Of a DNA stretch of 64,000 bases, positions 1 to 64,000 are shown one piece after another. The DNA lies in the NCBI RefSeq assembly GCF_000812875.1, contig NZ_JSYK01000001.1, positions 62,001 through 126,000 on the forward strand, read 5' to 3'. Each line of letters opens with the position of its first letter. The first letter of the stretch is position 1. This DNA is from Kaistella solincola (GTDB lineage: Bacteria; Bacteroidota; Bacteroidia; Flavobacteriales; Weeksellaceae). Under the pieces are notes generated by a model. The model was given only the letters and a program-made list of their open reading frames with translations, was not told where the DNA came from and searched no databases. The translations under genes and the position numbers were made by a program.

Positions 1-797
1 TCACAGAACTTTTTCCGAATCTTCAACTCATCATCACCGGCGGCGTGAACTACGAGCCATATCGCGAAAAAATGACCGAATTGCTCGGAAAAAATGTAGA
101 TACGCTGCAGACATTTCCGGCGAGTGAAGGATTTTTTGCTTTTCAGGATGATTTTGAAAAAGAAGGACTTTTATTGCTCACCAATCACGGGATTTTTTAT
201 GAATTTATTCCGTTGGAAGAGTTTGGAAAACAAAATGCGCGAAGGTTAACTTTAAAGGATGTTGAACTTCACAAAGATTACGCTTTAATTTTAACGACCA
301 ATTCCGGATTGTGGGCGTATTCAATCGGCGATGTGGTGAGGTTTATTTCAAAAAATCCGTACAGGATTTTGGTTTCGGGGCGGACGAAACATTTCACCTC
401 CGCTTTTGGTGAGCACGTGATCGCTTTTGAAGTGGAAGAGGCTTTAAAAGCCACCGTTGAAAAAATGCCGGCGCAAATCACTGAATTTCATTTGGCGCCG
501 CAGGTGAATCCCACCGATGGTTTGCCGTACCATGAATGGTTTATGGAGTTTGAAAAAGAACCTGCTGATTTGGCAAATTTTCGTGATTTTCTGGATGCCG
601 AAATGCGCAAAAGAAATACCTATTATGATGATTTAATTTCAGGAAAAGTTCTTCAACCTTTAATCATTACAAGTTTAAAGAAAAACGCGTTTCAGGATTA
701 TGCGAAATCCGAAGGAAAATTGGGAGGACAGAATAAAATTCCGCGCCTGGCAAATGACAGAAAAATCGGTGATTTTCTCGGAAAATTTAAAAAATAG
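1..797 (+). CDS. GH3 auxin-responsive promoter family protein, C-terminal part (5' truncated)
   Basis: The reading frame is open from base 3 at the window edge and continues without a break into a GTG at 45, so that GTG is internal and the true start lies outside the window. The visible residues after the edge read ITGGVNYEPY, then SEGFFAFQDD, YSIGDVVRF and SGRTKHFTSAFGEHV. These are the conserved C-terminal blocks of the GH3 family, which belongs to the adenylate-forming (ANL) superfamily. Plant members join amino acids to acyl acids such as jasmonate and auxin; bacterial members are widespread in Bacteroidetes and their substrates are unknown. Only about the last half of a roughly 500-residue protein is present. 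The family assignment is firm; the reaction is not known. Confidence 0.85.
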   Translation, partial: TELFPNLQLIITGGVNYEPYREKMTELLGKNVDTLQTFPASEGFFAFQDDFEKEGLLLLTNHGIFYEFIPLEEFGKQNARRLTLKDVELHKDYALILTTNSGLWAYSIGDVVRFISKNPYRILVSGRTKHFTSAFGEHVIAFEVEEALKATVEKMPAQITEFHLAPQVNPTDGLPYHEWFMEFEKEPADLANFRDFLDAEMRKRNTYYDDLISGKVLQPLIITSLKKNAFQDYAKSEGKLGGQNKIPRLANDRKIGDFLGKFKK

Positions 798-798
798 C

Positions 799-1137
799 TT
801 AGTTAGAAACTGCTTTTAAACCTACAACCGACGCAATTAAGGTGAAAACAAAAAACATCCGCCAGAAAGTTACGGGTTCATTAAAAAGCAAAATTCCCGT
901 AAAAACTGCGCCTACAGCGCCAATTCCTGTCCAGACAGCGTATGCAGTACCGATGGGAAGTGGTTGCGAGCCCACCGAAATCGCTTTGTAAAGCAAAAAC
1001 ATACTCAGAAACAGCGAAATCCCAAAACCCAACCACCAGAAATAGCTTTCTTTCCCTGTGGTTTCCTGTGCTTTTCCGAGGCATAGCGCAAATCCGGTTT
1101 CGAATAACCCGCCGATAATGAGTAAAATCCAGTTCAT
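799..1137 (-). CDS. Small multidrug resistance (SMR/DMT) family transporter
   Basis: This 112-residue protein has four predicted membrane helices, the standard SMR size. It keeps the essential membrane glutamate (E13 in helix 1) and the helix-3 signature PIGTAYAVWTGIG. SMR proteins act as antiparallel dimers that exchange protons for cations, either quaternary ammonium drugs (EmrE/Qac type) or guanidinium (Gdx/SugE type). The sequence does not settle which. It ends 1 nt from the convergent GH3 gene and is transcribed divergently from the MFS gene. Its -7 box ends 4 nt before the ATG, so the mRNA is probably leaderless. Confidence 0.85.
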   Translation of the reverse strand: MNWILLIIGGLFETGFALCLGKAQETTGKESYFWWLGFGISLFLSMFLLYKAISVGSQPLPIGTAYAVWTGIGAVGAVFTGILLFNEPVTFWRMFFVFTLIASVVGLKAVSN

Positions 1138-1141
1138 TGTT

Positions 1142-1149
1142 CAAAGGTA
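1142..1149 (-). promoter_or_regulatory. -7 promoter box of the SMR gene
   Basis: On the minus strand the bases read TACCTTTG, matching the Bacteroidetes -7 consensus TAnnTTTG. Exactly 4 nt separate the box from the ATG (1135-1137), so transcription should start at or next to the start codon. Confidence 0.6.
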
Positions 1150-1211
1150 AATCATTAATTCAGATTTGAAAAATTTGCCCTTTTAGCGGCTTAAATTTCG
1201 TGCTTAAAATA

Positions 1212-1219
1212 TATTTTTG
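1212..1219 (+). promoter_or_regulatory. -7 promoter box of the MFS gene
   Basis: TATTTTTG matches TAnnTTTG and ends 4 nt before the ATG at 1224. This argues that the longer frame with a GTG start at 1200 is not used, because that GTG lies upstream of the promoter box. Confidence 0.6.
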
Positions 1220-1223
1220 CAGA

Positions 1224-2462
1224 ATGATTTCACTTCAACCTCTGCAAACCTTAAAAATTCCCGAATTCCGCAACATCATGTCAGGTCGCTTTTTTTTGGT
1301 TTTATCTTTCCGAATGCTAGCAACGCTGATGGGTTGGTGGATTTACAAGTTAACAAACGATCCTTTTGCCATCGGTTTGATTGGTTTGTCGGAAGTTATT
1401 CCTGCAGTTTCCACGGCTTTGTACGCCGGCCATGTCATCGATAATTCCGAAAAAAAAAAGCTTTTGCTCATATGCAATTACGTCTACGTTTTTCTCATTG
1501 GCTTACTTGCGATTCCGGCATTTTTCGGCACCGGCTTTCTGCATTTAACCAATCTGCAGATTTCTTACTTCATTTACGCCATTATATTCTGCACGGGTTT
1601 TTGCCGCGCTTTTATCGGACCGATTGTTCCGGCGATGATTCCAAAAATAGTTTCGCGTGAACAACTTCCGAACGCGATTACCTTAAACCAGGCAACTTTT
1701 CTTACTGCTTCGGTTTCCGGGCACGCGCTGGGCGGCTTTCTGATTCATTGGATTGATATTTCCGGAACTATTTTAGTTATCGTCGGCGCCATGATTTTCG
1801 CGTCCTTTTTCTTTTGGTTTCTTGACCAGCATCCATCGGAAAACAGCGACAGAACGCTGGGCGTCGTAAAAAGTATGAAAGAAGGTCTCGCATATATTTA
1901 TAAAACCAAAGAAATTTTGGGCGCACTTTGCCTTGATATGTTCGCGGTGCTTTTTGGCGGCGCCGTGGCGATGATTCCCGTATTTGCGACGGATATATTA
2001 AAAGTCGGTTCCGAAGGTTTTGGCTTGCTCAATGCAGCCTCCGACATCGGTTCGATGTGCATCATAATGACTTTAGCTTTCGTTCCGCTCACCAAAAATC
2101 AAGGGAAAATATTGCTCGTCGCCGTTGTGGGCTTCGGACTTTGCATTATCGGTTTTGGTCTTTCGAAACTCTATTGGCTTTCTTTCTTTTTGTTGGTTGC
2201 GAGTGGAATGTTGGATGGTATTTCGGTCGTCATCCGCGGCACCATCGTACAACTGAAAACGCCGGATCATATCCGCGGGCGCGTTTTAAGCGTGAATTCC
2301 ATTTTCATCATGTCGAGTAATGAAATGGGACAGTTCGAAAGCGGCGTTGCGGCAAAACTTTTGGGCGTTGTTCGCTCGGTGGTTTTTGGCGGTACAATGA
2401 CGGTTTTAATTGCAATTTTGGTGGGAACCACCGTTCCGAAACTCCGAAAAATGAACTATTAA
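1224..2462 (+). CDS. Major facilitator superfamily (MFS) transporter
   Basis: This polytopic membrane protein has about 12 hydrophobic segments and 412 residues from the ATG at 1224. The N-terminal part (GWWIYKLTNDPFAIGLIGLSE) and the loop YAGHVIDNSEKKK resemble the MFS exporters related to EntS and macrolide efflux proteins. A central hydrophilic loop near residue 200 separates two six-helix halves. The frame extends upstream to a GTG at 1200, but the -7 box at 1212-1219 overlaps that extension, so I place the start at 1224. It is divergent from the SMR exporter and stands alone, with a 252-nt gap before dnaB. The substrate cannot be read from the sequence. Confidence 0.85.
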   Translation: MISLQPLQTLKIPEFRNIMSGRFFLVLSFRMLATLMGWWIYKLTNDPFAIGLIGLSEVIPAVSTALYAGHVIDNSEKKKLLLICNYVYVFLIGLLAIPAFFGTGFLHLTNLQISYFIYAIIFCTGFCRAFIGPIVPAMIPKIVSREQLPNAITLNQATFLTASVSGHALGGFLIHWIDISGTILVIVGAMIFASFFFWFLDQHPSENSDRTLGVVKSMKEGLAYIYKTKEILGALCLDMFAVLFGGAVAMIPVFATDILKVGSEGFGLLNAASDIGSMCIIMTLAFVPLTKNQGKILLVAVVGFGLCIIGFGLSKLYWLSFFLLVASGMLDGISVVIRGTIVQLKTPDHIRGRVLSVNSIFIMSSNEMGQFESGVAAKLLGVVRSVVFGGTMTVLIAILVGTTVPKLRKMNY

Positions 2463-2475
2463 ATTTTTTAGGAGC

Positions 2476-2612
2476 AACCAAGATTTGCGCATCGTACACA
2501 AGTGTGACCGGCTCTTCATTGCAATCTTTTTTTTCCGCACCTCAGCCCCGGCAAAAAAAAGGATTTCCATTGCGATCCGGGCTACAATGAAAATCCGTCT
2601 CCTTCCGACTTA
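2476..2612 (-). ncRNA. Structured intergenic element, possibly flavo-1-like RNA or a dispersed repeat
   Basis: On the minus strand the motif TAGCCCGGATCGCAATGG is followed by AAATCC and eight T, then a G-rich loop, then eight A with GATTGCAATG and AGCCGG. The T-run and A-run with flanking bases can pair into a stem of about 12 bp around an 18-nt loop. A second hairpin pairs GGATTTCCATTG with CAATGAAAATCC (about 2560-2596). The core resembles AGCCCCGAT-type intergenic elements I recall from flavobacterial genomes, including the Rfam flavo-1 motif, but this is from memory. It fills most of the gap between the MFS gene and dnaB. Confidence 0.35.
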
Positions 2613-2702
2613 TCAACACTTTAGATTATTGAGCAGCAGAACATTAATTAAAATAAGCTGATGAATGTTGATTAATTCTTCGCCTTAAAACACTAAAAAA
2701 AC

Positions 2703-2710
2703 TATCTTTG
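2703..2710 (+). promoter_or_regulatory. -7 promoter box of dnaB
   Basis: TATCTTTG ends 4 nt before the dnaB ATG at 2715, predicting a leaderless or nearly leaderless transcript for this essential replication gene. Confidence 0.65.
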
Positions 2711-2714
2711 TCCC

Positions 2715-4304
2715 ATGACCCAGAAGGAAACTTTATCATCGCTAATCCACGGGAATTTTGCTAAAGAACTCTCGATTTCCGACGGCAAAATGCCGCCGAA
2801 CGCCATCGAATTCGAGAAACTCGTCATCGGTACTTTTCTTATTGACAAAAAAGGACTCGATTATTCGATTGACCTGCTGACGCCTGAAGTTTTTTATGAT
2901 CCGCGACACCAGGAAATTTTCCGGGCAATTGTGCGGCTTTTTGAAGGAAATCATCCGGTTGATTTAATGACCGTAATCCAGGAACTGAAAAAAACTGAAA
3001 AATTGGCTTTTGCGGGCGGCGATCATTATATCATCGATTTAACAATGGGTGTTTCATCCAGCGCGCATATCGAATATCACGTGCGTGTAATTCTGGAAAA
3101 ATTCATCCTTCGAAGCCTCATCAATGTTTCCGCTAACGTTATCGATAGTTCATATAAAGAATCGACCGACGTTTTCGAACTTCTGGACAAAGCCGAACAG
3201 TCATTTTTCGAAATCACCAACGGAACTATTAAAAAAGGTTTCGACACTGCGAATACTTTGGTTACGCAGGCTATTGAAACCATCAAAGCTTTAAAAGATA
3301 AAGAAGGTATTTCCGGAATTCCGTCAGGATTTAAAGATATTGACAAAGAAACAGGTGGCTGGCAAAACTCAGATTTAATTATCATCGCCGCGCGTCCGGC
3401 GATGGGTAAAACCGCATTTTTGCTCTCCATGGCAAGGAATATTGCTGTTGAACACAATGTGCCGTTGGCTTTGTTTTCACTTGAGATGGCATCAGTTCAG
3501 CTGATTACCAGAATGATTGCCTCCGAAACCGGAATCTCTTCGGAAAAACTTCGCAAAGGACAAATGTCTGATGAAGAATGGCAAAGATTGTTCTCCAACG
3601 TTTCGGCGTTAGAAAACGCTCCTTTATATATCGATGAAACGCCATCGCTTTCCGTCTTCGATTTCCGCGCAAAATGCCGAAGACTCGTGATGCAGCACGG
3701 CGTGAAAATCATCATGGTGGATTATCTTCAGCTGATGACCGCCAATTCTGGAAAAGGTGGCGCAGGAAACCGTGAACAGGAAATCGCAATGATTTCGCGT
3801 TCACTGAAAGCGATTGCAAAAGAGCTGAATGTTCCTGTCATTGCGCTTTCGCAGCTTTCGCGAAGTGTGGAAACGCGTCCCGGAAAAAGACCGATGCTTT
3901 CCGACCTTCGGGAATCCGGTGCGATTGAGCAGGATGCGGATATCGTTTCCTTTATTTTCCGGCCGGAATATTATAAAATTTCGACCTGGGATAATGATGA
4001 AGACGGCGCAGAATCTTCCACTGAAAATCAGGCAGAACTCATCATCGCCAAACACAGAAACGGTGCTACCGCCGACGTAAGAATGTCTTTTTACAAAAAC
4101 ATCGCGAAGTTTGCCGATCTGGATTTATTTGGCGGCGGCTACGGTTATGAATCTTCTAATTTCGGACAGCAGGACGCGCCGAGCGGTTTTGAAAAAATTA
4201 AAACCACCATCGATCCGGGAGCAGCTTTCGATATTTCAGATAACAAAAATCTTTCGGGTTCGTCCATGAACGATCTGGATGACGACGACGATTTTCAGTT
4301 TTAG
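2715..4304 (+). CDS. dnaB: Replicative DNA helicase DnaB
   Basis: This is the hexameric helicase that unwinds DNA at the replication fork and recruits primase. At 529 residues it is slightly longer than usual. The N-terminal DnaB domain spans roughly residues 28-130 (PPNAIEFEKLVIGTFLID), and the RecA-like C-terminal domain carries the Walker A motif ARPAMGKTA near residues 226-233. DYLQLM, ALSQLSRSVE and SDLRESGAIEQDADI follow as later helicase motifs. The C-terminus is an acidic tail (DDDDDFQF). The start is fixed by the promoter box 4 nt upstream. rnhA follows after 2 nt, so the two are co-transcribed and link fork unwinding to removal of RNA-DNA hybrids. Confidence 0.97.
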   Translation: MTQKETLSSLIHGNFAKELSISDGKMPPNAIEFEKLVIGTFLIDKKGLDYSIDLLTPEVFYDPRHQEIFRAIVRLFEGNHPVDLMTVIQELKKTEKLAFAGGDHYIIDLTMGVSSSAHIEYHVRVILEKFILRSLINVSANVIDSSYKESTDVFELLDKAEQSFFEITNGTIKKGFDTANTLVTQAIETIKALKDKEGISGIPSGFKDIDKETGGWQNSDLIIIAARPAMGKTAFLLSMARNIAVEHNVPLALFSLEMASVQLITRMIASETGISSEKLRKGQMSDEEWQRLFSNVSALENAPLYIDETPSLSVFDFRAKCRRLVMQHGVKIIMVDYLQLMTANSGKGGAGNREQEIAMISRSLKAIAKELNVPVIALSQLSRSVETRPGKRPMLSDLRESGAIEQDADIVSFIFRPEYYKISTWDNDEDGAESSTENQAELIIAKHRNGATADVRMSFYKNIAKFADLDLFGGGYGYESSNFGQQDAPSGFEKIKTTIDPGAAFDISDNKNLSGSSMNDLDDDDDFQF

Positions 4305-4306
4305 AA

Positions 4307-4789
4307 ATGAGCCTTAAAATCGAGATTTTTACCGACGGCGCCTGTAGCGGGAATCCGGGAAAAGGCGGCTACGGCATCGTCATGAAAGTTCCCGAAAAAA
4401 ATTACGAAAAACGCTATTCCGCAGGTTTTCGCCTTACGACCAACAATCGTATGGAATTGCTGGCGGTGATTGTCGCGCTGGAAAAACTGAAATCCACGGA
4501 AAACGACATCCATATTTACACTGACAGCAAATACGTTTCTGATGCCATCAACCAGAAATGGATTTTCGGCTGGATAAAAAAAGGTTTTAAAAACGTAAAA
4601 AACCCCGATTTATGGCGGAGAATTGTGCCGCTTTTAAAAGCGCATAATCCAACATTTCACTGGGTAAAAGGCCACGCCGGGCATGCGGAAAACGAAATCT
4701 GCGACCAACTCGCGGTAAAAGCTGCGCAAAAAGAACCTTTGGAAACCGATGAATTTTATGAGGCACAAAAAAGCGGCGGATTGTTTTAA
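4307..4789 (+). CDS. rnhA: Ribonuclease HI
   Basis: This enzyme cuts the RNA strand of RNA-DNA hybrids such as Okazaki primers and R-loops. The 160-residue protein has all the active-site residues of the single-domain bacterial type: D10 in IFTDGACSGNPG, E50 in NNRMELLAV, D73 in YTDSKYV, H123 in WVKGHAGH and D133 in ENEICDQLA. It starts 2 nt after dnaB and has no promoter of its own, so it depends on the dnaB transcript. No intrinsic terminator is evident immediately downstream; the gap to the nitroreductase gene holds repeats. Confidence 0.96.
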   Translation: MSLKIEIFTDGACSGNPGKGGYGIVMKVPEKNYEKRYSAGFRLTTNNRMELLAVIVALEKLKSTENDIHIYTDSKYVSDAINQKWIFGWIKKGFKNVKNPDLWRRIVPLLKAHNPTFHWVKGHAGHAENEICDQLAVKAAQKEPLETDEFYEAQKSGGLF

Positions 4790-4801
4790 AAAAATTCCGC
4801 C

Positions 4802-4989
4802 CTTTAGCGGCAAATTTTTTGGTTTGTAATCCAACTTTGAAGATTCGTGCATTCGTGGCATTTATCATTTCAAAAATTTTAGCGGTTATTTTGGCAGATT
4901 TTTCAATTTTGAATAAACCAAGATATTCGTGCATTCCTGGCATTTTTTAATTATCTAAAATTTTAGCGGTTATATTGCCAAATTTTTCG
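4802..4989. repeat. Composite tandem intergenic repeat (units A and B), locus 1
   Basis: Three B-type copies (CTTTAGCGGCAAATTTTTT at 4802; TTTTAGCGGTTATTTTGGC at 4877; a related copy at 4961) alternate with two A-type copies. The A copies are ATTCGTGCATTCGTGGC at 4843-4859 and a one-mismatch version at 4925-4941. Spacing between copies is about 75-84 nt. The same A and B sequences occur at 7331-7569, and B also at 22766-22913. I see no coding potential here. Confidence 0.75.
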
Positions 4990-5044
4990 CTTTTGCAAAT
5001 CGCTCGCGTTAACAGTTCCGCCAAAATCTTTCCGCGCATTTAAT

Positions 5045-5052
5045 TATCTTTG
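5045..5052 (+). promoter_or_regulatory. -7 promoter box of the nitroreductase gene
   Basis: TATCTTTG ends 4 nt before the ATG at 5057, the same spacing as at dnaB, the MFS gene and the SUI1 gene. Confidence 0.6.
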
Positions 5053-5056
5053 TTCA

Positions 5057-5686
5057 ATGAATTACCTGGATGCATTGCAAAAAAGATACTCGGTAAAGAA
5101 ATTCGATCCCGAAAAAACAGTTTCTGCCGATGCGCTTTATCAGATTCTAGAAGCTGCCAGACTTTCGGCGAGTTCGCTTGGTTTGCAGCCCTACAAAATC
5201 ATCATCGCGCAAAGCGCGGAAATCAAAGAAAAACTCATTCCCGCCTTTTACAATCCCTCCCAAATTTCCACATGTTCCCATTTAATTGCGATTGTTTCGA
5301 AAAACAAAATCGGGAATGAATATATCGGCGATTATTTCAAGCATATTTCCGCGACCAGAGAAATTCCGGTAGAAAATTTAAATCCCTTCCGCCAAAGCAT
5401 CGACAGTCACATGAACCGTTTATCGCCCGAAGAAATTATGGTTTGGGCCGAAAAGCAGTGCTATATTGTTTTGGGAAACCTGATGTTTGCCGCCGCGCTG
5501 GAAAATGTGGATACTTGCCCAATGGAAGGTTTTCGCCAGGAAATCATCGACCAGATTTTAGGTTTAGATCCTGAAAATGAAAAAGTTGCGGTGACTTTAG
5601 CTTTAGGTTACCGTTCACAGGAAGACACACATCAAACCTTAAAAAAAGTGCGGAAACCCACGGAAAAACTCTTTAAATTTTTGTAA
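5057..5686 (+). CDS. Nitroreductase family NAD(P)H-dependent oxidoreductase
   Basis: This 209-residue protein belongs to the NfsB-like nitroreductases. These are FMN-binding homodimers that reduce nitro-aromatics, quinones or related substrates with NAD(P)H. The N-terminal KRYSVKKFDPEKTV and the RLSASSLGLQPYKI stretch form the usual FMN phosphate and substrate region. The CPMEGF motif and a C-terminal ALGYRS are also typical of the NfsB subgroup. Its length fits the family. It has its own promoter immediately before the ATG, and nadB follows after 36 nt, so read-through into nadB is possible. The physiological substrate is unknown. Confidence 0.9.
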   Translation: MNYLDALQKRYSVKKFDPEKTVSADALYQILEAARLSASSLGLQPYKIIIAQSAEIKEKLIPAFYNPSQISTCSHLIAIVSKNKIGNEYIGDYFKHISATREIPVENLNPFRQSIDSHMNRLSPEEIMVWAEKQCYIVLGNLMFAAALENVDTCPMEGFRQEIIDQILGLDPENEKVAVTLALGYRSQEDTHQTLKKVRKPTEKLFKFL

Positions 5687-5722
5687 TTAAATTTACAGCC
5701 AACAAACTCCTGAAAAAACTAA

Positions 5723-7294
5723 ATGATAAAAGCAGATGTACTCGTCATCGGATCCGGAATTTCCGGTCTTTCCTACGCCATAAAAGTTTCTGAAAAAATG
5801 CCCGAAGCCAAAATCATCATCGTTACCAAAGGCGATGAAGACGAAAGCAATACGAAATACGCGCAGGGCGGTTTGGCAGTTGTAACCGATTTTGACAACG
5901 ACGGTTTCCAGAAGCACATTGACGATACGATGCGCGCCGGCGATGGCGAAAATAACCTGGAAGTGGTAAAAATGGTCATCGAAAAAGGTCCGGAGCGTTT
6001 CAAGGAACTGGTAGAATGGGGAACCAATTTCGATAAGAAAGACGGAAATCTAATGCTTGGCAGAGAAGGAGGCCACACGGAAAACCGAATTGTTCACCAC
6101 AAAGATATTACCGGAAAAGAAATTGAACGCGCGCTGCTTGTAACGGCGAATAAATCGCCTAATATTGAGATTTTGCCGCATCATTACGTCATCGATCTGA
6201 TCACGCAGCACCATGTTCCAGGAAAAATTTTCGATCTGAATAAAATCGACTGCTACGGCGCTTATATTCTGGACGAGAAAAATAAAAAAATCAAGAAAAT
6301 AACGGCGAAAATTACTATGGTGGCTACGGGCGGCGCGGGACACGTTTATAAAAACACAACGAACCCGATCATTGCAACCGGCGACGGAATTGCTTTTGTG
6401 CACCGTGCACGCGGTAAAGTTTCGAACATGCAGTATTATCAGTTTCACCCCACGGCGCTGTATTCCAAAAGAGATGGAATGCTTTTCCTGATTTCCGAAG
6501 CGGTGCGTGGCGACGGCGCAAAACTACGGACGAAAGATGGTGAAAAATTCATGCAGAAATACGACGAACGCGAAGAATTAGCGTCCCGCGACATTGTGGC
6601 GCGCGCCATCGATAACGAACTGAAAATTTCCGGTGATGATTATGTAGGTTTGGATTGCCGCGACATGGACCGCGAGAAATTTATCGAGCATTTTCCTAAT
6701 ATTTATGAGAAATGTCTGGACGAAGGAATTGATCCGTTCGAACAGCTGATTCCGGTGGTTCCGGCGTGCCATTATTTAATGGGCGGCATTGAAACCGATA
6801 TGAACGGCCAAAGTTCCATTAAAAATCTTTTCGCCGTGGGCGAATGCACGAATTCGGGATTGCACGGCGCAAACCGGCTTGCCTCAAATTCGCTTTTGGA
6901 AGGCTTGGTTTTTGGCCATAATGCTGCGATAAAAACCGTGGAATTGCTAACGGTGAATGACTTTAATTTCGATGATTTAAAAGCCGTACCGGAATGGAAT
7001 GAAGAAGGAATGAAAATGATGGACGAAATGGTGATGGTAAGTTACCTGCGTCGCCAATTACAGGAAATGATGAGTGACCTGGTGAGCATTGTACGCAGCA
7101 ACGACCGACTCGCCCTAGCGAAGAAAAAACAGCAGGAAATTTTCGAAGCGGTGACGGAACTGTATAACTACTCGATTTTGTCGCCGAAACTTTCGGAACT
7201 GCGAAATCTAACGAATATTTCGTATTTGATTATCAAGCATTCGCTGATGATGAAAGAAAATAAAGGCGCATTTTTTAATAAAGATTTTGTGTAA
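5723..7294 (+). CDS. nadB: L-aspartate oxidase
   Basis: This flavoenzyme oxidises L-aspartate to iminoaspartate, the first step of de novo NAD synthesis. At 523 residues it has the family length. The FAD-binding fingerprint VIGSGISGLSYA lies at residues 8-19. It is followed by TKYAQGGLAVV, GREGGHTENRIVH, the active-site region QFHPTAL, SRDIVARAI and the C-terminal FAD block GECTNSGLHGANRLASNSLLE. The C-terminal helical domain is complete. nadC lies 354 nt downstream on the same strand with a repeat array in between. Quinolinate synthase (nadA), which acts between the two steps, is not in this window. Confidence 0.96.
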   Translation: MIKADVLVIGSGISGLSYAIKVSEKMPEAKIIIVTKGDEDESNTKYAQGGLAVVTDFDNDGFQKHIDDTMRAGDGENNLEVVKMVIEKGPERFKELVEWGTNFDKKDGNLMLGREGGHTENRIVHHKDITGKEIERALLVTANKSPNIEILPHHYVIDLITQHHVPGKIFDLNKIDCYGAYILDEKNKKIKKITAKITMVATGGAGHVYKNTTNPIIATGDGIAFVHRARGKVSNMQYYQFHPTALYSKRDGMLFLISEAVRGDGAKLRTKDGEKFMQKYDEREELASRDIVARAIDNELKISGDDYVGLDCRDMDREKFIEHFPNIYEKCLDEGIDPFEQLIPVVPACHYLMGGIETDMNGQSSIKNLFAVGECTNSGLHGANRLASNSLLEGLVFGHNAAIKTVELLTVNDFNFDDLKAVPEWNEEGMKMMDEMVMVSYLRRQLQEMMSDLVSIVRSNDRLALAKKKQQEIFEAVTELYNYSILSPKLSELRNLTNISYLIIKHSLMMKENKGAFFNKDFV

Positions 7295-7330
7295 AATATG
7301 CTGCTAAATGTGCAATTCTTCGTAAAAAAA

Positions 7331-7569
7331 TTGCCACGAATGCACGAATTTTAAATGAAATGCGATTTCAACAAAAACCAAGAAAAATGGCTGTAGAGCA
7401 GCTAAAATTTTTTAGGATGGAATGCCACGAATGCACGAATTTCATTACTAATAATTGAAAAATAATGGCTGTTATAAAGGCGAATTTTTGTAGATTGAAG
7501 ATGCCACGAATGCACGAATTTCATTACCAATAATTAAAAAATATGCTGTTAAAGCGGCAGATTTTTTCG
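7331..7569. repeat. Composite tandem intergenic repeat (units A and B), locus 2, filling the nadB-nadC gap
   Basis: The 354-nt gap holds three copies of GCCACGAATGCACGAATTT (starting at 7333, 7424 and 7503). Each is followed by a B-type block (about 7388, 7466 and 7543, for example GCTGTTAAAGCGGCAG then TTTTTT). The A core is itself a direct repeat, CACGAAT-G-CACGAAT. The second and third A copies share at least 24 bases, so the units were amplified locally. No ORF or clear promoter is visible here. Confidence 0.8.
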
Positions 7570-7648
7570 ATTTGGCTTCATTAAAAATAAAAGCGGGAAA
7601 CCATTAATTATAAAAATATAAAACGGAACTTTTTCTAAAAATCTAAAA

Positions 7649-8509
7649 ATGAAAAAACCACAATACGTGACCAAAGAAGTTTTAAAAAATTTCATTAAAA
7701 ATGCTTTGGAGGAAGATATTCAGGAAGGTGACCACTCGACGCTGGCAACGATTCCGAAAGATTTGCAGCAAAAAGCAAAATTACTGGTAAAACAGGACTG
7801 TATTTTGGCGGGTGTGGAACTGGCGGAAATTATTTTCCAACAGTTTGATAAAAACCTGAAACTTGAAGTTTTGCTGAAAGACGGCGCATCAGCAAAAGTT
7901 GGCGATATTGCTTTTTACGTGACCGGAAGTGCGCGCTCCATTCTTTCCACGGAGCGTTTTGTCTTGAACTGCATGCAGCGCATGAGCGGCATTGCTACGC
8001 TTACGCACGACTGGGATTCGCGGCTTTTGGGGACGAAAACAAAATTACTCGATACGCGAAAAACCACTCCGAATTTCCGCATCTGCGAAAAATGGGCGGT
8101 GGCAATTGGCGGCGGCACGAACCACCGTTACGGTTTGTATGACATGATTATGCTGAAAGATAACCACATCGACTACAACGGAAGCATTACAAAAGCTGTA
8201 AAAATGGCCAAAGAATACACCGAAAAAATAAAAAAACCGCTGAAAATTGAGGTAGAAACCAGAAATCTGGAAGAGGTGGAAGAAGCTTTAAATGCCGGTG
8301 CTGACCGTATTTTACTCGACAACATGGACGTTCAGATGATGAAAGACGCAGTGAAAATGGTAAATGGCAAATGCGAAACAGAAGCTTCGGGCGGAATTAC
8401 GCGGAATATGCTGAAAGAAATTGCGGCCACGGGCGTAGATTATATATCGGCGGGCGCGCTTACCCATTCTGCGGAAAACATCGATTTGAGTTTGAAGGCA
8501 TCAAAATAA
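7649..8509 (+). CDS. nadC: Nicotinate-nucleotide pyrophosphorylase (carboxylating), quinolinate phosphoribosyltransferase
   Basis: This enzyme converts quinolinate and PRPP to nicotinate mononucleotide, completing the de novo branch begun by NadB. The 286-residue protein shows the type II phosphoribosyltransferase blocks: EGDHSTLATI near the N-terminus, ERFVLNCMQRMSGIAT, LDTRKTTP at residues 134-141, GGGTNHRYGLYDMIMLKDNH, and the C-terminal EASGGI and SAGALTHS that bind phosphates. Length and motif order are complete. It probably shares a transcript with nadB or has an unrecognised promoter in the repeat-rich gap. Confidence 0.96.
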   Translation: MKKPQYVTKEVLKNFIKNALEEDIQEGDHSTLATIPKDLQQKAKLLVKQDCILAGVELAEIIFQQFDKNLKLEVLLKDGASAKVGDIAFYVTGSARSILSTERFVLNCMQRMSGIATLTHDWDSRLLGTKTKLLDTRKTTPNFRICEKWAVAIGGGTNHRYGLYDMIMLKDNHIDYNGSITKAVKMAKEYTEKIKKPLKIEVETRNLEEVEEALNAGADRILLDNMDVQMMKDAVKMVNGKCETEASGGITRNMLKEIAATGVDYISAGALTHSAENIDLSLKASK

Positions 8510-8681
8510 AAATGTAAAAAATGGTCGTTTTAGGGGGAAATTTTAAGAAAAAGGAAATTAAAATTAGAAATTTATGAGCGGGTATTTAATTTTTAACAGT
8601 TTGATTCTATGATTAATAGGGGATTTCTGACAATATTTTAAAATTTAACATTTTGTTAATGTGTGTTAATAAATTTTAGCA

Positions 8682-8689
8682 TATTTTTG
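8682..8689 (+). promoter_or_regulatory. -7 promoter box of the TonB-dependent receptor gene
   Basis: TATTTTTG lies 37 nt before the ATG at 8727, giving a normal AT-rich leader. TTAAT-GTGTG-TTAAT, a direct repeat just upstream at about 8656-8670, sits where a regulator or the -33 region would be. Confidence 0.55.
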
Positions 8690-8726
8690 CGCAATAAAAA
8701 TCTAATTTAATTTTTAATAAAAAAAG

Positions 8727-11231
8727 ATGAATTTCAGACCTGTGAAAAAATCAATGCTAACGGTAGTACTTACGCTATCAACAGCCAGTGTTTATTATGC
8801 ACAAACTGCGAGAGACACTGTTAGTAGAGAAAAAGACATTGAGCAAGTTGTATTAACTGGCGTTGCTGACATCGCGAAAGACAGAAAAACTCCGGTTGCT
8901 GTTTCAACCATCAAGGAAGCGCAGATTATCGATAAGCTGGGAAATCAAGAATTCCCGGAAATCCTTAACACTACTCCATCTGTATACGCTACCAAAGGTG
9001 GTGGTGGTTTTGGAGATTCCAGAATTAACGTGAGAGGTTTCGATCAAAGAAACACTGCGGTAATGATCAATGGTGTTCCTGTAAACGATATGGAAGGTGG
9101 TGCTGTATATTGGTCAAACTGGGCGGGATTATCTGATGTAACTTCTGCAATGCAGGTTCAGAGAGGTCTTGGTTCATCTAAATTAGCAATTGCTTCTGTA
9201 GGTGGTACCATCAACGTACTTACAAGAGCAGCGGACAAAAAAAGACAGGGAAATGTAACGCTTGGTGTTGGTAACGACGGATATAACAAGCAGTTATTCT
9301 CGTATAACACCGGAAAAGGTGAAAGCGGTTGGGCTACATCATTCTTAATGAGTAGAACGGAAGGTAATATGTATGCGGACGGAACGGAATTCGAAGGGTA
9401 CAACTATTATTTAGCTGTAGGTTATCAACCTAATGCAAAACATGATTTGCAATTTACAATCACTGGTGCGCCACAGGTTCACAACCAAAGATCTTTCCAG
9501 TCAACCATTAACGATCACATCAAATATGGTGGAACTGAGGACGAACCAAACAGAAGATTTAACCAAAACTGGGGATATTTAAACGGTGAAGAATATTCTA
9601 TGACCAGAAACTATTACCACAAACCGGTAATGTCATTAAACTGGGACTGGAAAATTACTGAAGCTACTACATTAAATTCTGTAGCTTACGCTTCTTTCGG
9701 TAGAGGTGGTGGTACAGGTGACGCTGGTAGAATCAACGGTGTATTTTACAACAACTTACCAAGAACTGCAGACGGTCTTGTAAGATTTGACGATATCGTT
9801 AGCTGGAACAGAGGAGGTGTAGTTGCAGACTTCGGTGCTGTAAACAAAACTCCGGGAATGGCTAGCAGCAGCAACGGAATTATCAGAAGATCTTCTATCA
9901 ACTCACATAACTGGTTAGGACTTATCACCAGCTTGAATCATAAGATTAATGACAACTTAAGTGCAACTGTTGGTTTAGACGGTCGTACTTACGAAGGAAT
10001 CCACTACAGAATTGTAACAGATTTCTTAGGTAACAACTCTTACACAGATACAAGCAACATCAATAACAAACCAAACGTAATTACCAACGCGTTTACTACA
10101 AACCCTACCTGGAACCCGTTCGGTGGTAAAACCAACGAAATCAAAGACCAGTTAGCTTACAGTAACGATGGTATCGTAAACTGGTTAGGTGGTTTCGGAC
10201 AATTGGAGTATACCAACGATGCACTTTCTGCATTCGTTCAGGGTTCAGTTTCCAACCAGGCTTTCCAACGAATTGATTATATGCTTTACGCTCCTAACGA
10301 GCAAAAAAGTGAGAAAGTTGATTTAGTTGGTTTCAACGTAAAAGGTGGAGCAAACTATAACATCGATGAAAACCACAACGTATTTGTTAATGGTGGATAT
10401 TACGAAAGACAACCTTTCTTCGGAGCTGTTTTCTTAAACAACAGAAATGATGTGAACCCTTCTCTTACAAACGAGAAAATTACTTCTTTCGAAGTTGGTT
10501 ACGGTTACCGTTCAGGTATTTTCAATGCTAACTTAAATCTGTATAACACTTCTTGGGATGATATCTACAGAAGACTTACAACCAGAGGAAAACTTGATGG
10601 TGTAGATGTAACAGGTGTTGCAAATGTTTTAGGAATTAAAGAAATCCACAGAGGTATTGAATTAGATTTCAACGTGAAACCAGCACAATTCGTGACTGTA
10701 AACGGTATGTTCTCTGTAGGTGACTGGTTCTTCGAAGGTAGCCCAACAGCATCTTTCGTTGAAGATCAAACAAACACTGTTATTCAGGAAGGAACTCTTG
10801 CATTAGACGGTCTTAAAGTTGGTGATGCTGCACAGCTTACCGCTGCTTTAGGTGCTGATTTCAAAGTTACAGACTGGTTAAACTTCGATGCACAGTACCG
10901 TTATGCTGACAAACTTTATTCAGCTTTCGAACCTTCATCACGTTTAATCACAGCTTCAAAACCTACGCCATCTGATCCAGCGGTAGAATTACCATCTTAC
11001 GGATTGCTTGACCTGGGTGCTGGTGCAAGATTCAAACTTAATGACACTCAGTCTTTCAAACTAAGATTCAATGTGAACAATGTTTTAGATAAAACATATA
11101 TCGCTGAATCCAGAACAAATAAAGCTGCTGATGCTAACTCCGCAAACAATTGGAATGGCATTAACAAAGCAAACGAGGTATTCTTCGGATTCGGTAGAAC
11201 CTGGAATGCTTCTGTAAGTTTCCTTTTCTAA
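8727..11231 (+). CDS. TonB-dependent outer-membrane receptor (orphan)
   Basis: This 834-residue protein begins with a signal peptide ending near VYYAQ and has a TonB-box-like stretch DIEQVVLTGV. The plug domain follows (about residues 50-160, TTPSVYATKGGGGFG, NVRGFDQRNTAVMINGVPVND), then a 22-strand-type beta-barrel ending in a terminal aromatic (SFLF). It lacks the N-terminal carboxypeptidase-like repeat found on SusC-type receptors. There is no SusD partner, so it is more like FecA/CirA metal or siderophore receptors than a glycan receptor. Codon use differs from its neighbours: Arg is mostly AGA and GC-rich codons are rare, consistent with high expression. A strong terminator follows. The substrate is unknown. 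Confidence 0.88.
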   Translation: MNFRPVKKSMLTVVLTLSTASVYYAQTARDTVSREKDIEQVVLTGVADIAKDRKTPVAVSTIKEAQIIDKLGNQEFPEILNTTPSVYATKGGGGFGDSRINVRGFDQRNTAVMINGVPVNDMEGGAVYWSNWAGLSDVTSAMQVQRGLGSSKLAIASVGGTINVLTRAADKKRQGNVTLGVGNDGYNKQLFSYNTGKGESGWATSFLMSRTEGNMYADGTEFEGYNYYLAVGYQPNAKHDLQFTITGAPQVHNQRSFQSTINDHIKYGGTEDEPNRRFNQNWGYLNGEEYSMTRNYYHKPVMSLNWDWKITEATTLNSVAYASFGRGGGTGDAGRINGVFYNNLPRTADGLVRFDDIVSWNRGGVVADFGAVNKTPGMASSSNGIIRRSSINSHNWLGLITSLNHKINDNLSATVGLDGRTYEGIHYRIVTDFLGNNSYTDTSNINNKPNVITNAFTTNPTWNPFGGKTNEIKDQLAYSNDGIVNWLGGFGQLEYTNDALSAFVQGSVSNQAFQRIDYMLYAPNEQKSEKVDLVGFNVKGGANYNIDENHNVFVNGGYYERQPFFGAVFLNNRNDVNPSLTNEKITSFEVGYGYRSGIFNANLNLYNTSWDDIYRRLTTRGKLDGVDVTGVANVLGIKEIHRGIELDFNVKPAQFVTVNGMFSVGDWFFEGSPTASFVEDQTNTVIQEGTLALDGLKVGDAAQLTAALGADFKVTDWLNFDAQYRYADKLYSAFEPSSRLITASKPTPSDPAVELPSYGLLDLGAGARFKLNDTQSFKLRFNVNNVLDKTYIAESRTNKAADANSANNWNGINKANEVFFGFGRTWNASVSFLF

Positions 11232-11253
11232 GAAATCGATACTACAAACCCTT

Positions 11254-11285
11254 AAATCCCGACGAAAACGTCGGGATTTTTTTTA
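11254..11285 (+). terminator. Intrinsic terminator after the TonB receptor gene
   Basis: A perfect 11-bp stem, AAATCCCGACG with CGTCGGGATTT around an AAAA loop, is followed by a T-run. The last T of the run overlaps the first base of the next promoter box. Confidence 0.85.
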
Positions 11286-11291
11286 TCTTTG
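11284..11291 (+). promoter_or_regulatory. -7 promoter box of the 11310 gene
   Basis: TATCTTTG directly abuts the preceding terminator's T-run and lies 18 nt before the ATG at 11310. It shows that the TTG at 11289 inside the box is not the start. Confidence 0.55.
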
Positions 11292-11309
11292 CCGTTAACA
11301 AAATATACT

Positions 11310-11756
11310 ATGGATACATTTAAAATTATTACTGAAGCACACAAAGGTTTTGCTTACTTAATCCTTCTTGCAGGCATTATTTTCGTCGTAGCGTTATTGG
11401 TTACCATGTTCGGTTATTCGGGCAAAATCAGCAAATTGTTGCGCAAATCTACCTTGTTTACGATGATTCTCTTTCACATCCAACTGATCGTGGGGATTTT
11501 AATGCTGGTATTTTCACCGGGTTTAAAAGGAGCTTTAGAAACAGGAACTTTAATGAGCAATGCTGCAGCACGCTTTTCCTATGTGGAGCACCCGGTATCG
11601 ATGCTGATTGGTGTGGTGCTGATGACCATCATTAATAAATACATGAAATCCAACGAAACGCTTGCAATGAAAATTGTAATTATGGGCGTAATCGCTTTTG
11701 CACTGTTTGCATATGCTTTCCCGTGGGCACGCGTTTTCCCTTCATTTTTTGCATAA
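11310..11756 (+). CDS. Small integral membrane protein, cytochrome b-like, function unknown
   Basis: This 148-residue protein has four predicted membrane helices (about residues 15-36, 48-68, 95-110 and 120-140). Histidines lie within or next to three of them (EAHKGF, FHIQL, YVEHPVS), which is the kind of pattern seen in small heme-binding or DUF-type membrane proteins of Flavobacteria. Heme binding is inference only. The start at 11310 is chosen because the upstream TTG lies inside the -7 box. asd follows after 24 nt without a new promoter, so the two are probably co-transcribed. Confidence 0.6.
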   Translation: MDTFKIITEAHKGFAYLILLAGIIFVVALLVTMFGYSGKISKLLRKSTLFTMILFHIQLIVGILMLVFSPGLKGALETGTLMSNAAARFSYVEHPVSMLIGVVLMTIINKYMKSNETLAMKIVIMGVIAFALFAYAFPWARVFPSFFA

Positions 11757-11780
11757 CATTTAAAACAACAGATATTCTTA

Positions 11781-12773
11781 ATGAAAATAGCAGTAGTAGG
11801 CGCCACCGGAATGGTGGGACAAATCATGCTAAAAGTTTTAGAGGAAAGAAAATTTCCCGTTACGGAACTCATTCCCGTTGCTTCTGAAAAGTCGGTGGGC
11901 AAAAAAATCATATTTAAAGGCCAGGAGGTCGAAATCGTTTCGATGGAAGACGCGATAAACCGAAAGTCTTCAATCGCGCTATTTTCCGCAGGCGGAAATA
12001 TTTCACTGGAATTTGCGCCGAAATTTGCAGAAGCCGGAACGATCGTCATCGATAATTCTTCTGCGTGGCGCATGGAAGCTGATAAAAAATTAGTCGTTCC
12101 GGAAATCAACGCGGATGTTTTGACGAAGGACGACAAAATCATTGCAAATCCAAACTGCTCTACTATTCAGCTGGTAATGGTTTTACATCCATTAAACAAA
12201 AATTTCGGGCTGAAACGGGTAATTATTTCAACTTATCAATCGGTGACCGGAACCGGAAAAAATGCTGTGGATCAGCTCAATGCAGAAATTAGGGGTGATA
12301 AGCAGGTAAAAAAAGTTTATCACTACGACATCTTCAAAAACGCTTTGCCACAATGCGACGTTTTCGCCGATGACGACTACACCAAAGAAGAAATAAAACT
12401 GATGACTGAACCTAAGAAAATCTTGGGTGATGACAGCTTTAATATCTCAGCAACTGCTGTGCGAGTCCCCGTTCAGGGCGGACATTCTGAAAGTGTAAAT
12501 ATTGAATTTGAAAACGAATTTGATCTGGATGAAATCCGAAATATTCTTTCAAATACACCGGGTGTTGTGGTTTTGGATGATGTGAAAAACAACATCTATC
12601 CGATGCCTTTATATTCCGAAGGAAAAGATGAGGTTTTTGTAGGCAGAATCCGCAGAGATTTTTCACAGCCGAAAACTTTAAACCTCTGGATTGTCGCAGA
12701 TAATCTCCGCAAAGGCGCTGCGACCAATGCGGTGCAGATCGCAGAATATCTCCTTAAAAACGACTTAGTTTAA
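11781..12773 (+). CDS. asd: Aspartate-semialdehyde dehydrogenase
   Basis: This enzyme reduces aspartyl phosphate to aspartate semialdehyde with NADPH, the branch point to lysine/diaminopimelate, threonine and methionine. The 330-residue protein has the NADP-binding VGATGMVG at residues 6-13, SAWRMEADKKLVVPEIN, and the catalytic cysteine C126 in NPNCSTIQ. The active-site histidine is in VPVQGGHSES. All conserved blocks are present and the length is typical. It lies at the end of a two-gene unit and is closed by a hairpin terminator. Confidence 0.96.
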   Translation: MKIAVVGATGMVGQIMLKVLEERKFPVTELIPVASEKSVGKKIIFKGQEVEIVSMEDAINRKSSIALFSAGGNISLEFAPKFAEAGTIVIDNSSAWRMEADKKLVVPEINADVLTKDDKIIANPNCSTIQLVMVLHPLNKNFGLKRVIISTYQSVTGTGKNAVDQLNAEIRGDKQVKKVYHYDIFKNALPQCDVFADDDYTKEEIKLMTEPKKILGDDSFNISATAVRVPVQGGHSESVNIEFENEFDLDEIRNILSNTPGVVVLDDVKNNIYPMPLYSEGKDEVFVGRIRRDFSQPKTLNLWIVADNLRKGAATNAVQIAEYLLKNDLV

Positions 12774-12778
12774 ACCAA

Positions 12779-12807
12779 ATGCTCACAATAAGTGAGCATT
12801 TTTTTTG
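12779..12807 (+). terminator. Intrinsic terminator after asd
   Basis: ATGCTCAC and GTGAGCAT form an 8-bp stem around an AATAA loop, followed by eight or nine T. Confidence 0.85.
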
Positions 12808-12849
12808 TATTAGATGCGTCGAACATTAATAATAGCTTAATAAAACCCC

Positions 12850-13890
12850 ATGTCTGAAAATAAAAACACTTCACAGAACAATTTCACTTTCCAGCGGAAT
12901 GTCGCCATCGTTGGTATTGCGCTTTTTTTAGGAAAGCTACTGGCGTGGCATTTCACCAATTCCGACGCGGTGTTCTCCGATGCCATGGAAAGTATTGTGA
13001 ATATCATTGCGGCATTTATGGGCCTATATTCGCTGTACCTCGCCGCAAAACCGAAAGACATTGACCATCCGTATGGTCACGGAAAGGTGGAATTTGTAAC
13101 TTCGGGAGTTGAAGGAGCCTTGATTATTTTTGCGGGCATTATCATCATTGTCCAGGCGGTAGACTCGCTTTTACATGGTAACATTCCCAAACAGCTTGAT
13201 TGGGGAATCGCGATCGTGGCAGCTACAGCAATCATCAATTATTTGATGGGACATATTTCCTTCAAAAAAGGTGTCCGCGAAAATTCATTAGTTCTGCAAA
13301 GTTCCGGCGCACATTTAAAAAGCGACACTTTTACAACTTTAGGCGTAGTATTGAGTTTAATTTTGGTTCAAATCACCAAATTATACTGGATTGATGCGGC
13401 GGTAGCTTTTCTCTTTGGCGCTTATATCATGTACGTCGGTTATACTATCATCAGAAAATCTTTAAGCGGAATTATGGATGAAGCTGATGAAGATATGCTG
13501 AAAAGACTTGCAAAATTTTTAGATGACCGCCGGTTACCACAATGGACCGATCTTCACAATGTCCGGATTCAGCAACACGGGAGCGGCCTGCACATCGACG
13601 CTCATTTGACCATGCCGTGGTATTACGAACTCCGGCGGGCGCATCAGGAAATGGAAGATATGTATAAACTGATTGGTGAAAGTCACGACAGAGCTATTGA
13701 GTTTAATTTTCACCTCGATGATTGCAAACCTATTTCGTGTGCAATTTGTGCTTTATTCAGCTGTCCGGTTCGCGAGCATGCTTTCGTTGGACAAGTGGAA
13801 TGGAACGTAAATACAATTACTCAGGAGAATAAGCACACCGTTAATGATTTGCCTTCGTCGTATGTAAACGGTAATAAAAAAGCGGAATAA
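12850..13890 (+). CDS. Cation diffusion facilitator (CDF) family metal transporter with Cys-rich C-terminus
   Basis: This 346-residue protein has six predicted membrane helices and a cytosolic C-terminal domain, the standard CDF layout for proton-driven Zn, Fe or Mn export. Helix 5 carries the HLKSD (HxxxD) half of the transport site. Helix 2 reads SDAMESIVN where E. coli YiiP has an aspartate pair, a variant common in the family. After the histidine-rich C-terminal domain (HGSGLHIDAHL) comes a short four-cysteine stretch, CKPISCAICALFSCP, that may bind metal. The last 50 nt overlap the end of the convergent XrtF-partner gene. The metal is not determinable from sequence. Confidence 0.9.
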   Translation: MSENKNTSQNNFTFQRNVAIVGIALFLGKLLAWHFTNSDAVFSDAMESIVNIIAAFMGLYSLYLAAKPKDIDHPYGHGKVEFVTSGVEGALIIFAGIIIIVQAVDSLLHGNIPKQLDWGIAIVAATAIINYLMGHISFKKGVRENSLVLQSSGAHLKSDTFTTLGVVLSLILVQITKLYWIDAAVAFLFGAYIMYVGYTIIRKSLSGIMDEADEDMLKRLAKFLDDRRLPQWTDLHNVRIQQHGSGLHIDAHLTMPWYYELRRAHQEMEDMYKLIGESHDRAIEFNFHLDDCKPISCAICALFSCPVREHAFVGQVEWNVNTITQENKHTVNDLPSSYVNGNKKAE

Positions 13891-14290
13891 TCAGCAATAA
13901 AATCAGCGGCTGAATGACGAATCTTCTCATATAAAATGAGAAAAGATAACCGACTTCAAACTGCGTGTAAATGCAGTAAAGGTAAATGGGAAATGTAATC
14001 AGAAATACAACTGTAATTAAAACGGCAGCTTGCAGCGTCCATCTTTTGCTGTTGAAAATAAGATGAACAATTGCAGTTGATAAAGCTAAATTCAAAAAAA
14101 ACCTGAAAATATAGCCGAAAATCAGCGGCGTCCATTCAAAAGCTGGGAAAGCCGCATGTTCATTTGCAATGTGAAAAAATGCCTGAAATGGATCGTAGAA
14201 AAGTTGGTCTTCAAACATTCTCACTGCGATTAAGCCGAAAACGCACATCGCCACCAAAAACCATTTAAGCAGTTTCATTTGGAACTTCAT
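13841..14290 (-). CDS. Exosortase F system-associated membrane protein
   Basis: This 149-residue protein has about four hydrophobic helices and directly follows xrtF, overlapping its end by 26 nt. Its size, position and pattern (RMFEDQLFYDPFQAFF, GYIFRFFLNLALS, YMRRFVIQPLILLL) match the family found beside exosortase XrtF in Flavobacteria. The role is unknown, presumably assistance to the exosortase in the inner membrane. An alternative start at 14278 (MKLLKWF) would reduce the overlap. Its 3' end overlaps the convergent CDF gene by 50 nt, so the two mRNAs are complementary at their ends. Confidence 0.8.
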   Translation of the reverse strand: MKFQMKLLKWFLVAMCVFGLIAVRMFEDQLFYDPFQAFFHIANEHAAFPAFEWTPLIFGYIFRFFLNLALSTAIVHLIFNSKRWTLQAAVLITVVFLITFPIYLYCIYTQFEVGYLFSFYMRRFVIQPLILLLIIPLFYYRLHTTKANH

Positions 14291-14807
14291 TTAGTGCGAA
14301 AAACTTAATCCAAATCAGCCACAGAATCACCACACTTCCGTAAATAATGGCCGGAAATAAATAGTCGTGCCCGATTTTGGAATATTGCGGCATTTCAACC
14401 AAAAGAATATTCAGGCCCACAATGCGCAGAACATTCATGATATGAAGTGCTACCAAGGAAACGGCCACAAAAACAAAAGTTTTATAACCTTTGTAAAAAG
14501 CAAAAATAAAGGAGAGGAAAAGAATCATCACCGAAATCGCATTACAGCCCTCTACCATTCGGGAAACGTATTGTCCGCTCACGTAAAACCAGATCGTTTC
14601 CTCCTCAGGTTTTCCGGGAACCATTTCAGATGGATAACCGAGCAAATTCTGGACGTAATCGCACTGTTTCATCACCCAGGTCGAAAATGGGTCCAACCCG
14701 GCATTTTGGTATTGATTTAGGTACAGCTGGTACAGCAAAACCGTCACCACATAAATGGCGACGAACCGCAGAAGAACTCCCAGAACCGGTTTAAAATCAC
14801 TGAACAT
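14265..14807 (-). CDS. xrtF: Exosortase family protein XrtF
   Basis: Exosortases are polytopic membrane transpeptidases that recognise C-terminal sorting tails (PEP-CTERM-like) and cleave them. From the start at 14807 the protein has 180 residues. It carries the three catalytic residues: C88 in MVEGCNAIS, R128 in MNVLRIVGLN and H147 in SKIGHDY. A longer frame runs to 14870 but crosses the -7 box at 14813-14820, so I use the ATG at 14807 with a 5-nt leader. It is transcribed divergently from the AmgK-like gene. No protein with an obvious sorting tail is encoded nearby, so the substrate is elsewhere. Confidence 0.85.
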   Translation of the reverse strand: MFSDFKPVLGVLLRFVAIYVVTVLLYQLYLNQYQNAGLDPFSTWVMKQCDYVQNLLGYPSEMVPGKPEEETIWFYVSGQYVSRMVEGCNAISVMILFLSFIFAFYKGYKTFVFVAVSLVALHIMNVLRIVGLNILLVEMPQYSKIGHDYLFPAIIYGSVVILWLIWIKFFALNEVPNETA

Positions 14808-14812
14808 TACGG

Positions 14813-14820
14813 CAAATATA
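14813..14820 (-). promoter_or_regulatory. -7 promoter box of xrtF
   Basis: TATATTTG on the minus strand ends 5 nt before the ATG at 14807. It faces away from the AmgK promoter 25 nt off, so this is a compact divergent promoter pair. Confidence 0.6.
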
Positions 14821-14845
14821 CTGCTTTCTAAAATAGGATTTTTGC

Positions 14846-14853
14846 TATATTTG
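14846..14853 (+). promoter_or_regulatory. -7 promoter box of the AmgK-like operon
   Basis: TATATTTG ends 6 nt before the ATG at 14860, predicting a nearly leaderless mRNA for the four- or five-gene operon. Confidence 0.6.
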
Positions 14854-14859
14854 TAACAT

Positions 14860-15882
14860 ATGACCATCACAGAAGCTCAGTCTTTTCTTGAAAATTTTTT
14901 AGGCGCTAAAACGGGCAATTTTTACCTTTTAGAACAAAGTGGTTCGGCCCGACGAAATTTCATCGGCAGCATTAATGACGAAAAATACGTGGTCACCTTC
15001 AATGAAAATATCCCGGAAAATAAGGCTTTTTTTTACTTTTCCACAGTTTTCTCTGAGCTTGATTTAAATACACCAAAAATTTTAAAAATTTCGGAAGACC
15101 AAAAACTATACGTTCAGGAATTTGTCGGGCAGCAGACTTTATCGGAAATCATCGCTTCAGAAGGGCAAACAGAACATGTCGAAAAACTTGCTAAAAGCGC
15201 GCTTTTCCAGTTGGCTGAAACGCAAAAAAAGACCCAAAATACCCTGGATTTTTCCAGAACTTTCGAGTACAAAGAATACGGTGAACTGGCGATTAACAAC
15301 GATTTATTTTATTTTAAGAGTTTTATCGCTGATGTTTTGGAACTTCCGTATCACAAATCAACCTTACTTCAGGAGTTTAAAACGCTTATTCTGAAAATAG
15401 AAAAACTGGAGCCACGCGGAATTATGATCCGGGATTTTCAGGCAAGAAATATTATGGTGAATGAGCGCGATGAAGTTTTTTTCATCGATTATCAGTCGGC
15501 TATGGAAGGACCGCTGATGTACGACGTTGTATCTTTTCTTTTCCAGGCAAAAGCCAATTTTTCGGCAGAATTTAAGGCAAAAATGCTCGAATATTATTAT
15601 TCGCTTTGGGACGATGAGGTGAAAAAATCTCAACTGAAAAATTCGCTCCAATATCTGCAATTAATTCGGTTTTTACAGGTTTTGGGCGCCTACGGTTTCC
15701 GTGGTTTAATTCAGCGAAAAGCGCATTTCCTAGATAGTTTAAATTTAGGAATTTCAAACCTGCAAAGCTTTTCAGTCTCGTTTGAAGAAATGCAGAATTA
15801 TCCGGAACTTTTTTCCTTAATCCAAAGTCTCAGCACGCAACATACACAATCAAAAATCAATTCTTTACTTTCAAAATCTTAA
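14860..15882 (+). CDS. AmgK-like anomeric sugar kinase (aminoglycoside phosphotransferase fold)
   Basis: This 340-residue protein has the APH/choline-kinase fold. The catalytic loop is RDFQARN at residues 191-197 and the metal-binding DFG-equivalent is FIDYQSAMEGPLMYDVVSFL from residue 208. The same pattern (RDxxxRN, then DxQ...GPxxYD) occurs in AmgK, which phosphorylates MurNAc and GlcNAc at C1 during peptidoglycan recycling in Pseudomonas. The assignment is strengthened by the MurU-like nucleotidyltransferase two genes downstream. A RapZ C-terminal domain gene follows after 22 nt. It could instead phosphorylate another sugar. The fold is certain; the substrate is inferred from motif and neighbours. 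Confidence 0.75.
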   Translation: MTITEAQSFLENFLGAKTGNFYLLEQSGSARRNFIGSINDEKYVVTFNENIPENKAFFYFSTVFSELDLNTPKILKISEDQKLYVQEFVGQQTLSEIIASEGQTEHVEKLAKSALFQLAETQKKTQNTLDFSRTFEYKEYGELAINNDLFYFKSFIADVLELPYHKSTLLQEFKTLILKIEKLEPRGIMIRDFQARNIMVNERDEVFFIDYQSAMEGPLMYDVVSFLFQAKANFSAEFKAKMLEYYYSLWDDEVKKSQLKNSLQYLQLIRFLQVLGAYGFRGLIQRKAHFLDSLNLGISNLQSFSVSFEEMQNYPELFSLIQSLSTQHTQSKINSLLSKS

Positions 15883-15904
15883 TGAAAGTCTACAAAAAAT
15901 AATA

Positions 15905-16318
15905 ATGAGTTTAAAAATAGAAATACACAGTTTTTCATATAAAAAGGGCGGAATACCAAAAGATAATTCCGAGAACGGCGGCGGCTTCGCTTTTGACTGT
16001 CGCGGCGTTTTGAATCCGGGACGTCTGGAAGAATTCAAAGCACAAACCGGCTGCGACATCGGCGTTCAGGAATTTCTGAAAAAAAGCACAAAAATGCCGG
16101 AATTTTTAGAAGCGGTGAAAAACATCATTTCCATTAATATTGAAAATTATCTGTCGCGCGGTTTTGAAAATCTTCAGATAAATTTTGGCTGTACCGGCGG
16201 CCAACACCGTTCGGTTTACGCCGCTGAAAAAACTGCTGAATTTATCCGCGAAAAATATCCGGAAGCCAGCGTTTCGATCAATCACGACGAACAGCCGCAG
16301 TTGAACACCGTTTCATGA
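15905..16318 (+). CDS. Free-standing RapZ C-terminal domain protein
   Basis: This 137-residue protein corresponds to the C-terminal half of RapZ (formerly YvcJ/UPF0042) without the N-terminal P-loop ATPase domain. It has IHSFSYKKGGIP, FDCRGVLNPGR at 30-40 and GCTGGQHRSVYAAE at 95-108. These match the RapZ blocks FSFKYG, FDxRxxxNP and GCTGGxHRSV. In E. coli the RapZ C-terminal domain binds glucosamine-6-phosphate and small RNAs to tune amino-sugar supply. Here it sits between the kinase (22-nt gap) and the nucleotidyltransferase (4-nt ATGA overlap), so it is probably a ligand sensor or regulator of this pathway. It is a whole gene, not a broken RapZ: its start, stop and coupling are intact. 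Confidence 0.85.
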   Translation: MSLKIEIHSFSYKKGGIPKDNSENGGGFAFDCRGVLNPGRLEEFKAQTGCDIGVQEFLKKSTKMPEFLEAVKNIISINIENYLSRGFENLQINFGCTGGQHRSVYAAEKTAEFIREKYPEASVSINHDEQPQLNTVS

Positions 16319-17028
16319 AAGCGCTGATTTTTGCAGCCGGAAAAGGCACGCGCCTGAAACCTTTTACCGACAACCATCCGAAAGCGCTGGCGCCCGTGAA
16401 CGGCGTTCCGTTGCTGGAAAGAAATATCAAATACCTTCAGAGTTACGGCATTAATGATTTCGTCATCAACATACATCATTTTGGTGACCAAATCCGCACT
16501 TTTCTTCAGGAAAATAATAATTTCAATGCCAGGATTGAGCTTTCTGATGAGAAAGATCAGCTGCTGGAAACCGGCGGCGGTTTGCTTTTTGCTCAGAAAT
16601 TTTTAGACGGCGGCGAAGATTTTCTGATTATGAATGCCGATATTTTAACCGATCTGGATTTGAATTTATTTATTAAATATCACCAGGAAAAGAAAGATTT
16701 TGCTACTTTAGCCGTATCAGACCGAAAGAGTTCCCGAAAATTGCTCTTCAGCCCGGAAATGATTTTGAAAGGTTGGTTAAACGTAGAAAGCTGCGAACAG
16801 CGCCTGGCGGAATTTAACAAAGGTTTTAAGCCTTTGGCTTTCAGCGGAATTCACTGTGTAAAGCCGCAGATCTTCCGCAAAATAAAAAGACGCGGAAAAT
16901 TTTCGATTATGGAGGAATATCTGGATTTGATGATGACGGAATCGATTTTCGGTTACGAACATTCCGCACATATCGTAGATGTCGGCAAACCGGAATCAAT
17001 TTCGGCGGCAGAAAAAATTTTTAAATAA
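16315..17028 (+). CDS. MurU-like sugar-1-phosphate nucleotidyltransferase
   Basis: This 237-residue single-domain protein belongs to the NTP_transferase family. The signature loop FAAGKGTRLKPFTDNHPKAL spans residues 6-25. LETGGGL, NADILTD and the C-terminal FSGIHCVKP and VDVGKPES complete the fold, in the same order as in Pseudomonas MurU. MurU turns MurNAc-1-phosphate plus UTP into UDP-MurNAc, bypassing de novo synthesis. Mannose-1-phosphate guanylyltransferase would be the alternative, but the short length and the upstream AmgK-like kinase favour MurU-type salvage. Its ATG overlaps the preceding stop (ATGA), and the next gene starts directly after its TAA. Confidence 0.75.
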   Translation: MKALIFAAGKGTRLKPFTDNHPKALAPVNGVPLLERNIKYLQSYGINDFVINIHHFGDQIRTFLQENNNFNARIELSDEKDQLLETGGGLLFAQKFLDGGEDFLIMNADILTDLDLNLFIKYHQEKKDFATLAVSDRKSSRKLLFSPEMILKGWLNVESCEQRLAEFNKGFKPLAFSGIHCVKPQIFRKIKRRGKFSIMEEYLDLMMTESIFGYEHSAHIVDVGKPESISAAEKIFK

Positions 17029-17787
17029 ATGAGCAAAATAAAAAGAGGAAAAGGAACCACGAAGGAAGCGAGCGGCAGTCTTCTGGAAATCGATCAGCGA
17101 ATACAGAATTCATTCAAGGAAAAAACCTGGGATGAAATGGTAACCAAAGACAGCTGGATGGTTTTCAAAGTAATGGCGGAGTTTGTGGACGGCTATGAAA
17201 AAATGGCAAAAATTGGTCCCTGCGTTTCTATTTTTGGTTCGGCGCGGTTGAAAGAAGGTGATCAATACTACGATCTCGCAGTGGAAATAGCTCATAAAAT
17301 TACAGACATCGGTTTTGGCATTATCACTGGTGGTGGCCCCGGAATTATGGAAGCCGGAAACCGTGGCGCCAGAAATGGTGGCGGAAAATCCATCGGGCTG
17401 AACATTGATTTGCCTTTTGAACAGCATTTTAATCCTTTTATCGACAAAGGACTTAGCATCGATTTCGATTACTTTTTTGTACGGAAAGTGATGTTTGTGA
17501 AATATTCACAGGGTTTTATCGTGATGCCGGGAGGTTTCGGTACCTTAGATGAAATGACGGAAGCGCTAACCTTAATTCAAACCAATAAAATCGCTCGCTT
17601 TCCTATTGTGATGGTGGGTTCTAAATTTTGGGCCGGGTTATTCGACTGGTTTAAAGATACTTTGCTGGAAAACGGAATGATTTCTCCGGAAGACCTGAAC
17701 CTGTATCGCGTTGTAGATACGGCTGATGAAGCGGTGAGCCATATTAAAGCTTTTTACGATAAATACTCAGTCAACGTTAATTTTTAG
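17029..17787 (+). CDS. LOG family protein (Rossmann-fold nucleotide hydrolase)
   Basis: The TIGR00730/LOG family includes cytokinin riboside 5'-monophosphate phosphoribohydrolases and nucleotide 5'-monophosphate nucleosidases such as PpnN. The 252-residue protein has SIFGSAR, ITGGGPGIMEAGNRGA and the catalytic PGGFGTLDEMTEAL. It is longer at the N-terminus than plant LOGs by a charged segment of about 55 residues. It begins at the base after the MurU-like stop codon, so it is translated from the same mRNA. A link to cell-wall sugar salvage is not obvious; it may supply or clear nucleotides. The substrate is unknown. Confidence 0.88.
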   Translation: MSKIKRGKGTTKEASGSLLEIDQRIQNSFKEKTWDEMVTKDSWMVFKVMAEFVDGYEKMAKIGPCVSIFGSARLKEGDQYYDLAVEIAHKITDIGFGIITGGGPGIMEAGNRGARNGGGKSIGLNIDLPFEQHFNPFIDKGLSIDFDYFFVRKVMFVKYSQGFIVMPGGFGTLDEMTEALTLIQTNKIARFPIVMVGSKFWAGLFDWFKDTLLENGMISPEDLNLYRVVDTADEAVSHIKAFYDKYSVNVNF

Positions 17788-17827
17788 TTGGCACCATATT
17801 TGAGAATACCCAGTAACAAATTAAGAG

Positions 17828-18298
17828 ATGAAAAAATTTTTATTCAGTATATTAATTTTTGCATCGATGCTGATGATGAGTTTTGCGGCGGCAGAATTTT
17901 ATTCCTCGATGACAAAAGTAGATTATGTAGAAGGGAGCAAAACCCTGAAGTTTACGACAAAAATGAATACTGCACATATATCAGACGCTATTAAAATCAA
18001 CCCAAATACCGCAGGTTTTGAAGCAGAAGTAAAGAAATACGTGAACAACAATTTCGACATATATGTCGACGGTAGTGTGTGCACACTCACATTTACCGGA
18101 AGTCAGGTGAACGGCGAATCAGTTTGGGTGTATTTTGAAGCAAACGGGATCGCAAATTTTAGCACGATAAGAATTAAAAACACAATTTTACTGGCAACTT
18201 TTCCGAAACAGTTTAACCTGGTAAATATCGCTTACAAAGGCAACCAGAAAACAATGAATTTTCAACGTGGTAAAGAAGTAAATGAAGTCAGTTTTTAA
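17828..18298 (+). CDS. DUF6702 family exported protein
   Basis: This 156-residue protein starts with a signal peptide (MKKFLFSILIFASMLMMSFA). The mature part is a mostly beta-structured domain with SMTKVDYVEGSKTLKFTTKM and ends in KEVNEVSF. This pattern, including the KVDY and LK(F)TTKM strand, matches the DUF6702 family of small Flavobacteria periplasmic proteins of unknown function. It lies 40 nt after the LOG gene and is closed by a strong terminator, so it is the last gene of this operon. Confidence 0.7.
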   Translation: MKKFLFSILIFASMLMMSFAAAEFYSSMTKVDYVEGSKTLKFTTKMNTAHISDAIKINPNTAGFEAEVKKYVNNNFDIYVDGSVCTLTFTGSQVNGESVWVYFEANGIANFSTIRIKNTILLATFPKQFNLVNIAYKGNQKTMNFQRGKEVNEVSF

Positions 18299-18320
18299 TT
18301 AAACTTCTCAAAAAATAAAA

Positions 18321-18352
18321 AAAAAGCCGTTTTGAAAAAAAACGGCTTTTTT
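18321..18352. terminator. Bidirectional intrinsic terminator
   Basis: AAAAAGCCGTTTT and AAAACGGCTTTTT form a 13-bp stem around a short A-rich loop, with an A-run on one side and a T-run on the other. It separates the convergent DUF6702 and DUF59 genes. Confidence 0.85.
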
Positions 18353-18374
18353 GTGCCTAATTTTTTCTTAATTT

Positions 18375-18704
18375 TTAGCGATTGTTCAGCTGCTGCATGC
18401 CTTCGGAAGAAACCATGTCATAATTCCAGGCTGGTTCGAAAGTCAGGTCGATTTCGATTTCATAACCCGGAAATTCTATTTCCAAAGAGTTTTTGACGCC
18501 AGTTTGTATGGCCTCTCCCATTGGACAGGACGGCGTCGTCAGCGTCATCGTAACAAGTAGGTGTTTTCCTTCTTTAAATTCAATATCGTAGACGAGGCCC
18601 AAATCCATGATGTTTACCATTAATTCAGGATCGATAACTTCGTACAGCGCCATTTCTGCGCGGGATATATTGTTATAATTTTCGTCGGTAGGATCTAAAA
18701 TCAT
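18375..18704 (-). CDS. DUF59/MIP18-type metal-sulfur cluster assembly factor
   Basis: This 109-residue protein has the DUF59 fold: ALYEVIDPELMVNIMDLGLVY followed by the conserved cysteine in TLTTPSCPMG. Related proteins (SufT, PaaD, MIP18) help mature or repair iron-sulfur proteins. It is the last gene of the minus-strand stress operon, overlapping the upstream membrane-protein gene by 4 nt (ATGA). In this setting it probably rebuilds clusters damaged by nitric oxide. The C-terminus WNYDMVSSEGMQQLN is typical of the Bacteroidetes subgroup. Confidence 0.88.
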   Translation of the reverse strand: MILDPTDENYNNISRAEMALYEVIDPELMVNIMDLGLVYDIEFKEGKHLLVTMTLTTPSCPMGEAIQTGVKNSLEIEFPGYEIEIDLTFEPAWNYDMVSSEGMQQLNNR

Positions 18705-19966
18705 TGCGTTTGTTTTTTCTTGTGTAAAATTAGTTTATAGACATTTACATTATAAAGCACGGCGACTACACACCAAAGCACGGCACCAGCCCGAATCACC
18801 GGAACAGATTCAAGAATAATTCCCAAAGCAAATACCAAAAATGCGGCAATAAAAATACGGAATTGCCACACGGTGAGTTTTTCGCTGTACAAATCTTTTG
18901 GTAGCGGAACTTTTACTTTTCCAGAAAGGTTTTTATAATGGTCGTTCCAAATGATAAACGGTAAAGTTTTGAAGGTTTTTCCTAAAATAATGCTCGTAAT
19001 CCAGCCCATAAAAATCAATGTCCCGTACAGCATTGCCCAGCGGTAACCTTCCGCAAAATAAACGGCGGGAATCAGCAAAACGGCTATAATTAAAGCCAAA
19101 AAAGAAAGAAAGGAATGCTTCATCAGCAGCTCTACCCTTTTTCTAAGCCGGTTTTTGTAATTATCAAACAGAAAAAGCAGCCAGCAGACAATTCCTACCA
19201 AAACGATAAGTGCGTAAATTAAAACACGTGCAGTTACTCCGAGAAAATATCCGTCTGCCAGGAAAAGAACGAGTCCGGCATTTTGAAAAATAAAGGCATA
19301 TTTGAGCATAAAATCTTTTTTTGACTTTCCAAGCAAAAACATGGGAACCAACTTCGAGCTTACACCGGTAATCAGCTGTAAAAACCAACCGGCAAAACCT
19401 ACGTGCGCGTGAAGTTTCAGAATTTCTAAATGGCTGACGTCAAAAAAGGAAAACTTTAGGTTAATCGCCAAAAGCAAACCCATCACCACCGTAAAAAGCA
19501 GCCAAATCGCAGAGCTCAATACATAGAGTTTTTGAATGCTGTATTTGGTGCAGATTCTCGTGGTTTGCACGACATTAAACAAATATAAAATTACGGAAAA
19601 AACCACCAAACTGCCGCCAAAAATCATCAGCCAACCAACGGTAAGTTTCCAGAAATTAGTCACCAGCAAAATCATTCCTAAAGTCAAGGTATACCAGACA
19701 AAAGCCGCGAGTTTTTCGCTATACAAATCCTGTTCGCAAATCACGGGCAAAAGTTGATGCGCCGCACCGAAAATCACCATTGTTCCCCAGCCCAGCGCCG
19801 CGATATGCACCATCGTTAAAAGATGTGGCGTGAAATAATGTTTCGTAAAAGTTTCCGGCGTGAAAAGCATCAGCAGGCACAACACCAAAAACATTACCGC
19901 GCCGGTGGCATAAAAAGGCAATACAGCACCATTTCCGGGTGCTTTTCCGATATTAATGTGTGCCAT
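18701..19966 (-). CDS. Heme-copper-oxidase subunit I-like / NnrS-like multipass membrane protein
   Basis: This 421-residue protein has about 12 predicted membrane helices. Two histidine-bearing helices (HYFTPHLLTMVHIAALGWG with FGAAHQLLPV, and LEILKLHAHVGFAGWFLQL) resemble heme-ligand helices of cbb3-type oxidase subunit I and of NnrS. The full set of oxidase ligands is not evident, so it is more likely a nitric-oxide-related heme membrane protein than a working oxidase. It begins immediately after the DUF2249 gene and overlaps the DUF59 gene, placing it firmly in the nitrosative-stress operon. The exact role is inferred. Confidence 0.65.
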   Translation of the reverse strand: MAHINIGKAPGNGAVLPFYATGAVMFLVLCLLMLFTPETFTKHYFTPHLLTMVHIAALGWGTMVIFGAAHQLLPVICEQDLYSEKLAAFVWYTLTLGMILLVTNFWKLTVGWLMIFGGSLVVFSVILYLFNVVQTTRICTKYSIQKLYVLSSAIWLLFTVVMGLLLAINLKFSFFDVSHLEILKLHAHVGFAGWFLQLITGVSSKLVPMFLLGKSKKDFMLKYAFIFQNAGLVLFLADGYFLGVTARVLIYALIVLVGIVCWLLFLFDNYKNRLRKRVELLMKHSFLSFLALIIAVLLIPAVYFAEGYRWAMLYGTLIFMGWITSIILGKTFKTLPFIIWNDHYKNLSGKVKVPLPKDLYSEKLTVWQFRIFIAAFLVFALGIILESVPVIRAGAVLWCVVAVLYNVNVYKLILHKKKQTQ

Positions 19967-20800
19967 TTATTTTTTAAAAATTAGCATTTTTACGTCGCCT
20001 TCCGCCTTGTTGTAAATATGAACTTCATAATTTTTATCCGCCAGTTCTTCCAACAGATAAACCGGCACTCTTTTGTGACTGATGTATAATGCATTTTTGT
20101 CCGGCAAGTTTTCAAGCTCCGAAAGAATAAGCTGCATCGGGCTGGGCATTTCCAGCTCACGGACATCGATTTTTTTGGTCGTTTCAGCGGCAAATTTTTC
20201 GCACACAGCTTTGAAACTTTCTTCGGTGTCCATTACCAGTTTTTCATCAGCAGTTACGGTAGAAACCGCTGCTTCTTTTTCTTTTTTAAGGAAATACGTT
20301 CGGAACTCTTTCTCACTCACATTTTCCACGAAAGTTGCTTCCGCTTTTTCCTGTTTAAGCAAATGAATTAATGGCGTGGGCACAAAGTTATTGATTACAC
20401 ACAGAATTTTTCCCGGTTCCACTTCTTTGAAACGGTGCAGAATTTCTTTTAAAGGATCAGCGCCGTTATCGATGATGGGCCGAACGTCGAAATTATCAAT
20501 TTGATCAAGAGCTGCGTTTAAAAGCCAGTTTGGTTTTGCTTCAACTTCGCTTTCTAAAAGAGTGATATTTTCATCACCAAAAGTAAATCCGAGCGGAATT
20601 AAAACCCGCTTAAATTCCGCCACCGTCGTGCCGCCCATTTTCGCAGCTTCTGCAATGGTAACGCGTGGCGCCATGATCTTTCTCAGAATCGGATTTTTAA
20701 GTTTTTCCAACGGTTTTGCTAAAGACGCAATCGCATCTACACTCTTGGAATTTTCTTTTATGAGTTCCGAAATCTTGGTTTTCGGTGTTATATATGCCAT
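19967..20800 (-). CDS. DUF1858 plus DUF2249 domain protein
   Basis: This 277-residue protein starts with a DUF1858/ScdA_N-like region (ITPKTKISELIKENSKSVDA, residues 4-23). A middle DUF2249-like domain (DVRPIIDNGADPLKEIL) and a second one at the C-terminus (IDVRELEMPSPMQLIL to the end) follow. DUF2249 domains are small TusA-like folds that in Bacteroidetes cluster with Ric and NO-detoxifying genes. The gene lies between ric (107-nt gap holding a hairpin) and the oxidase-like membrane gene (no gap). A role in nitrosative-stress repair is inference from the neighbourhood; the biochemistry of DUF2249 is unknown. Confidence 0.75.
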   Translation of the reverse strand: MAYITPKTKISELIKENSKSVDAIASLAKPLEKLKNPILRKIMAPRVTIAEAAKMGGTTVAEFKRVLIPLGFTFGDENITLLESEVEAKPNWLLNAALDQIDNFDVRPIIDNGADPLKEILHRFKEVEPGKILCVINNFVPTPLIHLLKQEKAEATFVENVSEKEFRTYFLKKEKEAAVSTVTADEKLVMDTEESFKAVCEKFAAETTKKIDVRELEMPSPMQLILSELENLPDKNALYISHKRVPVYLLEELADKNYEVHIYNKAEGDVKMLIFKK

Positions 20801-20844
20801 TTTTTTGATTTTTTATTCAACGGTCAAATCAGGTGACCTCAGCT

Positions 20845-20901
20845 TTAAAAAAAGCAGCTGCAGAATACAGACATTGCACCATCAGTTTCATCTGCAGCTG
20901 C
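20845..20901 (-). terminator. Hairpin terminator/attenuator between ric and the DUF2249 gene
   Basis: GCAGCTGCAGA (20854-20864) and TCTGCAGCTGC (20891-20901) form a perfect 11-bp stem with a 26-nt loop. On the minus strand the stem is followed by seven T. It probably ends part of the transcripts after ric and lowers expression of the downstream genes. Confidence 0.65.
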
Positions 20902-20907
20902 ACGACA

Positions 20908-22110
20908 TCAATTTAATTTTGCCAGTTCAGCATCCATTTGCAATGCTTTCGGAAATAAGATATTATTTTCGAGGTGAATATGAGCTTTGAAATCATTTTC
21001 AAATTCCTGCATTTTCTGGAACAAATAGCGGTAAGAATTACAGGCACCTTCCGGAAGCGTGTAATTATCGGTTAATTTACGGAAGAAATTCAAATCTTCA
21101 TTCGCAATATCATGTTCTTTTAAAAGCAAGGAAATTGGTTCGTTCAAAGAACCGATTCTATAATTGGTTTCGCTTTCCGCATTTTTGGTTTTTGCCACAA
21201 TTTGCTTAATGACCGGAAACAATACCTCTTCTTCTTTCACAATATGATCCAGCAAATCCTGTAGGAAGTGATAGGTAATTGTTGCCAAACGGTTCAGTTC
21301 CGGGTGACCGTCACCGTGATGTTCCGCAACTTTTATGGCCATATCGTTCAGGTTTTCCGCATTTTCCTTTACATATCTGTGGTGTGTGTACACGATATAA
21401 TCAGCCAGGAAATCCAGTTCCCATTTGTCATAGTCAAAGCTTGGTGCGGGCGGCGTTTTGGAAACTTCTGTTAAAGCGCTGCGTAGTTCATCTTCAGAAA
21501 TTCCGGCGTCAGCGCTGGCTTCTTTTACGGTTTTATCGCCGCCACAGCTAAAATCAATACCTTTTGATTTTAAAAGCTCCGCTTTTCTGATATCTTTCGC
21601 CGCGATAGATCCTACGGTTTCTTCACCTGTTTCGCTTACCGGATTTTTAGCGATTTTCACTTCGTAAACTTCCGGACCTTTTTCAAGATATTCCCAGGTA
21701 AAAATATCGCCTCTTTCAGCCAATAATTCGTAATACAGTGGTTTTGGATCGTGGTCGTTTTCAATGATGAAACTTTCGCCGGCTTTCAGCACGTCAAACC
21801 ATTTGAAAATTGTTGGATGTTTAAACTTCGGTTCAATGGTTGTTACAACCAGTCTTTCGATTTCTTTTGGCGCTTCAAGCTCATTTTTTTTGATTTTAAC
21901 AATGAACCATTCCGGTCCTTTTTCCAGGTATTCCCAGGTAAAAATGTCTCCTCTTTCACCGATCAGTTCGTAATACAAAGGTTTCGGGTCGTGGTCGTTT
22001 TCTATTACAAATTCTTCGCCCGGTTGTAGCGCGTCGAAATATTTAAAGATGGTCGGATGTTTCAGTCTAGGTTCAATCTGGGTGACATCCAAAGTTTCTA
22101 CTGTTGCCAT
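20908..22110 (-). CDS. ric: Ric/ScdA iron-sulfur cluster repair di-iron protein with tandem N-terminal DUF2249 domains
   Basis: The C-terminal half is a standard Ric protein: ScdA_N at about 165-215 with the conserved GIDFSCGG (C189), and a hemerythrin-like di-iron domain from about 230 to 400 with His/Glu ligands (H243/H244, H265, H281, H289, E293-295, H333, H377/H379). Ric repairs iron-sulfur and di-iron centres damaged by nitric oxide and peroxide. In front are two DUF2249 domains, residues 10-75 and 90-155, exactly 80 residues apart and about 79% identical over 62 positions counted by eye. Typical ScdA is about 220-245 residues, so the extra 160 are this duplicated module. The gene follows an Rrf2-type regulator on the same strand. 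Confidence 0.85.
   Translation of the reverse strand: MATVETLDVTQIEPRLKHPTIFKYFDALQPGEEFVIENDHDPKPLYYELIGERGDIFTWEYLEKGPEWFIVKIKKNELEAPKEIERLVVTTIEPKFKHPTIFKWFDVLKAGESFIIENDHDPKPLYYELLAERGDIFTWEYLEKGPEVYEVKIAKNPVSETGEETVGSIAAKDIRKAELLKSKGIDFSCGGDKTVKEASADAGISEDELRSALTEVSKTPPAPSFDYDKWELDFLADYIVYTHHRYVKENAENLNDMAIKVAEHHGDGHPELNRLATITYHFLQDLLDHIVKEEEVLFPVIKQIVAKTKNAESETNYRIGSLNEPISLLLKEHDIANEDLNFFRKLTDNYTLPEGACNSYRYLFQKMQEFENDFKAHIHLENNILFPKALQMDAELAKLN
21652..22077 (-). repeat. Internal 240-bp tandem duplication within ric
   Basis: Codons 12-73 (21892-22077) and 92-153 (21652-21837) encode near-identical DUF2249 domains with a period of exactly 80 codons. Both contain KHPTIFK, ENDHDPKPLYYEL and GDIFTWEYLEKGPE. 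The synonymous differences show that the duplication is not brand new. Confidence 0.9.
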
Positions 22111-22166
22111 TTTAATGATAGTTTAGCGTTGTTTATTTGTGGTTAAAATGCTGTTTTTTTCTAAAA

Positions 22167-22601
22167 TTAACCCCGCCGAAGCTGTAGTTCATCGGTGTGG
22201 TGTTCATTCCGGAACTGGTCCAAAGTCGTTTTGCCGTAAATATCGTAAAGCTGGTCGCGCGCTTCTTTGTAGGTGTTGTGAATGGGGCACGGATTGGTTT
22301 CGGAACAATACGCCAGACCAAGTCCGCAGCCATGAAACATTTTATCGCCGTCGATGGCGGTGATGATGTCGGCGAGCGAAATGTTGGCGTGTTGCTGTGT
22401 GATAAAAAATCCACCGTACCGGCCTTTCACCGATTGCAAATAACCCTGGCGGCTAAGATTTTGCAGGATTTTACCGATGAATATTTCGGGGGAATTTATT
22501 TTATCCGAGACTTCCTTGATATTCACCGTAGAACCGTCCCAGGACTGTTGCGCGATGTAGATCATCGCGCGCAGGGCATATTCGCAGGTTTTTGATAACA
22601 T
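22167..22601 (-). CDS. Rrf2 family transcriptional regulator, NsrR/IscR-like with three cysteines
   Basis: This 144-residue protein starts MLSKTCEYALRAMIYIA and has the Rrf2 winged helix (QNLSRQGYLQSVKGRYGG). The cluster-binding cysteines are C92, C99 and C105 (GCGLGLAYCSETNPC), the same region as in NsrR and IscR. It is therefore likely to sense nitric oxide or redox state through an iron-sulfur cluster. It leads an operon with ric, which fits the NsrR role of derepressing repair genes. Its own promoter lies inside an inverted repeat, suggesting autorepression. Confidence 0.88.
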   Translation of the reverse strand: MLSKTCEYALRAMIYIAQQSWDGSTVNIKEVSDKINSPEIFIGKILQNLSRQGYLQSVKGRYGGFFITQQHANISLADIITAIDGDKMFHGCGLGLAYCSETNPCPIHNTYKEARDQLYDIYGKTTLDQFRNEHHTDELQLRRG

Positions 22602-22621
22602 AATTAAGCAGTTTCAGAGTA

Positions 22622-22662
22622 CAAAGATAAAAAACTTTTTCTAATTCGGACTTTTTTATCTT
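22622..22662 (-). promoter_or_regulatory. Promoter and probable operator of the Rrf2-ric operon
   Basis: The minus-strand -7 box TATCTTTG lies at 22622-22629, 20 nt before the ATG. It overlaps one arm of a perfect 11-bp inverted repeat: AAGATAAAAAA at 22624-22634 and TTTTTTATCTT at 22652-22662. A regulator bound to this repeat would block the promoter. Confidence 0.55.
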
Positions 22663-22684
22663 ATTTAAATTTCCAGTTTCAGAT

Positions 22685-22913
22685 GTGAGAATTTGAGAAT
22701 TTGGTGATGCGGTGATTTGTTGATACGGTGATGCGATGATCGGTTGATGTACAAAACGAAAAAATTACCTGCTTTAGCGGCAAATTTTTGTAATTTGTAA
22801 ACTCACCTGAAAATATTTAAAACGAGAAAATTACCTGCTTTAACGTTAAATTTTTGTGAAAATTAAATTCATCAAAGCGGAAAAATCACCTGTTTTAACG
22901 GCAAATTTTTATG
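22685..22913. repeat. Intergenic repeat region: GGTGATG-type simple repeat and three B-type units
   Basis: The 394-nt gap between the Rrf2 gene and the DUF5689 gene holds a degenerate GGTGAT/TTGATG repeat (22685-22749). It then holds three tandem B units with cores starting at about 22766, 22831 and 22886. Each unit reads roughly GAAAAATTACCTG followed by CTTTAGCGGCAAATTTTT, with one or two changes in the later copies. No ORF is evident. Confidence 0.75.
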
Positions 22914-22944
22914 ATTTTTAAATTCAAACCTCAGCTGCTAAAAC

Positions 22945-22975
22945 AAAAAAATCCACCCAAATTGGGCGGATTTTC
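22945..22975 (-). terminator. Intrinsic terminator of the TonB receptor-DUF5689 operon
   Basis: AAAATCCACCCAA and TTGGGCGGATTTT pair with one mismatch. The minus strand continues into a T-run, suiting the upstream minus-strand genes. Confidence 0.8.
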
Positions 22976-22995
22976 TTTAATTATAATTTTGAATT

Positions 22996-24384
22996 TTACT
23001 GAACTGTAATATCATCCAGCTGAATAGTAGTCGTAGTTCCCGATCCATTTCCAACATATTTGAAAACAAGATATCCTTTACCGGACAAGGTTGAAGGAAC
23101 GGTGTAAGTGCCCGCATTTTCAAAAGTTCCGTAACCGGAAGTCGGTGTTTTCGGAATCTTGAAAGCAGACGTAATTTCGGTTAAAGTTGCTGCGGTAACA
23201 TCGCCCATCGGAACGTAATCTGTAGAAGTATACACTTTCAGCGCGGTACCGTTGTAATACCCAATATTTACGTCAAAACTGATTTTCTGACCCGCTGCAA
23301 ATGTTACCGGAACGACAAACAAGGTTTCGTAAGCGCCGCGCCCAGCATTTGCGCTTAACTGGATATAATTGTTATTGCTGAAGTTTTTCAGCTGCCAGTA
23401 CCTGTTTCCTAAAACCGGATCGTTGATGTACGGTGGAAAAACTTCTAAATTACTGCCGGAGAACCCTTCAAAAGTTTCAGCTAAAGTGGTTGGATATGTA
23501 ATCGCAGAACCGCCTTTTGCCGGTGTAGGATCAAACCTGTTTGCTGAAGTTATGCTTACATCGTTTAAATTTCGGATCAACAACTGATAATTTTGGTTGT
23601 ATTTGCTCACCACGAAAGTTAAGCTTCCGCTTCCTTTTGGTAAAAGTGTAGAACCAAACGTTGCGAAACCGGAATTTCTGATGACAGACGTACCGCCGGA
23701 ATTATCTTCAATGCTTCGGTCGGTATCAACACCGGCACCGGCAACATAATCGATGTAGGTTTTGTTGGTTGGATAAATCTCGGAAGTGCTGAACTGTACA
23801 TTCGGAACTTTCACCAAAGTATTGATGTATTTATCCTGAAGCGCCGCAGAAAGACTTGGCAATTCTGTAGGTTTTATGGTAACAATATCCATCTGGTTTC
23901 CGTTACAAACTGCAGAAATATAGTTGGAGAACAATGTTCCCGGAATTCTGCCGATCGCGTATGTCGGATCCACAGAACCGATTTTTACGGTACCGCGGTC
24001 TAAACCTAATCTCAGGCCTTTAGCATTAATTCTGATGTGCGTTCCCACGGGGAAATCTGCATAGTTGCTTGCTCTGTCCACTTCCATCTGAAGTCCGGCG
24101 GTAGGATTTTCCGGTTTATCCTGAAAGGAAATGGTTTTGTAGAAATTTCCGTTTTCGTCGGATGAAACCACGTAACCGTCGAAAATCATGTCTTTATCAA
24201 TCAAAATATAACCTGTTGAAGGCGCCATTGCTTTGAAATCTGCCAAAGAAATGTTGGGCGCTGCAAACTTGTTGGTACAGTTAATTGGCGGCGTATCCCA
24301 TTCGTCCTTATTTACACAAGAGCTTACCGTAAATGCCGAAAATGCAATCACAAAAGCCGTCTTAAAATATCTTTTAATATTCAT
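22996..24384 (-). CDS. DUF5689 domain lipoprotein
   Basis: This 462-residue protein has a lipoprotein signal peptide with lipobox VSSC (Cys near residue 23). The DUF5689 region (residues 40-280) contains NISLADFKAM, DGYVVSSDENGNFYKTISFQD and VGTHIRINAKGLRLG, and resembles OB-fold-like beta domains. The C-terminal 170 residues look like a jelly-roll ligand-binding domain (FEGFSG, KISFDVNIGYYNG). It is 30 nt downstream of the TonB receptor gene on the same strand, so it is likely the cell-surface partner of that receptor. The divergent gene encodes a secreted endonuclease/phosphatase, which points to phosphate-containing or nucleic-acid substrates. Confidence 0.8.
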   Translation of the reverse strand: MNIKRYFKTAFVIAFSAFTVSSCVNKDEWDTPPINCTNKFAAPNISLADFKAMAPSTGYILIDKDMIFDGYVVSSDENGNFYKTISFQDKPENPTAGLQMEVDRASNYADFPVGTHIRINAKGLRLGLDRGTVKIGSVDPTYAIGRIPGTLFSNYISAVCNGNQMDIVTIKPTELPSLSAALQDKYINTLVKVPNVQFSTSEIYPTNKTYIDYVAGAGVDTDRSIEDNSGGTSVIRNSGFATFGSTLLPKGSGSLTFVVSKYNQNYQLLIRNLNDVSITSANRFDPTPAKGGSAITYPTTLAETFEGFSGSNLEVFPPYINDPVLGNRYWQLKNFSNNNYIQLSANAGRGAYETLFVVPVTFAAGQKISFDVNIGYYNGTALKVYTSTDYVPMGDVTAATLTEITSAFKIPKTPTSGYGTFENAGTYTVPSTLSGKGYLVFKYVGNGSGTTTTIQLDDITVQ

Positions 24385-24414
24385 TGTATTGTTTTTTAAA
24401 ATTCTGAGTTATGA

Positions 24415-27279
24415 TTAAAATCTAAATTGAATGTTTACGAAATATGATCGTCCTTGCGTGTACCAAAGTTTCGGTCCAAATAAAGGAAATTCGCGGTTGT
24501 TTTCCTCCACATATCCAGGATAAGTTACTCTTCTGGTCTGTTCAAAACCTCCGGTAACGTATCGCGTGTTATCGAGAATATTATTAACAGAAGCAGTAAG
24601 CAAAACATAATAACTTCCGAATCTCCAGGATTTTCCGGCATTAGCATTAAAGAAAAATGCGGACGGAAGCTTGGTAGGCTGTAAAACACGGCGCAAATCT
24701 GCTTCAGTTAAATCTGCATACGGCGTTCCCGTAACCGGATTCTGAACGAATCTTTCAGTTCTTAAAAGCGCCGAAGGATCAAGGAAATTATCATCAAGAT
24801 AATTCCAGTTTGCACCTAACCACCAGTATTTTGGTGAATTATACCGGAGCCCGACAGAATATCCCTGTTGTGGAGTTCCGCCTTGTCGGTAATTTTTTAA
24901 ATAAGCTTTTCCTAAATCCAAATAAGATTTTCCGTCTTCGAAAGTTCCGGTCGCATCAGATGCAAAGTAGACATTCGGATCGTTTCTGTACGTGTACTGA
25001 CCGTAACTCGCAAGTCCCTGTGCGGATAAGGTTGGTGTAATTTTCACATCAACACCGAGTTCGCCGCCCATATTTCTTTTGGAAACATTAGACATCACCT
25101 GCGTTACAAAAGCACTTTGAACATTGGAAACTGTACCGTCCGCGCCAGTTGTCTGGAACTGAATTCCATCCGCGAAAAAGCGCTGTACGTTCGTGTCATT
25201 TTCAGTATCAACCAAAAATCCTGTAAGACGCATTTTAATGAACGGACTGCTCACGATATAACTTAAATCGTTGGCATTAACGACCGCATTTCGAATGTTT
25301 GGCGTAACTGAGCTGTTCACTCTCGGGTTGATGAATAAATCTTCGAGGAACGGAGCCTGAGAAAAATAAGCGCCATTATAAACGAGGAAGTTCCGCCCGT
25401 TTATTTTATAAATTATCTGGCCTTTAAGACCAAAATTCCAGAAATTGTAATCGGCACTTTTACCGAAAGAATCTTCATATAAATAATGTTTGAATAATCC
25501 TTCACGTGAAGAACTGGAATAACCTGCTAAACCGGAAACGAAAACATCAAAATTTCCTGTCTGGAACTTGAACGCAGGATTTACCTTGATTTCCTGTCGG
25601 CGGAAATTGTAATCGTAGTTTATTTTGTCGCCTTCGCGTTTTACAACATCGGTTTCACCTTCATTGTATAAACCGCTTTCGCCAGGTTGATTTGTAGCAG
25701 CGAAAGGATCGCGGTTCAGCGCAAAATCAGCACCCAAAAGATCTTTTACCTCGCGGTATAATTCCGATTTATAATTCTGGTAAGAAATATTCAAAAAAAG
25801 GCGTGAAGTGTCGGTAAAATTATGGGTGAAATGCGTGCCTGCGTTGAAGATTTTATCATCGCTCACATCATTTACCTGAAAATAAAGAGCCCTTTTACCA
25901 GTAACTCCGAAATATTCACCAGCTGGCTGGTTTGTATTTCTCCGGTAGAGCGCGTCCCAGTTAATCTGTGTGTAATTAGGGTCGCCCGTTTGCCAGCCTC
26001 GCAAAGCATCAGCATAAGCCTGTTGCGCTGTAGTTGCTGTTTGGTCGCCACTCACCGGCACCGAAGCGTTCGGATCTAAAGAATCGTAATAACTTGGTAA
26101 ATAGCGGTAATATTGCGGCGACGGATTCGGCACATTCTGCCAGTCTAAACGCGCGCTTTTATCTTTTCCAAACTGGTAAGAAACAGCAGTTCTTAAACTT
26201 GATTTACTGTTGATCTTCCAAAAATCCTGAAGTTGGAAAATCGGCTGAAATCCTGCGCGAACTCTTTCGCTACGTTTTTCACCGTCTTGCCATCCCCAAT
26301 AAGAATTGTAGTGAACACCGCGGTAATCATAAACTTCCTGCGTGCTCGGGCTCGCTGTTGAACGTCTGTATGGTGCGGCAAAAGCACTTAAACTAACTGA
26401 GTGACTGTCTGAGAATTTTTTTTCTATACCTAAAAAAGCACCGTATGCATCGTAGAAAGTTCCTTCCTGAATTCCTTCCTGTGCCCAGCGTCTTGCAGCC
26501 ATTGCTGTAACAGCCCAACCACTTCTGCTCATCCCTGAAGTGTAGCGCAGAGACGCGCGGTTACGGTAATTTCTGTTGGTTAAAGAATAAGTTGCCTGAA
26601 AACCTTTGCGGTATTCGCTGGCGTTGGTGTTTTTATAAATTACAGCGCTTGCGCCTCCAAAAGCGTATTCCGACGGTGCGTGGTTCGCGGCGACTTCCGG
26701 GTAACGCGTAATTTCATTAAGACCGCCCCAGTTGCTGAAATCCACATTTCCGTTGTCCGCTTTTACCATGGAAACACCATTCATCATCGTTTCACCGGTT
26801 CGTCCATCAATACCACGTGGGCGAAACCAATAAGCTCCTAAATCATACGCCGCAATTCTGCTGAAAACGTCCTGTGAAGACTGCAGTAAACCCACAGTTG
26901 TTCCCTGGCTCGCATTTTCCTCGTCGCCGGTGCTTTCAATAATTGCAAGTCCCTGATCAGCACCGGTTAAACTGGAATATAAGGTAACAACACCTAAATC
27001 TTTTCTTTTTTCCGACGCCACATCGAACTCCATCACTTTGGTTTCGAAATTGGGTTTCGTAATTACGATTTGGTAGTGTCCTGATTTGAGGTCGACGAAC
27101 TGGAAATACCCAATTTTATCAGCTTTCACATCATTACCAGTACCCTTTAGGTCAATCTCCGCACTTTCTACAGGACTGCCGTTCGCATCTTTTATATAAG
27201 CAAAGACCGTAGTCTGCGCAAAGTAAAAGGAGGCCGGAAGCAGAGTAAACAAGGAGATTAAAGATAATTTTTTAATCAT
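24415..27279 (-). CDS. TonB-dependent receptor with N-terminal carboxypeptidase-regulatory-like domain
   Basis: This 954-residue outer-membrane receptor has a signal peptide ending near SFYFAQ and a carboxypeptidase D regulatory-like beta-sandwich (residues 24-100, AYIKDANGSPVESAEIDL). The plug (SQDVFSRIAAYDLGAYWFRPRG in part, MMNGVSM) and a long barrel ending YFVNIQFRF follow. It forms an operon with the DUF5689 lipoprotein, which takes the position of SusD. Receptors of this type import large substrates delivered by surface lipoproteins. With the divergent nuclease, DNA, RNA or nucleotides are the best guess. Confidence 0.87.
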   Translation of the reverse strand: MIKKLSLISLFTLLPASFYFAQTTVFAYIKDANGSPVESAEIDLKGTGNDVKADKIGYFQFVDLKSGHYQIVITKPNFETKVMEFDVASEKRKDLGVVTLYSSLTGADQGLAIIESTGDEENASQGTTVGLLQSSQDVFSRIAAYDLGAYWFRPRGIDGRTGETMMNGVSMVKADNGNVDFSNWGGLNEITRYPEVAANHAPSEYAFGGASAVIYKNTNASEYRKGFQATYSLTNRNYRNRASLRYTSGMSRSGWAVTAMAARRWAQEGIQEGTFYDAYGAFLGIEKKFSDSHSVSLSAFAAPYRRSTASPSTQEVYDYRGVHYNSYWGWQDGEKRSERVRAGFQPIFQLQDFWKINSKSSLRTAVSYQFGKDKSARLDWQNVPNPSPQYYRYLPSYYDSLDPNASVPVSGDQTATTAQQAYADALRGWQTGDPNYTQINWDALYRRNTNQPAGEYFGVTGKRALYFQVNDVSDDKIFNAGTHFTHNFTDTSRLFLNISYQNYKSELYREVKDLLGADFALNRDPFAATNQPGESGLYNEGETDVVKREGDKINYDYNFRRQEIKVNPAFKFQTGNFDVFVSGLAGYSSSSREGLFKHYLYEDSFGKSADYNFWNFGLKGQIIYKINGRNFLVYNGAYFSQAPFLEDLFINPRVNSSVTPNIRNAVVNANDLSYIVSSPFIKMRLTGFLVDTENDTNVQRFFADGIQFQTTGADGTVSNVQSAFVTQVMSNVSKRNMGGELGVDVKITPTLSAQGLASYGQYTYRNDPNVYFASDATGTFEDGKSYLDLGKAYLKNYRQGGTPQQGYSVGLRYNSPKYWWLGANWNYLDDNFLDPSALLRTERFVQNPVTGTPYADLTEADLRRVLQPTKLPSAFFFNANAGKSWRFGSYYVLLTASVNNILDNTRYVTGGFEQTRRVTYPGYVEENNREFPLFGPKLWYTQGRSYFVNIQFRF

Positions 27280-27336
27280 GTTAATAATATATTTATTCCT
27301 TTTCGAGTGAAAATCATTTAAGAAAATGAATTAACA

Positions 27337-27344
27337 CAAATTTA
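27337..27344 (-). promoter_or_regulatory. -7 promoter box of the TonB receptor-DUF5689 operon
   Basis: TAAATTTG on the minus strand, 57 nt before the ATG at 27279. The opposite-strand nuclease gene has only a near match (TAACTTCG, about 27451). Confidence 0.45.
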
Positions 27345-27474
27345 AAAATAATTATAATATCTTAATTATTTTTAACAATCTATCTTTTCGTTTATCCAAC
27401 CGTTCCGTGATGAATTTCCTTCATTTAAAAAAAAATTTATTCATAACTTCGTATTTGATAAACATTCGGAAAAA

Positions 27475-28671
27475 ATGAAAAAAATCAGCATTTTTTTATT
27501 ATTATTTATGGTGAGTTTTTCCTTCGCACAACAGAAAGGAAAACTCAGAAAAGTAGCAACGATTGGCTTTTTAAATGTCGAAAACCTTTTTGACACCGTA
27601 CCCTCCACGGATTATATCGACGGCACCAAAGATTTCAGCAATCCCGCCTTTCACAGAAGTGTGCCTTTGGATTCTTTAAAATATCTTGAAACCACGGAAG
27701 AATATCGTGGTGAATGGAAAAATGAAAACCTGAAAGGTAAAAAAGTAATCCGCCATCAAATTTTGACTGATGAATTCACCTCAAAAAGTGCGAAAAACTG
27801 GGATACCAAAAAATATAAGCAAAAAATAGCCAACGAAGCTAAAGTCATTTCGGAATTGGGTGCGCAATACACCAAAACCGCGCCTGCAATCGTCGGTTTG
27901 ATCGAGGTGGAAAACCGCCAGGTTATCGAAGATCTCATCAAGCATCCGCTTTTGGCAAAATACGATTACGGCATTATTCATTACAATTCTTTCGACGCGC
28001 GCGGAATTGATGTTGCTTTAATTTATCAGAAAAGAAGATTTACTCCGACAAATTCCATAAAAAAGGAAATTAAAATTTTCAACGACGAAGGAAAACGTTC
28101 CTACACCCGAAATATTTTGGTCGCTACCGGATTTTTAGACAATGAAAAAATTGCCGTTTTCATGAATCACTGGCCGTCCCGAAGTGGTGGCGAAGCCGCG
28201 TCTTTACCGAAAAGAAATGCCGCAGCCGTGGTTTTGAAACAGCAGATGGACAGCATCAGGTTAAAAGACCCAACTACCAAGCTTTTCGCAATGGGCGATT
28301 TTAACGATGATCCGGTGAGTTCAAGTTTAAAAAACCATTTAAAAGCGGTGCTGAATCCTAAAGATTTAAGCGCTGAAAATCCTTACCTGAACTTGATGTA
28401 TCCGCTTTATAAGCGCGGTGTAGCGTCTTTAGCATATCAGGATGCGCCGAACCTTTTCGACCAGATTATCGTGAGCGGAAATGTAATTTCAGATGAAGTT
28501 GGTAAAGATTATTCGGTATACAAAACTGAAATTTTTGCGCCATCGTATCTCATTAATAAAGAAGGAAATTTTAAAGGTTATCCTTTCCGTTCCTGGAACG
28601 GAGATTCTTTTACAGGCGGTTACAGCGACCACTTTCCGGCATTTGTAGTGCTGCAGCGCGAAGTTGACTAA
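27475..28671 (+). CDS. Secreted endonuclease/exonuclease/phosphatase family protein
   Basis: This 398-residue protein begins with a signal peptide (MKKISIFLLLFMVSFSFAQ). The EEP fold blocks are present: GFLNVENLFD, the metal-binding glutamate in GLIEVENRQV, the catalytic histidine in FMNHWPSR, DFNDDP and the final GYSDHFPAF. These enzymes cut phosphodiester or phosphate-ester bonds in nucleic acids or phospholipids outside the cytoplasm. It is divergent from a TonB receptor and DUF5689 lipoprotein. Such a trio is a plausible scavenging module: the nuclease cuts the polymer and the receptor imports fragments. Confidence 0.88.
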   Translation: MKKISIFLLLFMVSFSFAQQKGKLRKVATIGFLNVENLFDTVPSTDYIDGTKDFSNPAFHRSVPLDSLKYLETTEEYRGEWKNENLKGKKVIRHQILTDEFTSKSAKNWDTKKYKQKIANEAKVISELGAQYTKTAPAIVGLIEVENRQVIEDLIKHPLLAKYDYGIIHYNSFDARGIDVALIYQKRRFTPTNSIKKEIKIFNDEGKRSYTRNILVATGFLDNEKIAVFMNHWPSRSGGEAASLPKRNAAAVVLKQQMDSIRLKDPTTKLFAMGDFNDDPVSSSLKNHLKAVLNPKDLSAENPYLNLMYPLYKRGVASLAYQDAPNLFDQIIVSGNVISDEVGKDYSVYKTEIFAPSYLINKEGNFKGYPFRSWNGDSFTGGYSDHFPAFVVLQREVD

Positions 28672-28739
28672 AACCAAAAATTACCGGTTATTTGGCCCAA
28701 TTTTTTGGTTTTGAAATTATTAATTTAAAAACATTTAAA

Positions 28740-29156
28740 ATGAAAAAATTAAAGGCTATACTCGGTATTTTTATTTTGATGTTGAGCTGCGCGCCAAAAG
28801 CAGTGCCTTCGGCAAATGACGAAAAACCGGGCATTCAGGCCCAAAAAAATGATGAAGGCGAATATGACTTGGAAGTTTTCGACACGCAATACGATTATTT
28901 TCTGAACGCTATCGCAAGACCGATGAGCATGTATTCGGAAACCTATCTGAAAAGCAAAAACGCTTTTTTGGTGAGCGAATGGAATTCCTATTATTTTTCC
29001 GGGCGCTACAGAAATATTATTGAATCATCAATCGACTACGACCCGACCATCGATTACGGTTTAAAATATGAATATAAGCTCTACCAGGTTTTTGCTTATG
29101 TTAGCTGGAAATATGGTTTGAAGATGAACGGCCTCAGCGGAGTTGACGCGCGGTAA
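28740..29156 (+). CDS. DUF6146 family lipoprotein
   Basis: From the ATG at 28740 the protein has 138 residues, with a lipoprotein signal peptide and lipobox LMLSC. The mature region (YDLEVFDTQYDYFLNAIARPMSMYSETYLKS in part, EWNSYYFSGRY, YEYKLYQVFAYVSWKYGL) matches DUF6146, a small family restricted to Bacteroidetes. A longer frame from 28692 adds 16 residues ahead of the signal peptide, so the later start is preferred. It follows the EEP gene by 68 nt and ends in a bidirectional terminator. The function is unknown. Confidence 0.75.
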   Translation: MKKLKAILGIFILMLSCAPKAVPSANDEKPGIQAQKNDEGEYDLEVFDTQYDYFLNAIARPMSMYSETYLKSKNAFLVSEWNSYYFSGRYRNIIESSIDYDPTIDYGLKYEYKLYQVFAYVSWKYGLKMNGLSGVDAR

Positions 29157-29169
29157 CCTAAAAAAACAA

Positions 29170-29197
29170 AAAAAGTTCAGAAAATCTGAACTTTTTT
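29170..29197. terminator. Bidirectional intrinsic terminator
   Basis: AAAAAGTTCAG and CTGAACTTTTT pair around an AAAAT loop, between the convergent DUF6146 and sod genes. Confidence 0.85.
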
Positions 29198-29218
29198 ATT
29201 TTGAAAAAAAATTAGCTG

Positions 29219-29815
29219 TTATTTGTTGAATTTCTCTTCAACTTTGTCCCAGTTAATTACATCGAAAAATGCAGTAACATAATCGGGTCTTCTGTTTTGG
29301 TAATTTAGATAATATGCGTGTTCCCACACATCCAATCCTAAAAGTGGTGTTCCTTGGCAATCTGCAACCGGCATCAGCGGGTTATCCTGGTTTGGTGTAG
29401 AGCAAACTGAAACCGAACCGTCATCTTTTTTGCAAAGCCATGCCCAGCCTGAACCAAATCTGGTTTTTGCAGCTTCGGTAAAATCTGTTTTAAATTTTTC
29501 AAAACCACCGTAAGATTCGATTGCCGATTTTACATTTCCGACAGGTTCGTTGCTGCCGCCAGGTGTAAGAATTTCCCAGAAAAGTGTGTGGTTATAGTGA
29601 CCGCCACCATTATTTCTAACTGCAGTTTTATCAGTACCGGTTTTGCAAACTTCTTCGATGGATTTGTTTGCTAAATCTGTACCTTCAACTGCTTTGTTTA
29701 AATTATCTACGTAACCCTGGTGGTGTTTGGTGTAATGAATTTCCATTGTTTTAGCATCAATGGTTGGTTCTAATGCGTCGTACGCATATCCTAATTTCGG
29801 TAATTCGAATGCCAT
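29219..29815 (-). CDS. sodA: Superoxide dismutase, Mn/Fe type
   Basis: This enzyme converts superoxide to hydrogen peroxide and oxygen in the cytoplasm. The 198-residue protein has the metal ligands H27 (IHYTKHH), H76 ([10 protein letters not shown]), D162 and H166 ([11 protein letters not shown]). The glycine-rich RNNGGG block and the glutamine in the CQGTPLLG segment resemble the manganese-using type. Cambialistic or iron use cannot be excluded. It has its own promoter 25 nt upstream of the ATG and stands alone, with terminators on either side. Codon use is biased towards AT-rich codons, consistent with strong expression. Confidence 0.95.
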
Positions 29816-29840
29816 AATATTTTGATTTATATGTTATATC

Positions 29841-29848
29841 CAAATTTA
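29841..29848 (-). promoter_or_regulatory. -7 promoter box of the superoxide dismutase gene
   Basis: TAAATTTG on the minus strand, 25 nt before the ATG at 29815. Confidence 0.55.
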
Positions 29849-29913
29849 CTCATTATTTAGAACAATTCCAGTGTAGCGCAATCACTTTAATAAATCTTTA
29901 ACATTGAAAAAAC

Positions 29914-29937
29914 AAAAAAAACCTGCAAAAAGCAGGT
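29914..29937 (-). terminator. Intrinsic terminator downstream of rho
   Basis: ACCTGC and GCAGGT pair around AAAAA. On the minus strand the stem is followed by a run of T. The gene for Rho itself therefore appears to end Rho-independently. Confidence 0.8.
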
Positions 29938-29972
29938 AATTTTTCAATATTTTAAAGCAATTCAGCTAAAAA

Positions 29973-31766
29973 TTAGCGATTCATTGACATTAAAAATTCC
30001 TCGTTATTTAAAGTGTTTTTTATGCTTTTGTTTACGAATTCCATCGCTTCCACCGGATTCATGTCCGCCAGATATTTTCTTAAAATCCACATTCTCTGCT
30101 GCGTGATTTCATCTAAAAGAAGATCATCGCGACGCGTGCTGGAAGAAATTAAGTCAATCGCCGGATAAATTCGCTTGTTGGCGATTTTACGGTCGAGCTG
30201 AAGTTCCATATTTCCAGTTCCTTTAAATTCTTCGAAAATTACTTCGTCCATTTTAGAACCTGTATCGATCAATGCTGTCGCAATGATGGTTAATGAACCA
30301 CCACCTTCGATATTTCTCGCCGCACCGAAAAAGCGTTTCGGTTTGTGCAACGCGTTAGCATCCACACCACCGGAAAGAATTTTCCCGGACGCCGGCGTTA
30401 CGGTATTGTAAGCACGTGCAAGACGCGTAATTGAATCTAAAAGAATCACCACATCATGACCACATTCCACCATTCTTTGTGCTTTGGAAAGAACCAAGTT
30501 TGCCACTTTTACGTGTTTGTCTGCTGGCTCATCAAAAGTTGATGCGATAACTTCCGCGTTTACGCTTCTTTCCATATCGGTAACCTCTTCCGGTCTTTCA
30601 TCGATGAGCAAAATCATCATATAAGCTTCCGGATGGTTCGCGGAAATTGAATTTGCAATTTCTTTCAGCAACATGGTTTTACCGGTTTTCGGCTGTGCTA
30701 CGATCATCGCGCGCTGCCCTTTTCCGATCGGCGTAAATAAATCTACAATTCTTGTGGAAGGTGTCGCGTTTTTACCTGTTAAATTGAACTTTTCTTCCGG
30801 AAAAAGTGGAGTTAAAAATTCAAACGCAACACGGTCTTTAATAAATTCCAGGTCGCGACCGTTTACTTCTGTAGGTTTTAAAAGTGAAAAATATTTTTCG
30901 CCTTCTTTTGGCAAGCGAACGATTCCTTTTACGGTATCACCTGTTTTTAAACCAAAATTCCGGATTTGATTGGTTGAAACATACACGTCATCGGGTGAGG
31001 AAATGTAAGAGAAATCGGAAGAACGTAAAAATCCGTAGTTATCCGGTAAAATTTCCAGAACACCTTCAATCGTTACTAAACCGTCGAAATTAAATTCTTT
31101 TTTTGAATTTTCTTCCTGCGCGTCGCCGTTTTGGTTGCGCTGCTGGTTTTTGTTCTGATTTGGATTTTGGTTTTGGTTGGGATTTTTATGCTGCTGTTGA
31201 GCATGTTTATTTTGATTTGGATTTCCGTTCTGCTTGTGCGGATGGTTTCCGTTTTGATGTTTTGGCGCTTCCTGCGGAATTTCAGCAGGTTTTTCAGCTT
31301 CTGCAACAACCTCATTTTCTACAATTTCCGCTTCGGCAGGTTTTTTTGGAGCTGCTACGCGCTGTCTTTTTTGGCGTCTCGGATTTGCTTCTCTTTCTTC
31401 CGGCGTTTCTTGAGGCTTTTCAGAAATTTCCGGTGCTGTTTCGGCATTTTTTTCCGTTTCAGCTATTTCAGGTTCCAAAGTTTCTGTAGTGGTTTCTTTC
31501 GGCGCACTTTCTGCTTTTTTCTTTGGTGCCGCTTTTTTCACTGGCGCTTTTTTTGGTGCAGGTGCCGGAGTTTCGGGAGAATTTGCGGGTTTTTCCGTTG
31601 CGGTGAAATAATCTTTTGCCACTTTCGTATTAGAAGCCTGAAAGTCCAGAATAGCAAAAATTTTATCGTTCTCGTTGCTGTTTTTAGCAATTTTAACGCC
31701 CAGGTCACTGGTAATTTTGGTCAAATCAGAATCCGATTTAGACCTTAACGTTTCAATATTGAACAT
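29973..31766 (-). CDS. rho: Transcription termination factor Rho with long disordered N/Q-rich insert
   Basis: Rho is the hexameric RNA translocase that ends transcription at untranslated RNA. At 597 residues it is far longer than the E. coli protein (about 419). A Rho_N-like segment covers residues 1-40. Residues 55-165 are Pro/Ala/Lys/Glu-rich, and residues 170-214 are dominated by Asn, Gln, His and Lys (for example [20 protein letters not shown]). The RNA-binding domain follows at about 225-300 ([14 protein letters not shown]), then the ATPase with Walker A QPKTGKTM near 358-365 and [23 protein letters not shown] and [21 protein letters not shown]. The catalytic core is complete. Confidence 0.95.
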
Positions 31767-31853
31767 AAATGTTACGCAAAAATGTAAGTTATAAGTAGGT
31801 GTAAGTAAGAAAGTTAAGTCGGGCGACTTTTCTTTTATAGGTCGTTATAGCTG

Positions 31854-31861
31854 CAAATCTA
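31854..31861 (-). promoter_or_regulatory. Probable -7 promoter box of rho
   Basis: TAGATTTG on the minus strand, giving a leader of roughly 80-90 nt before the rho ATG at 31766. The leader holds the short palindrome AAGTCG-GG-CGACTT (31816-31829). A long leader would suit Rho autoregulation, but that is inference. Confidence 0.35.
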
Positions 31862-31894
31862 CGTTTTTATTTTAATTATGCAAAAAATTATTGC

Positions 31895-31902
31895 TATTTT
31901 TG
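31895..31902 (+). promoter_or_regulatory. -7 promoter box of the DUF4293 gene
   Basis: TATTTTTG, 19 nt before the ATG at 31922. Confidence 0.5.
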
Positions 31903-31921
31903 TAGGCAGAAATCACCATAT

Positions 31922-32311
31922 ATGCTGCAACGGATACAAACAGTTTGGATATTTTTAGCGATTTTAAGCGCGGTATTTTTATTTATTACCGGCCAGGATT
32001 TTTCGCTTTTCGGTCCGCTACCCATTATTTCTGTAATTTGTGTGGTATTGGTGCTTTTTGGATTTATCAGCATTTTGAGCTTTAAAGAACGCAAACGACA
32101 GATTTTGCTGAATAACATCAGCATTTTTATAAACGCTTTGTTGCTCGGTTTATTGGCGTATTGGATACTCACCTTACCCGGAGGAATTGATTTTCCTGAG
32201 AAGGGTATTGAGCCACTTTTTCCACTTTTAGCAATTGTTTTTTTACTGATTGCAAACTTATTTATTCGGAAAGATGATCGGCTCGTAAAATCTGTAGACA
32301 GACTCCGCTAG
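31922..32311 (+). CDS. DUF4293 family membrane protein
   Basis: This 129-residue protein begins MLQRIQTVWIFLAILSAVFLF and has four predicted membrane helices (about residues 7-25, 36-54, 66-86 and 97-115), ending in KDDRLVKSVDRLR. That start and end are characteristic of DUF4293, a small Bacteroidetes family of unknown function often found next to rho. It is divergent from rho here and closed by a strong terminator. Confidence 0.8.
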   Translation: MLQRIQTVWIFLAILSAVFLFITGQDFSLFGPLPIISVICVVLVLFGFISILSFKERKRQILLNNISIFINALLLGLLAYWILTLPGGIDFPEKGIEPLFPLLAIVFLLIANLFIRKDDRLVKSVDRLR

Positions 32312-32335
32312 ACGTACAACGATTTTTTTTGAGTG

Positions 32336-32362
32336 AAACAGCCCATTTTTGGGCTGTTTTTT
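32336..32362 (+). terminator. Intrinsic terminator after the DUF4293 gene
   Basis: AAACAGCCCA and TGGGCTGTTT form a 10-bp stem around a short T-loop, followed by further T. Confidence 0.85.
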
Positions 32363-32411
32363 CATTTCAGTACCCTACGCTATTTTTTATCTGGAACATT
32401 TTTAAATTCCG

Positions 32412-32419
32412 TAATTTTG
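32412..32419 (+). promoter_or_regulatory. -7 promoter box of the ABC exporter gene
   Basis: TAATTTTG, 16 nt before the ATG at 32436. Confidence 0.5.
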
Positions 32420-32435
32420 CCCCTTAAATTAGTGA

Positions 32436-34274
32436 ATGAAACCATTTCAACGCATTTTATTCTTCGCAAAACCTCACCAGCGGTTTCTGTTTGCCAGCAT
32501 TTTTTTCAATATCATGTATTCCGTGCTGAATATATTTTCAGTCGCCACCATGCTGCCCATTTTAGGTTTGATGTTTGGCACCGTAGAAAAAGTTGATACT
32601 TCCGTAACACCAAAATATTCCGGGCGAATTGTTGATTTTTTTGGTTTTGCTAAGGATTGGGCGTACTATACTATTCAGACAAATATCGATCAATACGGTG
32701 CCGTAAGAGTTTTAGCAGTATTATGTGTAATCACGTCGGTAGCCTTTCTTTTCAGGAATATTTTCCGCTATTTGGGCGCTTATCTTCTTGTAAATTACCG
32801 CGTTGGTATTACAAAAGATCTCCGCACCGCGATGTACGATAAGTTTCTGAAGCTACCGGTTTCATTTTTCACCGAAAAACGCAAAGGTGATATGATGTCG
32901 CGCATTTCCAACGATATCGGAAGCGTTGAAAACGGAATTATGGGAAGTTTGGTGGATGTCATTAATTCGCCATTTATGATCATTACCTCGCTCATCACTT
33001 TATTTATACTTTCACCTCAGCTTACCCTTTTCTCCTTGCTGGTTTTTCCTGTAATGGGCGGCATAATCGGCTGGGTTGGTAAAAGTTTAAAGAAAAAAGC
33101 CACCGCCGCGCAGGAAGAACTCGGGAATTTATTTTCATTAGTTGATGAAACGTTGAAATCTTCGAAAGTCATTAAAATTTTTAATGCTGACAAAATTCTC
33201 AAAAACCGCTTTAATTCCACCACCGATAACTGGCAGAAATATGCAATTGGCATGAGCCGCCGCCGCGAATTGGCTTCACCGATGAGCGAATTTTTAGGTT
33301 CTGTAACCATTTTAATTATCACCTGGTTTGCCGGAGTTCAAATCCTGAATGCACAAACCATGGAACCTGAAACTTTTTTGGTGTTTATTGGTATGTTTTT
33401 TCAAATTCTGGAACCGGCAAAAAAATTATCGAATGCCGTTTCAAATATCCAGGGAGGAATGGCGAGTTTAGACCGTGTTTCCGAAGTGTTGGACTACGAT
33501 TTGAAAATTGATGAAATTGAAAACCCGCTGCCTATTTCAACATTAAAAGGAAAAATAGAATTTAAAAACATCGGATTTTTCTACGATAAAGACAATATTA
33601 TTCTGAAAAATTTCAACCTGGTGATTCCGAAAGGAAAAACCATCGCGTTGGTCGGCCAGTCCGGTTCCGGAAAAACAACGGTTGCGAATTTATTGGCACG
33701 TTTTTATGATGTTTCCGAAGGTGAAATTCTGGTTGACGGCGAAAACATAAAAAACCTGAAAGTCACTGATTATCGAAACCTTTTAGGAATGGTAACTCAG
33801 GAATCGGTTTTATTCAATGATTCGGTTTTCAATAATATTTTGATGGGGAAACCCAACGCCACCGAAGAAGAAGTCATTGCGGCGGCGAAAATCGCAAACG
33901 CGCATCACTTCATCGAAGATCTACCTGAAAAATATTACACCAACATCGGCGATGACGGCAACAAACTTTCCGGTGGACAGAAACAAAGAGTTTCCATCGC
34001 GCGCGCGGTTTTGAAAAATCCGCCGATCATGATTTTGGATGAAGCAACCTCTGCGCTTGATACAGAAAGCGAAAGATTTGTGCAGGAAGCATTAGAAAAA
34101 ATGATGGAAAACCGCACTTCACTCGTAATTGCGCACCGACTTTCAACTATTCAAAAAGCGGACTGGATTGTGGTGATGGAACGCGGAATTATCGTTGAGC
34201 AGGGCACGCATCAGGAATTATTCGGTAAAAACGGCATATACCGCAAACTCGTTGATTTGCAAAATTTCGGGTAA
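32436..34274 (+). CDS. MsbA-like ABC exporter (fused permease and ATPase)
   Basis: This 612-residue half-transporter has an N-terminal six-helix membrane domain (about residues 15-330) and a C-terminal ATPase with Walker A GQSGSGKT at 407-414. It also carries the Q-loop VTQESVLF, signature LSGGQKQR at 511-518, Walker B IMILDEATSALD and the H-loop histidine in VIAHRLSTI. It works as a homodimer. The closest functional family is MsbA, which flips lipid A-core, but the substrate could be another lipid or a drug. It is a single gene with its own promoter, convergent with mutS across 15 nt. Confidence 0.9.
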   Translation: MKPFQRILFFAKPHQRFLFASIFFNIMYSVLNIFSVATMLPILGLMFGTVEKVDTSVTPKYSGRIVDFFGFAKDWAYYTIQTNIDQYGAVRVLAVLCVITSVAFLFRNIFRYLGAYLLVNYRVGITKDLRTAMYDKFLKLPVSFFTEKRKGDMMSRISNDIGSVENGIMGSLVDVINSPFMIITSLITLFILSPQLTLFSLLVFPVMGGIIGWVGKSLKKKATAAQEELGNLFSLVDETLKSSKVIKIFNADKILKNRFNSTTDNWQKYAIGMSRRRELASPMSEFLGSVTILIITWFAGVQILNAQTMEPETFLVFIGMFFQILEPAKKLSNAVSNIQGGMASLDRVSEVLDYDLKIDEIENPLPISTLKGKIEFKNIGFFYDKDNIILKNFNLVIPKGKTIALVGQSGSGKTTVANLLARFYDVSEGEILVDGENIKNLKVTDYRNLLGMVTQESVLFNDSVFNNILMGKPNATEEEVIAAAKIANAHHFIEDLPEKYYTNIGDDGNKLSGGQKQRVSIARAVLKNPPIMILDEATSALDTESERFVQEALEKMMENRTSLVIAHRLSTIQKADWIVVMERGIIVEQGTHQELFGKNGIYRKLVDLQNFG

Positions 34275-34289
34275 ATAACCCGAAAAAAA

Positions 34290-36875
34290 TTATCGCCCTA
34301 TCATCTTTTTAATCGAATTCAGTTTCATCAAGGCTTCAATCGGCGTTAAAGTATTCACATCAATTTTTAGCAGCTCTTCGCGTATATTTTCTAAAACCGG
34401 ATCATCAAGCTGGAAAAATGAAAGCTGCAGACTTTCTTCGGTAATCGCTTTCGCGGAGTTTTTTGATCCGCTTTGTGAACGGCTTTTTTCTAAAGTTTTC
34501 AGCACTTCACTTGCGCGGTTTACCACTTTCGAAGGCATTCCGGCTAATTTCGCCACATGAATCCCGAAACTGTGTTCACTTCCGCCCGGCACCAGTTTCC
34601 GCAGAAAAATAATACTTCCTTTATGCTCCTGAATTGAAACATGGAAATTTTTAATTCTTTCGAAATTCACCGTCATTTCATTCAGTTCGTGGTAATGCGT
34701 AGCAAATAAAGTTTTCGCCTGCGTCGGATGTTGGTGAAGATATTCTGCAATCGCCCAGGCAATGGAAACACCGTCGTATGTGGAAGTTCCGCGCCCAATT
34801 TCATCTAATAAAATCAGGCTTCGTTCCGAAATATTGTTCAGAATATTTGCAGCCTCATTCATTTCCACCATAAAAGTAGATTCGCCTGAAGAAATATTAT
34901 CTGAAGCACCGACACGCGTAAATATCTTATCTAAAATACCAATTTCTGCATGTTTTGCCGGAACAAAACTGCCGATTTGCGCGAGCAGACAAATAATTGC
35001 CGTTTGCCGTAAAATAGCCGATTTTCCCGCCATATTCGGGCCGGTAACCATGATAATCTGCTGTGAATCTTTTGCCAAAAATAAATCGTTTGGGATATAT
35101 TTTTCGCCCAAAGGCAAGGCATTCTCAATGATTGGATGACGCGCTTCTTTCAAATCGATTTCAAATCCGTCATTTAAAACGGGTTTCGTATAACTATCTG
35201 AAACCGCGAGTTCCGATAAACCTACGCCACAATCCAGTTCCGCGATAATCTTGGAATTTTCCTGAATCTGATCGATGTACACCATCACATTTTCGCAAAC
35301 CTGGCGGTAAAGCTCCTGCTCAATTTTCGAAATTTTTTCTTCAGCGCCTAAAATCTGTTCTTCATATTCTTTCAACTCTTCGGTGATGTATCTTTCCGCG
35401 TTAACCAAAGTTTGTTTTCGGATCCAATCGTCGGGAACCTTATCTTTATACGAATTTCGGACTTCAATATAATAACCGAAAACGTTATTAAAGCTGATTT
35501 TAAGACTTGTTATTCCGGTGCGCTTTACCTCGCGGTCGCACATTTCCTCGAGAAAATCTTTTCCTTTGGTTTGAAGCCCGCGCAGGTGATCCAGCTCTTC
35601 AGAAATTCCGGTTTTTATGACATTTCCTTTCGAAATATTTACCGGAAGTTCCTCATTCACATTCTTTTGCAGATATTTAATGAGCTCTTCCAGATTCAGC
35701 AAAGGTGAAACCCAGGCTAAAACTTCATCGTGCGGACGCAGCAGCTCGTTAATTTTGTGAATATTCAGCAAACTTTGCCGCAAATAACCAATTTCTTTGG
35801 GACAGATTTTTTCCGACGCCAGTTTCCCGAGCAAACGGTCCAAATCTGAAATGGATTTTAAAAGTTGAAGGATTTCGTATTTCAGATTTTCTTCTTTATT
35901 GAAAAATTCAACCAAATCTAACCTGCGGTTAATTTCGCTCACCGATTTTAAAGGCAGAATAAGCCGGCGTCTCAGCAATCTTCCGCCCATTGGCGTGCAG
36001 GTTTTATCGATAATATCGAGCAGAGATTTTCCCTGCGGATGGCTTGGGAAAACAATTTCTAAATTCCGCAAGGTAAAATGATCCATCATCAGATAATCAT
36101 CTTTCGGAATGAGTTTTATGGTCGTAATATGCTGTAAAAGAGCGTGGTGCGTATCTTCCACCAAATAAGCGAAAATGGCGCCGGCGGCGATAATTCCCAG
36201 TTTTACATCTTCAATTCCGAAACCTTTTAAGGAATTTGTTTTGAAATGACCGGTTAATTTTTCGTAGGCATAATTGTATTGATAAGCCCAGTCTTCCAGC
36301 TTGAAAGAACTTCGGTTTGCAAGCTGAGTCGGCAGTTCCGTGCGTCTTTGGTAAATAATTTCGCTCGGATCAAAAGTGCCGACAATGTGCAGCAACTGCT
36401 CTAAATTCCCTTCCGAAGCAAGAAATTCTCCCGTTGAAACATCGATCAAAGCCAAACCGTATTTTTCTTTTTCCTTATGAATGGAAAGTAGAAAATTATT
36501 CTTTTTCGAGCTTAAAACCTGCTCGTTGAAAGTTACACCGGGCGTTACGAGCTCGGTGACGCCCCGTTTTACAATTCCTTTTACCGATTTTGGATCTTCG
36601 AGTTGATCACAAATCGCGACACGCAAACCGGCGCGCACCAGTTTCGGTAAATAAGAATCAATTGAATGATGCGGAAAACCCGCGAGTTCGATATGCCCGT
36701 CGCCGTTGGCTCTTTTTGTTAAAACAATTCCTAAAATCTGTGCCGTGCGAATGGCATCTGCACCAAAAGTTTCGTAAAAATCTCCCACGCGAAAAAGCAA
36801 CAGCGCATCCGGATATTTCGCCTTGATGGTGTTGTACTGCGTCATGAGTGGAGTTTCCTTTTTTTCTTTTGCCAC
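34290..36875 (-). CDS. mutS: DNA mismatch repair protein MutS
   Basis: MutS recognises base mismatches and starts methyl-independent or MutL-dependent repair. The 861-residue protein has the mismatch-binding FRVGDFYETFG motif (with the wedge Phe and Glu, about residues 28-38), the connector, lever and clamp domains, and the ATPase. The ATPase has Walker A GPNMAGKSA near residue 610, then DEIGRGTSTYDG and FATHYHEL. The start is a GTG (36873-36875); an ATG ten codons later is possible, but the KEKKETPLM lead is what I expect in this phylum. It is divergent from the trmH-type gene with overlapping promoter boxes. Confidence 0.96.
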   Translation of the reverse strand: MAKEKKETPLMTQYNTIKAKYPDALLLFRVGDFYETFGADAIRTAQILGIVLTKRANGDGHIELAGFPHHSIDSYLPKLVRAGLRVAICDQLEDPKSVKGIVKRGVTELVTPGVTFNEQVLSSKKNNFLLSIHKEKEKYGLALIDVSTGEFLASEGNLEQLLHIVGTFDPSEIIYQRRTELPTQLANRSSFKLEDWAYQYNYAYEKLTGHFKTNSLKGFGIEDVKLGIIAAGAIFAYLVEDTHHALLQHITTIKLIPKDDYLMMDHFTLRNLEIVFPSHPQGKSLLDIIDKTCTPMGGRLLRRRLILPLKSVSEINRRLDLVEFFNKEENLKYEILQLLKSISDLDRLLGKLASEKICPKEIGYLRQSLLNIHKINELLRPHDEVLAWVSPLLNLEELIKYLQKNVNEELPVNISKGNVIKTGISEELDHLRGLQTKGKDFLEEMCDREVKRTGITSLKISFNNVFGYYIEVRNSYKDKVPDDWIRKQTLVNAERYITEELKEYEEQILGAEEKISKIEQELYRQVCENVMVYIDQIQENSKIIAELDCGVGLSELAVSDSYTKPVLNDGFEIDLKEARHPIIENALPLGEKYIPNDLFLAKDSQQIIMVTGPNMAGKSAILRQTAIICLLAQIGSFVPAKHAEIGILDKIFTRVGASDNISSGESTFMVEMNEAANILNNISERSLILLDEIGRGTSTYDGVSIAWAIAEYLHQHPTQAKTLFATHYHELNEMTVNFERIKNFHVSIQEHKGSIIFLRKLVPGGSEHSFGIHVAKLAGMPSKVVNRASEVLKTLEKSRSQSGSKNSAKAITEESLQLSFFQLDDPVLENIREELLKIDVNTLTPIEALMKLNSIKKMIGR

Positions 36876-36925
36876 GGCATCTTTTTTAAAAATTGTTGAA
36901 CGGAAAAATTCAGGCTTAAAAACCT

Positions 36926-36942
36926 TATTTTTGCCAAAAATA
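36926..36942. promoter_or_regulatory. Overlapping palindromic -7 boxes of the divergent mutS and trmH-type genes
   Basis: The 17-bp perfect palindrome TATTTTTGCCAAAAATA holds TATTTTTG for the plus-strand gene (36926-36933) and the same box on the minus strand for mutS (36935-36942), one base apart. RNA polymerase cannot occupy both at once. Leaders would be about 10 nt for the methyltransferase and about 55 nt for mutS. Confidence 0.6.
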
Positions 36943-36947
36943 CGAAA

Positions 36948-37487
36948 ATGGGCTCCACCAAGAAACTGAAACTGGAAGAATTAGGACGAATAGATGTTGA
37001 AACATTTAAACAGACGAAAAAAACGCCGCTCGTTGTGGTTTTGGACAATGTTCGCAGCATGCATAATGTGGGCGCAATTTTCCGTACGGCAGATGCTTTT
37101 TTGATTGAAAAAGTGGTTTTGTGCGGCATTACACCGCAACCGCCGCATCGCGAAATTCAAAAAGCGGCTTTGGGCGCGACGGAAAGCGTTACCTGGATTT
37201 ACGAAAAAAATGCCGCTGAAGCACTGAATAAATTAAAACAAGAAAACTTCAAAATCATTGGAATTGAGCAAACTTCCAATTCTGAAAATATTGCCGATTT
37301 TGCCGTGAATAATTCCGAAAAATATGCCGTGGTCTTAGGAAATGAAGTGGATGGTTTAAGCGACGAAGCTTTTCCCTTTTATGACAATTTCCTGGAAATT
37401 CCGCAGCTGGGAACTAAACATTCGTTAAATGTTTCGGTGTGTGGCGGAATTGTAATGTGGGAATTTTTTCAGGCTTTAAAGCAGTAA
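36948..37487 (+). CDS. SpoU/TrmH-family RNA 2'-O-methyltransferase
   Basis: This 179-residue SPOUT (trefoil-knot) methyltransferase transfers a methyl group from SAM to a ribose 2'-OH in tRNA or rRNA. The three SpoU motifs are LDNVRSMHNVGAIFRTADAF near residue 35, VLGNEVDGLSDE near 128 and IPQLGTKHSLNVSVCGGI near 152. The N-terminal extension is short, so the target is not obvious (TrmH, TrmL and RlmB-like are all possible). It stands alone and is closed by a bidirectional terminator. Confidence 0.88.
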   Translation: MGSTKKLKLEELGRIDVETFKQTKKTPLVVVLDNVRSMHNVGAIFRTADAFLIEKVVLCGITPQPPHREIQKAALGATESVTWIYEKNAAEALNKLKQENFKIIGIEQTSNSENIADFAVNNSEKYAVVLGNEVDGLSDEAFPFYDNFLEIPQLGTKHSLNVSVCGGIVMWEFFQALKQ

Positions 37488-37540
37488 TTTTTGCTAAATA
37501 TCTTTTTGCTAAATCGGAAAAAACAGCCAAATAGCGGCCA

Positions 37541-37574
37541 AAAAAATCTCTTTCAAAAAATGAAAGAGATTTTT
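37541..37574. terminator. Bidirectional intrinsic terminator
   Basis: AAAAAATCTCTTTCA and TGAAAGAGATTTTT form a 14-bp stem around AAAAA, between the convergent methyltransferase gene and the efflux operon. Confidence 0.85.
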
Positions 37575-37588
37575 AATTTTAGTTGAAA

Positions 37589-38998
37589 TTATCGCCAACC
37601 GCCACCGAGCGCGCGATAGAGTTCGATGCCGGCGTCTAATTTAGAATATTCCGCGTTGGAAATGTTAAGTTCTGCATTAAGCTGATTGACGCTCGCGTTG
37701 AGAACTTCCAGATAATTCGCAAGACCGTAGTTCACCAGTTCCTGCGAATAACCCACCGATTTTTTATATGCGTCGAGCTCCTGTCTTTTCAAATTAATGA
37801 AAGAATCCTGCGCCTGATAAATTTTCAGCGCATCAGAAACTTCTTTTCCAGCTGTCAACACTGATCTTCGAAAGTTCAAATAAGCGATTTCTTTATTCAC
37901 CAAGCTGACTTCGTATTGCGTACGGATTTGTCTTTTATTTAAAATCGGTTGTGCTAAACCCGCAACCACATTGGCAAAAAGCGAATTCACACTGAATAAA
38001 TTATCTAAATCTGCAGCACCAATTCCGCCGCTGCCGGTTAACCTCAAACTCGGGTAAAAGCTAGCTTTTGCGGCGTTGGTCAATTCAAAAGCATTCATCA
38101 AACGATATTCAGCAGCTTTTACATCCGGGCGGTTTGCCAAAAGATTTGCGGGATAACCCAGTTCCAAACTGGCCGGCATTTGTTGTGCAAAAATGGTCGA
38201 TCTTTCGATGGCGTGACTTGGTTCGCCCATCAACAGACTGATTGTATTTTCAAGCAAAGCAATCTGAACATCGATGCTGATCAACATGGATTCGGCATTG
38301 AAAACCAGGGCTTCACTTTGCTGAACGGCAACTTCGGTCAGCGTGCCGGCCTCCTTCAGCGCGTTTGTTGTTTCGAGGTTTTTCTTGCGGACCAAAATGG
38401 TTTCGTTGATGATTTTTTTCTGATTATCGAAAGTCAAAAGCTGATAATACGCGGAAGCGATGCTTGCGACCAAATCGCTTTTCACGGTTTGATGCGCTGC
38501 GACGCTCCCTAAATAATTTGCTAATTCTGCCTTTTCCTGGGATTTTAATTTTCCCCAAATATCAGCTTCCCAACTGGCGTTCGCAGAAATATCGAACGAA
38601 TTGTTGTATTTTCTTTGATTTAAAATCTGCCCGGATTGGGTATTCAAAGATTGTGTTTGAAAGGTGTAATTTGGTCCTGCAGAAAGTGTTGGCAAATACG
38701 CAGCTTTACTTTGCTTTAAATAAGATTCTGCAGCGCTGATGTTTTGAAGCGCTACGCGAACATCCAGATTATTTTCGAGCGCCGTGGCGATATGTTTCTG
38801 CAAAATGGGATCGGTGAAAAAATCTTTCCAGAAAATCGTTGCCATCGAAGTAGAATCTTTCGGCAGCAAATCTGTGCGGAACAGGTTTTCATTAACCACA
38901 TTTTTCGGCGTTACGTACTTTTCACGCGTCATACACGACGAAAGAAAAACCACGCTAATGACGAGCGAAAATAAATTTATTTTGAGGTCTTTGTTCAT
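37589..38998 (-). CDS. Efflux outer-membrane lipoprotein (TolC/NodT family)
   Basis: This 469-residue protein is the outer-membrane channel of the RND efflux system. It has a lipoprotein signal peptide with lipobox LSSC and two OEP repeat regions rich in long helices (ALENNLDVRVALQNISAAES, ANYLEVLNASVNQLNAEL). The ending GAALYRALGGGW is characteristic, here seen as ELYRALGGGWR. It is the last gene of the operon, 26 nt after the pump gene, and forms the trimeric exit duct that joins the pump and adaptor. Confidence 0.93.
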   Translation of the reverse strand: MNKDLKINLFSLVISVVFLSSCMTREKYVTPKNVVNENLFRTDLLPKDSTSMATIFWKDFFTDPILQKHIATALENNLDVRVALQNISAAESYLKQSKAAYLPTLSAGPNYTFQTQSLNTQSGQILNQRKYNNSFDISANASWEADIWGKLKSQEKAELANYLGSVAAHQTVKSDLVASIASAYYQLLTFDNQKKIINETILVRKKNLETTNALKEAGTLTEVAVQQSEALVFNAESMLISIDVQIALLENTISLLMGEPSHAIERSTIFAQQMPASLELGYPANLLANRPDVKAAEYRLMNAFELTNAAKASFYPSLRLTGSGGIGAADLDNLFSVNSLFANVVAGLAQPILNKRQIRTQYEVSLVNKEIAYLNFRRSVLTAGKEVSDALKIYQAQDSFINLKRQELDAYKKSVGYSQELVNYGLANYLEVLNASVNQLNAELNISNAEYSKLDAGIELYRALGGGWR

Positions 38999-39024
38999 TT
39001 TTTTCTAATTTTTCGTAACCTGAA

Positions 39025-42000
39025 TTATTCTGAAAGATTAATTTCTTTTTTCTTCAATGGTGAAACCTTTTCCTGCAGATATTGGAAAATGACATACAGC
39101 ACCGGAATTGCAATCAACCCGAAAAATGTTCCGATAAGCAAACCTGCGGCCGCACCTGTACCAATTGATCGGTTTCCGACGGAACCAATTCCGGTCGCAA
39201 AAACCAGTGGCAACATCCCGAAAATAAAGGCAAAAGAAGTCATTAAAATTGGTCTTAGTCGTGCTTTTGCGGCATTAATAGCGGACATCGCAATTGATTC
39301 ACCGTGATGGCGCCGCTGCAGGGCAAATTCCACAATCAAAATACCGTTTTTCGCCAGCAAACCTATCAACATGATAATGGCAATTTGGAAATAAATGTTG
39401 TTTTCAAGCCCAAAAATTCTCTGACCAAAAAATGCGCCTACAACTCCTAACGGTAAAGAAAGAATCACCGAGAACGGGAGCAGATAACTTTCGTACTGCG
39501 CCGCCAAAATAAAGTAAACGAAAAGAAAGCTCAATAAAAAGACGACGTAAGTCTGGGAACCCGCTTTCATTTCTTCTTTCGAAAGTCCCGTAAATTCTAC
39601 ATCATAACTCGCCGGCAGATTTTCTGCCGCAACTTCCTGAACGGCTTTAATCGCATCACCGGTGGAAAAACCTGGATTACTTGAACCGCTGATTCCAACT
39701 GAGGTAAAGAGATTGTAACGCTCCAAAGATTGCGGCCCGAAAGATTTTTCCAAAGTTACAAACTGGGAAATCGGAGCCATGGCGCCGGAAGCGGTTTTCA
39801 CAAAAATGGAATTTAAGCTTTCCGGATCGCGACGGTCATTAGGCAAAGCCTGAACCATAACGCGGAACTGCTTTCCGTATTTGGTAAAATCTGAGGAATA
39901 AATTCCACCAATATATCCTTGCATGGTACTTAAAATACTGTTCAAAGTAACGCCGCTTTCTTTTGCGCGCGGAACATCAATCACCATTTGAAACTGCGGA
40001 TAATTGGTGTTGAAAGAAGTTGAAGCAAACTGTATTTCCGGTCTTTGCATTAAAGCACCGATGAAATTTTGAGTTACACTATTTAATTCATTGATGTCAC
40101 CGCCGGATCTATCGAGCAAAACGGCCGAAAAACCATCGCTGGAACCAAATCCGGGAACACTTGGTGGCGAGAAGAAGATAATTTTAGCATCGGGATATTT
40201 ACCTGCCAAACCAAATAATTTCTTGGTGATTTCGTCAACGCTTTGTCCTTTTTCGTGGCCGCGTTCATTAAAAGGTTTTAATTTGATGAAAGCCTGACCG
40301 ACGTTTGAACCTTGACCAGACATGAAACCACGGCTCGCGGTAAAACTTACGTTTTGTACACCGGGAATTTTTCGGGCTTCAGCCTGCAAATCTTTTAGAA
40401 TATTATAAGTTCTCTCCATAGACGCGCCAGGAGGAAGCTGAACATCGGTAAATAAAATTCCGCGGTCTTCTTTCGGAATAAAACCGGTTGGCATGGTAGA
40501 ACTTGCCCACCAAAAAGTAAGTGCTCCGGCGGCAAAAATGAGTAAAGTCACCCATTTGTGTCGTAATAAATACGAGAATGAATTGCCGTATTTTCTCGTA
40601 GTCGCACTGAATCCTGCATTAAACTTGCTGAAGAATTTCTGCATGAAATTCATTTCAGAATATGCTTTACTATGGTGCTTTGGCGGTTTCAAAAATAACG
40701 AACACAAAACCGGACTTAACGTTAACGCATTAACTGCGGAAATTAAAATAGCAATTATCAGCGTGATCCCAAACTGTTGGTAAAAAACACCCGTTGGACC
40801 CGTTAAAAATGTTACGGGAATAAATACCGCCGCCATTACCAAAGTAATGGAAATAATTGCGCCGGTGATTTCGTCCATGGCTTCAACCGTAGCTTTTTTA
40901 GCGTCCGTAATGCCGTGTTCCATTTTAGCGTGCACGGCTTCCACGACGACAATCGCGTCATCGACAACAATACCGATGGCCAGAACCAATGCAAAAAGCG
41001 TCAATAAATTGATGGAATAACCGAGTAAATTCAGGAAGAAGAATGTTCCGATAATGGAAACCGGTACCGCAATAGCGGGAATTAAGGTAGAACGGAAGTC
41101 CTGCAAGAAGAGGAAAACCACCAAAAACACCAATACGAAAGCTTCCAGCAAAGTGGTAATTACTTTTGCAATTGAAGCTTCGAGGAATTCATTGGTATCG
41201 AAATTTATACTGTAACCTATGCCTTTAGGCAAAGTTTTTTCGGTCTCTGCGAGCAGTTTTTTAATTTCGGTAATAATTTCCTGCGCGTTGGAACCCGGCG
41301 TCTGGAAAATTCCCATACTGATAGAGCGTCGACCGTTGTTTTCCCCGATTCCGCCGTAGCTTTGCGCATCGAGCTTTATTTCTGCGACATCTTTTAAACG
41401 GAGATATTCACCATTGCCCATGGCACGGAGAATAATATTTTCGAACTGGTCAACTTCATTATATTTCCCTTTGTAGGTAATGATATACTGAAAAGAACTT
41501 CCGCTGTTTTCGCCCAAGGCACCGGCAGCTGCTTCACGCGACTGCTCGTTGATAGCGGCAGAAACTTCCGAAGGTTCCAGGCCGTACGCCGCCATTTTTG
41601 CGGGGTCTAGCCAAATTCGCATCGCGTAATTTTTTCCGCCAAAAGCCATTGCATCACCTACACCATTTACCCGTTTTAAAGCCGGAATAATATTGATGTT
41701 CATGTAATTCTGCAACCAAACCTCATCTAAATCAGGATTTGAGGTGAAAAATGTCAGATACATCAACGCACTGGTTTGCTGCTTGTTCACCTGCACTCCG
41801 GAGCGTGTAACTTCCGATGGTAAAAGCGGCATTGCGCGCTGCACCTGGTTTTGAACATTTACCGCGGCGATATCGGGATCAATCCCCTGTTTAAAGAAAA
41901 TCTGAATGGAAGCGGAACCGTTATTTCCGGCTGAAGAAGAAATATAATCCATTCCTTCCACACCGTTTACCTGTTCTTCGATCGGGATAACAACACTGTT

Positions 42001-42174
42001 CATCACCGTTTGCGCATTGGCTCCGGTATAATTTGCCGAGATTCTTACGGTTGGCGGCGCAATATCCGGATATTGGGTTACTGGCAAGGAAACCAAGCCC
42101 AGAATACCTAAAATGACAATGATAATGGAAATTACCGTTGAAAGAACCGGTCTGTTTATAAACTTTTTTATCAT
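39025..42174 (-). CDS. RND efflux pump permease (HAE1 family, AcrB/MexB-like)
   Basis: This 1049-residue inner-membrane pump starts MIKKFINRPVLSTVISIIIV and has the two-fold repeated RND layout of 12 helices and two large periplasmic loops. The fourth helix carries the proton-relay aspartates in AIGIVVDDAIVVVEAV. Other conserved blocks are GFIPKEDRGILFTDVQLPPGAS (in part) and KNGILIVEFA. Length and N-terminus match hydrophobe/amphiphile exporters of drugs and bile salts rather than metal pumps. It lies 6 nt after the adaptor gene in the operon. Confidence 0.96.
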   Translation of the reverse strand: MIKKFINRPVLSTVISIIIVILGILGLVSLPVTQYPDIAPPTVRISANYTGANAQTVMNSVVIPIEEQVNGVEGMDYISSSAGNNGSASIQIFFKQGIDPDIAAVNVQNQVQRAMPLLPSEVTRSGVQVNKQQTSALMYLTFFTSNPDLDEVWLQNYMNINIIPALKRVNGVGDAMAFGGKNYAMRIWLDPAKMAAYGLEPSEVSAAINEQSREAAAGALGENSGSSFQYIITYKGKYNEVDQFENIILRAMGNGEYLRLKDVAEIKLDAQSYGGIGENNGRRSISMGIFQTPGSNAQEIITEIKKLLAETEKTLPKGIGYSINFDTNEFLEASIAKVITTLLEAFVLVFLVVFLFLQDFRSTLIPAIAVPVSIIGTFFFLNLLGYSINLLTLFALVLAIGIVVDDAIVVVEAVHAKMEHGITDAKKATVEAMDEITGAIISITLVMAAVFIPVTFLTGPTGVFYQQFGITLIIAILISAVNALTLSPVLCSLFLKPPKHHSKAYSEMNFMQKFFSKFNAGFSATTRKYGNSFSYLLRHKWVTLLIFAAGALTFWWASSTMPTGFIPKEDRGILFTDVQLPPGASMERTYNILKDLQAEARKIPGVQNVSFTASRGFMSGQGSNVGQAFIKLKPFNERGHEKGQSVDEITKKLFGLAGKYPDAKIIFFSPPSVPGFGSSDGFSAVLLDRSGGDINELNSVTQNFIGALMQRPEIQFASTSFNTNYPQFQMVIDVPRAKESGVTLNSILSTMQGYIGGIYSSDFTKYGKQFRVMVQALPNDRRDPESLNSIFVKTASGAMAPISQFVTLEKSFGPQSLERYNLFTSVGISGSSNPGFSTGDAIKAVQEVAAENLPASYDVEFTGLSKEEMKAGSQTYVVFLLSFLFVYFILAAQYESYLLPFSVILSLPLGVVGAFFGQRIFGLENNIYFQIAIIMLIGLLAKNGILIVEFALQRRHHGESIAMSAINAAKARLRPILMTSFAFIFGMLPLVFATGIGSVGNRSIGTGAAAGLLIGTFFGLIAIPVLYVIFQYLQEKVSPLKKKEINLSE

Positions 42175-42180
42175 CTTATT

Positions 42181-43410
42181 TTAGAATTGCGGTTTTATAG
42201 CATTGATAATGTCATCAAATTTCTTTGGTTGAGGTTTTACCGGAGAACCGGATTTTATCGTTCCTACCCCTTCGGCAACTACCACTTCACCTTTTTTCGC
42301 ACCTTCCTTAATAATCACCATATTGTTCACACGGTCGATGATGGAAATCACGTTGCTTTTCGCCGTATCCTGATTTACTTTATAAATGTAAACCAGACCT
42401 TGCTGCTCATACGTAGCGCTTTCCGGCAATACCAACGCATTATCATACGCGACCGGAATTTTTATGGTTCCGCTGTTTCCGTTGCTCAGCAATTTATTCG
42501 GATTTGGGAAAGACACCCGGAACTGAATACTTCCCGTGGACGGATCGATTTGTCCGGTGATTGCTTTGATATAACCCTTTTCAGCGTACACATCGCCATT
42601 CGCTAAAATTAGCTCAACTGGCGGCATATTTTTTATTTTTTCCGGAACGGTTGCACCTTCAGCATTTTTCAGGAAATCCAGATATTCTTTTTCGTTCATT
42701 GAAAAATAAGCGTATAACTCGCTGGTATCAGAAACTGTAGAAATAGGCATTGGATCGCCGGGACCTACCAAACTTCCGGTTCGGAAATTAATTTTACCCA
42801 CGGTTCCTGAAATAGGCGCCCGAATGACGGAATAATCTATATTCGCCTGAACACCCTGAAAATTTGCCTGCGCTTGTGCCACACCTGCGCTCGCCTGCTG
42901 TCTTGAAGCAATTGCCTGAGAAACCTGCGCCTGTGCTTTCGCTAAATTCGCTTGCGCGGTTTGCAGCTGAACACTGCTGATGATATTTTTTTCCACCAAT
43001 GGCTTCAGTTTATTTACTTCCACCTGCGCGGCGTTTACAGCAGATTGCGCAGCTTTCACATTAGCGTCGGAAGCGGCAACACTGGAACGCGCGGCGCCAA
43101 CTCCGGCTCTCGCAGCGTTTGCAGATTGGTTAAGCGAATTGGTTTCAAGACGGAAAAGAGGTTGACCTTTACGCACAAATTGTCCTTCATCTACCAAAAC
43201 CTGCGTGATGTAACCCTGCATTTTTGCACGAACATCATTATTCACACGGCCTTCAATTTTTGCCGGAAATGTGGAGTAACCCACCACATTTCTGGTTTCT
43301 ACCTGAACGGTGGAAACTGCTTTTGGACCTTGCGGCGGTTTTTCATCTTGCTTTTTGCAGGACAAAACCGACAAAACTGAAAATGACAGAAGTATAATTT
43401 TATTTTTCAT
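42181..43410 (-). CDS. RND efflux periplasmic adaptor (membrane fusion protein)
   Basis: This 409-residue lipoprotein has lipobox LSC and the usual adaptor order. That is a first half-lipoyl domain (GYITQVLVDEGQFVRKGQPL in part), a long Ala/Gln-rich helical hairpin of about residues 95-180, the second half-lipoyl (RAPISGTVGKINFRTGSLV), then beta-barrel and membrane-proximal domains. It connects the pump with the outer-membrane channel. It is first among the structural genes, 58 nt after the regulator, with no promoter box in that gap, so the regulator is probably on the same mRNA. Confidence 0.93.
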   Translation of the reverse strand: MKNKIILLSFSVLSVLSCKKQDEKPPQGPKAVSTVQVETRNVVGYSTFPAKIEGRVNNDVRAKMQGYITQVLVDEGQFVRKGQPLFRLETNSLNQSANAARAGVGAARSSVAASDANVKAAQSAVNAAQVEVNKLKPLVEKNIISSVQLQTAQANLAKAQAQVSQAIASRQQASAGVAQAQANFQGVQANIDYSVIRAPISGTVGKINFRTGSLVGPGDPMPISTVSDTSELYAYFSMNEKEYLDFLKNAEGATVPEKIKNMPPVELILANGDVYAEKGYIKAITGQIDPSTGSIQFRVSFPNPNKLLSNGNSGTIKIPVAYDNALVLPESATYEQQGLVYIYKVNQDTAKSNVISIIDRVNNMVIIKEGAKKGEVVVAEGVGTIKSGSPVKPQPKKFDDIINAIKPQF

Positions 43411-43468
43411 GAACTTATTTTTATATTTTTTTGCTTAAGAAGTCTTAAGTAAGTGCGTCTACTTTATT

Positions 43469-43912
43469 TTAAAGTTGTTTCAATGTTTCTTTGATGTTAG
43501 AAATATTCTTCTCAAAAAGATTCCTATAAATGTCGAATTTAGCAAGTGCTACCTCGCATTTAGTATCGCGGATTTGCTTTATGTTATCAATAATTAACAA
43601 TTCGCGTTGCATCATTTCGATGAGTTCTTCAAAACGGATTTTCATAAAATCTTCGTTCATCACAAAAAAGCGCTTCCGTTCATCTATTTTATTAAAATCT
43701 TTGATGATTTTTAAATTAAGGAGCAAATTAAGATTTGACGAAACCGAACTTTTACTCGCGGCTAAAACCTCTACAAATTCATCAAAGGAAACGCCTTTAC
43801 GCTCGAAATCAAAAACCAGATAAGCATAAATTTTCGCAGCAAGAGGCGGTAAATGGTAGGCATCACCATAAAATTTTACCATTTCGCGAAATAATTCTTT
43901 ATCAACTTTCAT
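43469..43912 (-). CDS. GbsR/MarR-type transcriptional regulator of the efflux operon
   Basis: This 147-residue winged-helix protein contains FYGDAYHLPPLAAKIYAYLVFD and the recognition helix ASKSSVSSNLNLLLNLKII, typical of the GbsR-like branch of MarR regulators. A long C-terminal helical region (residues 95-147) would form the dimer interface. A TTG at 43936 opens a longer frame but lies inside the -7 box, so the ATG at 43912 is used. It leads the RND efflux operon and has a strong palindrome just upstream of its promoter. It is therefore probably an autorepressor that also controls the pump. Confidence 0.85.
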   Translation of the reverse strand: MKVDKELFREMVKFYGDAYHLPPLAAKIYAYLVFDFERKGVSFDEFVEVLAASKSSVSSNLNLLLNLKIIKDFNKIDERKRFFVMNEDFMKIRFEELIEMMQRELLIIDNIKQIRDTKCEVALAKFDIYRNLFEKNISNIKETLKQL

Positions 43913-43933
43913 TATTAAATTTAGGAAGTGGGG

Positions 43934-43961
43934 CAAAAATACAATTTAGTTCAGAACTAAA
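43934..43961 (-). promoter_or_regulatory. Promoter and operator of the efflux regulator
   Basis: The minus-strand -7 box TATTTTTG is at 43934-43941, 21 nt before the ATG. Immediately upstream is the perfect 17-bp palindrome TTTAGTTCAGAACTAAA (43945-43961), a natural operator for a dimeric winged-helix repressor lying between the -33 and -7 elements. Confidence 0.6.
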
Positions 43962-44049
43962 CGAACCAAAAAGAAGTTTTAAGATTTCTTTATGAAAAAG
44001 GGCCAAAAATTTCATTATCGTAAAACAGGCTGTGAAAACTAAATTTCCT

Positions 44050-44057
44050 TAATTTTG
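44050..44057 (+). promoter_or_regulatory. -7 promoter box of the SUI1-like gene
   Basis: TAATTTTG ends 4 nt before the ATG at 44062, predicting a leaderless mRNA. Confidence 0.6.
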
Positions 44058-44061
44058 TGTG

Positions 44062-44385
44062 ATGGATTTAAGAGATCAACTGAAGAATATTTTCCCTGAC
44101 CACGACGAGCAGGATGTTGAAATGCCGTTGGAAAAATTTGTGCAGAAGGAACCGCTTGTATGCAAATTCGAGAAAAAAGGACGGCATGGAAAACCGGTGA
44201 CTTTGGTGGAAGGTTTTGAAGGTAGCGACGAAGAGCTGAAAAAAATTTCGAAGAAAATAAAAACCACTTTGGGTATCGGCGGTTCGGAAAAAGATGGAAC
44301 TATAATTATACAGGGTGATAACCGCGATAAAATCATGATAATTTTAAAGGAAATGGGTTATAAAACAAAACGCGTTGGCGGTTAA
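44062..44385 (+). CDS. SUI1/eIF1-like translation factor (YciH family)
   Basis: This 107-residue protein is related to eukaryotic eIF1 and bacterial YciH. It contains GRHGKPVTLVEGFEGSDEELK in part, then LKTTLGIGGS-like KTTLGIGGSEKDG and the closing IQGDNRDKIMIILKEMGY. The family is thought to influence start-codon selection or ribosome assembly, but its bacterial role is unclear. A GTG precedes the ATG by one codon; the ATG at 44062 is preferred because the promoter box ends 4 nt before it. It is intriguing that an initiation-factor homologue is itself expressed from an apparently leaderless mRNA. Confidence 0.88.
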   Translation: MDLRDQLKNIFPDHDEQDVEMPLEKFVQKEPLVCKFEKKGRHGKPVTLVEGFEGSDEELKKISKKIKTTLGIGGSEKDGTIIIQGDNRDKIMIILKEMGYKTKRVGG

Positions 44386-44548
44386 GATTACCAAATAGAA
44401 AACTAAAAAAAAGGCCGAAATAGCAGGTAAAATCTGCAGCCCGACTTGAGTGAAGTTCATTTTTTTTTCGAAGGAAAGCAAAGGAAAAAAAATAGCGGGA
44501 ACGGAAGGCGGAAAAGTCTGCCAAAAAAAATAAAAAAATAGGAAAATT

Positions 44549-45403
44549 ATGCTGAATAAATTAGCTGCATCGGAACTGGTGCTGAATGACGACGGAAGTG
44601 TGTATCACCTGAATTTGCTGCCGGAAGATATTGCAGGAAAAATAATGCTGGTGGGCGATCCGGATCGGGTGCCGAAAGTTTCGAAATATTTTGATAAAAT
44701 CGAAATCAAGAAAAATAAAAGAGAATTTTATACGCACACCGGAACTTTGCGTGGTGAAAGAATCACGGTGATGTCCACGGGAATTGGAACGGAAAATATC
44801 GATATTGTGATGAACGAGCTGGATGCGCTGGTGAACATCGACCTTAAAAACAAGGAATTCAAAAGTGAACATACCACACTGGAACTTTTCCGGATGGGAA
44901 CCTGCGGCAGCGTAAACCCGGACGTTGAAGTGGATAATATGCTGGTGACGGAAAATGTAGTCGGTCTGGACGGTTTAATGCATTTTTACCAGGATTACGA
45001 GTTTGAAAATGAGTTTTCGCGCAATTTCATGGAAAAATTCCCGTACGAGAAAATCAAGCCGATGCTGTATTTTTCGGATTGGTCGAAGGAAATCGGTGAT
45101 TATTATAAAGACGCAAAATACCACGGAAATACGGCAACTTTTCCGGGTTTTTATGCACCGCAAGGCCGACAATTGCGTCTAAAAGCGCTTGATGACCAGT
45201 TTTTAGAAACGCTGAATGATTTAGGTGTGACAAATTTCGAAATGGAAACTTCCGCGATTTACGGACTTTCGAAATTGCTGGGTCATAAAGCGATTACCGT
45301 AAACTCTGTAATTGCAAACCGCCGACGCGGTGAATTTTCTGCGGATCACGCAGCTTCCGAAAGAAATATGATTGAATGGGTGCTGGAGCGCATCATTAAA
45401 TAA
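44549..45403 (+). CDS. Nucleoside phosphorylase (PNP/UDP family)
   Basis: This 284-residue enzyme splits a nucleoside with phosphate to a base and ribose-1-phosphate. The phosphate-binding loop is VGDPDRVPKVSKYF near residue 35, with GTGIGTENIDIV, RMGTCGSV near 113 and the ribose-binding FEMETSAIYGLSKLLGH. The best match is the uridine phosphorylase-like group, but purine substrates cannot be excluded. It is preceded by 163 nt of AT-rich intergenic DNA with a B-type repeat relic, and closed by a bidirectional terminator. Confidence 0.88.
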   Translation: MLNKLAASELVLNDDGSVYHLNLLPEDIAGKIMLVGDPDRVPKVSKYFDKIEIKKNKREFYTHTGTLRGERITVMSTGIGTENIDIVMNELDALVNIDLKNKEFKSEHTTLELFRMGTCGSVNPDVEVDNMLVTENVVGLDGLMHFYQDYEFENEFSRNFMEKFPYEKIKPMLYFSDWSKEIGDYYKDAKYHGNTATFPGFYAPQGRQLRLKALDDQFLETLNDLGVTNFEMETSAIYGLSKLLGHKAITVNSVIANRRRGEFSADHAASERNMIEWVLERIIK

Positions 45404-45420
45404 GGATTTCAGAATTTTAG

Positions 45421-45451
45421 AAAAAAGCGGCTATTTAGCCGCATTTTTTTT
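45421..45451. terminator. Bidirectional intrinsic terminator
   Basis: GCGGCTA and TAGCCGC pair around TT, flanked by an A-run and a T-run, between the nucleoside phosphorylase gene and tag. Confidence 0.85.
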
Positions 45452-46000
45452 GCAGTGACAATCCACCAAATGATCGTCTACCATTCCTGTTGCCTGCATA
45501 TGCGCGTAAACCACGGTAGAACCGAGAAATTTAAACCCTCTTTTCTTTAAATCTTTTGCTAAAGCATCGGAAATTTGGGTGGTAGCGGGAACATCTTTTA
45601 AGGTTTTCGGAGAATTAATAATGGGTTTTCCACCGACAAAGCTCCAAATATATTGAGAAAAAGTGCCAAATTCACCCTGAATTTCCTGGAATCGCTGCGC
45701 ATTGTTAATGGTTGCTAAAATTTTCAGCCGGTTTCGGATGATGCCGGCGTTCTGCATCAGCTCTTCTACTTTTTCTACCGGGTAAACGGCAATTTTTTTG
45801 TAATTAAAACTATCTAATGCTTCGCGAAAATTGGGACGTTTTTTCAAAATCGTGTACCACGATAAACCCGCCTGAAAACTTTCCAGCACCAGAAATTCGA
45901 AAATGGTATCATCATCGAAAACCGGTTTTCCCCATTCTTCGTCGTGGTATTTCCGGTACAAATCATCTTTTTCGCTCCACCCGCATCTTATAATTTCCAT
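45431..46000 (-). CDS. tag: DNA-3-methyladenine glycosylase I
   Basis: This enzyme removes 3-methyladenine from alkylated DNA to start base-excision repair. The 189-residue protein begins MEIIRCGWSEKDDLYRKYHD, including the conserved Cys and YHDxEWG block. Next come FEFLVLESFQAGLSW with the aromatic pocket and GTVVYAHMQATGMVDDH with CHC near the C-terminus. The N-terminal Cys/His and C-terminal His/Cys form the family's zinc site. It is a single gene; only a weak promoter match (TATTTTCG) lies upstream. Its 3' end overlaps the terminator. Confidence 0.94.
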   Translation of the reverse strand: MEIIRCGWSEKDDLYRKYHDEEWGKPVFDDDTIFEFLVLESFQAGLSWYTILKKRPNFREALDSFNYKKIAVYPVEKVEELMQNAGIIRNRLKILATINNAQRFQEIQGEFGTFSQYIWSFVGGKPIINSPKTLKDVPATTQISDALAKDLKKRGFKFLGSTVVYAHMQATGMVDDHLVDCHCKKNAAK

Positions 46001-46116
46001 TGAATTTATTTACCTACGAAAATATTTTAAAAATGGTTATTGTAAAATTAAATATCAAATCTTCAAAAGCTTTAATATTAAATTAGTAAATTTTTAACAA
46101 AACATTAGGATAATTA

Positions 46117-46130
46117 GGAATAGTAATTGC
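46117..46130 (+). promoter_or_regulatory. Possible sigma-54-type (-24/-12) promoter of the 46191 gene
   Basis: TAGGAATAGTAATTGCA has GG (46117-46118) and GC (46129-46130) exactly 10 nt apart, the sigma-54 spacing, with a good -12 element (TTGCA) but a poor -24 element. No TAnnTTTG box is present. The leader would be about 50 nt. Confidence 0.3.
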
Positions 46131-46190
46131 AATTACATGCATATCAAATTAAATTTTCATCATTAATTATTAACATAAAAAATTATCATT

Positions 46191-46457
46191 ATGGACAGAC
46201 AAGATTATAACAAAGCAGAAAATGCAGTAGATAATGCACAATGGACTGCAAACAGTTATGCGGACAGAGCTAAAGACTACATCCGCGAAGAAAGAAACAG
46301 AAACGCAGAACCAACCCGTGATGGCTGGATGGAAAGAGCAAAAGAAAATATTGCTGATGCCTGGGATGATACCAAAGACGCAGTATCTGATGCTTGGGAA
46401 CAAACTAAAGATTGGACTGAAGATGCAAAATCTGAAGTAAGAAAATCAACTAACTAA
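46191..46457 (+). CDS. Small hydrophilic helical protein, stress-type, function unknown
   Basis: This 88-residue protein is highly charged and predicted to be mostly helical, with Trp/Asp/Lys-rich repeats (DAWDDTKDAVSDAWEQTKDW). It has no signal peptide or membrane segment. The composition resembles LEA-like, CsbD-like and YtxH-tail stress proteins. Its own unusual promoter and a strong terminator show it is an independent gene. Another small protein of similar style is encoded at 52593, also with a sigma-54-like upstream site. Confidence 0.7.
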   Translation: MDRQDYNKAENAVDNAQWTANSYADRAKDYIREERNRNAEPTRDGWMERAKENIADAWDDTKDAVSDAWEQTKDWTEDAKSEVRKSTN

Positions 46458-46477
46458 TTTTCGGATCATATTAAGGA

Positions 46478-46510
46478 AGAGAACCGCTACACGGCGGTTC
46501 TCTTTTTTTA
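46478..46510 (+). terminator. Intrinsic terminator after the 46191 gene
   Basis: AGAGAACCGC and GCGGTTCTCT form a 10-bp stem around a 6-nt loop, followed by seven T. Confidence 0.9.
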
Positions 46511-46532
46511 TGCGTTAAACAATAAAAATTTT

Positions 46533-46540
46533 TAAATTTG
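46533..46540 (+). promoter_or_regulatory. -7 promoter box of fabI
   Basis: TAAATTTG, 20 nt before the ATG at 46561. Confidence 0.55.
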
Positions 46541-46560
46541 TCCTAAATAAAATTAAGAGT

Positions 46561-47373
46561 ATGTCATACGGATTATTAAAAGGGAAGAAAGGGATTATTT
46601 TCGGAGCCTTAAACGACCAATCCATCGCCTGGAAAGTTGCAGAAAGATGTCATGAAGAAGGTGCAGAGTTCATATTATCAAACGCGCCAATCGCAATGCG
46701 AATGGGCGAAATTGATGAATTGGCTAAAAAAACCGGTTCTGATGTTATTGCCGCGGACGCAACTTCTGTGGAAGATTTGGACAAACTCTTTGCGCACGCG
46801 GAAGAAAAATACGGCAAAATCGACTTTATTTTACATTCCATCGGAATGTCTGTTAATATCAGAAAAGGAAAATCTTATACTGATCTTAACTATGATTTTC
46901 TGGAAAAAGGCTGGGATGTTTCCTCAGTTTCCTTCCACAAAGTGATGAAAGCGGCGTGGGACCGAAATATTATGAATGAATGGGGCTCAATTGTCGCGTT
47001 AACTTACATCGCAGCACAACGTGTTTTCCCAAATTATGGCGATATGGCCGACAATAAATCTTACCTTGAAAGTATCGCCAGAAGTTTCGGCTACTATTGG
47101 GGCGACCGAAAAGTTCGTGTGAATACCATTTCCCAGTCACCGGTTATGACTAAAGCTGGCGCCGGCGTAAAAGGGATCAGCGGATTTTTTAATTTCGCTA
47201 ATGATATGTCGCCACTTGGAAATGCCGACGCACTTGACTGTGCAAATTACTGCGTAAGTCTTTTCTCAGATTTAACCAGAAAGGTAACCATGCAAAATCT
47301 TTTCCATGACGGAGGTTTCAGCAAAACCGGAGTTTCGCAAAAAATCGTGGATAAATTCGAAGATTTAGAATAA
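46561..47373 (+). CDS. fabI: Enoyl-ACP reductase (NADH), FabI
   Basis: This enzyme performs the last reduction in each cycle of fatty-acid elongation and is the target of triclosan and isoniazid-like drugs. The 270-residue protein is a short-chain dehydrogenase with GKKGIIFGALNDQSIAWKVA at the NAD-binding end, HSIGMS, and the catalytic Tyr-x6-Lys as NYGDMADNK. The C-terminal NLFHDGGFSKTGVS is typical of Bacteroidetes FabI. It has its own promoter and is closed by a bidirectional hairpin. No other fatty-acid genes are nearby. Confidence 0.95.
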   Translation: MSYGLLKGKKGIIFGALNDQSIAWKVAERCHEEGAEFILSNAPIAMRMGEIDELAKKTGSDVIAADATSVEDLDKLFAHAEEKYGKIDFILHSIGMSVNIRKGKSYTDLNYDFLEKGWDVSSVSFHKVMKAAWDRNIMNEWGSIVALTYIAAQRVFPNYGDMADNKSYLESIARSFGYYWGDRKVRVNTISQSPVMTKAGAGVKGISGFFNFANDMSPLGNADALDCANYCVSLFSDLTRKVTMQNLFHDGGFSKTGVSQKIVDKFEDLE

Positions 47374-47391
47374 AATCAATTATTTAAAAAT

Positions 47392-47428
47392 AAAATCCGT
47401 TTCGCAGTTTTGCAGAACGGATTTTTTT
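47392..47428. terminator. Bidirectional intrinsic terminator
   Basis: AAAATCCGTT and AACGGATTTT with an internal GCA/TGC pair form the stem, followed by a T-run, between fabI and the convergent peptidase gene. Confidence 0.8.
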
Positions 47429-47434
47429 GTGCTT

Positions 47435-48778
47435 TTAGCGGGATATTTTTGGAATGACCGGTAAACTTTCATTTCCTGAACTGGAAACACTTTGAACCGC
47501 AAAAATGAAATTATCTTTCGAAAGCGGAACCATATAAGTGGTTTCGGTGGTGAAATTTTTATCAGTCCAGACTGGGTTTGAAGTTTCGCGGTATAAAACA
47601 TTATAACCTTTCACCGTGCCGGTCGCGGGTTTTTCCCAGGTAAGTTTGGTTGAGTTGGACAGGTCTTTTACATCCATCAAAACATTTACCGGCGGAGGTG
47701 TAGATTTTGCTAAATTCGCCATTACCGCGACATTTACGGCGGTGTTTGTTTTCAAATAATCAAAGTCCATAAACTCAATTAAATCTCCGTATTTAATTCC
47801 GTCTTCTTTACGCAAATCCTGGTGCTGATGATCGTAATTCTCGTAATAATCAGTCAACCGGACTCCGGTGAAACCGTGGTTTACAAATGGCGTGTGGTCG
47901 CCGCCGCGAAGAAAACGGTCGTTTCGGTAAATCAGTTTAATGTCGATGTTTTTTACATATTTTTCACCAATTTCTTTAACATATCTGGCGAGCTGTCTCG
48001 CATTTCCGTCGTTTTCCAAACCTAAATTCCGGGTTCTGGCGGCATTTTTTTCAGTTTCGAAAGCCGATAAACCTTCACTGAAAACGCGTAGTTTTGGTGT
48101 ACCTTCATTCTTTTTCGCGTCGAAACTGTTGTTGCCAATCATGTCGTTATTTAAAACCGCCTGAATATTCCAGTTTTCAGCTTTTGCTTTGTCGGCTAAC
48201 ATTTGCGCGCCTAGCAGTCCCTGTTCTTCCCCACTCACCGCGACAAAAAGTATGGAACTCGGGAATTTTGATTTGCTTAAAACACGTGCACTTTCAATTA
48301 CCGCTGCAACACCACTTCCGTCGTCGTTGGCGCCCGGCGCGGTGCTTGTAGAATTCAGCACATCAGAAACGCGGGAATCCAAATGCCCGGAAATAATGAT
48401 AATTCTGTTATCTGAAGGATCGGTTCCTTTTAAAAATGCTACTGCATTTCCTAAATTAATAGCTTTGTTAACGCGCTTTCCATCCGGTTGGAAATCTTGA
48501 TTTTGCAAAAAAACCTCCATTCTGCCGCCAGAATTTTTCGCGTAGTTTTTAAACTTGGATAGAACCCAGTTTCTCGCCGCGCCAATTCCCTGGGTTTTGT
48601 CGGTGGTTGAACTCAGTGTGTGGCGTGTGCCGAAACTCACGAGTTTTTCAATATTAGCGCGTAATGAGTCTTTACTTACTGCATCGACGTAAGCAGAAAT
48701 TTCCGGGTCTTTTGGCGTTTTTTGCGCATTTAGCCCGGTGATTGCCAAAAGGCTTATAAAAAAAAGGGTCTTTTTCAT
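47435..48778 (-). CDS. Secreted M28-family metallopeptidase with C-terminal fibronectin III domain
   Basis: This 447-residue protein has a signal peptide ending in GLNAQ. The M28 aminopeptidase domain has zinc ligands in ISGHLDSR, PGANDDGSG, GEEQGLLGAQ, NNDMIG and GDHTPFVNHGF. The last 90 residues form a fibronectin type III-like domain (LTWEKPATGTVKGYNVLYRE in part). It is probably a periplasmic or surface aminopeptidase used in peptide feeding. Its ATG overlaps the threonine aldolase stop by 4 nt, so the two are translationally coupled. Confidence 0.9.
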   Translation of the reverse strand: MKKTLFFISLLAITGLNAQKTPKDPEISAYVDAVSKDSLRANIEKLVSFGTRHTLSSTTDKTQGIGAARNWVLSKFKNYAKNSGGRMEVFLQNQDFQPDGKRVNKAINLGNAVAFLKGTDPSDNRIIIISGHLDSRVSDVLNSTSTAPGANDDGSGVAAVIESARVLSKSKFPSSILFVAVSGEEQGLLGAQMLADKAKAENWNIQAVLNNDMIGNNSFDAKKNEGTPKLRVFSEGLSAFETEKNAARTRNLGLENDGNARQLARYVKEIGEKYVKNIDIKLIYRNDRFLRGGDHTPFVNHGFTGVRLTDYYENYDHQHQDLRKEDGIKYGDLIEFMDFDYLKTNTAVNVAVMANLAKSTPPPVNVLMDVKDLSNSTKLTWEKPATGTVKGYNVLYRETSNPVWTDKNFTTETTYMVPLSKDNFIFAVQSVSSSGNESLPVIPKISR

Positions 48779-49806
48779 TGCAATTTTTTTATTTCATTAA
48801 TAAATTTTTCCACGATTTCATCCGGCGTGGACCAGGAAGTGATGATACGAACTGCGGAATTTTCATCATCGATTTTTTTCCAGACGTAAAAGTCGAAATT
48901 TTCGGATAATTTTTCGATTTGTGTATTTGGTAAAACCGGGAAAATCTGATTGGTAAAAGTTTCCGAAAGGAAATTATATCCGAAATCTTTAAATGTTTCC
49001 TTTATTTTCATCGCCTGCTGATTCGCGTGTCTAGCAAGATCAAAATACAAATCATCACGGAACAATTCCTGAAACTGAACGCCGAGCAACCTTCCTTTAG
49101 CCAGCAAAGCGCCTTTTTGCTTTAAATGAAAACCAAATTCTTCCTGTAGATTTTCATTATTAATGATAATTGCTTCACCGATCAAAGCGCCGTTTTTAGT
49201 TCCACCCAAATAAAAAGCGTCGGTATATTTTCCGAAATCTTCGAGTTTTAAATCATTGGTTTCCGCAGTTAAAGCATGTCCTAAACGCGCGCCATCTACA
49301 AATAAATACAGATTTTTTTCCTGGCAATACTGGTATAAATTTACCAATTCCTGTTTGGAATAAATGGTTCCCAGCTCCGTGGAATTGGAGATATAAACCA
49401 GTTTTTGCTTGAGTTGATGCGGTTTATTTTGGTGGACATCGATGATTTTTTGGATGTCCTCGGGGTAAATTTTTCCGTTCGAAGTTTCAACAGAATGCAC
49501 TTTGTGCCCGGTCGCTTCAATAGCGCCACTTTCATTGGTGAAAATATGGCCAGTAGAAGCGGAAACCACGCTTTCGTGCGGGCGTAAAAACGCTGAAATC
49601 GCAATTAAATTCGCCTGTGTTCCGCCGGAAACAAAGTCAACAGTGGCTTTTGGGTTACCAATTTTCTGTTTGATCATTTCTTTCGCTTCGCTGGAAAAAT
49701 CGTCCAAACCATAACCGTTTTGCTGATTCAGATTGGTTTTGATCAAAGCTTCCAGAATTTGCGGATGCGCACCTTCGGCATAATCGTTTTTAAATGAATA
49801 CTTCAT
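48775..49806 (-). CDS. Low-specificity threonine aldolase-type PLP enzyme
   Basis: This 343-residue fold-type I PLP enzyme cleaves threonine or allo-threonine to glycine and acetaldehyde in its best-known members. It has NDYAEGAHPQIL at the N-terminus, VSGGTQANLIAISA, the PLP-stacking histidine in STGHIFTNESGAIE, the aspartate in LFVDGARLGHAL and the Schiff-base lysine in YLGGTKNGAL. It is often annotated as a beta-eliminating lyase. The -7 box ends exactly 4 nt before its ATG. It is coupled to the peptidase gene, which suggests shared amino-acid catabolism. Confidence 0.9.
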   Translation of the reverse strand: MKYSFKNDYAEGAHPQILEALIKTNLNQQNGYGLDDFSSEAKEMIKQKIGNPKATVDFVSGGTQANLIAISAFLRPHESVVSASTGHIFTNESGAIEATGHKVHSVETSNGKIYPEDIQKIIDVHQNKPHQLKQKLVYISNSTELGTIYSKQELVNLYQYCQEKNLYLFVDGARLGHALTAETNDLKLEDFGKYTDAFYLGGTKNGALIGEAIIINNENLQEEFGFHLKQKGALLAKGRLLGVQFQELFRDDLYFDLARHANQQAMKIKETFKDFGYNFLSETFTNQIFPVLPNTQIEKLSENFDFYVWKKIDDENSAVRIITSWSTPDEIVEKFINEIKKLQ

Positions 49807-49810
49807 TAAT

Positions 49811-49818
49811 CAAATTTA
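49811..49818 (-). promoter_or_regulatory. -7 promoter box of the threonine aldolase gene
   Basis: TAAATTTG on the minus strand ends 4 nt before the ATG (49804-49806). Confidence 0.6.
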
Positions 49819-49998
49819 CACAAATGGGTCTAAAAAACTAAAAAATCGGGTTAAATCACGCGTTATTTTTTTTAATTAAAATCTCACCTTTGATAAGCTA
49901 TTACAGCTAACCAACCTTTAACCTTTTCATATCATTCTTTTTATAAGCGCTGTTTTATTTGAAGGAAGATTTTTTATTTCATTTTATGTATTTGAAGA

Positions 49999-50027
49999 GA
50001 AAGCGCGCAAAATTTTTGCGCGCTTTC
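49999..50027. repeat. 29-bp perfect palindrome upstream of the mntR-like gene
   Basis: GAAAGCGCGCAAAA (49999-50012) and TTTTGCGCGCTTTC (50014-50027) are exact reverse complements around a single T. There is no U-run on either side of the kind needed for a classical terminator, and both flanking genes point away from it. It may be an operator, a cruciform or the end of an unseen small RNA. The rest of the 266-nt gap (49819-49998) shows no ORF. Confidence 0.7.
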
Positions 50028-50040
50028 GTTCATTTTAAAA

Positions 50041-50072
50041 ATGTTAGTTTTGTACAAAACATTGTCTAACAT
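50041..50072 (+). promoter_or_regulatory. Promoter with palindromic operator of the mntR-like gene
   Basis: The -7 box TAGTTTTG (50045-50052) is embedded in the perfect palindrome GTTTTGTACAAAAC (50047-50060), itself nested inside ATGTTAG (50041-50047) and CTAACAT (50066-50072). The outer repeat ends at the ATG. This is a likely binding site for the encoded DtxR/MntR regulator. Confidence 0.6.
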
Positions 50073-50726
50073 ATGATTTCACTTACTGAGGAAAATTACC
50101 TTAAAGCTATTTTTCACCTACGAAAAGACGATAATTCGGTCACTGTAAATGAATTAAGCAAGTTTTTGAATGTGAAAATGCCAAGCGTGAATAACATGAT
50201 GAAAAAATTTGCGCAGAAAGACTGGGTAATTTATGAAACGTATAAGCCGCTCATCATCACCGCTCTTGGAAAAAAAGAAGCCGCTTTAATCGTCAGAAAA
50301 CACCGACTTACCGAAATGTTTTTGGTTGAAAAAATGAATTTCGGTTGGGAAAACGTACACGAAATCGCGGAACAGCTGGAACACGTACATTCTGAAATGT
50401 TTTTTGATAAAATGGACGAGCTGCTGCAGTTCCCGAAATTTGATCCGCACGGCGAACCAATACCAAACAAAGATGGAAATATAATCTCTTTAGACCTGAA
50501 AAAACTGAGCGAATCCAAAAAAGGCGACACCGTAACTTTCAGCGCAGTAACTGTTTCTGATGATGATTTCTTAAATTATCTGAACAGCAAAGAACTCGAA
50601 CTCGGAAAAATTCTCACGGTTTTAGACATCGAAAAATACGACGAATCGATGACGATTGCAAAAGACGATGAAAGCAAAATCGTGTTGAGTAAAATGGTGT
50701 GCGACAAAATTTTGGTCAAGGTTTGA
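50073..50726 (+). CDS. DtxR/MntR family metal-dependent transcriptional regulator
   Basis: This 217-residue protein has an N-terminal winged helix (SLTEENYLKAIFHLRKDD in part, KMPSVNNMMKKF) and the metal-binding dimer domain (KHRLTEMFLVEKM, HEIAEQLEHVHSE, DELLQFPKFDPHGEPIP). A C-terminal SH3/FeoA-like domain (about 150-215) makes it the long DtxR/IdeR-like form rather than short MntR. It is likely to sense manganese or iron and repress uptake genes, which are not in this window. Autoregulation is likely from the nested palindromes at its start. Confidence 0.9.
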   Translation: MISLTEENYLKAIFHLRKDDNSVTVNELSKFLNVKMPSVNNMMKKFAQKDWVIYETYKPLIITALGKKEAALIVRKHRLTEMFLVEKMNFGWENVHEIAEQLEHVHSEMFFDKMDELLQFPKFDPHGEPIPNKDGNIISLDLKKLSESKKGDTVTFSAVTVSDDDFLNYLNSKELELGKILTVLDIEKYDESMTIAKDDESKIVLSKMVCDKILVKV

Positions 50727-50763
50727 GCCTTTTTTTCAATTTTGACCATCGCTTTAAATCCCG

Positions 50764-50771
50764 TAACTTTG
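50764..50771 (+). promoter_or_regulatory. -7 promoter box of pruA
   Basis: TAACTTTG, 36 nt before the ATG at 50808, with an A/T-rich leader. Confidence 0.55.
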
Positions 50772-50807
50772 TAACATTCAAAATTTATCAATAAAAATAT
50801 TTAAAAT

Positions 50808-52433
50808 ATGTCAAAAGCAATTTCCCAAGTTCCTTTAGCTATAAACGAGCCCGTAAGAAGCTATGAACCAGGATCTGATGAGGTAAAATCACTGATTGCC
50901 ACCTACAAAGAAATGTGGAAAGAAAAAATGAATATCCCGATGGTGATTGATGGTAAAGAGGTTACAACCGGCGATGAAGTCGTGATTACTTCACCACAGG
51001 ATCACCAACATAATTTAGGTGTGTACCACAAAGGAACCATGCAGCATGTTGATGACGCCATCAACGCTGCATTAGCCGCAAAAGAAAAATGGAATAACTT
51101 AGGTTGGGAACAACGTGCTGCAATATTCTTAAAAGCTGCAGATTTAATTGCTGGTCCGTACCGCGATCGTTTGAATGCAGCTACAATGATCGGACAAAGT
51201 AAAAATGTGCATCAGGCAGAAATTGATGCAGCTTGTGAATTTATTGACTTTTTAAGATTCAATGTAGAGTTCATGACCGATCTTTACAGCGAACAGCCAA
51301 TTTCGGATAACGGAATCTGGAACAGATCGGAATACAGACCTCTGGAAGGATTTTGTTTTGCGGTAACTCCGTTTAACTTTACAGCAATTTCCGGGAACTT
51401 ACCAACTTGTATGGCGTTGATGGGAAATGTGGTGGTATGGAAACCTTCAGACAAGCAGATTTACTCCGCAAAAGTCATTATGGATATTTTATCCGAAGCT
51501 GGTTTACCGGATGGTGTTATCAATATGATTTTCACCGATGGGAAAGAAACTGCAGAGAAAGTTTTGGCACATCCGGATTTTGCAGGATTGCACTTCACAG
51601 GTTCTACCAAAGTTTTTCAAAGCATGTGGAAAACCATCGGCGACAATATTCACCAGTACAAAACCTACCCGCGAATCGTGGGTGAAACTGGCGGAAAAGA
51701 TTTCGTTATGGTTCATCCGTCTGCAAATGTTGATGCTGTGGCAACAGCTTTGGTGCGTGGTGCTTTCGAATATCAAGGTCAGAAATGTTCAGCAGCTTCC
51801 CGTGCGTATATTCCACAATCTTTGTGGGCAGATGTAAAAGCGGTGATGGAAAAACAAATGAAAACCATTAAAATGGGAAGTCCTGAAGATCCGTCCAATT
51901 TTGTGAATGCAGTTATCGACGAAAATTCTTTCAAAAAATGTAAAGGTTATATCGAAAGAGCTGAAAATTCCAGCGATGCTGAAGTAATCATCGGTGGAAA
52001 ATGTGACGACAGCAAAGGCTGGTTTGTAGAACCAACAGTTATTGAAACCAAAAACCCAAAATATGAGTCGGTTTGTGAGGAAATTTTTGGTCCTATCCTT
52101 TCAGTTTACGTTTACGAAGATACAGCATGGAGCAAAACTTTGAAGCTGGTTGATGAAACTTCACCATATTCATTGACCGGAGCTGTATTTGCGCAGGACC
52201 GTTACGCGATTGCTGAAGCTTATAAAGCGCTTGAAAATGCTGCCGGAAACTTCTACATCAACGACAAGCCAACCGGTGCGGTTGTTGGTCAGCAGCCGTT
52301 TGGTGGCGCGCGTGCTTCCGGAACCAATGATAAAGCAGGTTCAAAAATGAATTTGCTGCGTTGGGTTTCCGTTCGAAGTATTAAAGAAACTTTCGTTTCT
52401 GCAAAAGATTATAAATATCCTTATTTAGGTTAA
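50808..52433 (+). CDS. pruA: L-glutamate gamma-semialdehyde dehydrogenase (P5C dehydrogenase)
   Basis: This enzyme oxidises glutamate-5-semialdehyde to glutamate with NAD, the second step of proline breakdown. The 541-residue single-domain protein (not fused to proline dehydrogenase) has CFAVTPFNFTAISGNL, the cofactor loop HFTGSTKVF, the general-base region GETGGKDFVMV, the catalytic cysteine in EYQGQKCSAASRAY and EEIFGPILSVYVYED. The N-terminus ISQVPLAINEPVRSYEPGS matches the bacterial and mitochondrial P5CDH group. It has its own promoter and terminator. Proline dehydrogenase is not nearby. Confidence 0.95.
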   Translation: MSKAISQVPLAINEPVRSYEPGSDEVKSLIATYKEMWKEKMNIPMVIDGKEVTTGDEVVITSPQDHQHNLGVYHKGTMQHVDDAINAALAAKEKWNNLGWEQRAAIFLKAADLIAGPYRDRLNAATMIGQSKNVHQAEIDAACEFIDFLRFNVEFMTDLYSEQPISDNGIWNRSEYRPLEGFCFAVTPFNFTAISGNLPTCMALMGNVVVWKPSDKQIYSAKVIMDILSEAGLPDGVINMIFTDGKETAEKVLAHPDFAGLHFTGSTKVFQSMWKTIGDNIHQYKTYPRIVGETGGKDFVMVHPSANVDAVATALVRGAFEYQGQKCSAASRAYIPQSLWADVKAVMEKQMKTIKMGSPEDPSNFVNAVIDENSFKKCKGYIERAENSSDAEVIIGGKCDDSKGWFVEPTVIETKNPKYESVCEEIFGPILSVYVYEDTAWSKTLKLVDETSPYSLTGAVFAQDRYAIAEAYKALENAAGNFYINDKPTGAVVGQQPFGGARASGTNDKAGSKMNLLRWVSVRSIKETFVSAKDYKYPYLG

Positions 52434-52448
52434 ATAATTTTAAATTAA

Positions 52449-52478
52449 AAAATTCCGCTCTTTTAGGGCGGAATTTTT
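52449..52478 (+). terminator. Intrinsic terminator after pruA
   Basis: AAAATTCCGC and GCGGAATTTT pair around TCTTTTAGG, followed by T. Confidence 0.8.
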
Positions 52479-52520
52479 AATTATAGATATTAACAAAATT
52501 TTAGCATTGCAGAAAGTGAA

Positions 52521-52537
52521 TTGGCACAAAATTTACA
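52521..52537 (+). promoter_or_regulatory. Possible sigma-54-type (-24/-12) promoter of the 52593 gene
   Basis: TTGGCACAAAATTTACA matches the sigma-54 consensus TTGGCACnnnnnTTGCA, with the GC of the -12 element replaced by AC. The GG-to-AC spacing is the required 10 nt. No TAnnTTTG box is seen. The leader would be about 45 nt. Confidence 0.4.
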
Positions 52538-52592
52538 TATTAGATGCTATCAATTTAAAATTTTATTCATTAAATAATTAAAAATTAAAGTT

Positions 52593-52850
52593 ATGGGAAC
52601 CAAGACAAACGGCTTGTTAGCATTATTAGGATTAGGTGCAGTTGCATGGTGGAAATATAAAAATTCCAGTCCGGAAGAAAAGCAAATGGTGAAGGACAAA
52701 GTAAACACCGCTAAAGATAATTTCAACCAGTGGGGGAACGACATCAAGTCAAAAGCTTCAGATCTGACTTCACAGGTTAAAGATAAAGTTAGCGAAACTA
52801 CCAGTACCAATGCCACTAGTCCAGAGACCGGCATGAATCAAGGCTATTAA
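52593..52850 (+). CDS. Small YtxH-like stress protein
   Basis: This 85-residue protein has one N-terminal membrane-spanning or membrane-anchoring segment (LLALLGLGAVAWW) followed by a charged helical tail (SSPEEKQMVKDKVNTAKDNF) and a Ser/Thr-rich end. The layout fits the YtxH-type stress proteins, though sequence similarity is only general. It has its own terminator. It shares style and promoter type with the 46191 gene, so both may belong to one stress regulon. Confidence 0.65.
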   Translation: MGTKTNGLLALLGLGAVAWWKYKNSSPEEKQMVKDKVNTAKDNFNQWGNDIKSKASDLTSQVKDKVSETTSTNATSPETGMNQGY

Positions 52851-52879
52851 AAAGCGCAATTTACATTCATATATTTAAA

Positions 52880-52911
52880 AACCACCGAACATTTCGTTCG
52901 GTGGTTTTTTT
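52880..52911 (+). terminator. Intrinsic terminator after the 52593 gene
   Basis: ACCACCGAAC and GTTCGGTGGT form a perfect 10-bp stem around ATTTC, followed by a T-run. Confidence 0.9.
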
Positions 52912-52934
52912 CGGTGCTATAGGAGCATTTTTTT

Positions 52935-53789
52935 CTAATTTAATAAAGCGTTGAAAGTATCTCCCTGACGAATGTCTCCCGTGTTATAACCTTTCATAAA
53001 CCATTCTTTACGCTGTGCAGAACTTCCGTGTGTAAAACCTTCCTGGTTCACATAACCTTGCGAACGTTTCTGAATATTATCATCACCAACGGCTTCGGCT
53101 GCAGAAATTGCAGACTCAATATCACCAGGTTCTAGAATATTTTCCCGGTTATCGGTTTGTTTTGCCCAAACTCCGGCATAAAAATCCGCCTGTAACTCTG
53201 TTGCCACAGAAACGCGGTTCATGTCAGTTTGAGAATACCTACCGCTGTTTCGCAACTGGTTTACTTTTTGGGTGGTTCCTAAAAGCGTCTGCACATGATG
53301 CCCGATTTCATGCGCCATTACGTAAGCTATTGAAAACTCGGTTACTTGAGCACCAAAACGCTGCTCCAGTTCTTTGAAGAAACTCATATCCATATATACA
53401 GTTTGGTCGGCCGGACAGTAAAATGGGCCCATTGCAGCCTGCGCTGTGCCACAACCGGATTGTGTTACATCTTCAAACATCACCACTTTCGCGGCTTCGT
53501 ACTGCATGCCGTTTTCTTGGAAAATTTTAGACCAGGTCTGCTCGTTTTCAGCGGTCACCATTTCGACAAAATCGCGAACTTTAAGTTCTTCAGACGTTAA
53601 GTCGCGCTGTTCGGTTGCCGGACCAGCACTGCCAGTCCCCGAAGATAAAATAGCGGACGGATCACCACCCAGAAAAAATATGATTGCTGCGATAATTAAG
53701 GTTCCCAAACCACCACCGACAAGCATGCCGCCCCCGCCGGAGCCTCGTCTGTCATCTACATTCCCACTTCTATCATTTGTCCATTTCAT
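52935..53789 (-). CDS. YpfJ-type neutral zinc metallopeptidase
   Basis: This 284-residue protein begins with a basic, glycine-rich cytosolic segment (RSGNVDDRRGSGGGG) and one membrane helix (about residues 23-42). The peptidase domain carries HEIGH at 160-164 in VMAHEIGHHVQ and a downstream ELQADFYAGVWA that supplies the third ligand. FYCPADQTVYMDMSFF is the typical upstream block. The family is widespread, anchored in the inner membrane facing the periplasm, and its substrates are unknown. Single gene. Confidence 0.92.
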   Translation of the reverse strand: MKWTNDRSGNVDDRRGSGGGGMLVGGGLGTLIIAAIIFFLGGDPSAILSSGTGSAGPATEQRDLTSEELKVRDFVEMVTAENEQTWSKIFQENGMQYEAAKVVMFEDVTQSGCGTAQAAMGPFYCPADQTVYMDMSFFKELEQRFGAQVTEFSIAYVMAHEIGHHVQTLLGTTQKVNQLRNSGRYSQTDMNRVSVATELQADFYAGVWAKQTDNRENILEPGDIESAISAAEAVGDDNIQKRSQGYVNQEGFTHGSSAQRKEWFMKGYNTGDIRQGDTFNALLN

Positions 53790-53861
53790 AATAGTTTATT
53801 TTTATTTTTTACATTAACAAAAAATATACCTAGTTATCAATTAAGAGGACGCCGCCGCAAA

Positions 53862-55247
53862 CTATTTTACTTTAAACAAAATACTTTTCCGACTTTCATC
53901 CAGCTTTATCAGTTCCGGAGAATTTTGCACTGATTCCATATTTCGTTTACGGACCAGTAAAAGGAAGTTTTTGTCGGCGCTTTTCAGGCTGTCTAACTTT
54001 TCAACCGGAACAGTTTTAACGCGACCTTTGCTGTAAAACTGGCTTGAATACGTTTTCTCTCCGAGGTAGAAGAGTTTTTCACCTTTATAATCCTTTAAAA
54101 TGTACTTATCAGTATTTGTATTGTTTTCAAAAACTCCGGGAACAAAATAAAGCAGGATAATAAGAACCGAAAGTATCGGAACAACAAGTGCGGACCAGAC
54201 GTACGCTTTTTTGTGTTTAATGCTGTCCCAATAAGTTGCCACAAACAGCGCAAGCGGAACACAGCACGGCAAAATATAAGTGTGGATGAGACTTTTCGAT
54301 GAGGTGAAAAACAGCGGAGTCCACAAAACCCACAGCGCTAGAAATAAAAGCCAACGGTCTTGAAGAATTAATTTTGGTTGTTTGACAGCCTTATTTGCGA
54401 TAAAAATAATCCAGGGCAGTGCCAGTGAAAACAGAAAAACCCAGATAATACCAAAAGGCTGGATTTTCGGAAAACCATATTTATCACCCTTCCAGGAAGC
54501 ATCGAAAAACCGTTTGTAATGCTCACCAACAAAAAAGTACTCCAGAAATCCCGGTGTTGTTTTTTCAGCAAGATAATACCACGGCAGCGCCACGGCGATG
54601 ACAAGCAGCACACCGATAAACCACGGAAAAGCTAAAAGTTTTCGAAATGATTTAAACCAAACCGTCCACGCGAATAGCGGCGGACCTGTCAACAGCAAAA
54701 TAATAGGCCCTTTTGCTAAAAATCCGAGCCCTATTCCCATAAAGAAAAGATATCCCCAATATCGCTTTCCACCGTTCATGGTTTCCCAAAAAGAAACCAT
54801 CATCAGCGTAATAGAGAGTAACAGAGTCATATCTGTGGAAACTACTCCAACATGTAATAGAAATTCCGGCAGCGTAAAGAGAATAAAAGCAGGAAGAACC
54901 AACGGAAGGTTTGCGCGTTTGGCGAACGGTTTTAACAGCAATATCAGCAACATAGAAATTGCAAAAGCAGGAAAACGCACGGCGAATTCATTAACTCCAA
55001 AAACTTTAATTGATAAAGCGGAAAGCCATGTAGAAAGTGGAGGTTTCGCCCAAAACGGTGTATTATAGTCAATCTGCGGTGTAACCCAGTTGCCGGTTTC
55101 GGCCATCAGTCTGGCAATTTCCGCATAGCGGGCTTCCGTTTGGTCCATTAGCGGAATCAGCGCATTTAAAATTAAACGCGTAACAATTAAGCAAACAAGC
55201 GCGATCTTGTAGAATTTGGTTGAATTATAAAATGCTGTTTTCTGCAT
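53862..55247 (-). CDS. GT39/ArnT-like membrane glycosyltransferase
   Basis: This 461-residue protein has about 11-13 membrane helices. The first periplasmic loop contains DQTEARYAEIARLM with the conserved acidic pair, followed by WAKPPLSTWLSAL, both typical of the ArnT/PMT (GT-C) superfamily. Members move a sugar from a polyprenyl-phosphate carrier to lipid A or proteins in the periplasm. The ATG lies 23 nt inside the end of the preceding GT2 gene, so the two are coupled. The GT2 would charge the lipid carrier and this enzyme would use it. Confidence 0.88.
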   Translation of the reverse strand: MQKTAFYNSTKFYKIALVCLIVTRLILNALIPLMDQTEARYAEIARLMAETGNWVTPQIDYNTPFWAKPPLSTWLSALSIKVFGVNEFAVRFPAFAISMLLILLLKPFAKRANLPLVLPAFILFTLPEFLLHVGVVSTDMTLLLSITLMMVSFWETMNGGKRYWGYLFFMGIGLGFLAKGPIILLLTGPPLFAWTVWFKSFRKLLAFPWFIGVLLVIAVALPWYYLAEKTTPGFLEYFFVGEHYKRFFDASWKGDKYGFPKIQPFGIIWVFLFSLALPWIIFIANKAVKQPKLILQDRWLLFLALWVLWTPLFFTSSKSLIHTYILPCCVPLALFVATYWDSIKHKKAYVWSALVVPILSVLIILLYFVPGVFENNTNTDKYILKDYKGEKLFYLGEKTYSSQFYSKGRVKTVPVEKLDSLKSADKNFLLLVRKRNMESVQNSPELIKLDESRKSILFKVK

Positions 55248-55968
55248 TTCGGTATTTTTTAGCGATTAAAAAAAGATCGATCCAAAGCTTAAAGAAGTAA
55301 GTGAATTTAACTTTGGATTCTGCAACGTCCTGCCAACGTTCGAGTGGAATTTCACGGCAGAACTGCGACATTTTCGGTCCGCCAAGGATATTTTTCAGCC
55401 GGAAAAAAATCTCGACATCAAAGAGCCATTTCGAGATAAATTTATCTTCAAAAAGCGCCCTCACCATGTCTGCACGGAAAACTTTGCACCCACACTGCGT
55501 GTCATAAACCGCAATTCCCAAAGCTTCGGAAATAAAAGTAGCGATCACCCGCCCGGAATAGTGACGGTATTTTTTTCGTGAAATGAAGTTGTCGATTTTA
55601 GAAATTCGGGAGCCAAAAGCAAAGACAATTTCATCCGAAATCTTGTTAGAAATTGCAAGCCATTCTTCAAGTGACGTGGCAAGATCAGCGTCGAGATAGC
55701 CAAGCTTTTCGAAGCCAGCATCACTACTAGCCAACATTCCGGCCCGCACCGCAGCAGCTTTACCTCCGTTTTCGGGCAGGTCGATAATTTGAACGTTTTC
55801 CGGAAAATTTAGTTGTAGTCGCTGAAGAATGCTTAAAGTATCATCGGTAGAACCATCATTCACGAAGATTATTTTACAGTCATTATACCCCTTTAAAAAC
55901 GCAGAATATCCGTCGACCGGCAGCCGCGAAGATTCATTATAGCAAGGAATGACGACTGCTTTTTTCAC
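55225..55968 (-). CDS. Polyprenyl-phosphate glycosyltransferase (GT2, ALG5/DPM1-like)
   Basis: This 247-residue GT-A protein contains VVIPCYNESSRLP, the nucleotide-binding VNDGSTDDT, GYLDADLATSLEEW with the metal-binding DxD, RISKIDNFISRKKYRHYSGR in part and TQCGCKVFRA. It resembles ALG5, which makes dolichyl-phosphate-glucose. The frame opens with a TTG at 55977, but that TTG is the end of the -7 box, so I place the start at the GTG at 55968 with a 6-nt leader. It is coupled to the GT39 gene. Confidence 0.88.
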   Translation of the reverse strand: MKKAVVIPCYNESSRLPVDGYSAFLKGYNDCKIIFVNDGSTDDTLSILQRLQLNFPENVQIIDLPENGGKAAAVRAGMLASSDAGFEKLGYLDADLATSLEEWLAISNKISDEIVFAFGSRISKIDNFISRKKYRHYSGRVIATFISEALGIAVYDTQCGCKVFRADMVRALFEDKFISKWLFDVEIFFRLKNILGGPKMSQFCREIPLERWQDVAESKVKFTYFFKLWIDLFLIAKKYRNAENSIL

Positions 55969-55974
55969 TCTAAA

Positions 55975-55982
55975 CAAATTTA
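55975..55982 (-). promoter_or_regulatory. -7 promoter box of the GT2-GT39 operon
   Basis: TAAATTTG on the minus strand ends 6 nt before the GTG start at 55968. Confidence 0.55.
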
Positions 55983-56000
55983 ATTCTACCTAGCCGGACT

Positions 56001-56483
56001 TTACAAATCACGTTTAAAAGCAACCATCTGCATTGCTGTAACGGCAGCTTCAATGCCTTTATTTCCGAGCGCGCCACCGCTTCTGGCAATCGACTGCTCT
56101 TTGGTATCATCAGTTAAAAGGCAAAAAATTGCCGGAACATCCGTCAGAATATTGCAGTCTTTAATTCCCTGAGCCACGGCGGAACACACATAATCGAAAT
56201 GTGGTGTTTCGCCACGGATGACACAACCAATAGCAATTAGCGCATCGAAATAGCCGGTTTTACATAACTGCATTGTTGCGTAATTAAGCTCAAAAGCACC
56301 CGGGACGTTGAAAATTTTAATATGGTCTTCTTTTACCCCTTCTTTTAGGAGTGTTTCCAGCGCACCGTCGCGCAGGTTGTCGGTTACAAAATTATTCCAT
56401 TCGGAAACAACAATGCCAATTCTAAAAGAACTGGCATCGCTGATTTTTAATGGTTGATAATCTGAAAGATTTACAGTTGCCAT
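56001..56483 (-). CDS. ribH: 6,7-dimethyl-8-ribityllumazine synthase
   Basis: This enzyme makes the direct riboflavin precursor from an aminouracil and a butanone phosphate, and usually forms a capsid-like 60-mer. The 160-residue protein has SEWNNFVTDNLRDGALETL, VPGAFELNYATMQL, the IGCVIRGETPHFDYVC block with the catalytic histidine and ALGNKGIEAA. It lies 11 nt after the TPR membrane-protein gene, so it shares that transcript. I see no FMN riboswitch upstream. Confidence 0.95.
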   Translation of the reverse strand: MATVNLSDYQPLKISDASSFRIGIVVSEWNNFVTDNLRDGALETLLKEGVKEDHIKIFNVPGAFELNYATMQLCKTGYFDALIAIGCVIRGETPHFDYVCSAVAQGIKDCNILTDVPAIFCLLTDDTKEQSIARSGGALGNKGIEAAVTAMQMVAFKRDL

Positions 56484-56494
56484 TTTATATTTTT

Positions 56495-57205
56495 TTAGAA
56501 ATATTTTACCATTTCGATGTACGCGTCAGACATCCCGTTATCGTAATCTTCATATTTTTCCTCAATTGTAGAAAAATATTTTTTTGCTTCCGCATTTTTC
56601 TTCATTGCAAGAGCTAAAGTTCCGGCTTTTCTGGTGAAATAATATTTGGTGTACGGATCGTCGCTTGCAGAAATTGCTTTATCTAAAAGTGATAACGCAT
56701 CTTCGTTTTTATTTAAATTAGACTGGCTGTCGGCCATTGCGCCATATTTCAAAGCAGTTAAAACTTTGCTGTCGCTGGAAAAATTGTCTAACAAATCGTA
56801 AGCTTCCTGATATTTACCTTCTTTGAATTTAATTAATCCTGCATTATAAGCAGAAAGTTTACCAACTTCAGTATCTGAATAATCTTTGAAAGTTCCTAAA
56901 TATCCTGGGTTTGCAGCGCTTTTTCCACCTAACGCCAAATCGGTTTTACCTTCAGCAAGATTTTTCTGTGCAGACAAATAGCTTAAAGTTGCTTCTTCAT
57001 TGCGCGGCTGCACGTAAAACTGTTTGTACGCAAAAAAGCCCAATACAGCGACCACTAAAGCACCAAAAATGATGGTCAGAAGTTTTGCATTTTTTTCCAG
57101 AAATCTTTCGGTATCTAAAGCACCGCGGTCTAAATCTTTGAAAACTTCTACCGTTTCCTTACCTTCCATATCGTTTTTGTTGATGTGAGGTCTCTGTTTT
57201 GCCAT
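56495..57205 (-). CDS. Membrane-anchored TPR protein (YfgM-like)
   Basis: This 236-residue protein has a cytosolic N-terminus, one membrane helix (about residues 42-60, LLTIIFGALVVAVLGFFAY) and a periplasmic tetratricopeptide region (YNAGLIKFKEGKYQEAYDLL, DALSLLDKAI, KKNAEAKKYFSTIEEKY). The layout is that of YfgM, which works beside the SecYEG translocon and periplasmic chaperones in E. coli. The family is common in Bacteroidetes upstream of ribH. It has its own promoter 22 nt before the ATG. Confidence 0.82.
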   Translation of the reverse strand: MAKQRPHINKNDMEGKETVEVFKDLDRGALDTERFLEKNAKLLTIIFGALVVAVLGFFAYKQFYVQPRNEEATLSYLSAQKNLAEGKTDLALGGKSAANPGYLGTFKDYSDTEVGKLSAYNAGLIKFKEGKYQEAYDLLDNFSSDSKVLTALKYGAMADSQSNLNKNEDALSLLDKAISASDDPYTKYYFTRKAGTLALAMKKNAEAKKYFSTIEEKYEDYDNGMSDAYIEMVKYF

Positions 57206-57227
57206 AATTTAATAAAAATTGAAGTGC

Positions 57228-57235
57228 AAATTTAA
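57228..57235 (-). promoter_or_regulatory. -7 promoter box of the TPR-ribH operon
   Basis: TAAATTTG on the minus strand, 22 nt before the ATG at 57205. Confidence 0.5.
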
Positions 57236-57331
57236 CTGTTTTTGAGCGATATACAAAATTAAGTTTCTAAAAAAGAAGCCGCCATTCCGCCGCGAAATTT
57301 TACCTGCTAAACACACTATTTTTTTCATTTT

Positions 57332-57865
57332 TTAATAACTCAGAATCTGGTGAACTTCCGCGTTGAATTTTTTCAACCGTTCTTCGCCAGCCAAATCTTT
57401 TAAAGCGATTAAAAAGCTGAACTGCGAAACCACACCACCCTGTTTTTCTATCAATAGCGCTGCCGCTTCTGTAGTGCCGCCGGTTGCTAATAAGTCATCG
57501 TGAATTAAAACGCGTTGGCCCGGTTGAAGCTGGCCGGTGCGCATTTCGATTTCGGCAGAGCCGTATTCCAGATCGTATTTTTGTCCGACGAAAGGCGGTG
57601 GTAATTTGCCTTTTTTTCGGATTAAAATGAACGGAACGTCTAAAGCAACCGCAATAGCAATTCCGAATAAATAGCCGCGACTTTCGATTCCGCAGACCAC
57701 ATCAATTTTATCACGGCTGAAGGCCGAAAGATCTTTGATGACATCTTTGTAAAGCTGCGGATTCAGGAAAATGGGCGTAATATCTTTGAACTGAATTCCC
57801 TCTTTTGGAAAATTCGGGATATTTTCGATGGTTTTTTCTAAATCTTCTACTAACTGCTGATTCAT
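57332..57865 (-). CDS. apt: Adenine phosphoribosyltransferase
   Basis: This enzyme salvages adenine to AMP with PRPP. The 177-residue protein has IPNFPKEGIQFKDITPIF, GIESRGYLFG, the LIRKKGKLPP loop and the PRPP motif VLIHDDLLATGGTT. Its ATG overlaps the stop of the upstream lipoprotein gene (TAATG), which couples their translation. Downstream 57206-57331 has an AT-rich gap without an obvious hairpin. Confidence 0.95.
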   Translation of the reverse strand: MNQQLVEDLEKTIENIPNFPKEGIQFKDITPIFLNPQLYKDVIKDLSAFSRDKIDVVCGIESRGYLFGIAIAVALDVPFILIRKKGKLPPPFVGQKYDLEYGSAEIEMRTGQLQPGQRVLIHDDLLATGGTTEAAALLIEKQGGVVSQFSFLIALKDLAGEERLKKFNAEVHQILSY

Positions 57866-59073
57866 TATTGATTGATTTTATAGCTGGAAATCTTCCATTC
57901 TCCATTTGTATTTTTAAGTCCGAAAGTCACCTGGATAGCTGTTGTTTTTCCGTCTTTGTCGGTGATGTCGTACGTGGCGTTTACGCTTGCAGCATTTGGA
58001 TTCACCGAAGTGGTTGCTATATTTTTTACGTTCACACCTTTAACTCCACCAAAACCGGAAGTTGGATTGGAAAACTGATCGTAAGAACCCCACGCCGGAT
58101 TATCGGCTGTGGCATAAGCGCCTTTTAAATTTTGAGCGGAAAGATTGTTGAGGAAACGTGAAACCGTAGCTTTTGGATCTCCTGCGGGAATTACAGCTTT
58201 GTCAACAGGTGTATCGTCATTAAATCTAATGGAATCGGTTGGTAACTGTGCATCCGGATTTGCTGGATTTAGCGCGGGATCGCCGGGCGGCATACGTAAG
58301 GCTTTCGGATTGACATCAATACCGACCTTAGTCATTTTAAACGTCTTTTCCGTGGTTTTGACCGTTACGGTGATGTCAATTTGGTTATTGATGATTTTTT
58401 GGGAAGGTAACGAGGAGTATCTTAAGGTAAAACCTTTAAAATTATTGTCCTGCATTAAATTTTTAGCCTGCAAAACCTGCGCGCCACCACTGTAAACCTG
58501 CATAACAACTTCCAGCGCTGCGCCGGTAAAATCAACCTTATTTCCTTTATTGTCTAACAGTCTTGGGACAATTTGCAAAGATTGCGGACCTAAAATTTCA
58601 TCATTACCGAGCGGATTTATGGAAATGCTTAAAGAGTTTGCAGAAACTTCATTCGGATCGGACTCTTTAGCGAGTTCGTTCCCGAAAATGTTCATTTCAC
58701 CTAAAGACGGTGGTCCGGTGCTGGTCCAGTCGATACCGTTGCTTTTTGCGACTTTATCCGCTAAAGCGAAAATTTCCGGCACTTTCTTGCCATTTATTAG
58801 ATTTCCTAAGCCTTTCAACTCATTATAAGAACCTTCCGCTTCCACACCGAAAGTTTTAATAATGTATAGAGCTTCGCTAAACTTTACCTGCTGCAACGTG
58901 GTTAAACTGGATGCCATATCATTGATGCTGGACTGCAATGTCTTCGTATTGGTTGCATCAACGGTGGTTTTCTTACAGCTTGCAAGCGCGGCAAAAACAA
59001 AAATTAGGAGCAAAAAGCGGCTTTTTTTTAAAATTGCCTTTGGCGAAATATCGGTTAAAAAGTTCATTCTCAT
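57865..59073 (-). CDS. Lipoprotein of unknown function with C-terminal NTF2-like tail
   Basis: From the ATG at 59073 (or 59067) the protein has about 402 residues. It has a lipoprotein signal peptide and lipobox AALASC, and a long beta-rich middle part without a recognised motif. The last 95 residues (FLNNLSAQNLKGAYATADN and closing NGEWKISSYKIN) resemble lumazine-binding-like/NTF2-like domains. A longer frame to 59115 runs into the act-operon terminator and is rejected. It is coupled to apt by a TAATG overlap. I do not recognise the family. Confidence 0.7.
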   Translation of the reverse strand: MRMNFLTDISPKAILKKSRFLLLIFVFAALASCKKTTVDATNTKTLQSSINDMASSLTTLQQVKFSEALYIIKTFGVEAEGSYNELKGLGNLINGKKVPEIFALADKVAKSNGIDWTSTGPPSLGEMNIFGNELAKESDPNEVSANSLSISINPLGNDEILGPQSLQIVPRLLDNKGNKVDFTGAALEVVMQVYSGGAQVLQAKNLMQDNNFKGFTLRYSSLPSQKIINNQIDITVTVKTTEKTFKMTKVGIDVNPKALRMPPGDPALNPANPDAQLPTDSIRFNDDTPVDKAVIPAGDPKATVSRFLNNLSAQNLKGAYATADNPAWGSYDQFSNPTSGFGGVKGVNVKNIATTSVNPNAASVNATYDITDKDGKTTAIQVTFGLKNTNGEWKISSYKINQ

Positions 59074-59090
59074 CGGAGTTGGGTTTGAAA

Positions 59091-59098
59091 CAAATTTA
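59091..59098 (-). promoter_or_regulatory. -7 promoter box of the lipoprotein-apt operon
   Basis: TAAATTTG on the minus strand, 17 nt before the ATG at 59073 and directly after the preceding terminator. Confidence 0.5.
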
Positions 59099-59100
59099 TA

Positions 59101-59127
59101 AAAAAATCCCGACAAAGGCCGGGATTG
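59101..59127 (-). terminator. Intrinsic terminator of the act operon
   Basis: AATCCCG and CGGGATT form a stem around an 8-nt loop. On the minus strand it is followed by seven T, 21 nt after the actF stop. Confidence 0.85.
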
Positions 59128-59147
59128 TATTTGATATGAATATACGC

Positions 59148-60479
59148 TTAGAACGGATATTCGTAAATTTTTGATTCGTGAACGAATGGATTTCCTTCCG
59201 GAATTAATTTGCGTTTAGACAATGCGGTCATCACTGCGAAAACGAATAATCCAAAGCCGAATAGCACTGCACCAAGATTAGTTAACAATCCTGTGATATT
59301 TTCCCAGTATGGACCTACGGAGCCCGGCATTACCATATTGTAATACACTAACCAGTGCCCGCAGATAATGATGATCGCCATCGTAGTCATTACGGTATAG
59401 TTTCTCTTGATACTGGAACTTACCATTACTGATAAAGGAATTGCAAAGTTTAGAACTAAAATCAACCAGAATGCCCAACCATAATATTCGAATCTACCAT
59501 AGAAATAGTTTACTTCTTCCGGAATATTGGCGTACCAATACAGCATAAACTGTGCAAACCAGGTATACGTCCATAACATGGTTGAAGCAAACAGGAAAAC
59601 TCCTAGATCATGTAAGTGATTATCATTAAATTGAGGTAAAAAGCCCTTTTTCTTTAAATAAACACTGATCAATAAAATCGCTGCAATTGAGGAAGCTAAT
59701 GTACTTACCATCGCATACCAGATATACATTGTAGAATACCAGTGCGGATCAATAGACATTAACCAATCCCAAGCCCACGCTGCGGAAGCGAATCCGAAAA
59801 AAGCGATATAACCAACATTCCAGTTGTAGTAAGTTGCGTAGGTCGTCCTGCTTTTGGTTTCATCCACTTTTTTGGATAGACCTTTAAGTTTCCAGGCGAA
59901 GAATGAAGCACCAATTACATAAATCAATGTTCTTACGGCATAGAAAGGAATATTTAAAAACGTTTTCTTTTCAAATAAAATAGGATCAAAATGAGCATTG
60001 CCTTTTTCTGTCAATTCTGGGTCCATCCAGTGGAAAAGATGTCCTAAATGGAAAACATTCAGCAACATGATGATCACGATGATTGCACCCGCCCATGGAA
60101 TAAATGAAGCAATAGCCTCCATCACCCGTAAGATGATTATGGACCAACCTGCATGTGAAGCCGTTTGAATCGCATAGAAAAACAAGGCACAACAGCTTAA
60201 CGCAAAAAGGAAAACTGCTACCGTATGGATTGCTGCTAAAGGTTGGTTGTGGAACTGAAGTTTAGCATGCTCCAAATGCGCTGCATGATCCTGCGGTCCT
60301 ACTAGCTCGCTGGAGTTAGAAGGTGCATGATTACCGCCAGCATGAACAGCTTCCATCATATGTTCAATTTGTGCATCATCTGCAGCATGGTTCATAAAAT
60401 AACCTGCGCCAAAAAGCACCAATCCCACAATGATGAATATGATTGAATATAATCTTAATTTCGGTGAAAAACTATACAT
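59148..60479 (-). CDS. actF: Alternative complex III quinol-binding membrane subunit ActF
   Basis: This 443-residue integral membrane subunit of quinol:cytochrome c oxidoreductase (alternative complex III) has about 10 helices and is a paralogue of NrfD/ActC. It shows WAWDWLMSIDPHWYSTMY, LGVFLFASTMLWTYTWFAQ, YWYANIPEEVNYFYGR and a C-terminal KIYEYPF. The reading frame continues upstream to 60623 through the low-complexity end of actE, adding 48 artefactual residues. The true start is the ATG at 60479, MYSFSPKLRLY. It lies 13 nt after actE and is the last gene of the operon. Confidence 0.92.
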   Translation of the reverse strand: MYSFSPKLRLYSIIFIIVGLVLFGAGYFMNHAADDAQIEHMMEAVHAGGNHAPSNSSELVGPQDHAAHLEHAKLQFHNQPLAAIHTVAVFLFALSCCALFFYAIQTASHAGWSIIILRVMEAIASFIPWAGAIIVIIMLLNVFHLGHLFHWMDPELTEKGNAHFDPILFEKKTFLNIPFYAVRTLIYVIGASFFAWKLKGLSKKVDETKSRTTYATYYNWNVGYIAFFGFASAAWAWDWLMSIDPHWYSTMYIWYAMVSTLASSIAAILLISVYLKKKGFLPQFNDNHLHDLGVFLFASTMLWTYTWFAQFMLYWYANIPEEVNYFYGRFEYYGWAFWLILVLNFAIPLSVMVSSSIKRNYTVMTTMAIIIICGHWLVYYNMVMPGSVGPYWENITGLLTNLGAVLFGFGLFVFAVMTALSKRKLIPEGNPFVHESKIYEYPF

Positions 60480-60492
60480 TTTATTACTCTTT

Positions 60493-61233
60493 TTATTTTT
60501 TAGGACTCGTACTAGATGTTGACGCTGGTGTTGCAGTGTCGCCCGCAGCAGGTGTTGCAGCACCGGCAGAAGGCGCGGCAGAAGCAGTTGCAGGCGTGGC
60601 ACTTGTACCACCTTTGAAGGCATTCATCACGTAAAGGGAAACTCTCCAACGGTCACCAGGTTTCAGCTGACCCGCATATGATCCCATGGCATTTCTACCA
60701 TTTGTTAAGACATAGTGCACAGAACCTACGGTAAGTTCCCGGTCTGCATATTTCGGAACACCCAGATACGCACCACTTTCTACGATTGGTCCCTGACCGT
60801 CACCAGCTACGCCGTGACAAGCAGCACAGGTTTGATCGTATAAAATTTTGCCCCTTTTGATGTCTTTTTCTTGGTTTGCAGCATCTAACGGTGAAGTTGT
60901 TAGCATTTTGGACTCGTCGTAACCCGCATTGTATTCATCTGGAGTCATTGCTTTGTTAGCAGCCTGATCGGCAATACCTTCTTCGTTTTGCGCTACGGTT
61001 CCGTTTACAGAACCAAGGCCAGTACCTCCGTTATTTTTTACAAAAGCAGGAATCTGGTTGTCATGATCTGAATAAGCATCTTCAGCCTTCATCAAAGGAT
61101 CATAGGCAACAGGAAAATACATGTCCGGAAAATAAACCAAAGGCGGATTTGCGTCGCTGCAAGAACTTAAGCTAATTGCGGCGAATCCTAAGATTGCTGT
61201 AACTTTAATTATATTCTTTGTCATCTTAAGCAT
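60493..61233 (-). CDS. actE: Alternative complex III monoheme cytochrome c lipoprotein ActE
   Basis: This 246-residue periplasmic cytochrome has lipobox SLSSC (Cys near 25) and one heme site CAACH at residues 136-140. A short GQGPIVESGAYLGVPKY region and a C-terminal methionine-ligand segment (NAMGSYAGQL) follow. The last 35-40 residues are an Ala/Pro/Ser/Thr-rich flexible tail. The start at 61233 overlaps actD by 8 nt; a second ATG at 61224 is equally possible. It passes electrons from the complex to downstream acceptors. Confidence 0.92.
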   Translation of the reverse strand: MLKMTKNIIKVTAILGFAAISLSSCSDANPPLVYFPDMYFPVAYDPLMKAEDAYSDHDNQIPAFVKNNGGTGLGSVNGTVAQNEEGIADQAANKAMTPDEYNAGYDESKMLTTSPLDAANQEKDIKRGKILYDQTCAACHGVAGDGQGPIVESGAYLGVPKYADRELTVGSVHYVLTNGRNAMGSYAGQLKPGDRWRVSLYVMNAFKGGTSATPATASAAPSAGAATPAAGDTATPASTSSTSPKK

Positions 61234-61747
61234 CTTTTACAGTTATTTCTTCAACCCCGGTATCAATCAAAATCTGTTTTACTGCATCTACGTTATCTGT
61301 AACAAATTCCATCATAAACTTATCATCGGTTGTACGTGGATCCGGGTTTTGTGGTGGACATCCCGGATACATTTTGTTTCTGAACAAAAAGGTAAGAGAC
61401 ATCATGTGTGCTGCACAGAAAACCATTAATTCAAACATTGGAACCACAAACGCCGGCATATTTTCTCCCCAGGTAAATGAAGGTTTTCCACCAATATTCA
61501 TTGGCCAGTCATGGTTCATGGTATACCAGGTAACCAAAGTACCAATTGTTAAACCGTATACTGCGTAAAGAAATGCAGCATCAGAGATTCTTGTTTTTCT
61601 TAAACCTAAAGCCTTATCCAGCCCGTGTACAGGGAATGGTGTGTAGACTTCTGCAATCGCGATACCTTTATCGTTGAAAGCTTTTACACCTTCCAATAAA
61701 TCATCGTCGTCGGCATACATGCCGTATATTCTTTTAGTGGTGCTCAT
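61226..61747 (-). CDS. actD: Alternative complex III membrane subunit ActD (DUF3341)
   Basis: This 173-residue DUF3341 protein has a cytosolic alpha/beta domain (KRIYGMYADDDDLLEGVKAF) and two membrane helices (about residues 60-80 and 100-125). It carries TPFPVHGLDKALGLRKTR and a CPPQNPDPRTTDDKFM tail. The frame runs ten residues further up (61777) into actC, but MSTTKRIYG at 61747 is the expected start. It overlaps the end of actC by 14 nt. Confidence 0.92.
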   Translation of the reverse strand: MSTTKRIYGMYADDDDLLEGVKAFNDKGIAIAEVYTPFPVHGLDKALGLRKTRISDAAFLYAVYGLTIGTLVTWYTMNHDWPMNIGGKPSFTWGENMPAFVVPMFELMVFCAAHMMSLTFLFRNKMYPGCPPQNPDPRTTDDKFMMEFVTDNVDAVKQILIDTGVEEITVKDA

Positions 61748-63134
61748 CTTCTTCTTCTTTAGCTTTATAAGTTTCACCTGATATCTTCAAGATGGTCTTC
61801 AATTCTGCCTGTGCGATTACCGGGAAGGTTCTGGCGTACAACAAGAATAAAACTCCGAAGAAACCAATTGTTCCTAAATAGACGCCGACATCAATAATTG
61901 AAGGTTTAAACATGGTCCAGGAACTCGGTAAATAATCTCTGGAAATATTGATGACGATAATGTCAAATCTTTCAAACCACATCCCAATATTGATTACCAA
62001 AGCGATAATAAATGTCGCGAAAATGTTTGTTCTGATTTTCTTGAACCAGAATAAAGCTGGAATTACCAAGTTACAGATGATCAATGCCCAGAACGCCCAC
62101 CAGTAAGGTCCGGTTGCCGCCCCTGGTGAAAGGTAGGTGAAATCCTCATATCTTGATCCGGAATACCATGCGATAAAATATTCAGTAGCATAAGCTACAG
62201 TTACCATACCACCTGTTACTATAATTACAATGTTCATAATCTCGATATGATACATGGTAATATAATCTTCTAAGTGTGCTACTTTTCTAGCTACTAATAG
62301 AAGCGTCTGTACCATTGCGAAGCCTGAGAAAATTGCTCCCGCAACGAAATATGGCGGATAAATGGTGGAGTGCCAACCTTTAATTACGGACGTAGCAAAG
62401 TCAAAGGATACCGTGGTGTGTACCGAGAATACAAGTGGAGTTGCCAATCCTGCCAATACCAAAGATAATTCTTCGAAACGCTGCCAGTGTTTTGCTTTTC
62501 CACCCCATCCGAAGGACAGGAAGGTATAAATTCTTTTGGTCCACGGAGTTTTTGCACGGTCTCTGATCATCGCAAAATCCGGAATCAACCCCATAAACCA
62601 GAAAACTGTGGATACGGAGAAATAAGTAGAAATTGCAAATACGTCCCAAAGTAGTGGCGAGTTAAAGTTGGTCCAAAGTGAACCGAATTGGTTTGGTAAA
62701 GGGAAAACCCAATATCCTACCCAAACTCTACCCATGTGAATTACCGGGAAGATCGCTGCCTGAACTACCGCGAAAATCGTCATCGCTTCCGCAGAACGGT
62801 TTACAGACATTCTCCATCTTTGTCTAAATAATAAAAGTACAGCAGAAATAAGTGTTCCTGCGTGACCGATACCTACCCACCATACAAAGTTGGTAATATC
62901 CCAGCCCCAGTTATTGGTTCGGTTAAGGCCCCAAGCACCAATACCGGTACCGATGGTGTACGCAATACAACCAAATCCGTAGACGAAAAGGGCTAATGCG
63001 ATCCAAAAAGAAACCCACCATAACTTCCCTGCTCTTTCTTCTATAGGTCTGGCGATATCTTCTGAGATATCGTGATAAGTCTTGTGACCAATAATTAAAG
63101 GTTCCCTTATCGGAGCTTCGTAATGTCCTGACAT
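61734..63134 (-). CDS. actC: Alternative complex III NrfD-like membrane subunit ActC
   Basis: This 466-residue protein has 10 predicted helices and is related to NrfD/PsrC quinone-binding subunits. It contains GINVIxxHAGTLISA-like GIGHAGTLISAVLLLFRQ, IHMGRVWVGYWVFPLPNQ, PHTTVSFDFA-like VHTTVSFDFATSVIKGWHST in part, and a long hydrophilic start (APIREPLIIGHKTYHDI). It takes electrons from menaquinol and passes them to the Fe-S subunit ActB. The gap to actB is 18 nt. Confidence 0.95.
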   Translation of the reverse strand: MSGHYEAPIREPLIIGHKTYHDISEDIARPIEERAGKLWWVSFWIALALFVYGFGCIAYTIGTGIGAWGLNRTNNWGWDITNFVWWVGIGHAGTLISAVLLLFRQRWRMSVNRSAEAMTIFAVVQAAIFPVIHMGRVWVGYWVFPLPNQFGSLWTNFNSPLLWDVFAISTYFSVSTVFWFMGLIPDFAMIRDRAKTPWTKRIYTFLSFGWGGKAKHWQRFEELSLVLAGLATPLVFSVHTTVSFDFATSVIKGWHSTIYPPYFVAGAIFSGFAMVQTLLLVARKVAHLEDYITMYHIEIMNIVIIVTGGMVTVAYATEYFIAWYSGSRYEDFTYLSPGAATGPYWWAFWALIICNLVIPALFWFKKIRTNIFATFIIALVINIGMWFERFDIIVINISRDYLPSSWTMFKPSIIDVGVYLGTIGFFGVLFLLYARTFPVIAQAELKTILKISGETYKAKEEEDEHH

Positions 63135-63152
63135 TTTTTACCTATTTATTAT

Positions 63153-64000
63153 TTAAACATTATTTTCTTTTCTATTTCTCACTTTGGTGTGGTAGAATAC
63201 ATTGGGTTTAGTCCCAATTTCTTCCAGCAAAGTATACTTCCTGTTGGTGCTGAATAATTTGCGAACTTCAGAGTTCTTATCATTCATATCACCAAATGTA
63301 TAGGCACCAGTCGGACAGGCGTTTGAACAGGCAGTAGAGAACTCACCATCTTTTACAGTTCTGCCTTCTTTTTTAGCTTCAAGAATTACGTTCTGTGTTT
63401 TTTGAATACACATTGAACATTTTTCCATTACCCCTCTTGTTCTTACAACAACATCAGGGTTAAGAACCATTCTGCCTAAATCATTGTTTTGATTGAAGTC
63501 GAATTTATCATTAAGGTTATAAGTAAACCAATTGAAACGTCTAACTTTATAAGGGCAGTTGTTCGCACAGTATCTTGTACCGATACATCTGTTGTAAGCC
63601 ATCTGGTTCTGACCTTGCTTACCGTGAGAAGTAGCAGCTACCGGACAAACCGTTTCACATGGTGCGTGGTTACAGTGCTGGCACATCACCGGCTGGAAGA
63701 TCACATCCGGATTTTCTGCCGGGTGATTAAGTATTCCACTTTCTTTATCCATGAAGTGACCATACATTCCCGGAACATTAAGGTCCGCGGTAATTGCTTC
63801 TTCCTGAGAAAGTTTACTGTCTTTGTTGGTATCAACATCAGCAGGAATATCTGTAGTATAGTAACGGTCAATTCTTAACCAGAACATATCACGGGACATT
63901 CTTACTTCATCTTTACCAACAACCGGAACGTTGTTTTCTGCCTGACAAGCTACAACGCAGGCGCCACATCCGATACATGAGTTAAGGTCAACTGACAAAT
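63153..64000 (-). CDS. actB: Alternative complex III iron-sulfur subunit ActB, C-terminal part (truncated by window end)
   Basis: The visible 282 codons hold the four-cluster ferredoxin domain. The four cysteine groups are CIGCGACVVACQAEN, CQHCNHAPCETVCP, CIGTRYCANNCPYKVRRFN and CSMCIQKTQ with CSNACPTGAY. A linker between clusters contains an EF-hand-like acidic loop, DVDTNKDSKLSQEEA, that may bind calcium. In Bacteroidetes ActB the ferredoxin part follows a large molybdopterin-enzyme-like domain, which lies beyond the edge. The frame is open to the edge, so the start is not in this window. Fe-S transfer within the respiratory complex is firm. Confidence 0.93.
   Translation of the reverse strand, partial: LSVDLNSCIGCGACVVACQAENNVPVVGKDEVRMSRDMFWLRIDRYYTTDIPADVDTNKDSKLSQEEAITADLNVPGMYGHFMDKESGILNHPAENPDVIFQPVMCQHCNHAPCETVCPVAATSHGKQGQNQMAYNRCIGTRYCANNCPYKVRRFNWFTYNLNDKFDFNQNNDLGRMVLNPDVVVRTRGVMEKCSMCIQKTQNVILEAKKEGRTVKDGEFSTACSNACPTGAYTFGDMNDKNSEVRKLFSTNRKYTLLEEIGTKPNVFYHTKVRNRKENNV

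Follow-up and report, generated by a model that had tools for sequence, protein, structure and literature searches.

A conserved pair of opposed -7 boxes between mutS and an RNA methyltransferase gene of Kaistella appears to be a well-preserved bidirectional promoter

The short region between mutS and an RNA methyltransferase gene of Kaistella solincola contained two TAnnTTTG boxes placed tail to tail on opposite strands. It was likely that this site was a compact bidirectional sigma-A promoter serving both genes, a low-cost housekeeping layout rather than a switch. Both boxes were conserved in relatives, and the mutS-side box was lost where mutS had been separated from the site.

The site and its flanking genes

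The window analysed here was a 64-kb stretch of the K. solincola genome. The sequence TATTTTTGCCAAAAATA occurred in it once, at positions 36926-36942 (0 copies expected from 100 shuffles). It was an odd-length inverted repeat consisting of 8-bp arms and one unpaired central base, namely TATTTTTG-C-CAAAAATA, where each arm on its own strand read TATTTTTG. Both arms fitted TAnnTTTG, the -7 box of the Bacteroidota sigma-A, giving one box per strand, tail to tail and 1 bp apart (Table 1). Thus, the perfect 17-bp palindrome with a -7 box on each strand that was described in a first-pass annotation of this DNA was indeed present. The pattern TAnnTTTG-N-CAAAnnTA had a single match in the 2.35-Mb genome, which was the mutS site, but the rarity of this bare 1-bp-spacer pattern alone proved little since the mirrored control pattern gave 5 matches.

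The flanking genes were also as annotated, with mutS on the minus strand and a methyltransferase of the SpoU/TrmH type on the plus strand according to their NCBIfam and Pfam matches, and with an intergenic gap of 72 bp. The methyltransferase scored below every NCBIfam equivalog cut-off (the best were RlmB, 113 vs 160, and TrmH, 79 vs 227), and therefore trmH was used as a family label only. Its closest counterpart was found in K. treverensis (92% identity). Start sites were predicted by placing the box at -12 to -5 (excerpts of PMC9723704) or by counting 4-5 nt from the box to the start (excerpts of PMC6847099). Judging from the box positions, the two starts would be divergent, 8-10 bp apart, and not overlapping.

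Table 1. Coordinates of the boxes, predicted starts and flanking genes within the window
Feature	Position	Strand	Remarks
mutS, 861 aa, GTG start at 36875	34290..36875	-	NCBIfam NF003810 and TIGR01070 above cut-off
Predicted mutS mRNA start	36929..36930	-	Leader about 54-55 nt, predicted from box position
-7 box TATTTTTG, RNA methyltransferase side	36926..36933	+	Fits TAnnTTTG; placement agrees with the methyltransferase start codon
Central base between boxes	36934..36934	.	C or T in the 44 loci with a 1-bp spacer; CC in four loci
-7 box TATTTTTG, mutS side	36935..36942 (read 36942 to 36935)	-	Sole TAnnTTTG on the mutS strand between the genes
Predicted methyltransferase mRNA start	36938..36939	+	Leader about 9-10 nt, predicted from box position
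SpoU/TrmH-family RNA methyltransferase, 179 aa, ATG at 36948	36948..37487	+	Pfam PF00588

Conservation across the family

We searched 163 genomes for the gene pair (sets of 148 and 36, with 21 in common) and examined 99 loci, 6 of which were without mutS on the fragment; duplicates of four genomes were removed before counting. The remaining 64 genomes entered no count, mainly because mutS was kilobases off, on another contig, or not found. The box pair preceded the methyltransferase gene in 48 of the 99 family loci, representing eight genera, with a 1-bp spacer in 44 of them and a 2-bp spacer in four. The left arm of these 48 loci was TAATTTTG (38 loci), TACTTTTG (5), TATTTTTG (3), or TAGTTTTG (2), while the right arm was CAAAAATA in 46 loci and CAAAATTA or CAAAAGTA in one locus each. 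Namely, changes in the left box were confined to its nn positions (TT, AT, CT, or GT), and the right box kept CAAAnnTA at 5, 6, or 7 bp from the ATG and behind a spacer of 1 or 2 bp. Such variation is the behaviour expected of two separate promoter boxes. Moreover, in 47 of the 48 loci the 100 nt next to mutS contained no further TAnnTTTG on the mutS strand.

The palindrome was perfect in only two of the 48 paired loci, those of K. solincola and K. treverensis, which ruled it out as the conserved unit. The first-pass annotation had proposed that two divergent promoters shared one palindromic pair, and had named beforehand a lack of conservation of the palindrome in relatives as evidence against this. 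An importance of the palindrome as such was not supported, since it was imperfect in 46 loci and interrupted by a 2-bp spacer in four, but the box pair was kept in relatives with the same gene order and its mutS-side box was lost when mutS had moved, so that this part of the proposal was retained.

Column conservation was assessed in 29 Kaistella loci that had mutS within 200 bp and were chosen without regard to the motif. All consensus columns of TAnnTTTG and CAAAnnTA were invariant in 29/29, which placed the site above chance. The first n inside the left box was variable, as was the sequence to the left of position -23. The invariant block extended via CGAAA to the methyltransferase ATG, and therefore the leader of the methyltransferase, which is itself constrained, may hold part of the right arm.

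mutS was no more than 100 bp away in 58 loci, and 18 of these lacked the strict pair. The 18 loci were from more distant genera (g22, g28, and g19 by the sampling lists), and in many loci of this type TACTTTTG on the plus strand adjoined mutS, far from the methyltransferase start. Beyond the family, the strict pair was not found at divergent mutS-methyltransferase loci of Hymenobacter (gap of about 190-254 bp) or of some Bacteroidia assemblies (25-30 bp). The divergent neighbourhood itself occurred there, both in Hymenobacter (L161-L164, L166-L168, L171, L172, L175-L178, L180, L181, L183) and in the Bacteroidia assemblies (L160, L165, L173, L174), which suggests that the two genes became neighbours before the box pair arose.

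Loss of the pair where mutS was separated

The 36 Kaistella genomes included loci where mutS had become separated from the site. The box pair was present in 31 of them, namely in 29/29 genomes whose mutS was no more than 200 bp away and in 2/7 of those where it was farther off (Fisher p 5.6e-5, kinship ignored). The mutS-side box was broken in all five pairless genomes (L013, L035, L045, L101, and L102), and the methyltransferase box was kept in four of the five. Additionally, four of these genomes had an own TAnnTTTG of mutS 15-38 nt upstream. The pair was lost in L013 with no mutS box within 100 nt, and between the genes was a 210-aa frame oriented like mutS, with TATTTTTG just ahead on its strand. 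A 249-aa frame was inserted in the mutS direction in L056, where the pair was retained. The pattern at the separated loci, including L013 and L056, would be expected if the right box was the promoter of whatever lay mutS-ward. Exceptions were L018 and L041, where the pair was kept although mutS was 427 and 264 bp away, and L059, which had both the shared and an own box.

The genes intervening between mutS and the methyltransferase differed among the genomes and were repeatedly in the mutS direction (210 aa in L013, 49 in L035, 515 in L101, 518 in L102, and 249 in L056).

A tree-aware test on the methyltransferase gene tree gave agreement in 3-4 of the 4 starred independent pairs and disagreement in none (p 0.125), so the significance of loss with separation rested on few events. 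The altered sequences of L101 and L102 (K. jeonii and K. palustris) were identical, and these two losses may be one event.

Box-pair spacing in the genomes

TAnnTTTG-N(k)-CAAAnnTA was counted in the same 36 Kaistella genomes with the mirrored pattern as a control. There were 218 matches vs 21 at k=2 and 208 vs 18 at k=5, each about tenfold over the mirrored control, which is a description and not a test since the control varied with spacing (18-71) and orthologous sites in 36 relatives were non-independent. Spacings of k=1 (92 vs 71), k=3 (82 vs 39), and k=12 (51 vs 26) were not or only weakly enriched. Given the counts at k=1, where 31 of the 92 matches were the mutS locus itself, we rejected the 1-bp spacing as a general class. 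The k=2 pattern was found in 47 of the 118 genomes of a phylum sample, and the 13 entries from the order of K. solincola had 57 matches vs 26 mirrored ones.

The genomic contexts of these sites were compared in samples from the genus, which covered 18 of 218 sites at k=2, 20 of 51 at k=12, and, with the mutS locus set aside, 20 of 61 at k=1; k=5 was covered in the own genome only. Of the k=2 sites, which came from three relatives, nine were positioned like promoters between two divergent reading frames, eight were one-sided, one was neither, and none was coding. The corresponding k=1 sites were divergent in 5 cases, one-sided in 8, and coding in 7, while those at k=12 were divergent in 3, one-sided in 6, neither in 3, and coding in 8 (k=2 vs k=12, p 0.035; k=2 vs k=1, p 0.18). 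Among the 17 sites of the own genome with k up to 5, the mutS locus excluded, 6 were divergent, 8 one-sided, and 3 coding.

Judging from the spacing counts and site contexts, -7 boxes that abut with a spacer of 2 or 5 bp seem to be a general arrangement of promoters in these genomes, of which the mutS locus would be a member with unusual spacing. By the box-position rule, the starts of k=2 and k=5 pairs are predicted to be about 7 and 4 bp apart. We tentatively suggest, with slightly more doubt than confidence, that Flavobacteriales have a separate class of bidirectional promoters built from abutting -7 boxes set tail to tail, with 2 or 5 bp preferred and with many divergent pairs that include repair genes (mutS; nth with bcp), where mutS-trmH would be a long-standing member whose spacing is not among the favoured ones.

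Several individual sites can be listed here. Own-genome examples of k=2 or k=5 pairs were L185, L188, L198, and L199. At the centre of L220 and L233, endonuclease III-like and peroxiredoxin-like genes (named by eye) shared a 2-bp-spaced pair with 17-19 nt from the box to each ATG, which would make the endonuclease III-like gene another repair gene with a putative shared promoter. The frames flanking L188 were similar in length to those of the L220/L233 pair. A second orthologous 1-bp pair, TAATTTTGCCAAAAATA, was at the centre of L241, L244, and L252 in three Kaistella genomes, between divergent genes of presumed exported proteins, and was identical over its 17 bases to the mutS site found in most relatives.

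Proposed mechanism and alternative explanations

In the proposed mechanism, the left box would give rise to the methyltransferase mRNA with a leader of about 10 nt, and the right box to the mutS mRNA with a leader of about 55 nt. RNA polymerase would be on the site in one orientation at once, as exclusion was sterically likely with starts this close. At ordinary low activity the exclusive occupancy would cost neither gene much, and the arrangement would be held since each gene needs its own box. The start sites, the exclusive binding, and the weak competition are the parts that we infer from the bidirectional-promoter reading.

It was also possible, albeit rather unlikely, that the left box was the sole promoter, that the right arm formed the A-rich leader of the methyltransferase mRNA and the context of its start codon, and that mutS started elsewhere. 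Translation in F. johnsoniae benefits from adenines at -3, -6, -12, and -13 (excerpts of PMC6847099), and A was invariant at -3, -6, and -12 in our alignment, where the block CAAAAATACGAAA ahead of the ATG was nearly invariant beyond the consensus. However, positions -13 (C) and -7 (T) were invariant yet not adenine, and the right box survived a shift of 1-2 bp relative to the ATG (5/48) or changed nn positions (2/48). Moreover, it was broken in the five separated loci though the methyltransferase gene and mostly its box persisted, and 47 of the 48 paired loci had no other TAnnTTTG ahead of mutS.

Two further explanations attribute regulation to the site, and we consider both very improbable. 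The site could be a transcription-factor operator for one or both genes, given its inverted repeat and its place at a divergent promoter, but complementarity of the arms was not maintained, a spacer of either 1 or 2 bp would alter the half-site geometry, and the -7 consensus already fitted both arms. Since neither the dyad symmetry nor the spacing was conserved, the operator was rejected. The other explanation, which was suggested in the first-pass annotation, is that the two promoters exclude each other at the shared site and thereby regulate the balance of mismatch repair vs RNA modification. The predicted start distance would forbid simultaneous binding by a steric argument as in PMC12825309, and the excerpts of that study describe competition at E. 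coli bidirectional promoters when one direction is strongly activated. According to the same excerpts, however, basal activity was too low for competition at 5/5 promoters tested, and the two genes were uncoupled in several Kaistella genomes, so the suggested balance found no support.

Thus, as far as comparison of sequences can tell, the reading as a bidirectional promoter is well supported and a regulatory one is not, and the site seems ordinary in kind and good in preservation. Rather than a new switch, it appears to be a promoter of a known kind that has been well preserved.

As a conserved site with natural mutations, the locus lends itself to the study of bidirectional promoters outside Proteobacteria, with a sigma factor that reads a -7 box, and genomes with separated genes reveal which half each gene needs. 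Changes in the trmH-side promoter of these bacteria could shift mutS expression and hence the mutation rate. Additionally, the genome-wide spacing preference gives a straightforward prediction for the start-site maps that already exist.

Comparison with known promoters

According to the excerpted reports, the sigma-A -7 box of F. psychrophilum is TAnnTTTG at -12 to -5 (PMC9723704), while that of F. johnsoniae is 4-5 nt from the start and was refined to TAHHTTTG, with a weak -33 element (TTG/TTTG) (PMC6847099). Similar to the sigma-A promoters of Bacteroidota in these excerpts and in those of PMC7366714, both boxes of the mutS site fitted the consensus and the left one was at the expected position; unlike them, the site packed two opposed boxes in 17 bp. 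Opposed box pairs were not described in the excerpts of PMC9723704 (no 'divergent', 'bidirectional', or 'palindrom') or PMC7366714 (no 'bidirectional'). Among the open-access papers searched, we found no published report of the mutS-methyltransferase box pair or of other such pairs in Bacteroidota.

Bidirectional promoters, which occur in E. coli and other prokaryotes, have opposed starts a few to about 25 bp apart. Those studied in E. coli by Warman, Grainger and colleagues had starts preferentially 10, 18, or 23 bp apart and mutually exclusive orientations, with no measurable competition at basal activity in the five tested (excerpts of PMC12825309). The mutS site resembles them, as portrayed in these excerpts, in its opposed promoters between divergent genes, in that one polymerase would exclude the other, and in a symmetry of the core promoter only, and its predicted start distance is near their 10-bp class. 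It differs from them in having Bacteroidota -7 boxes rather than -10 hexamers, in starts that are predicted only, and in boxes that abut. Core elements were present on both strands within one short pseudo-symmetric sequence, but a single -10 type element used both ways was not found, as the boxes were 1 bp apart (2 bp in 4/48). Since the boxes were adjacent and shared no base, the site can be considered as the known kind of promoter in an abutting geometry.
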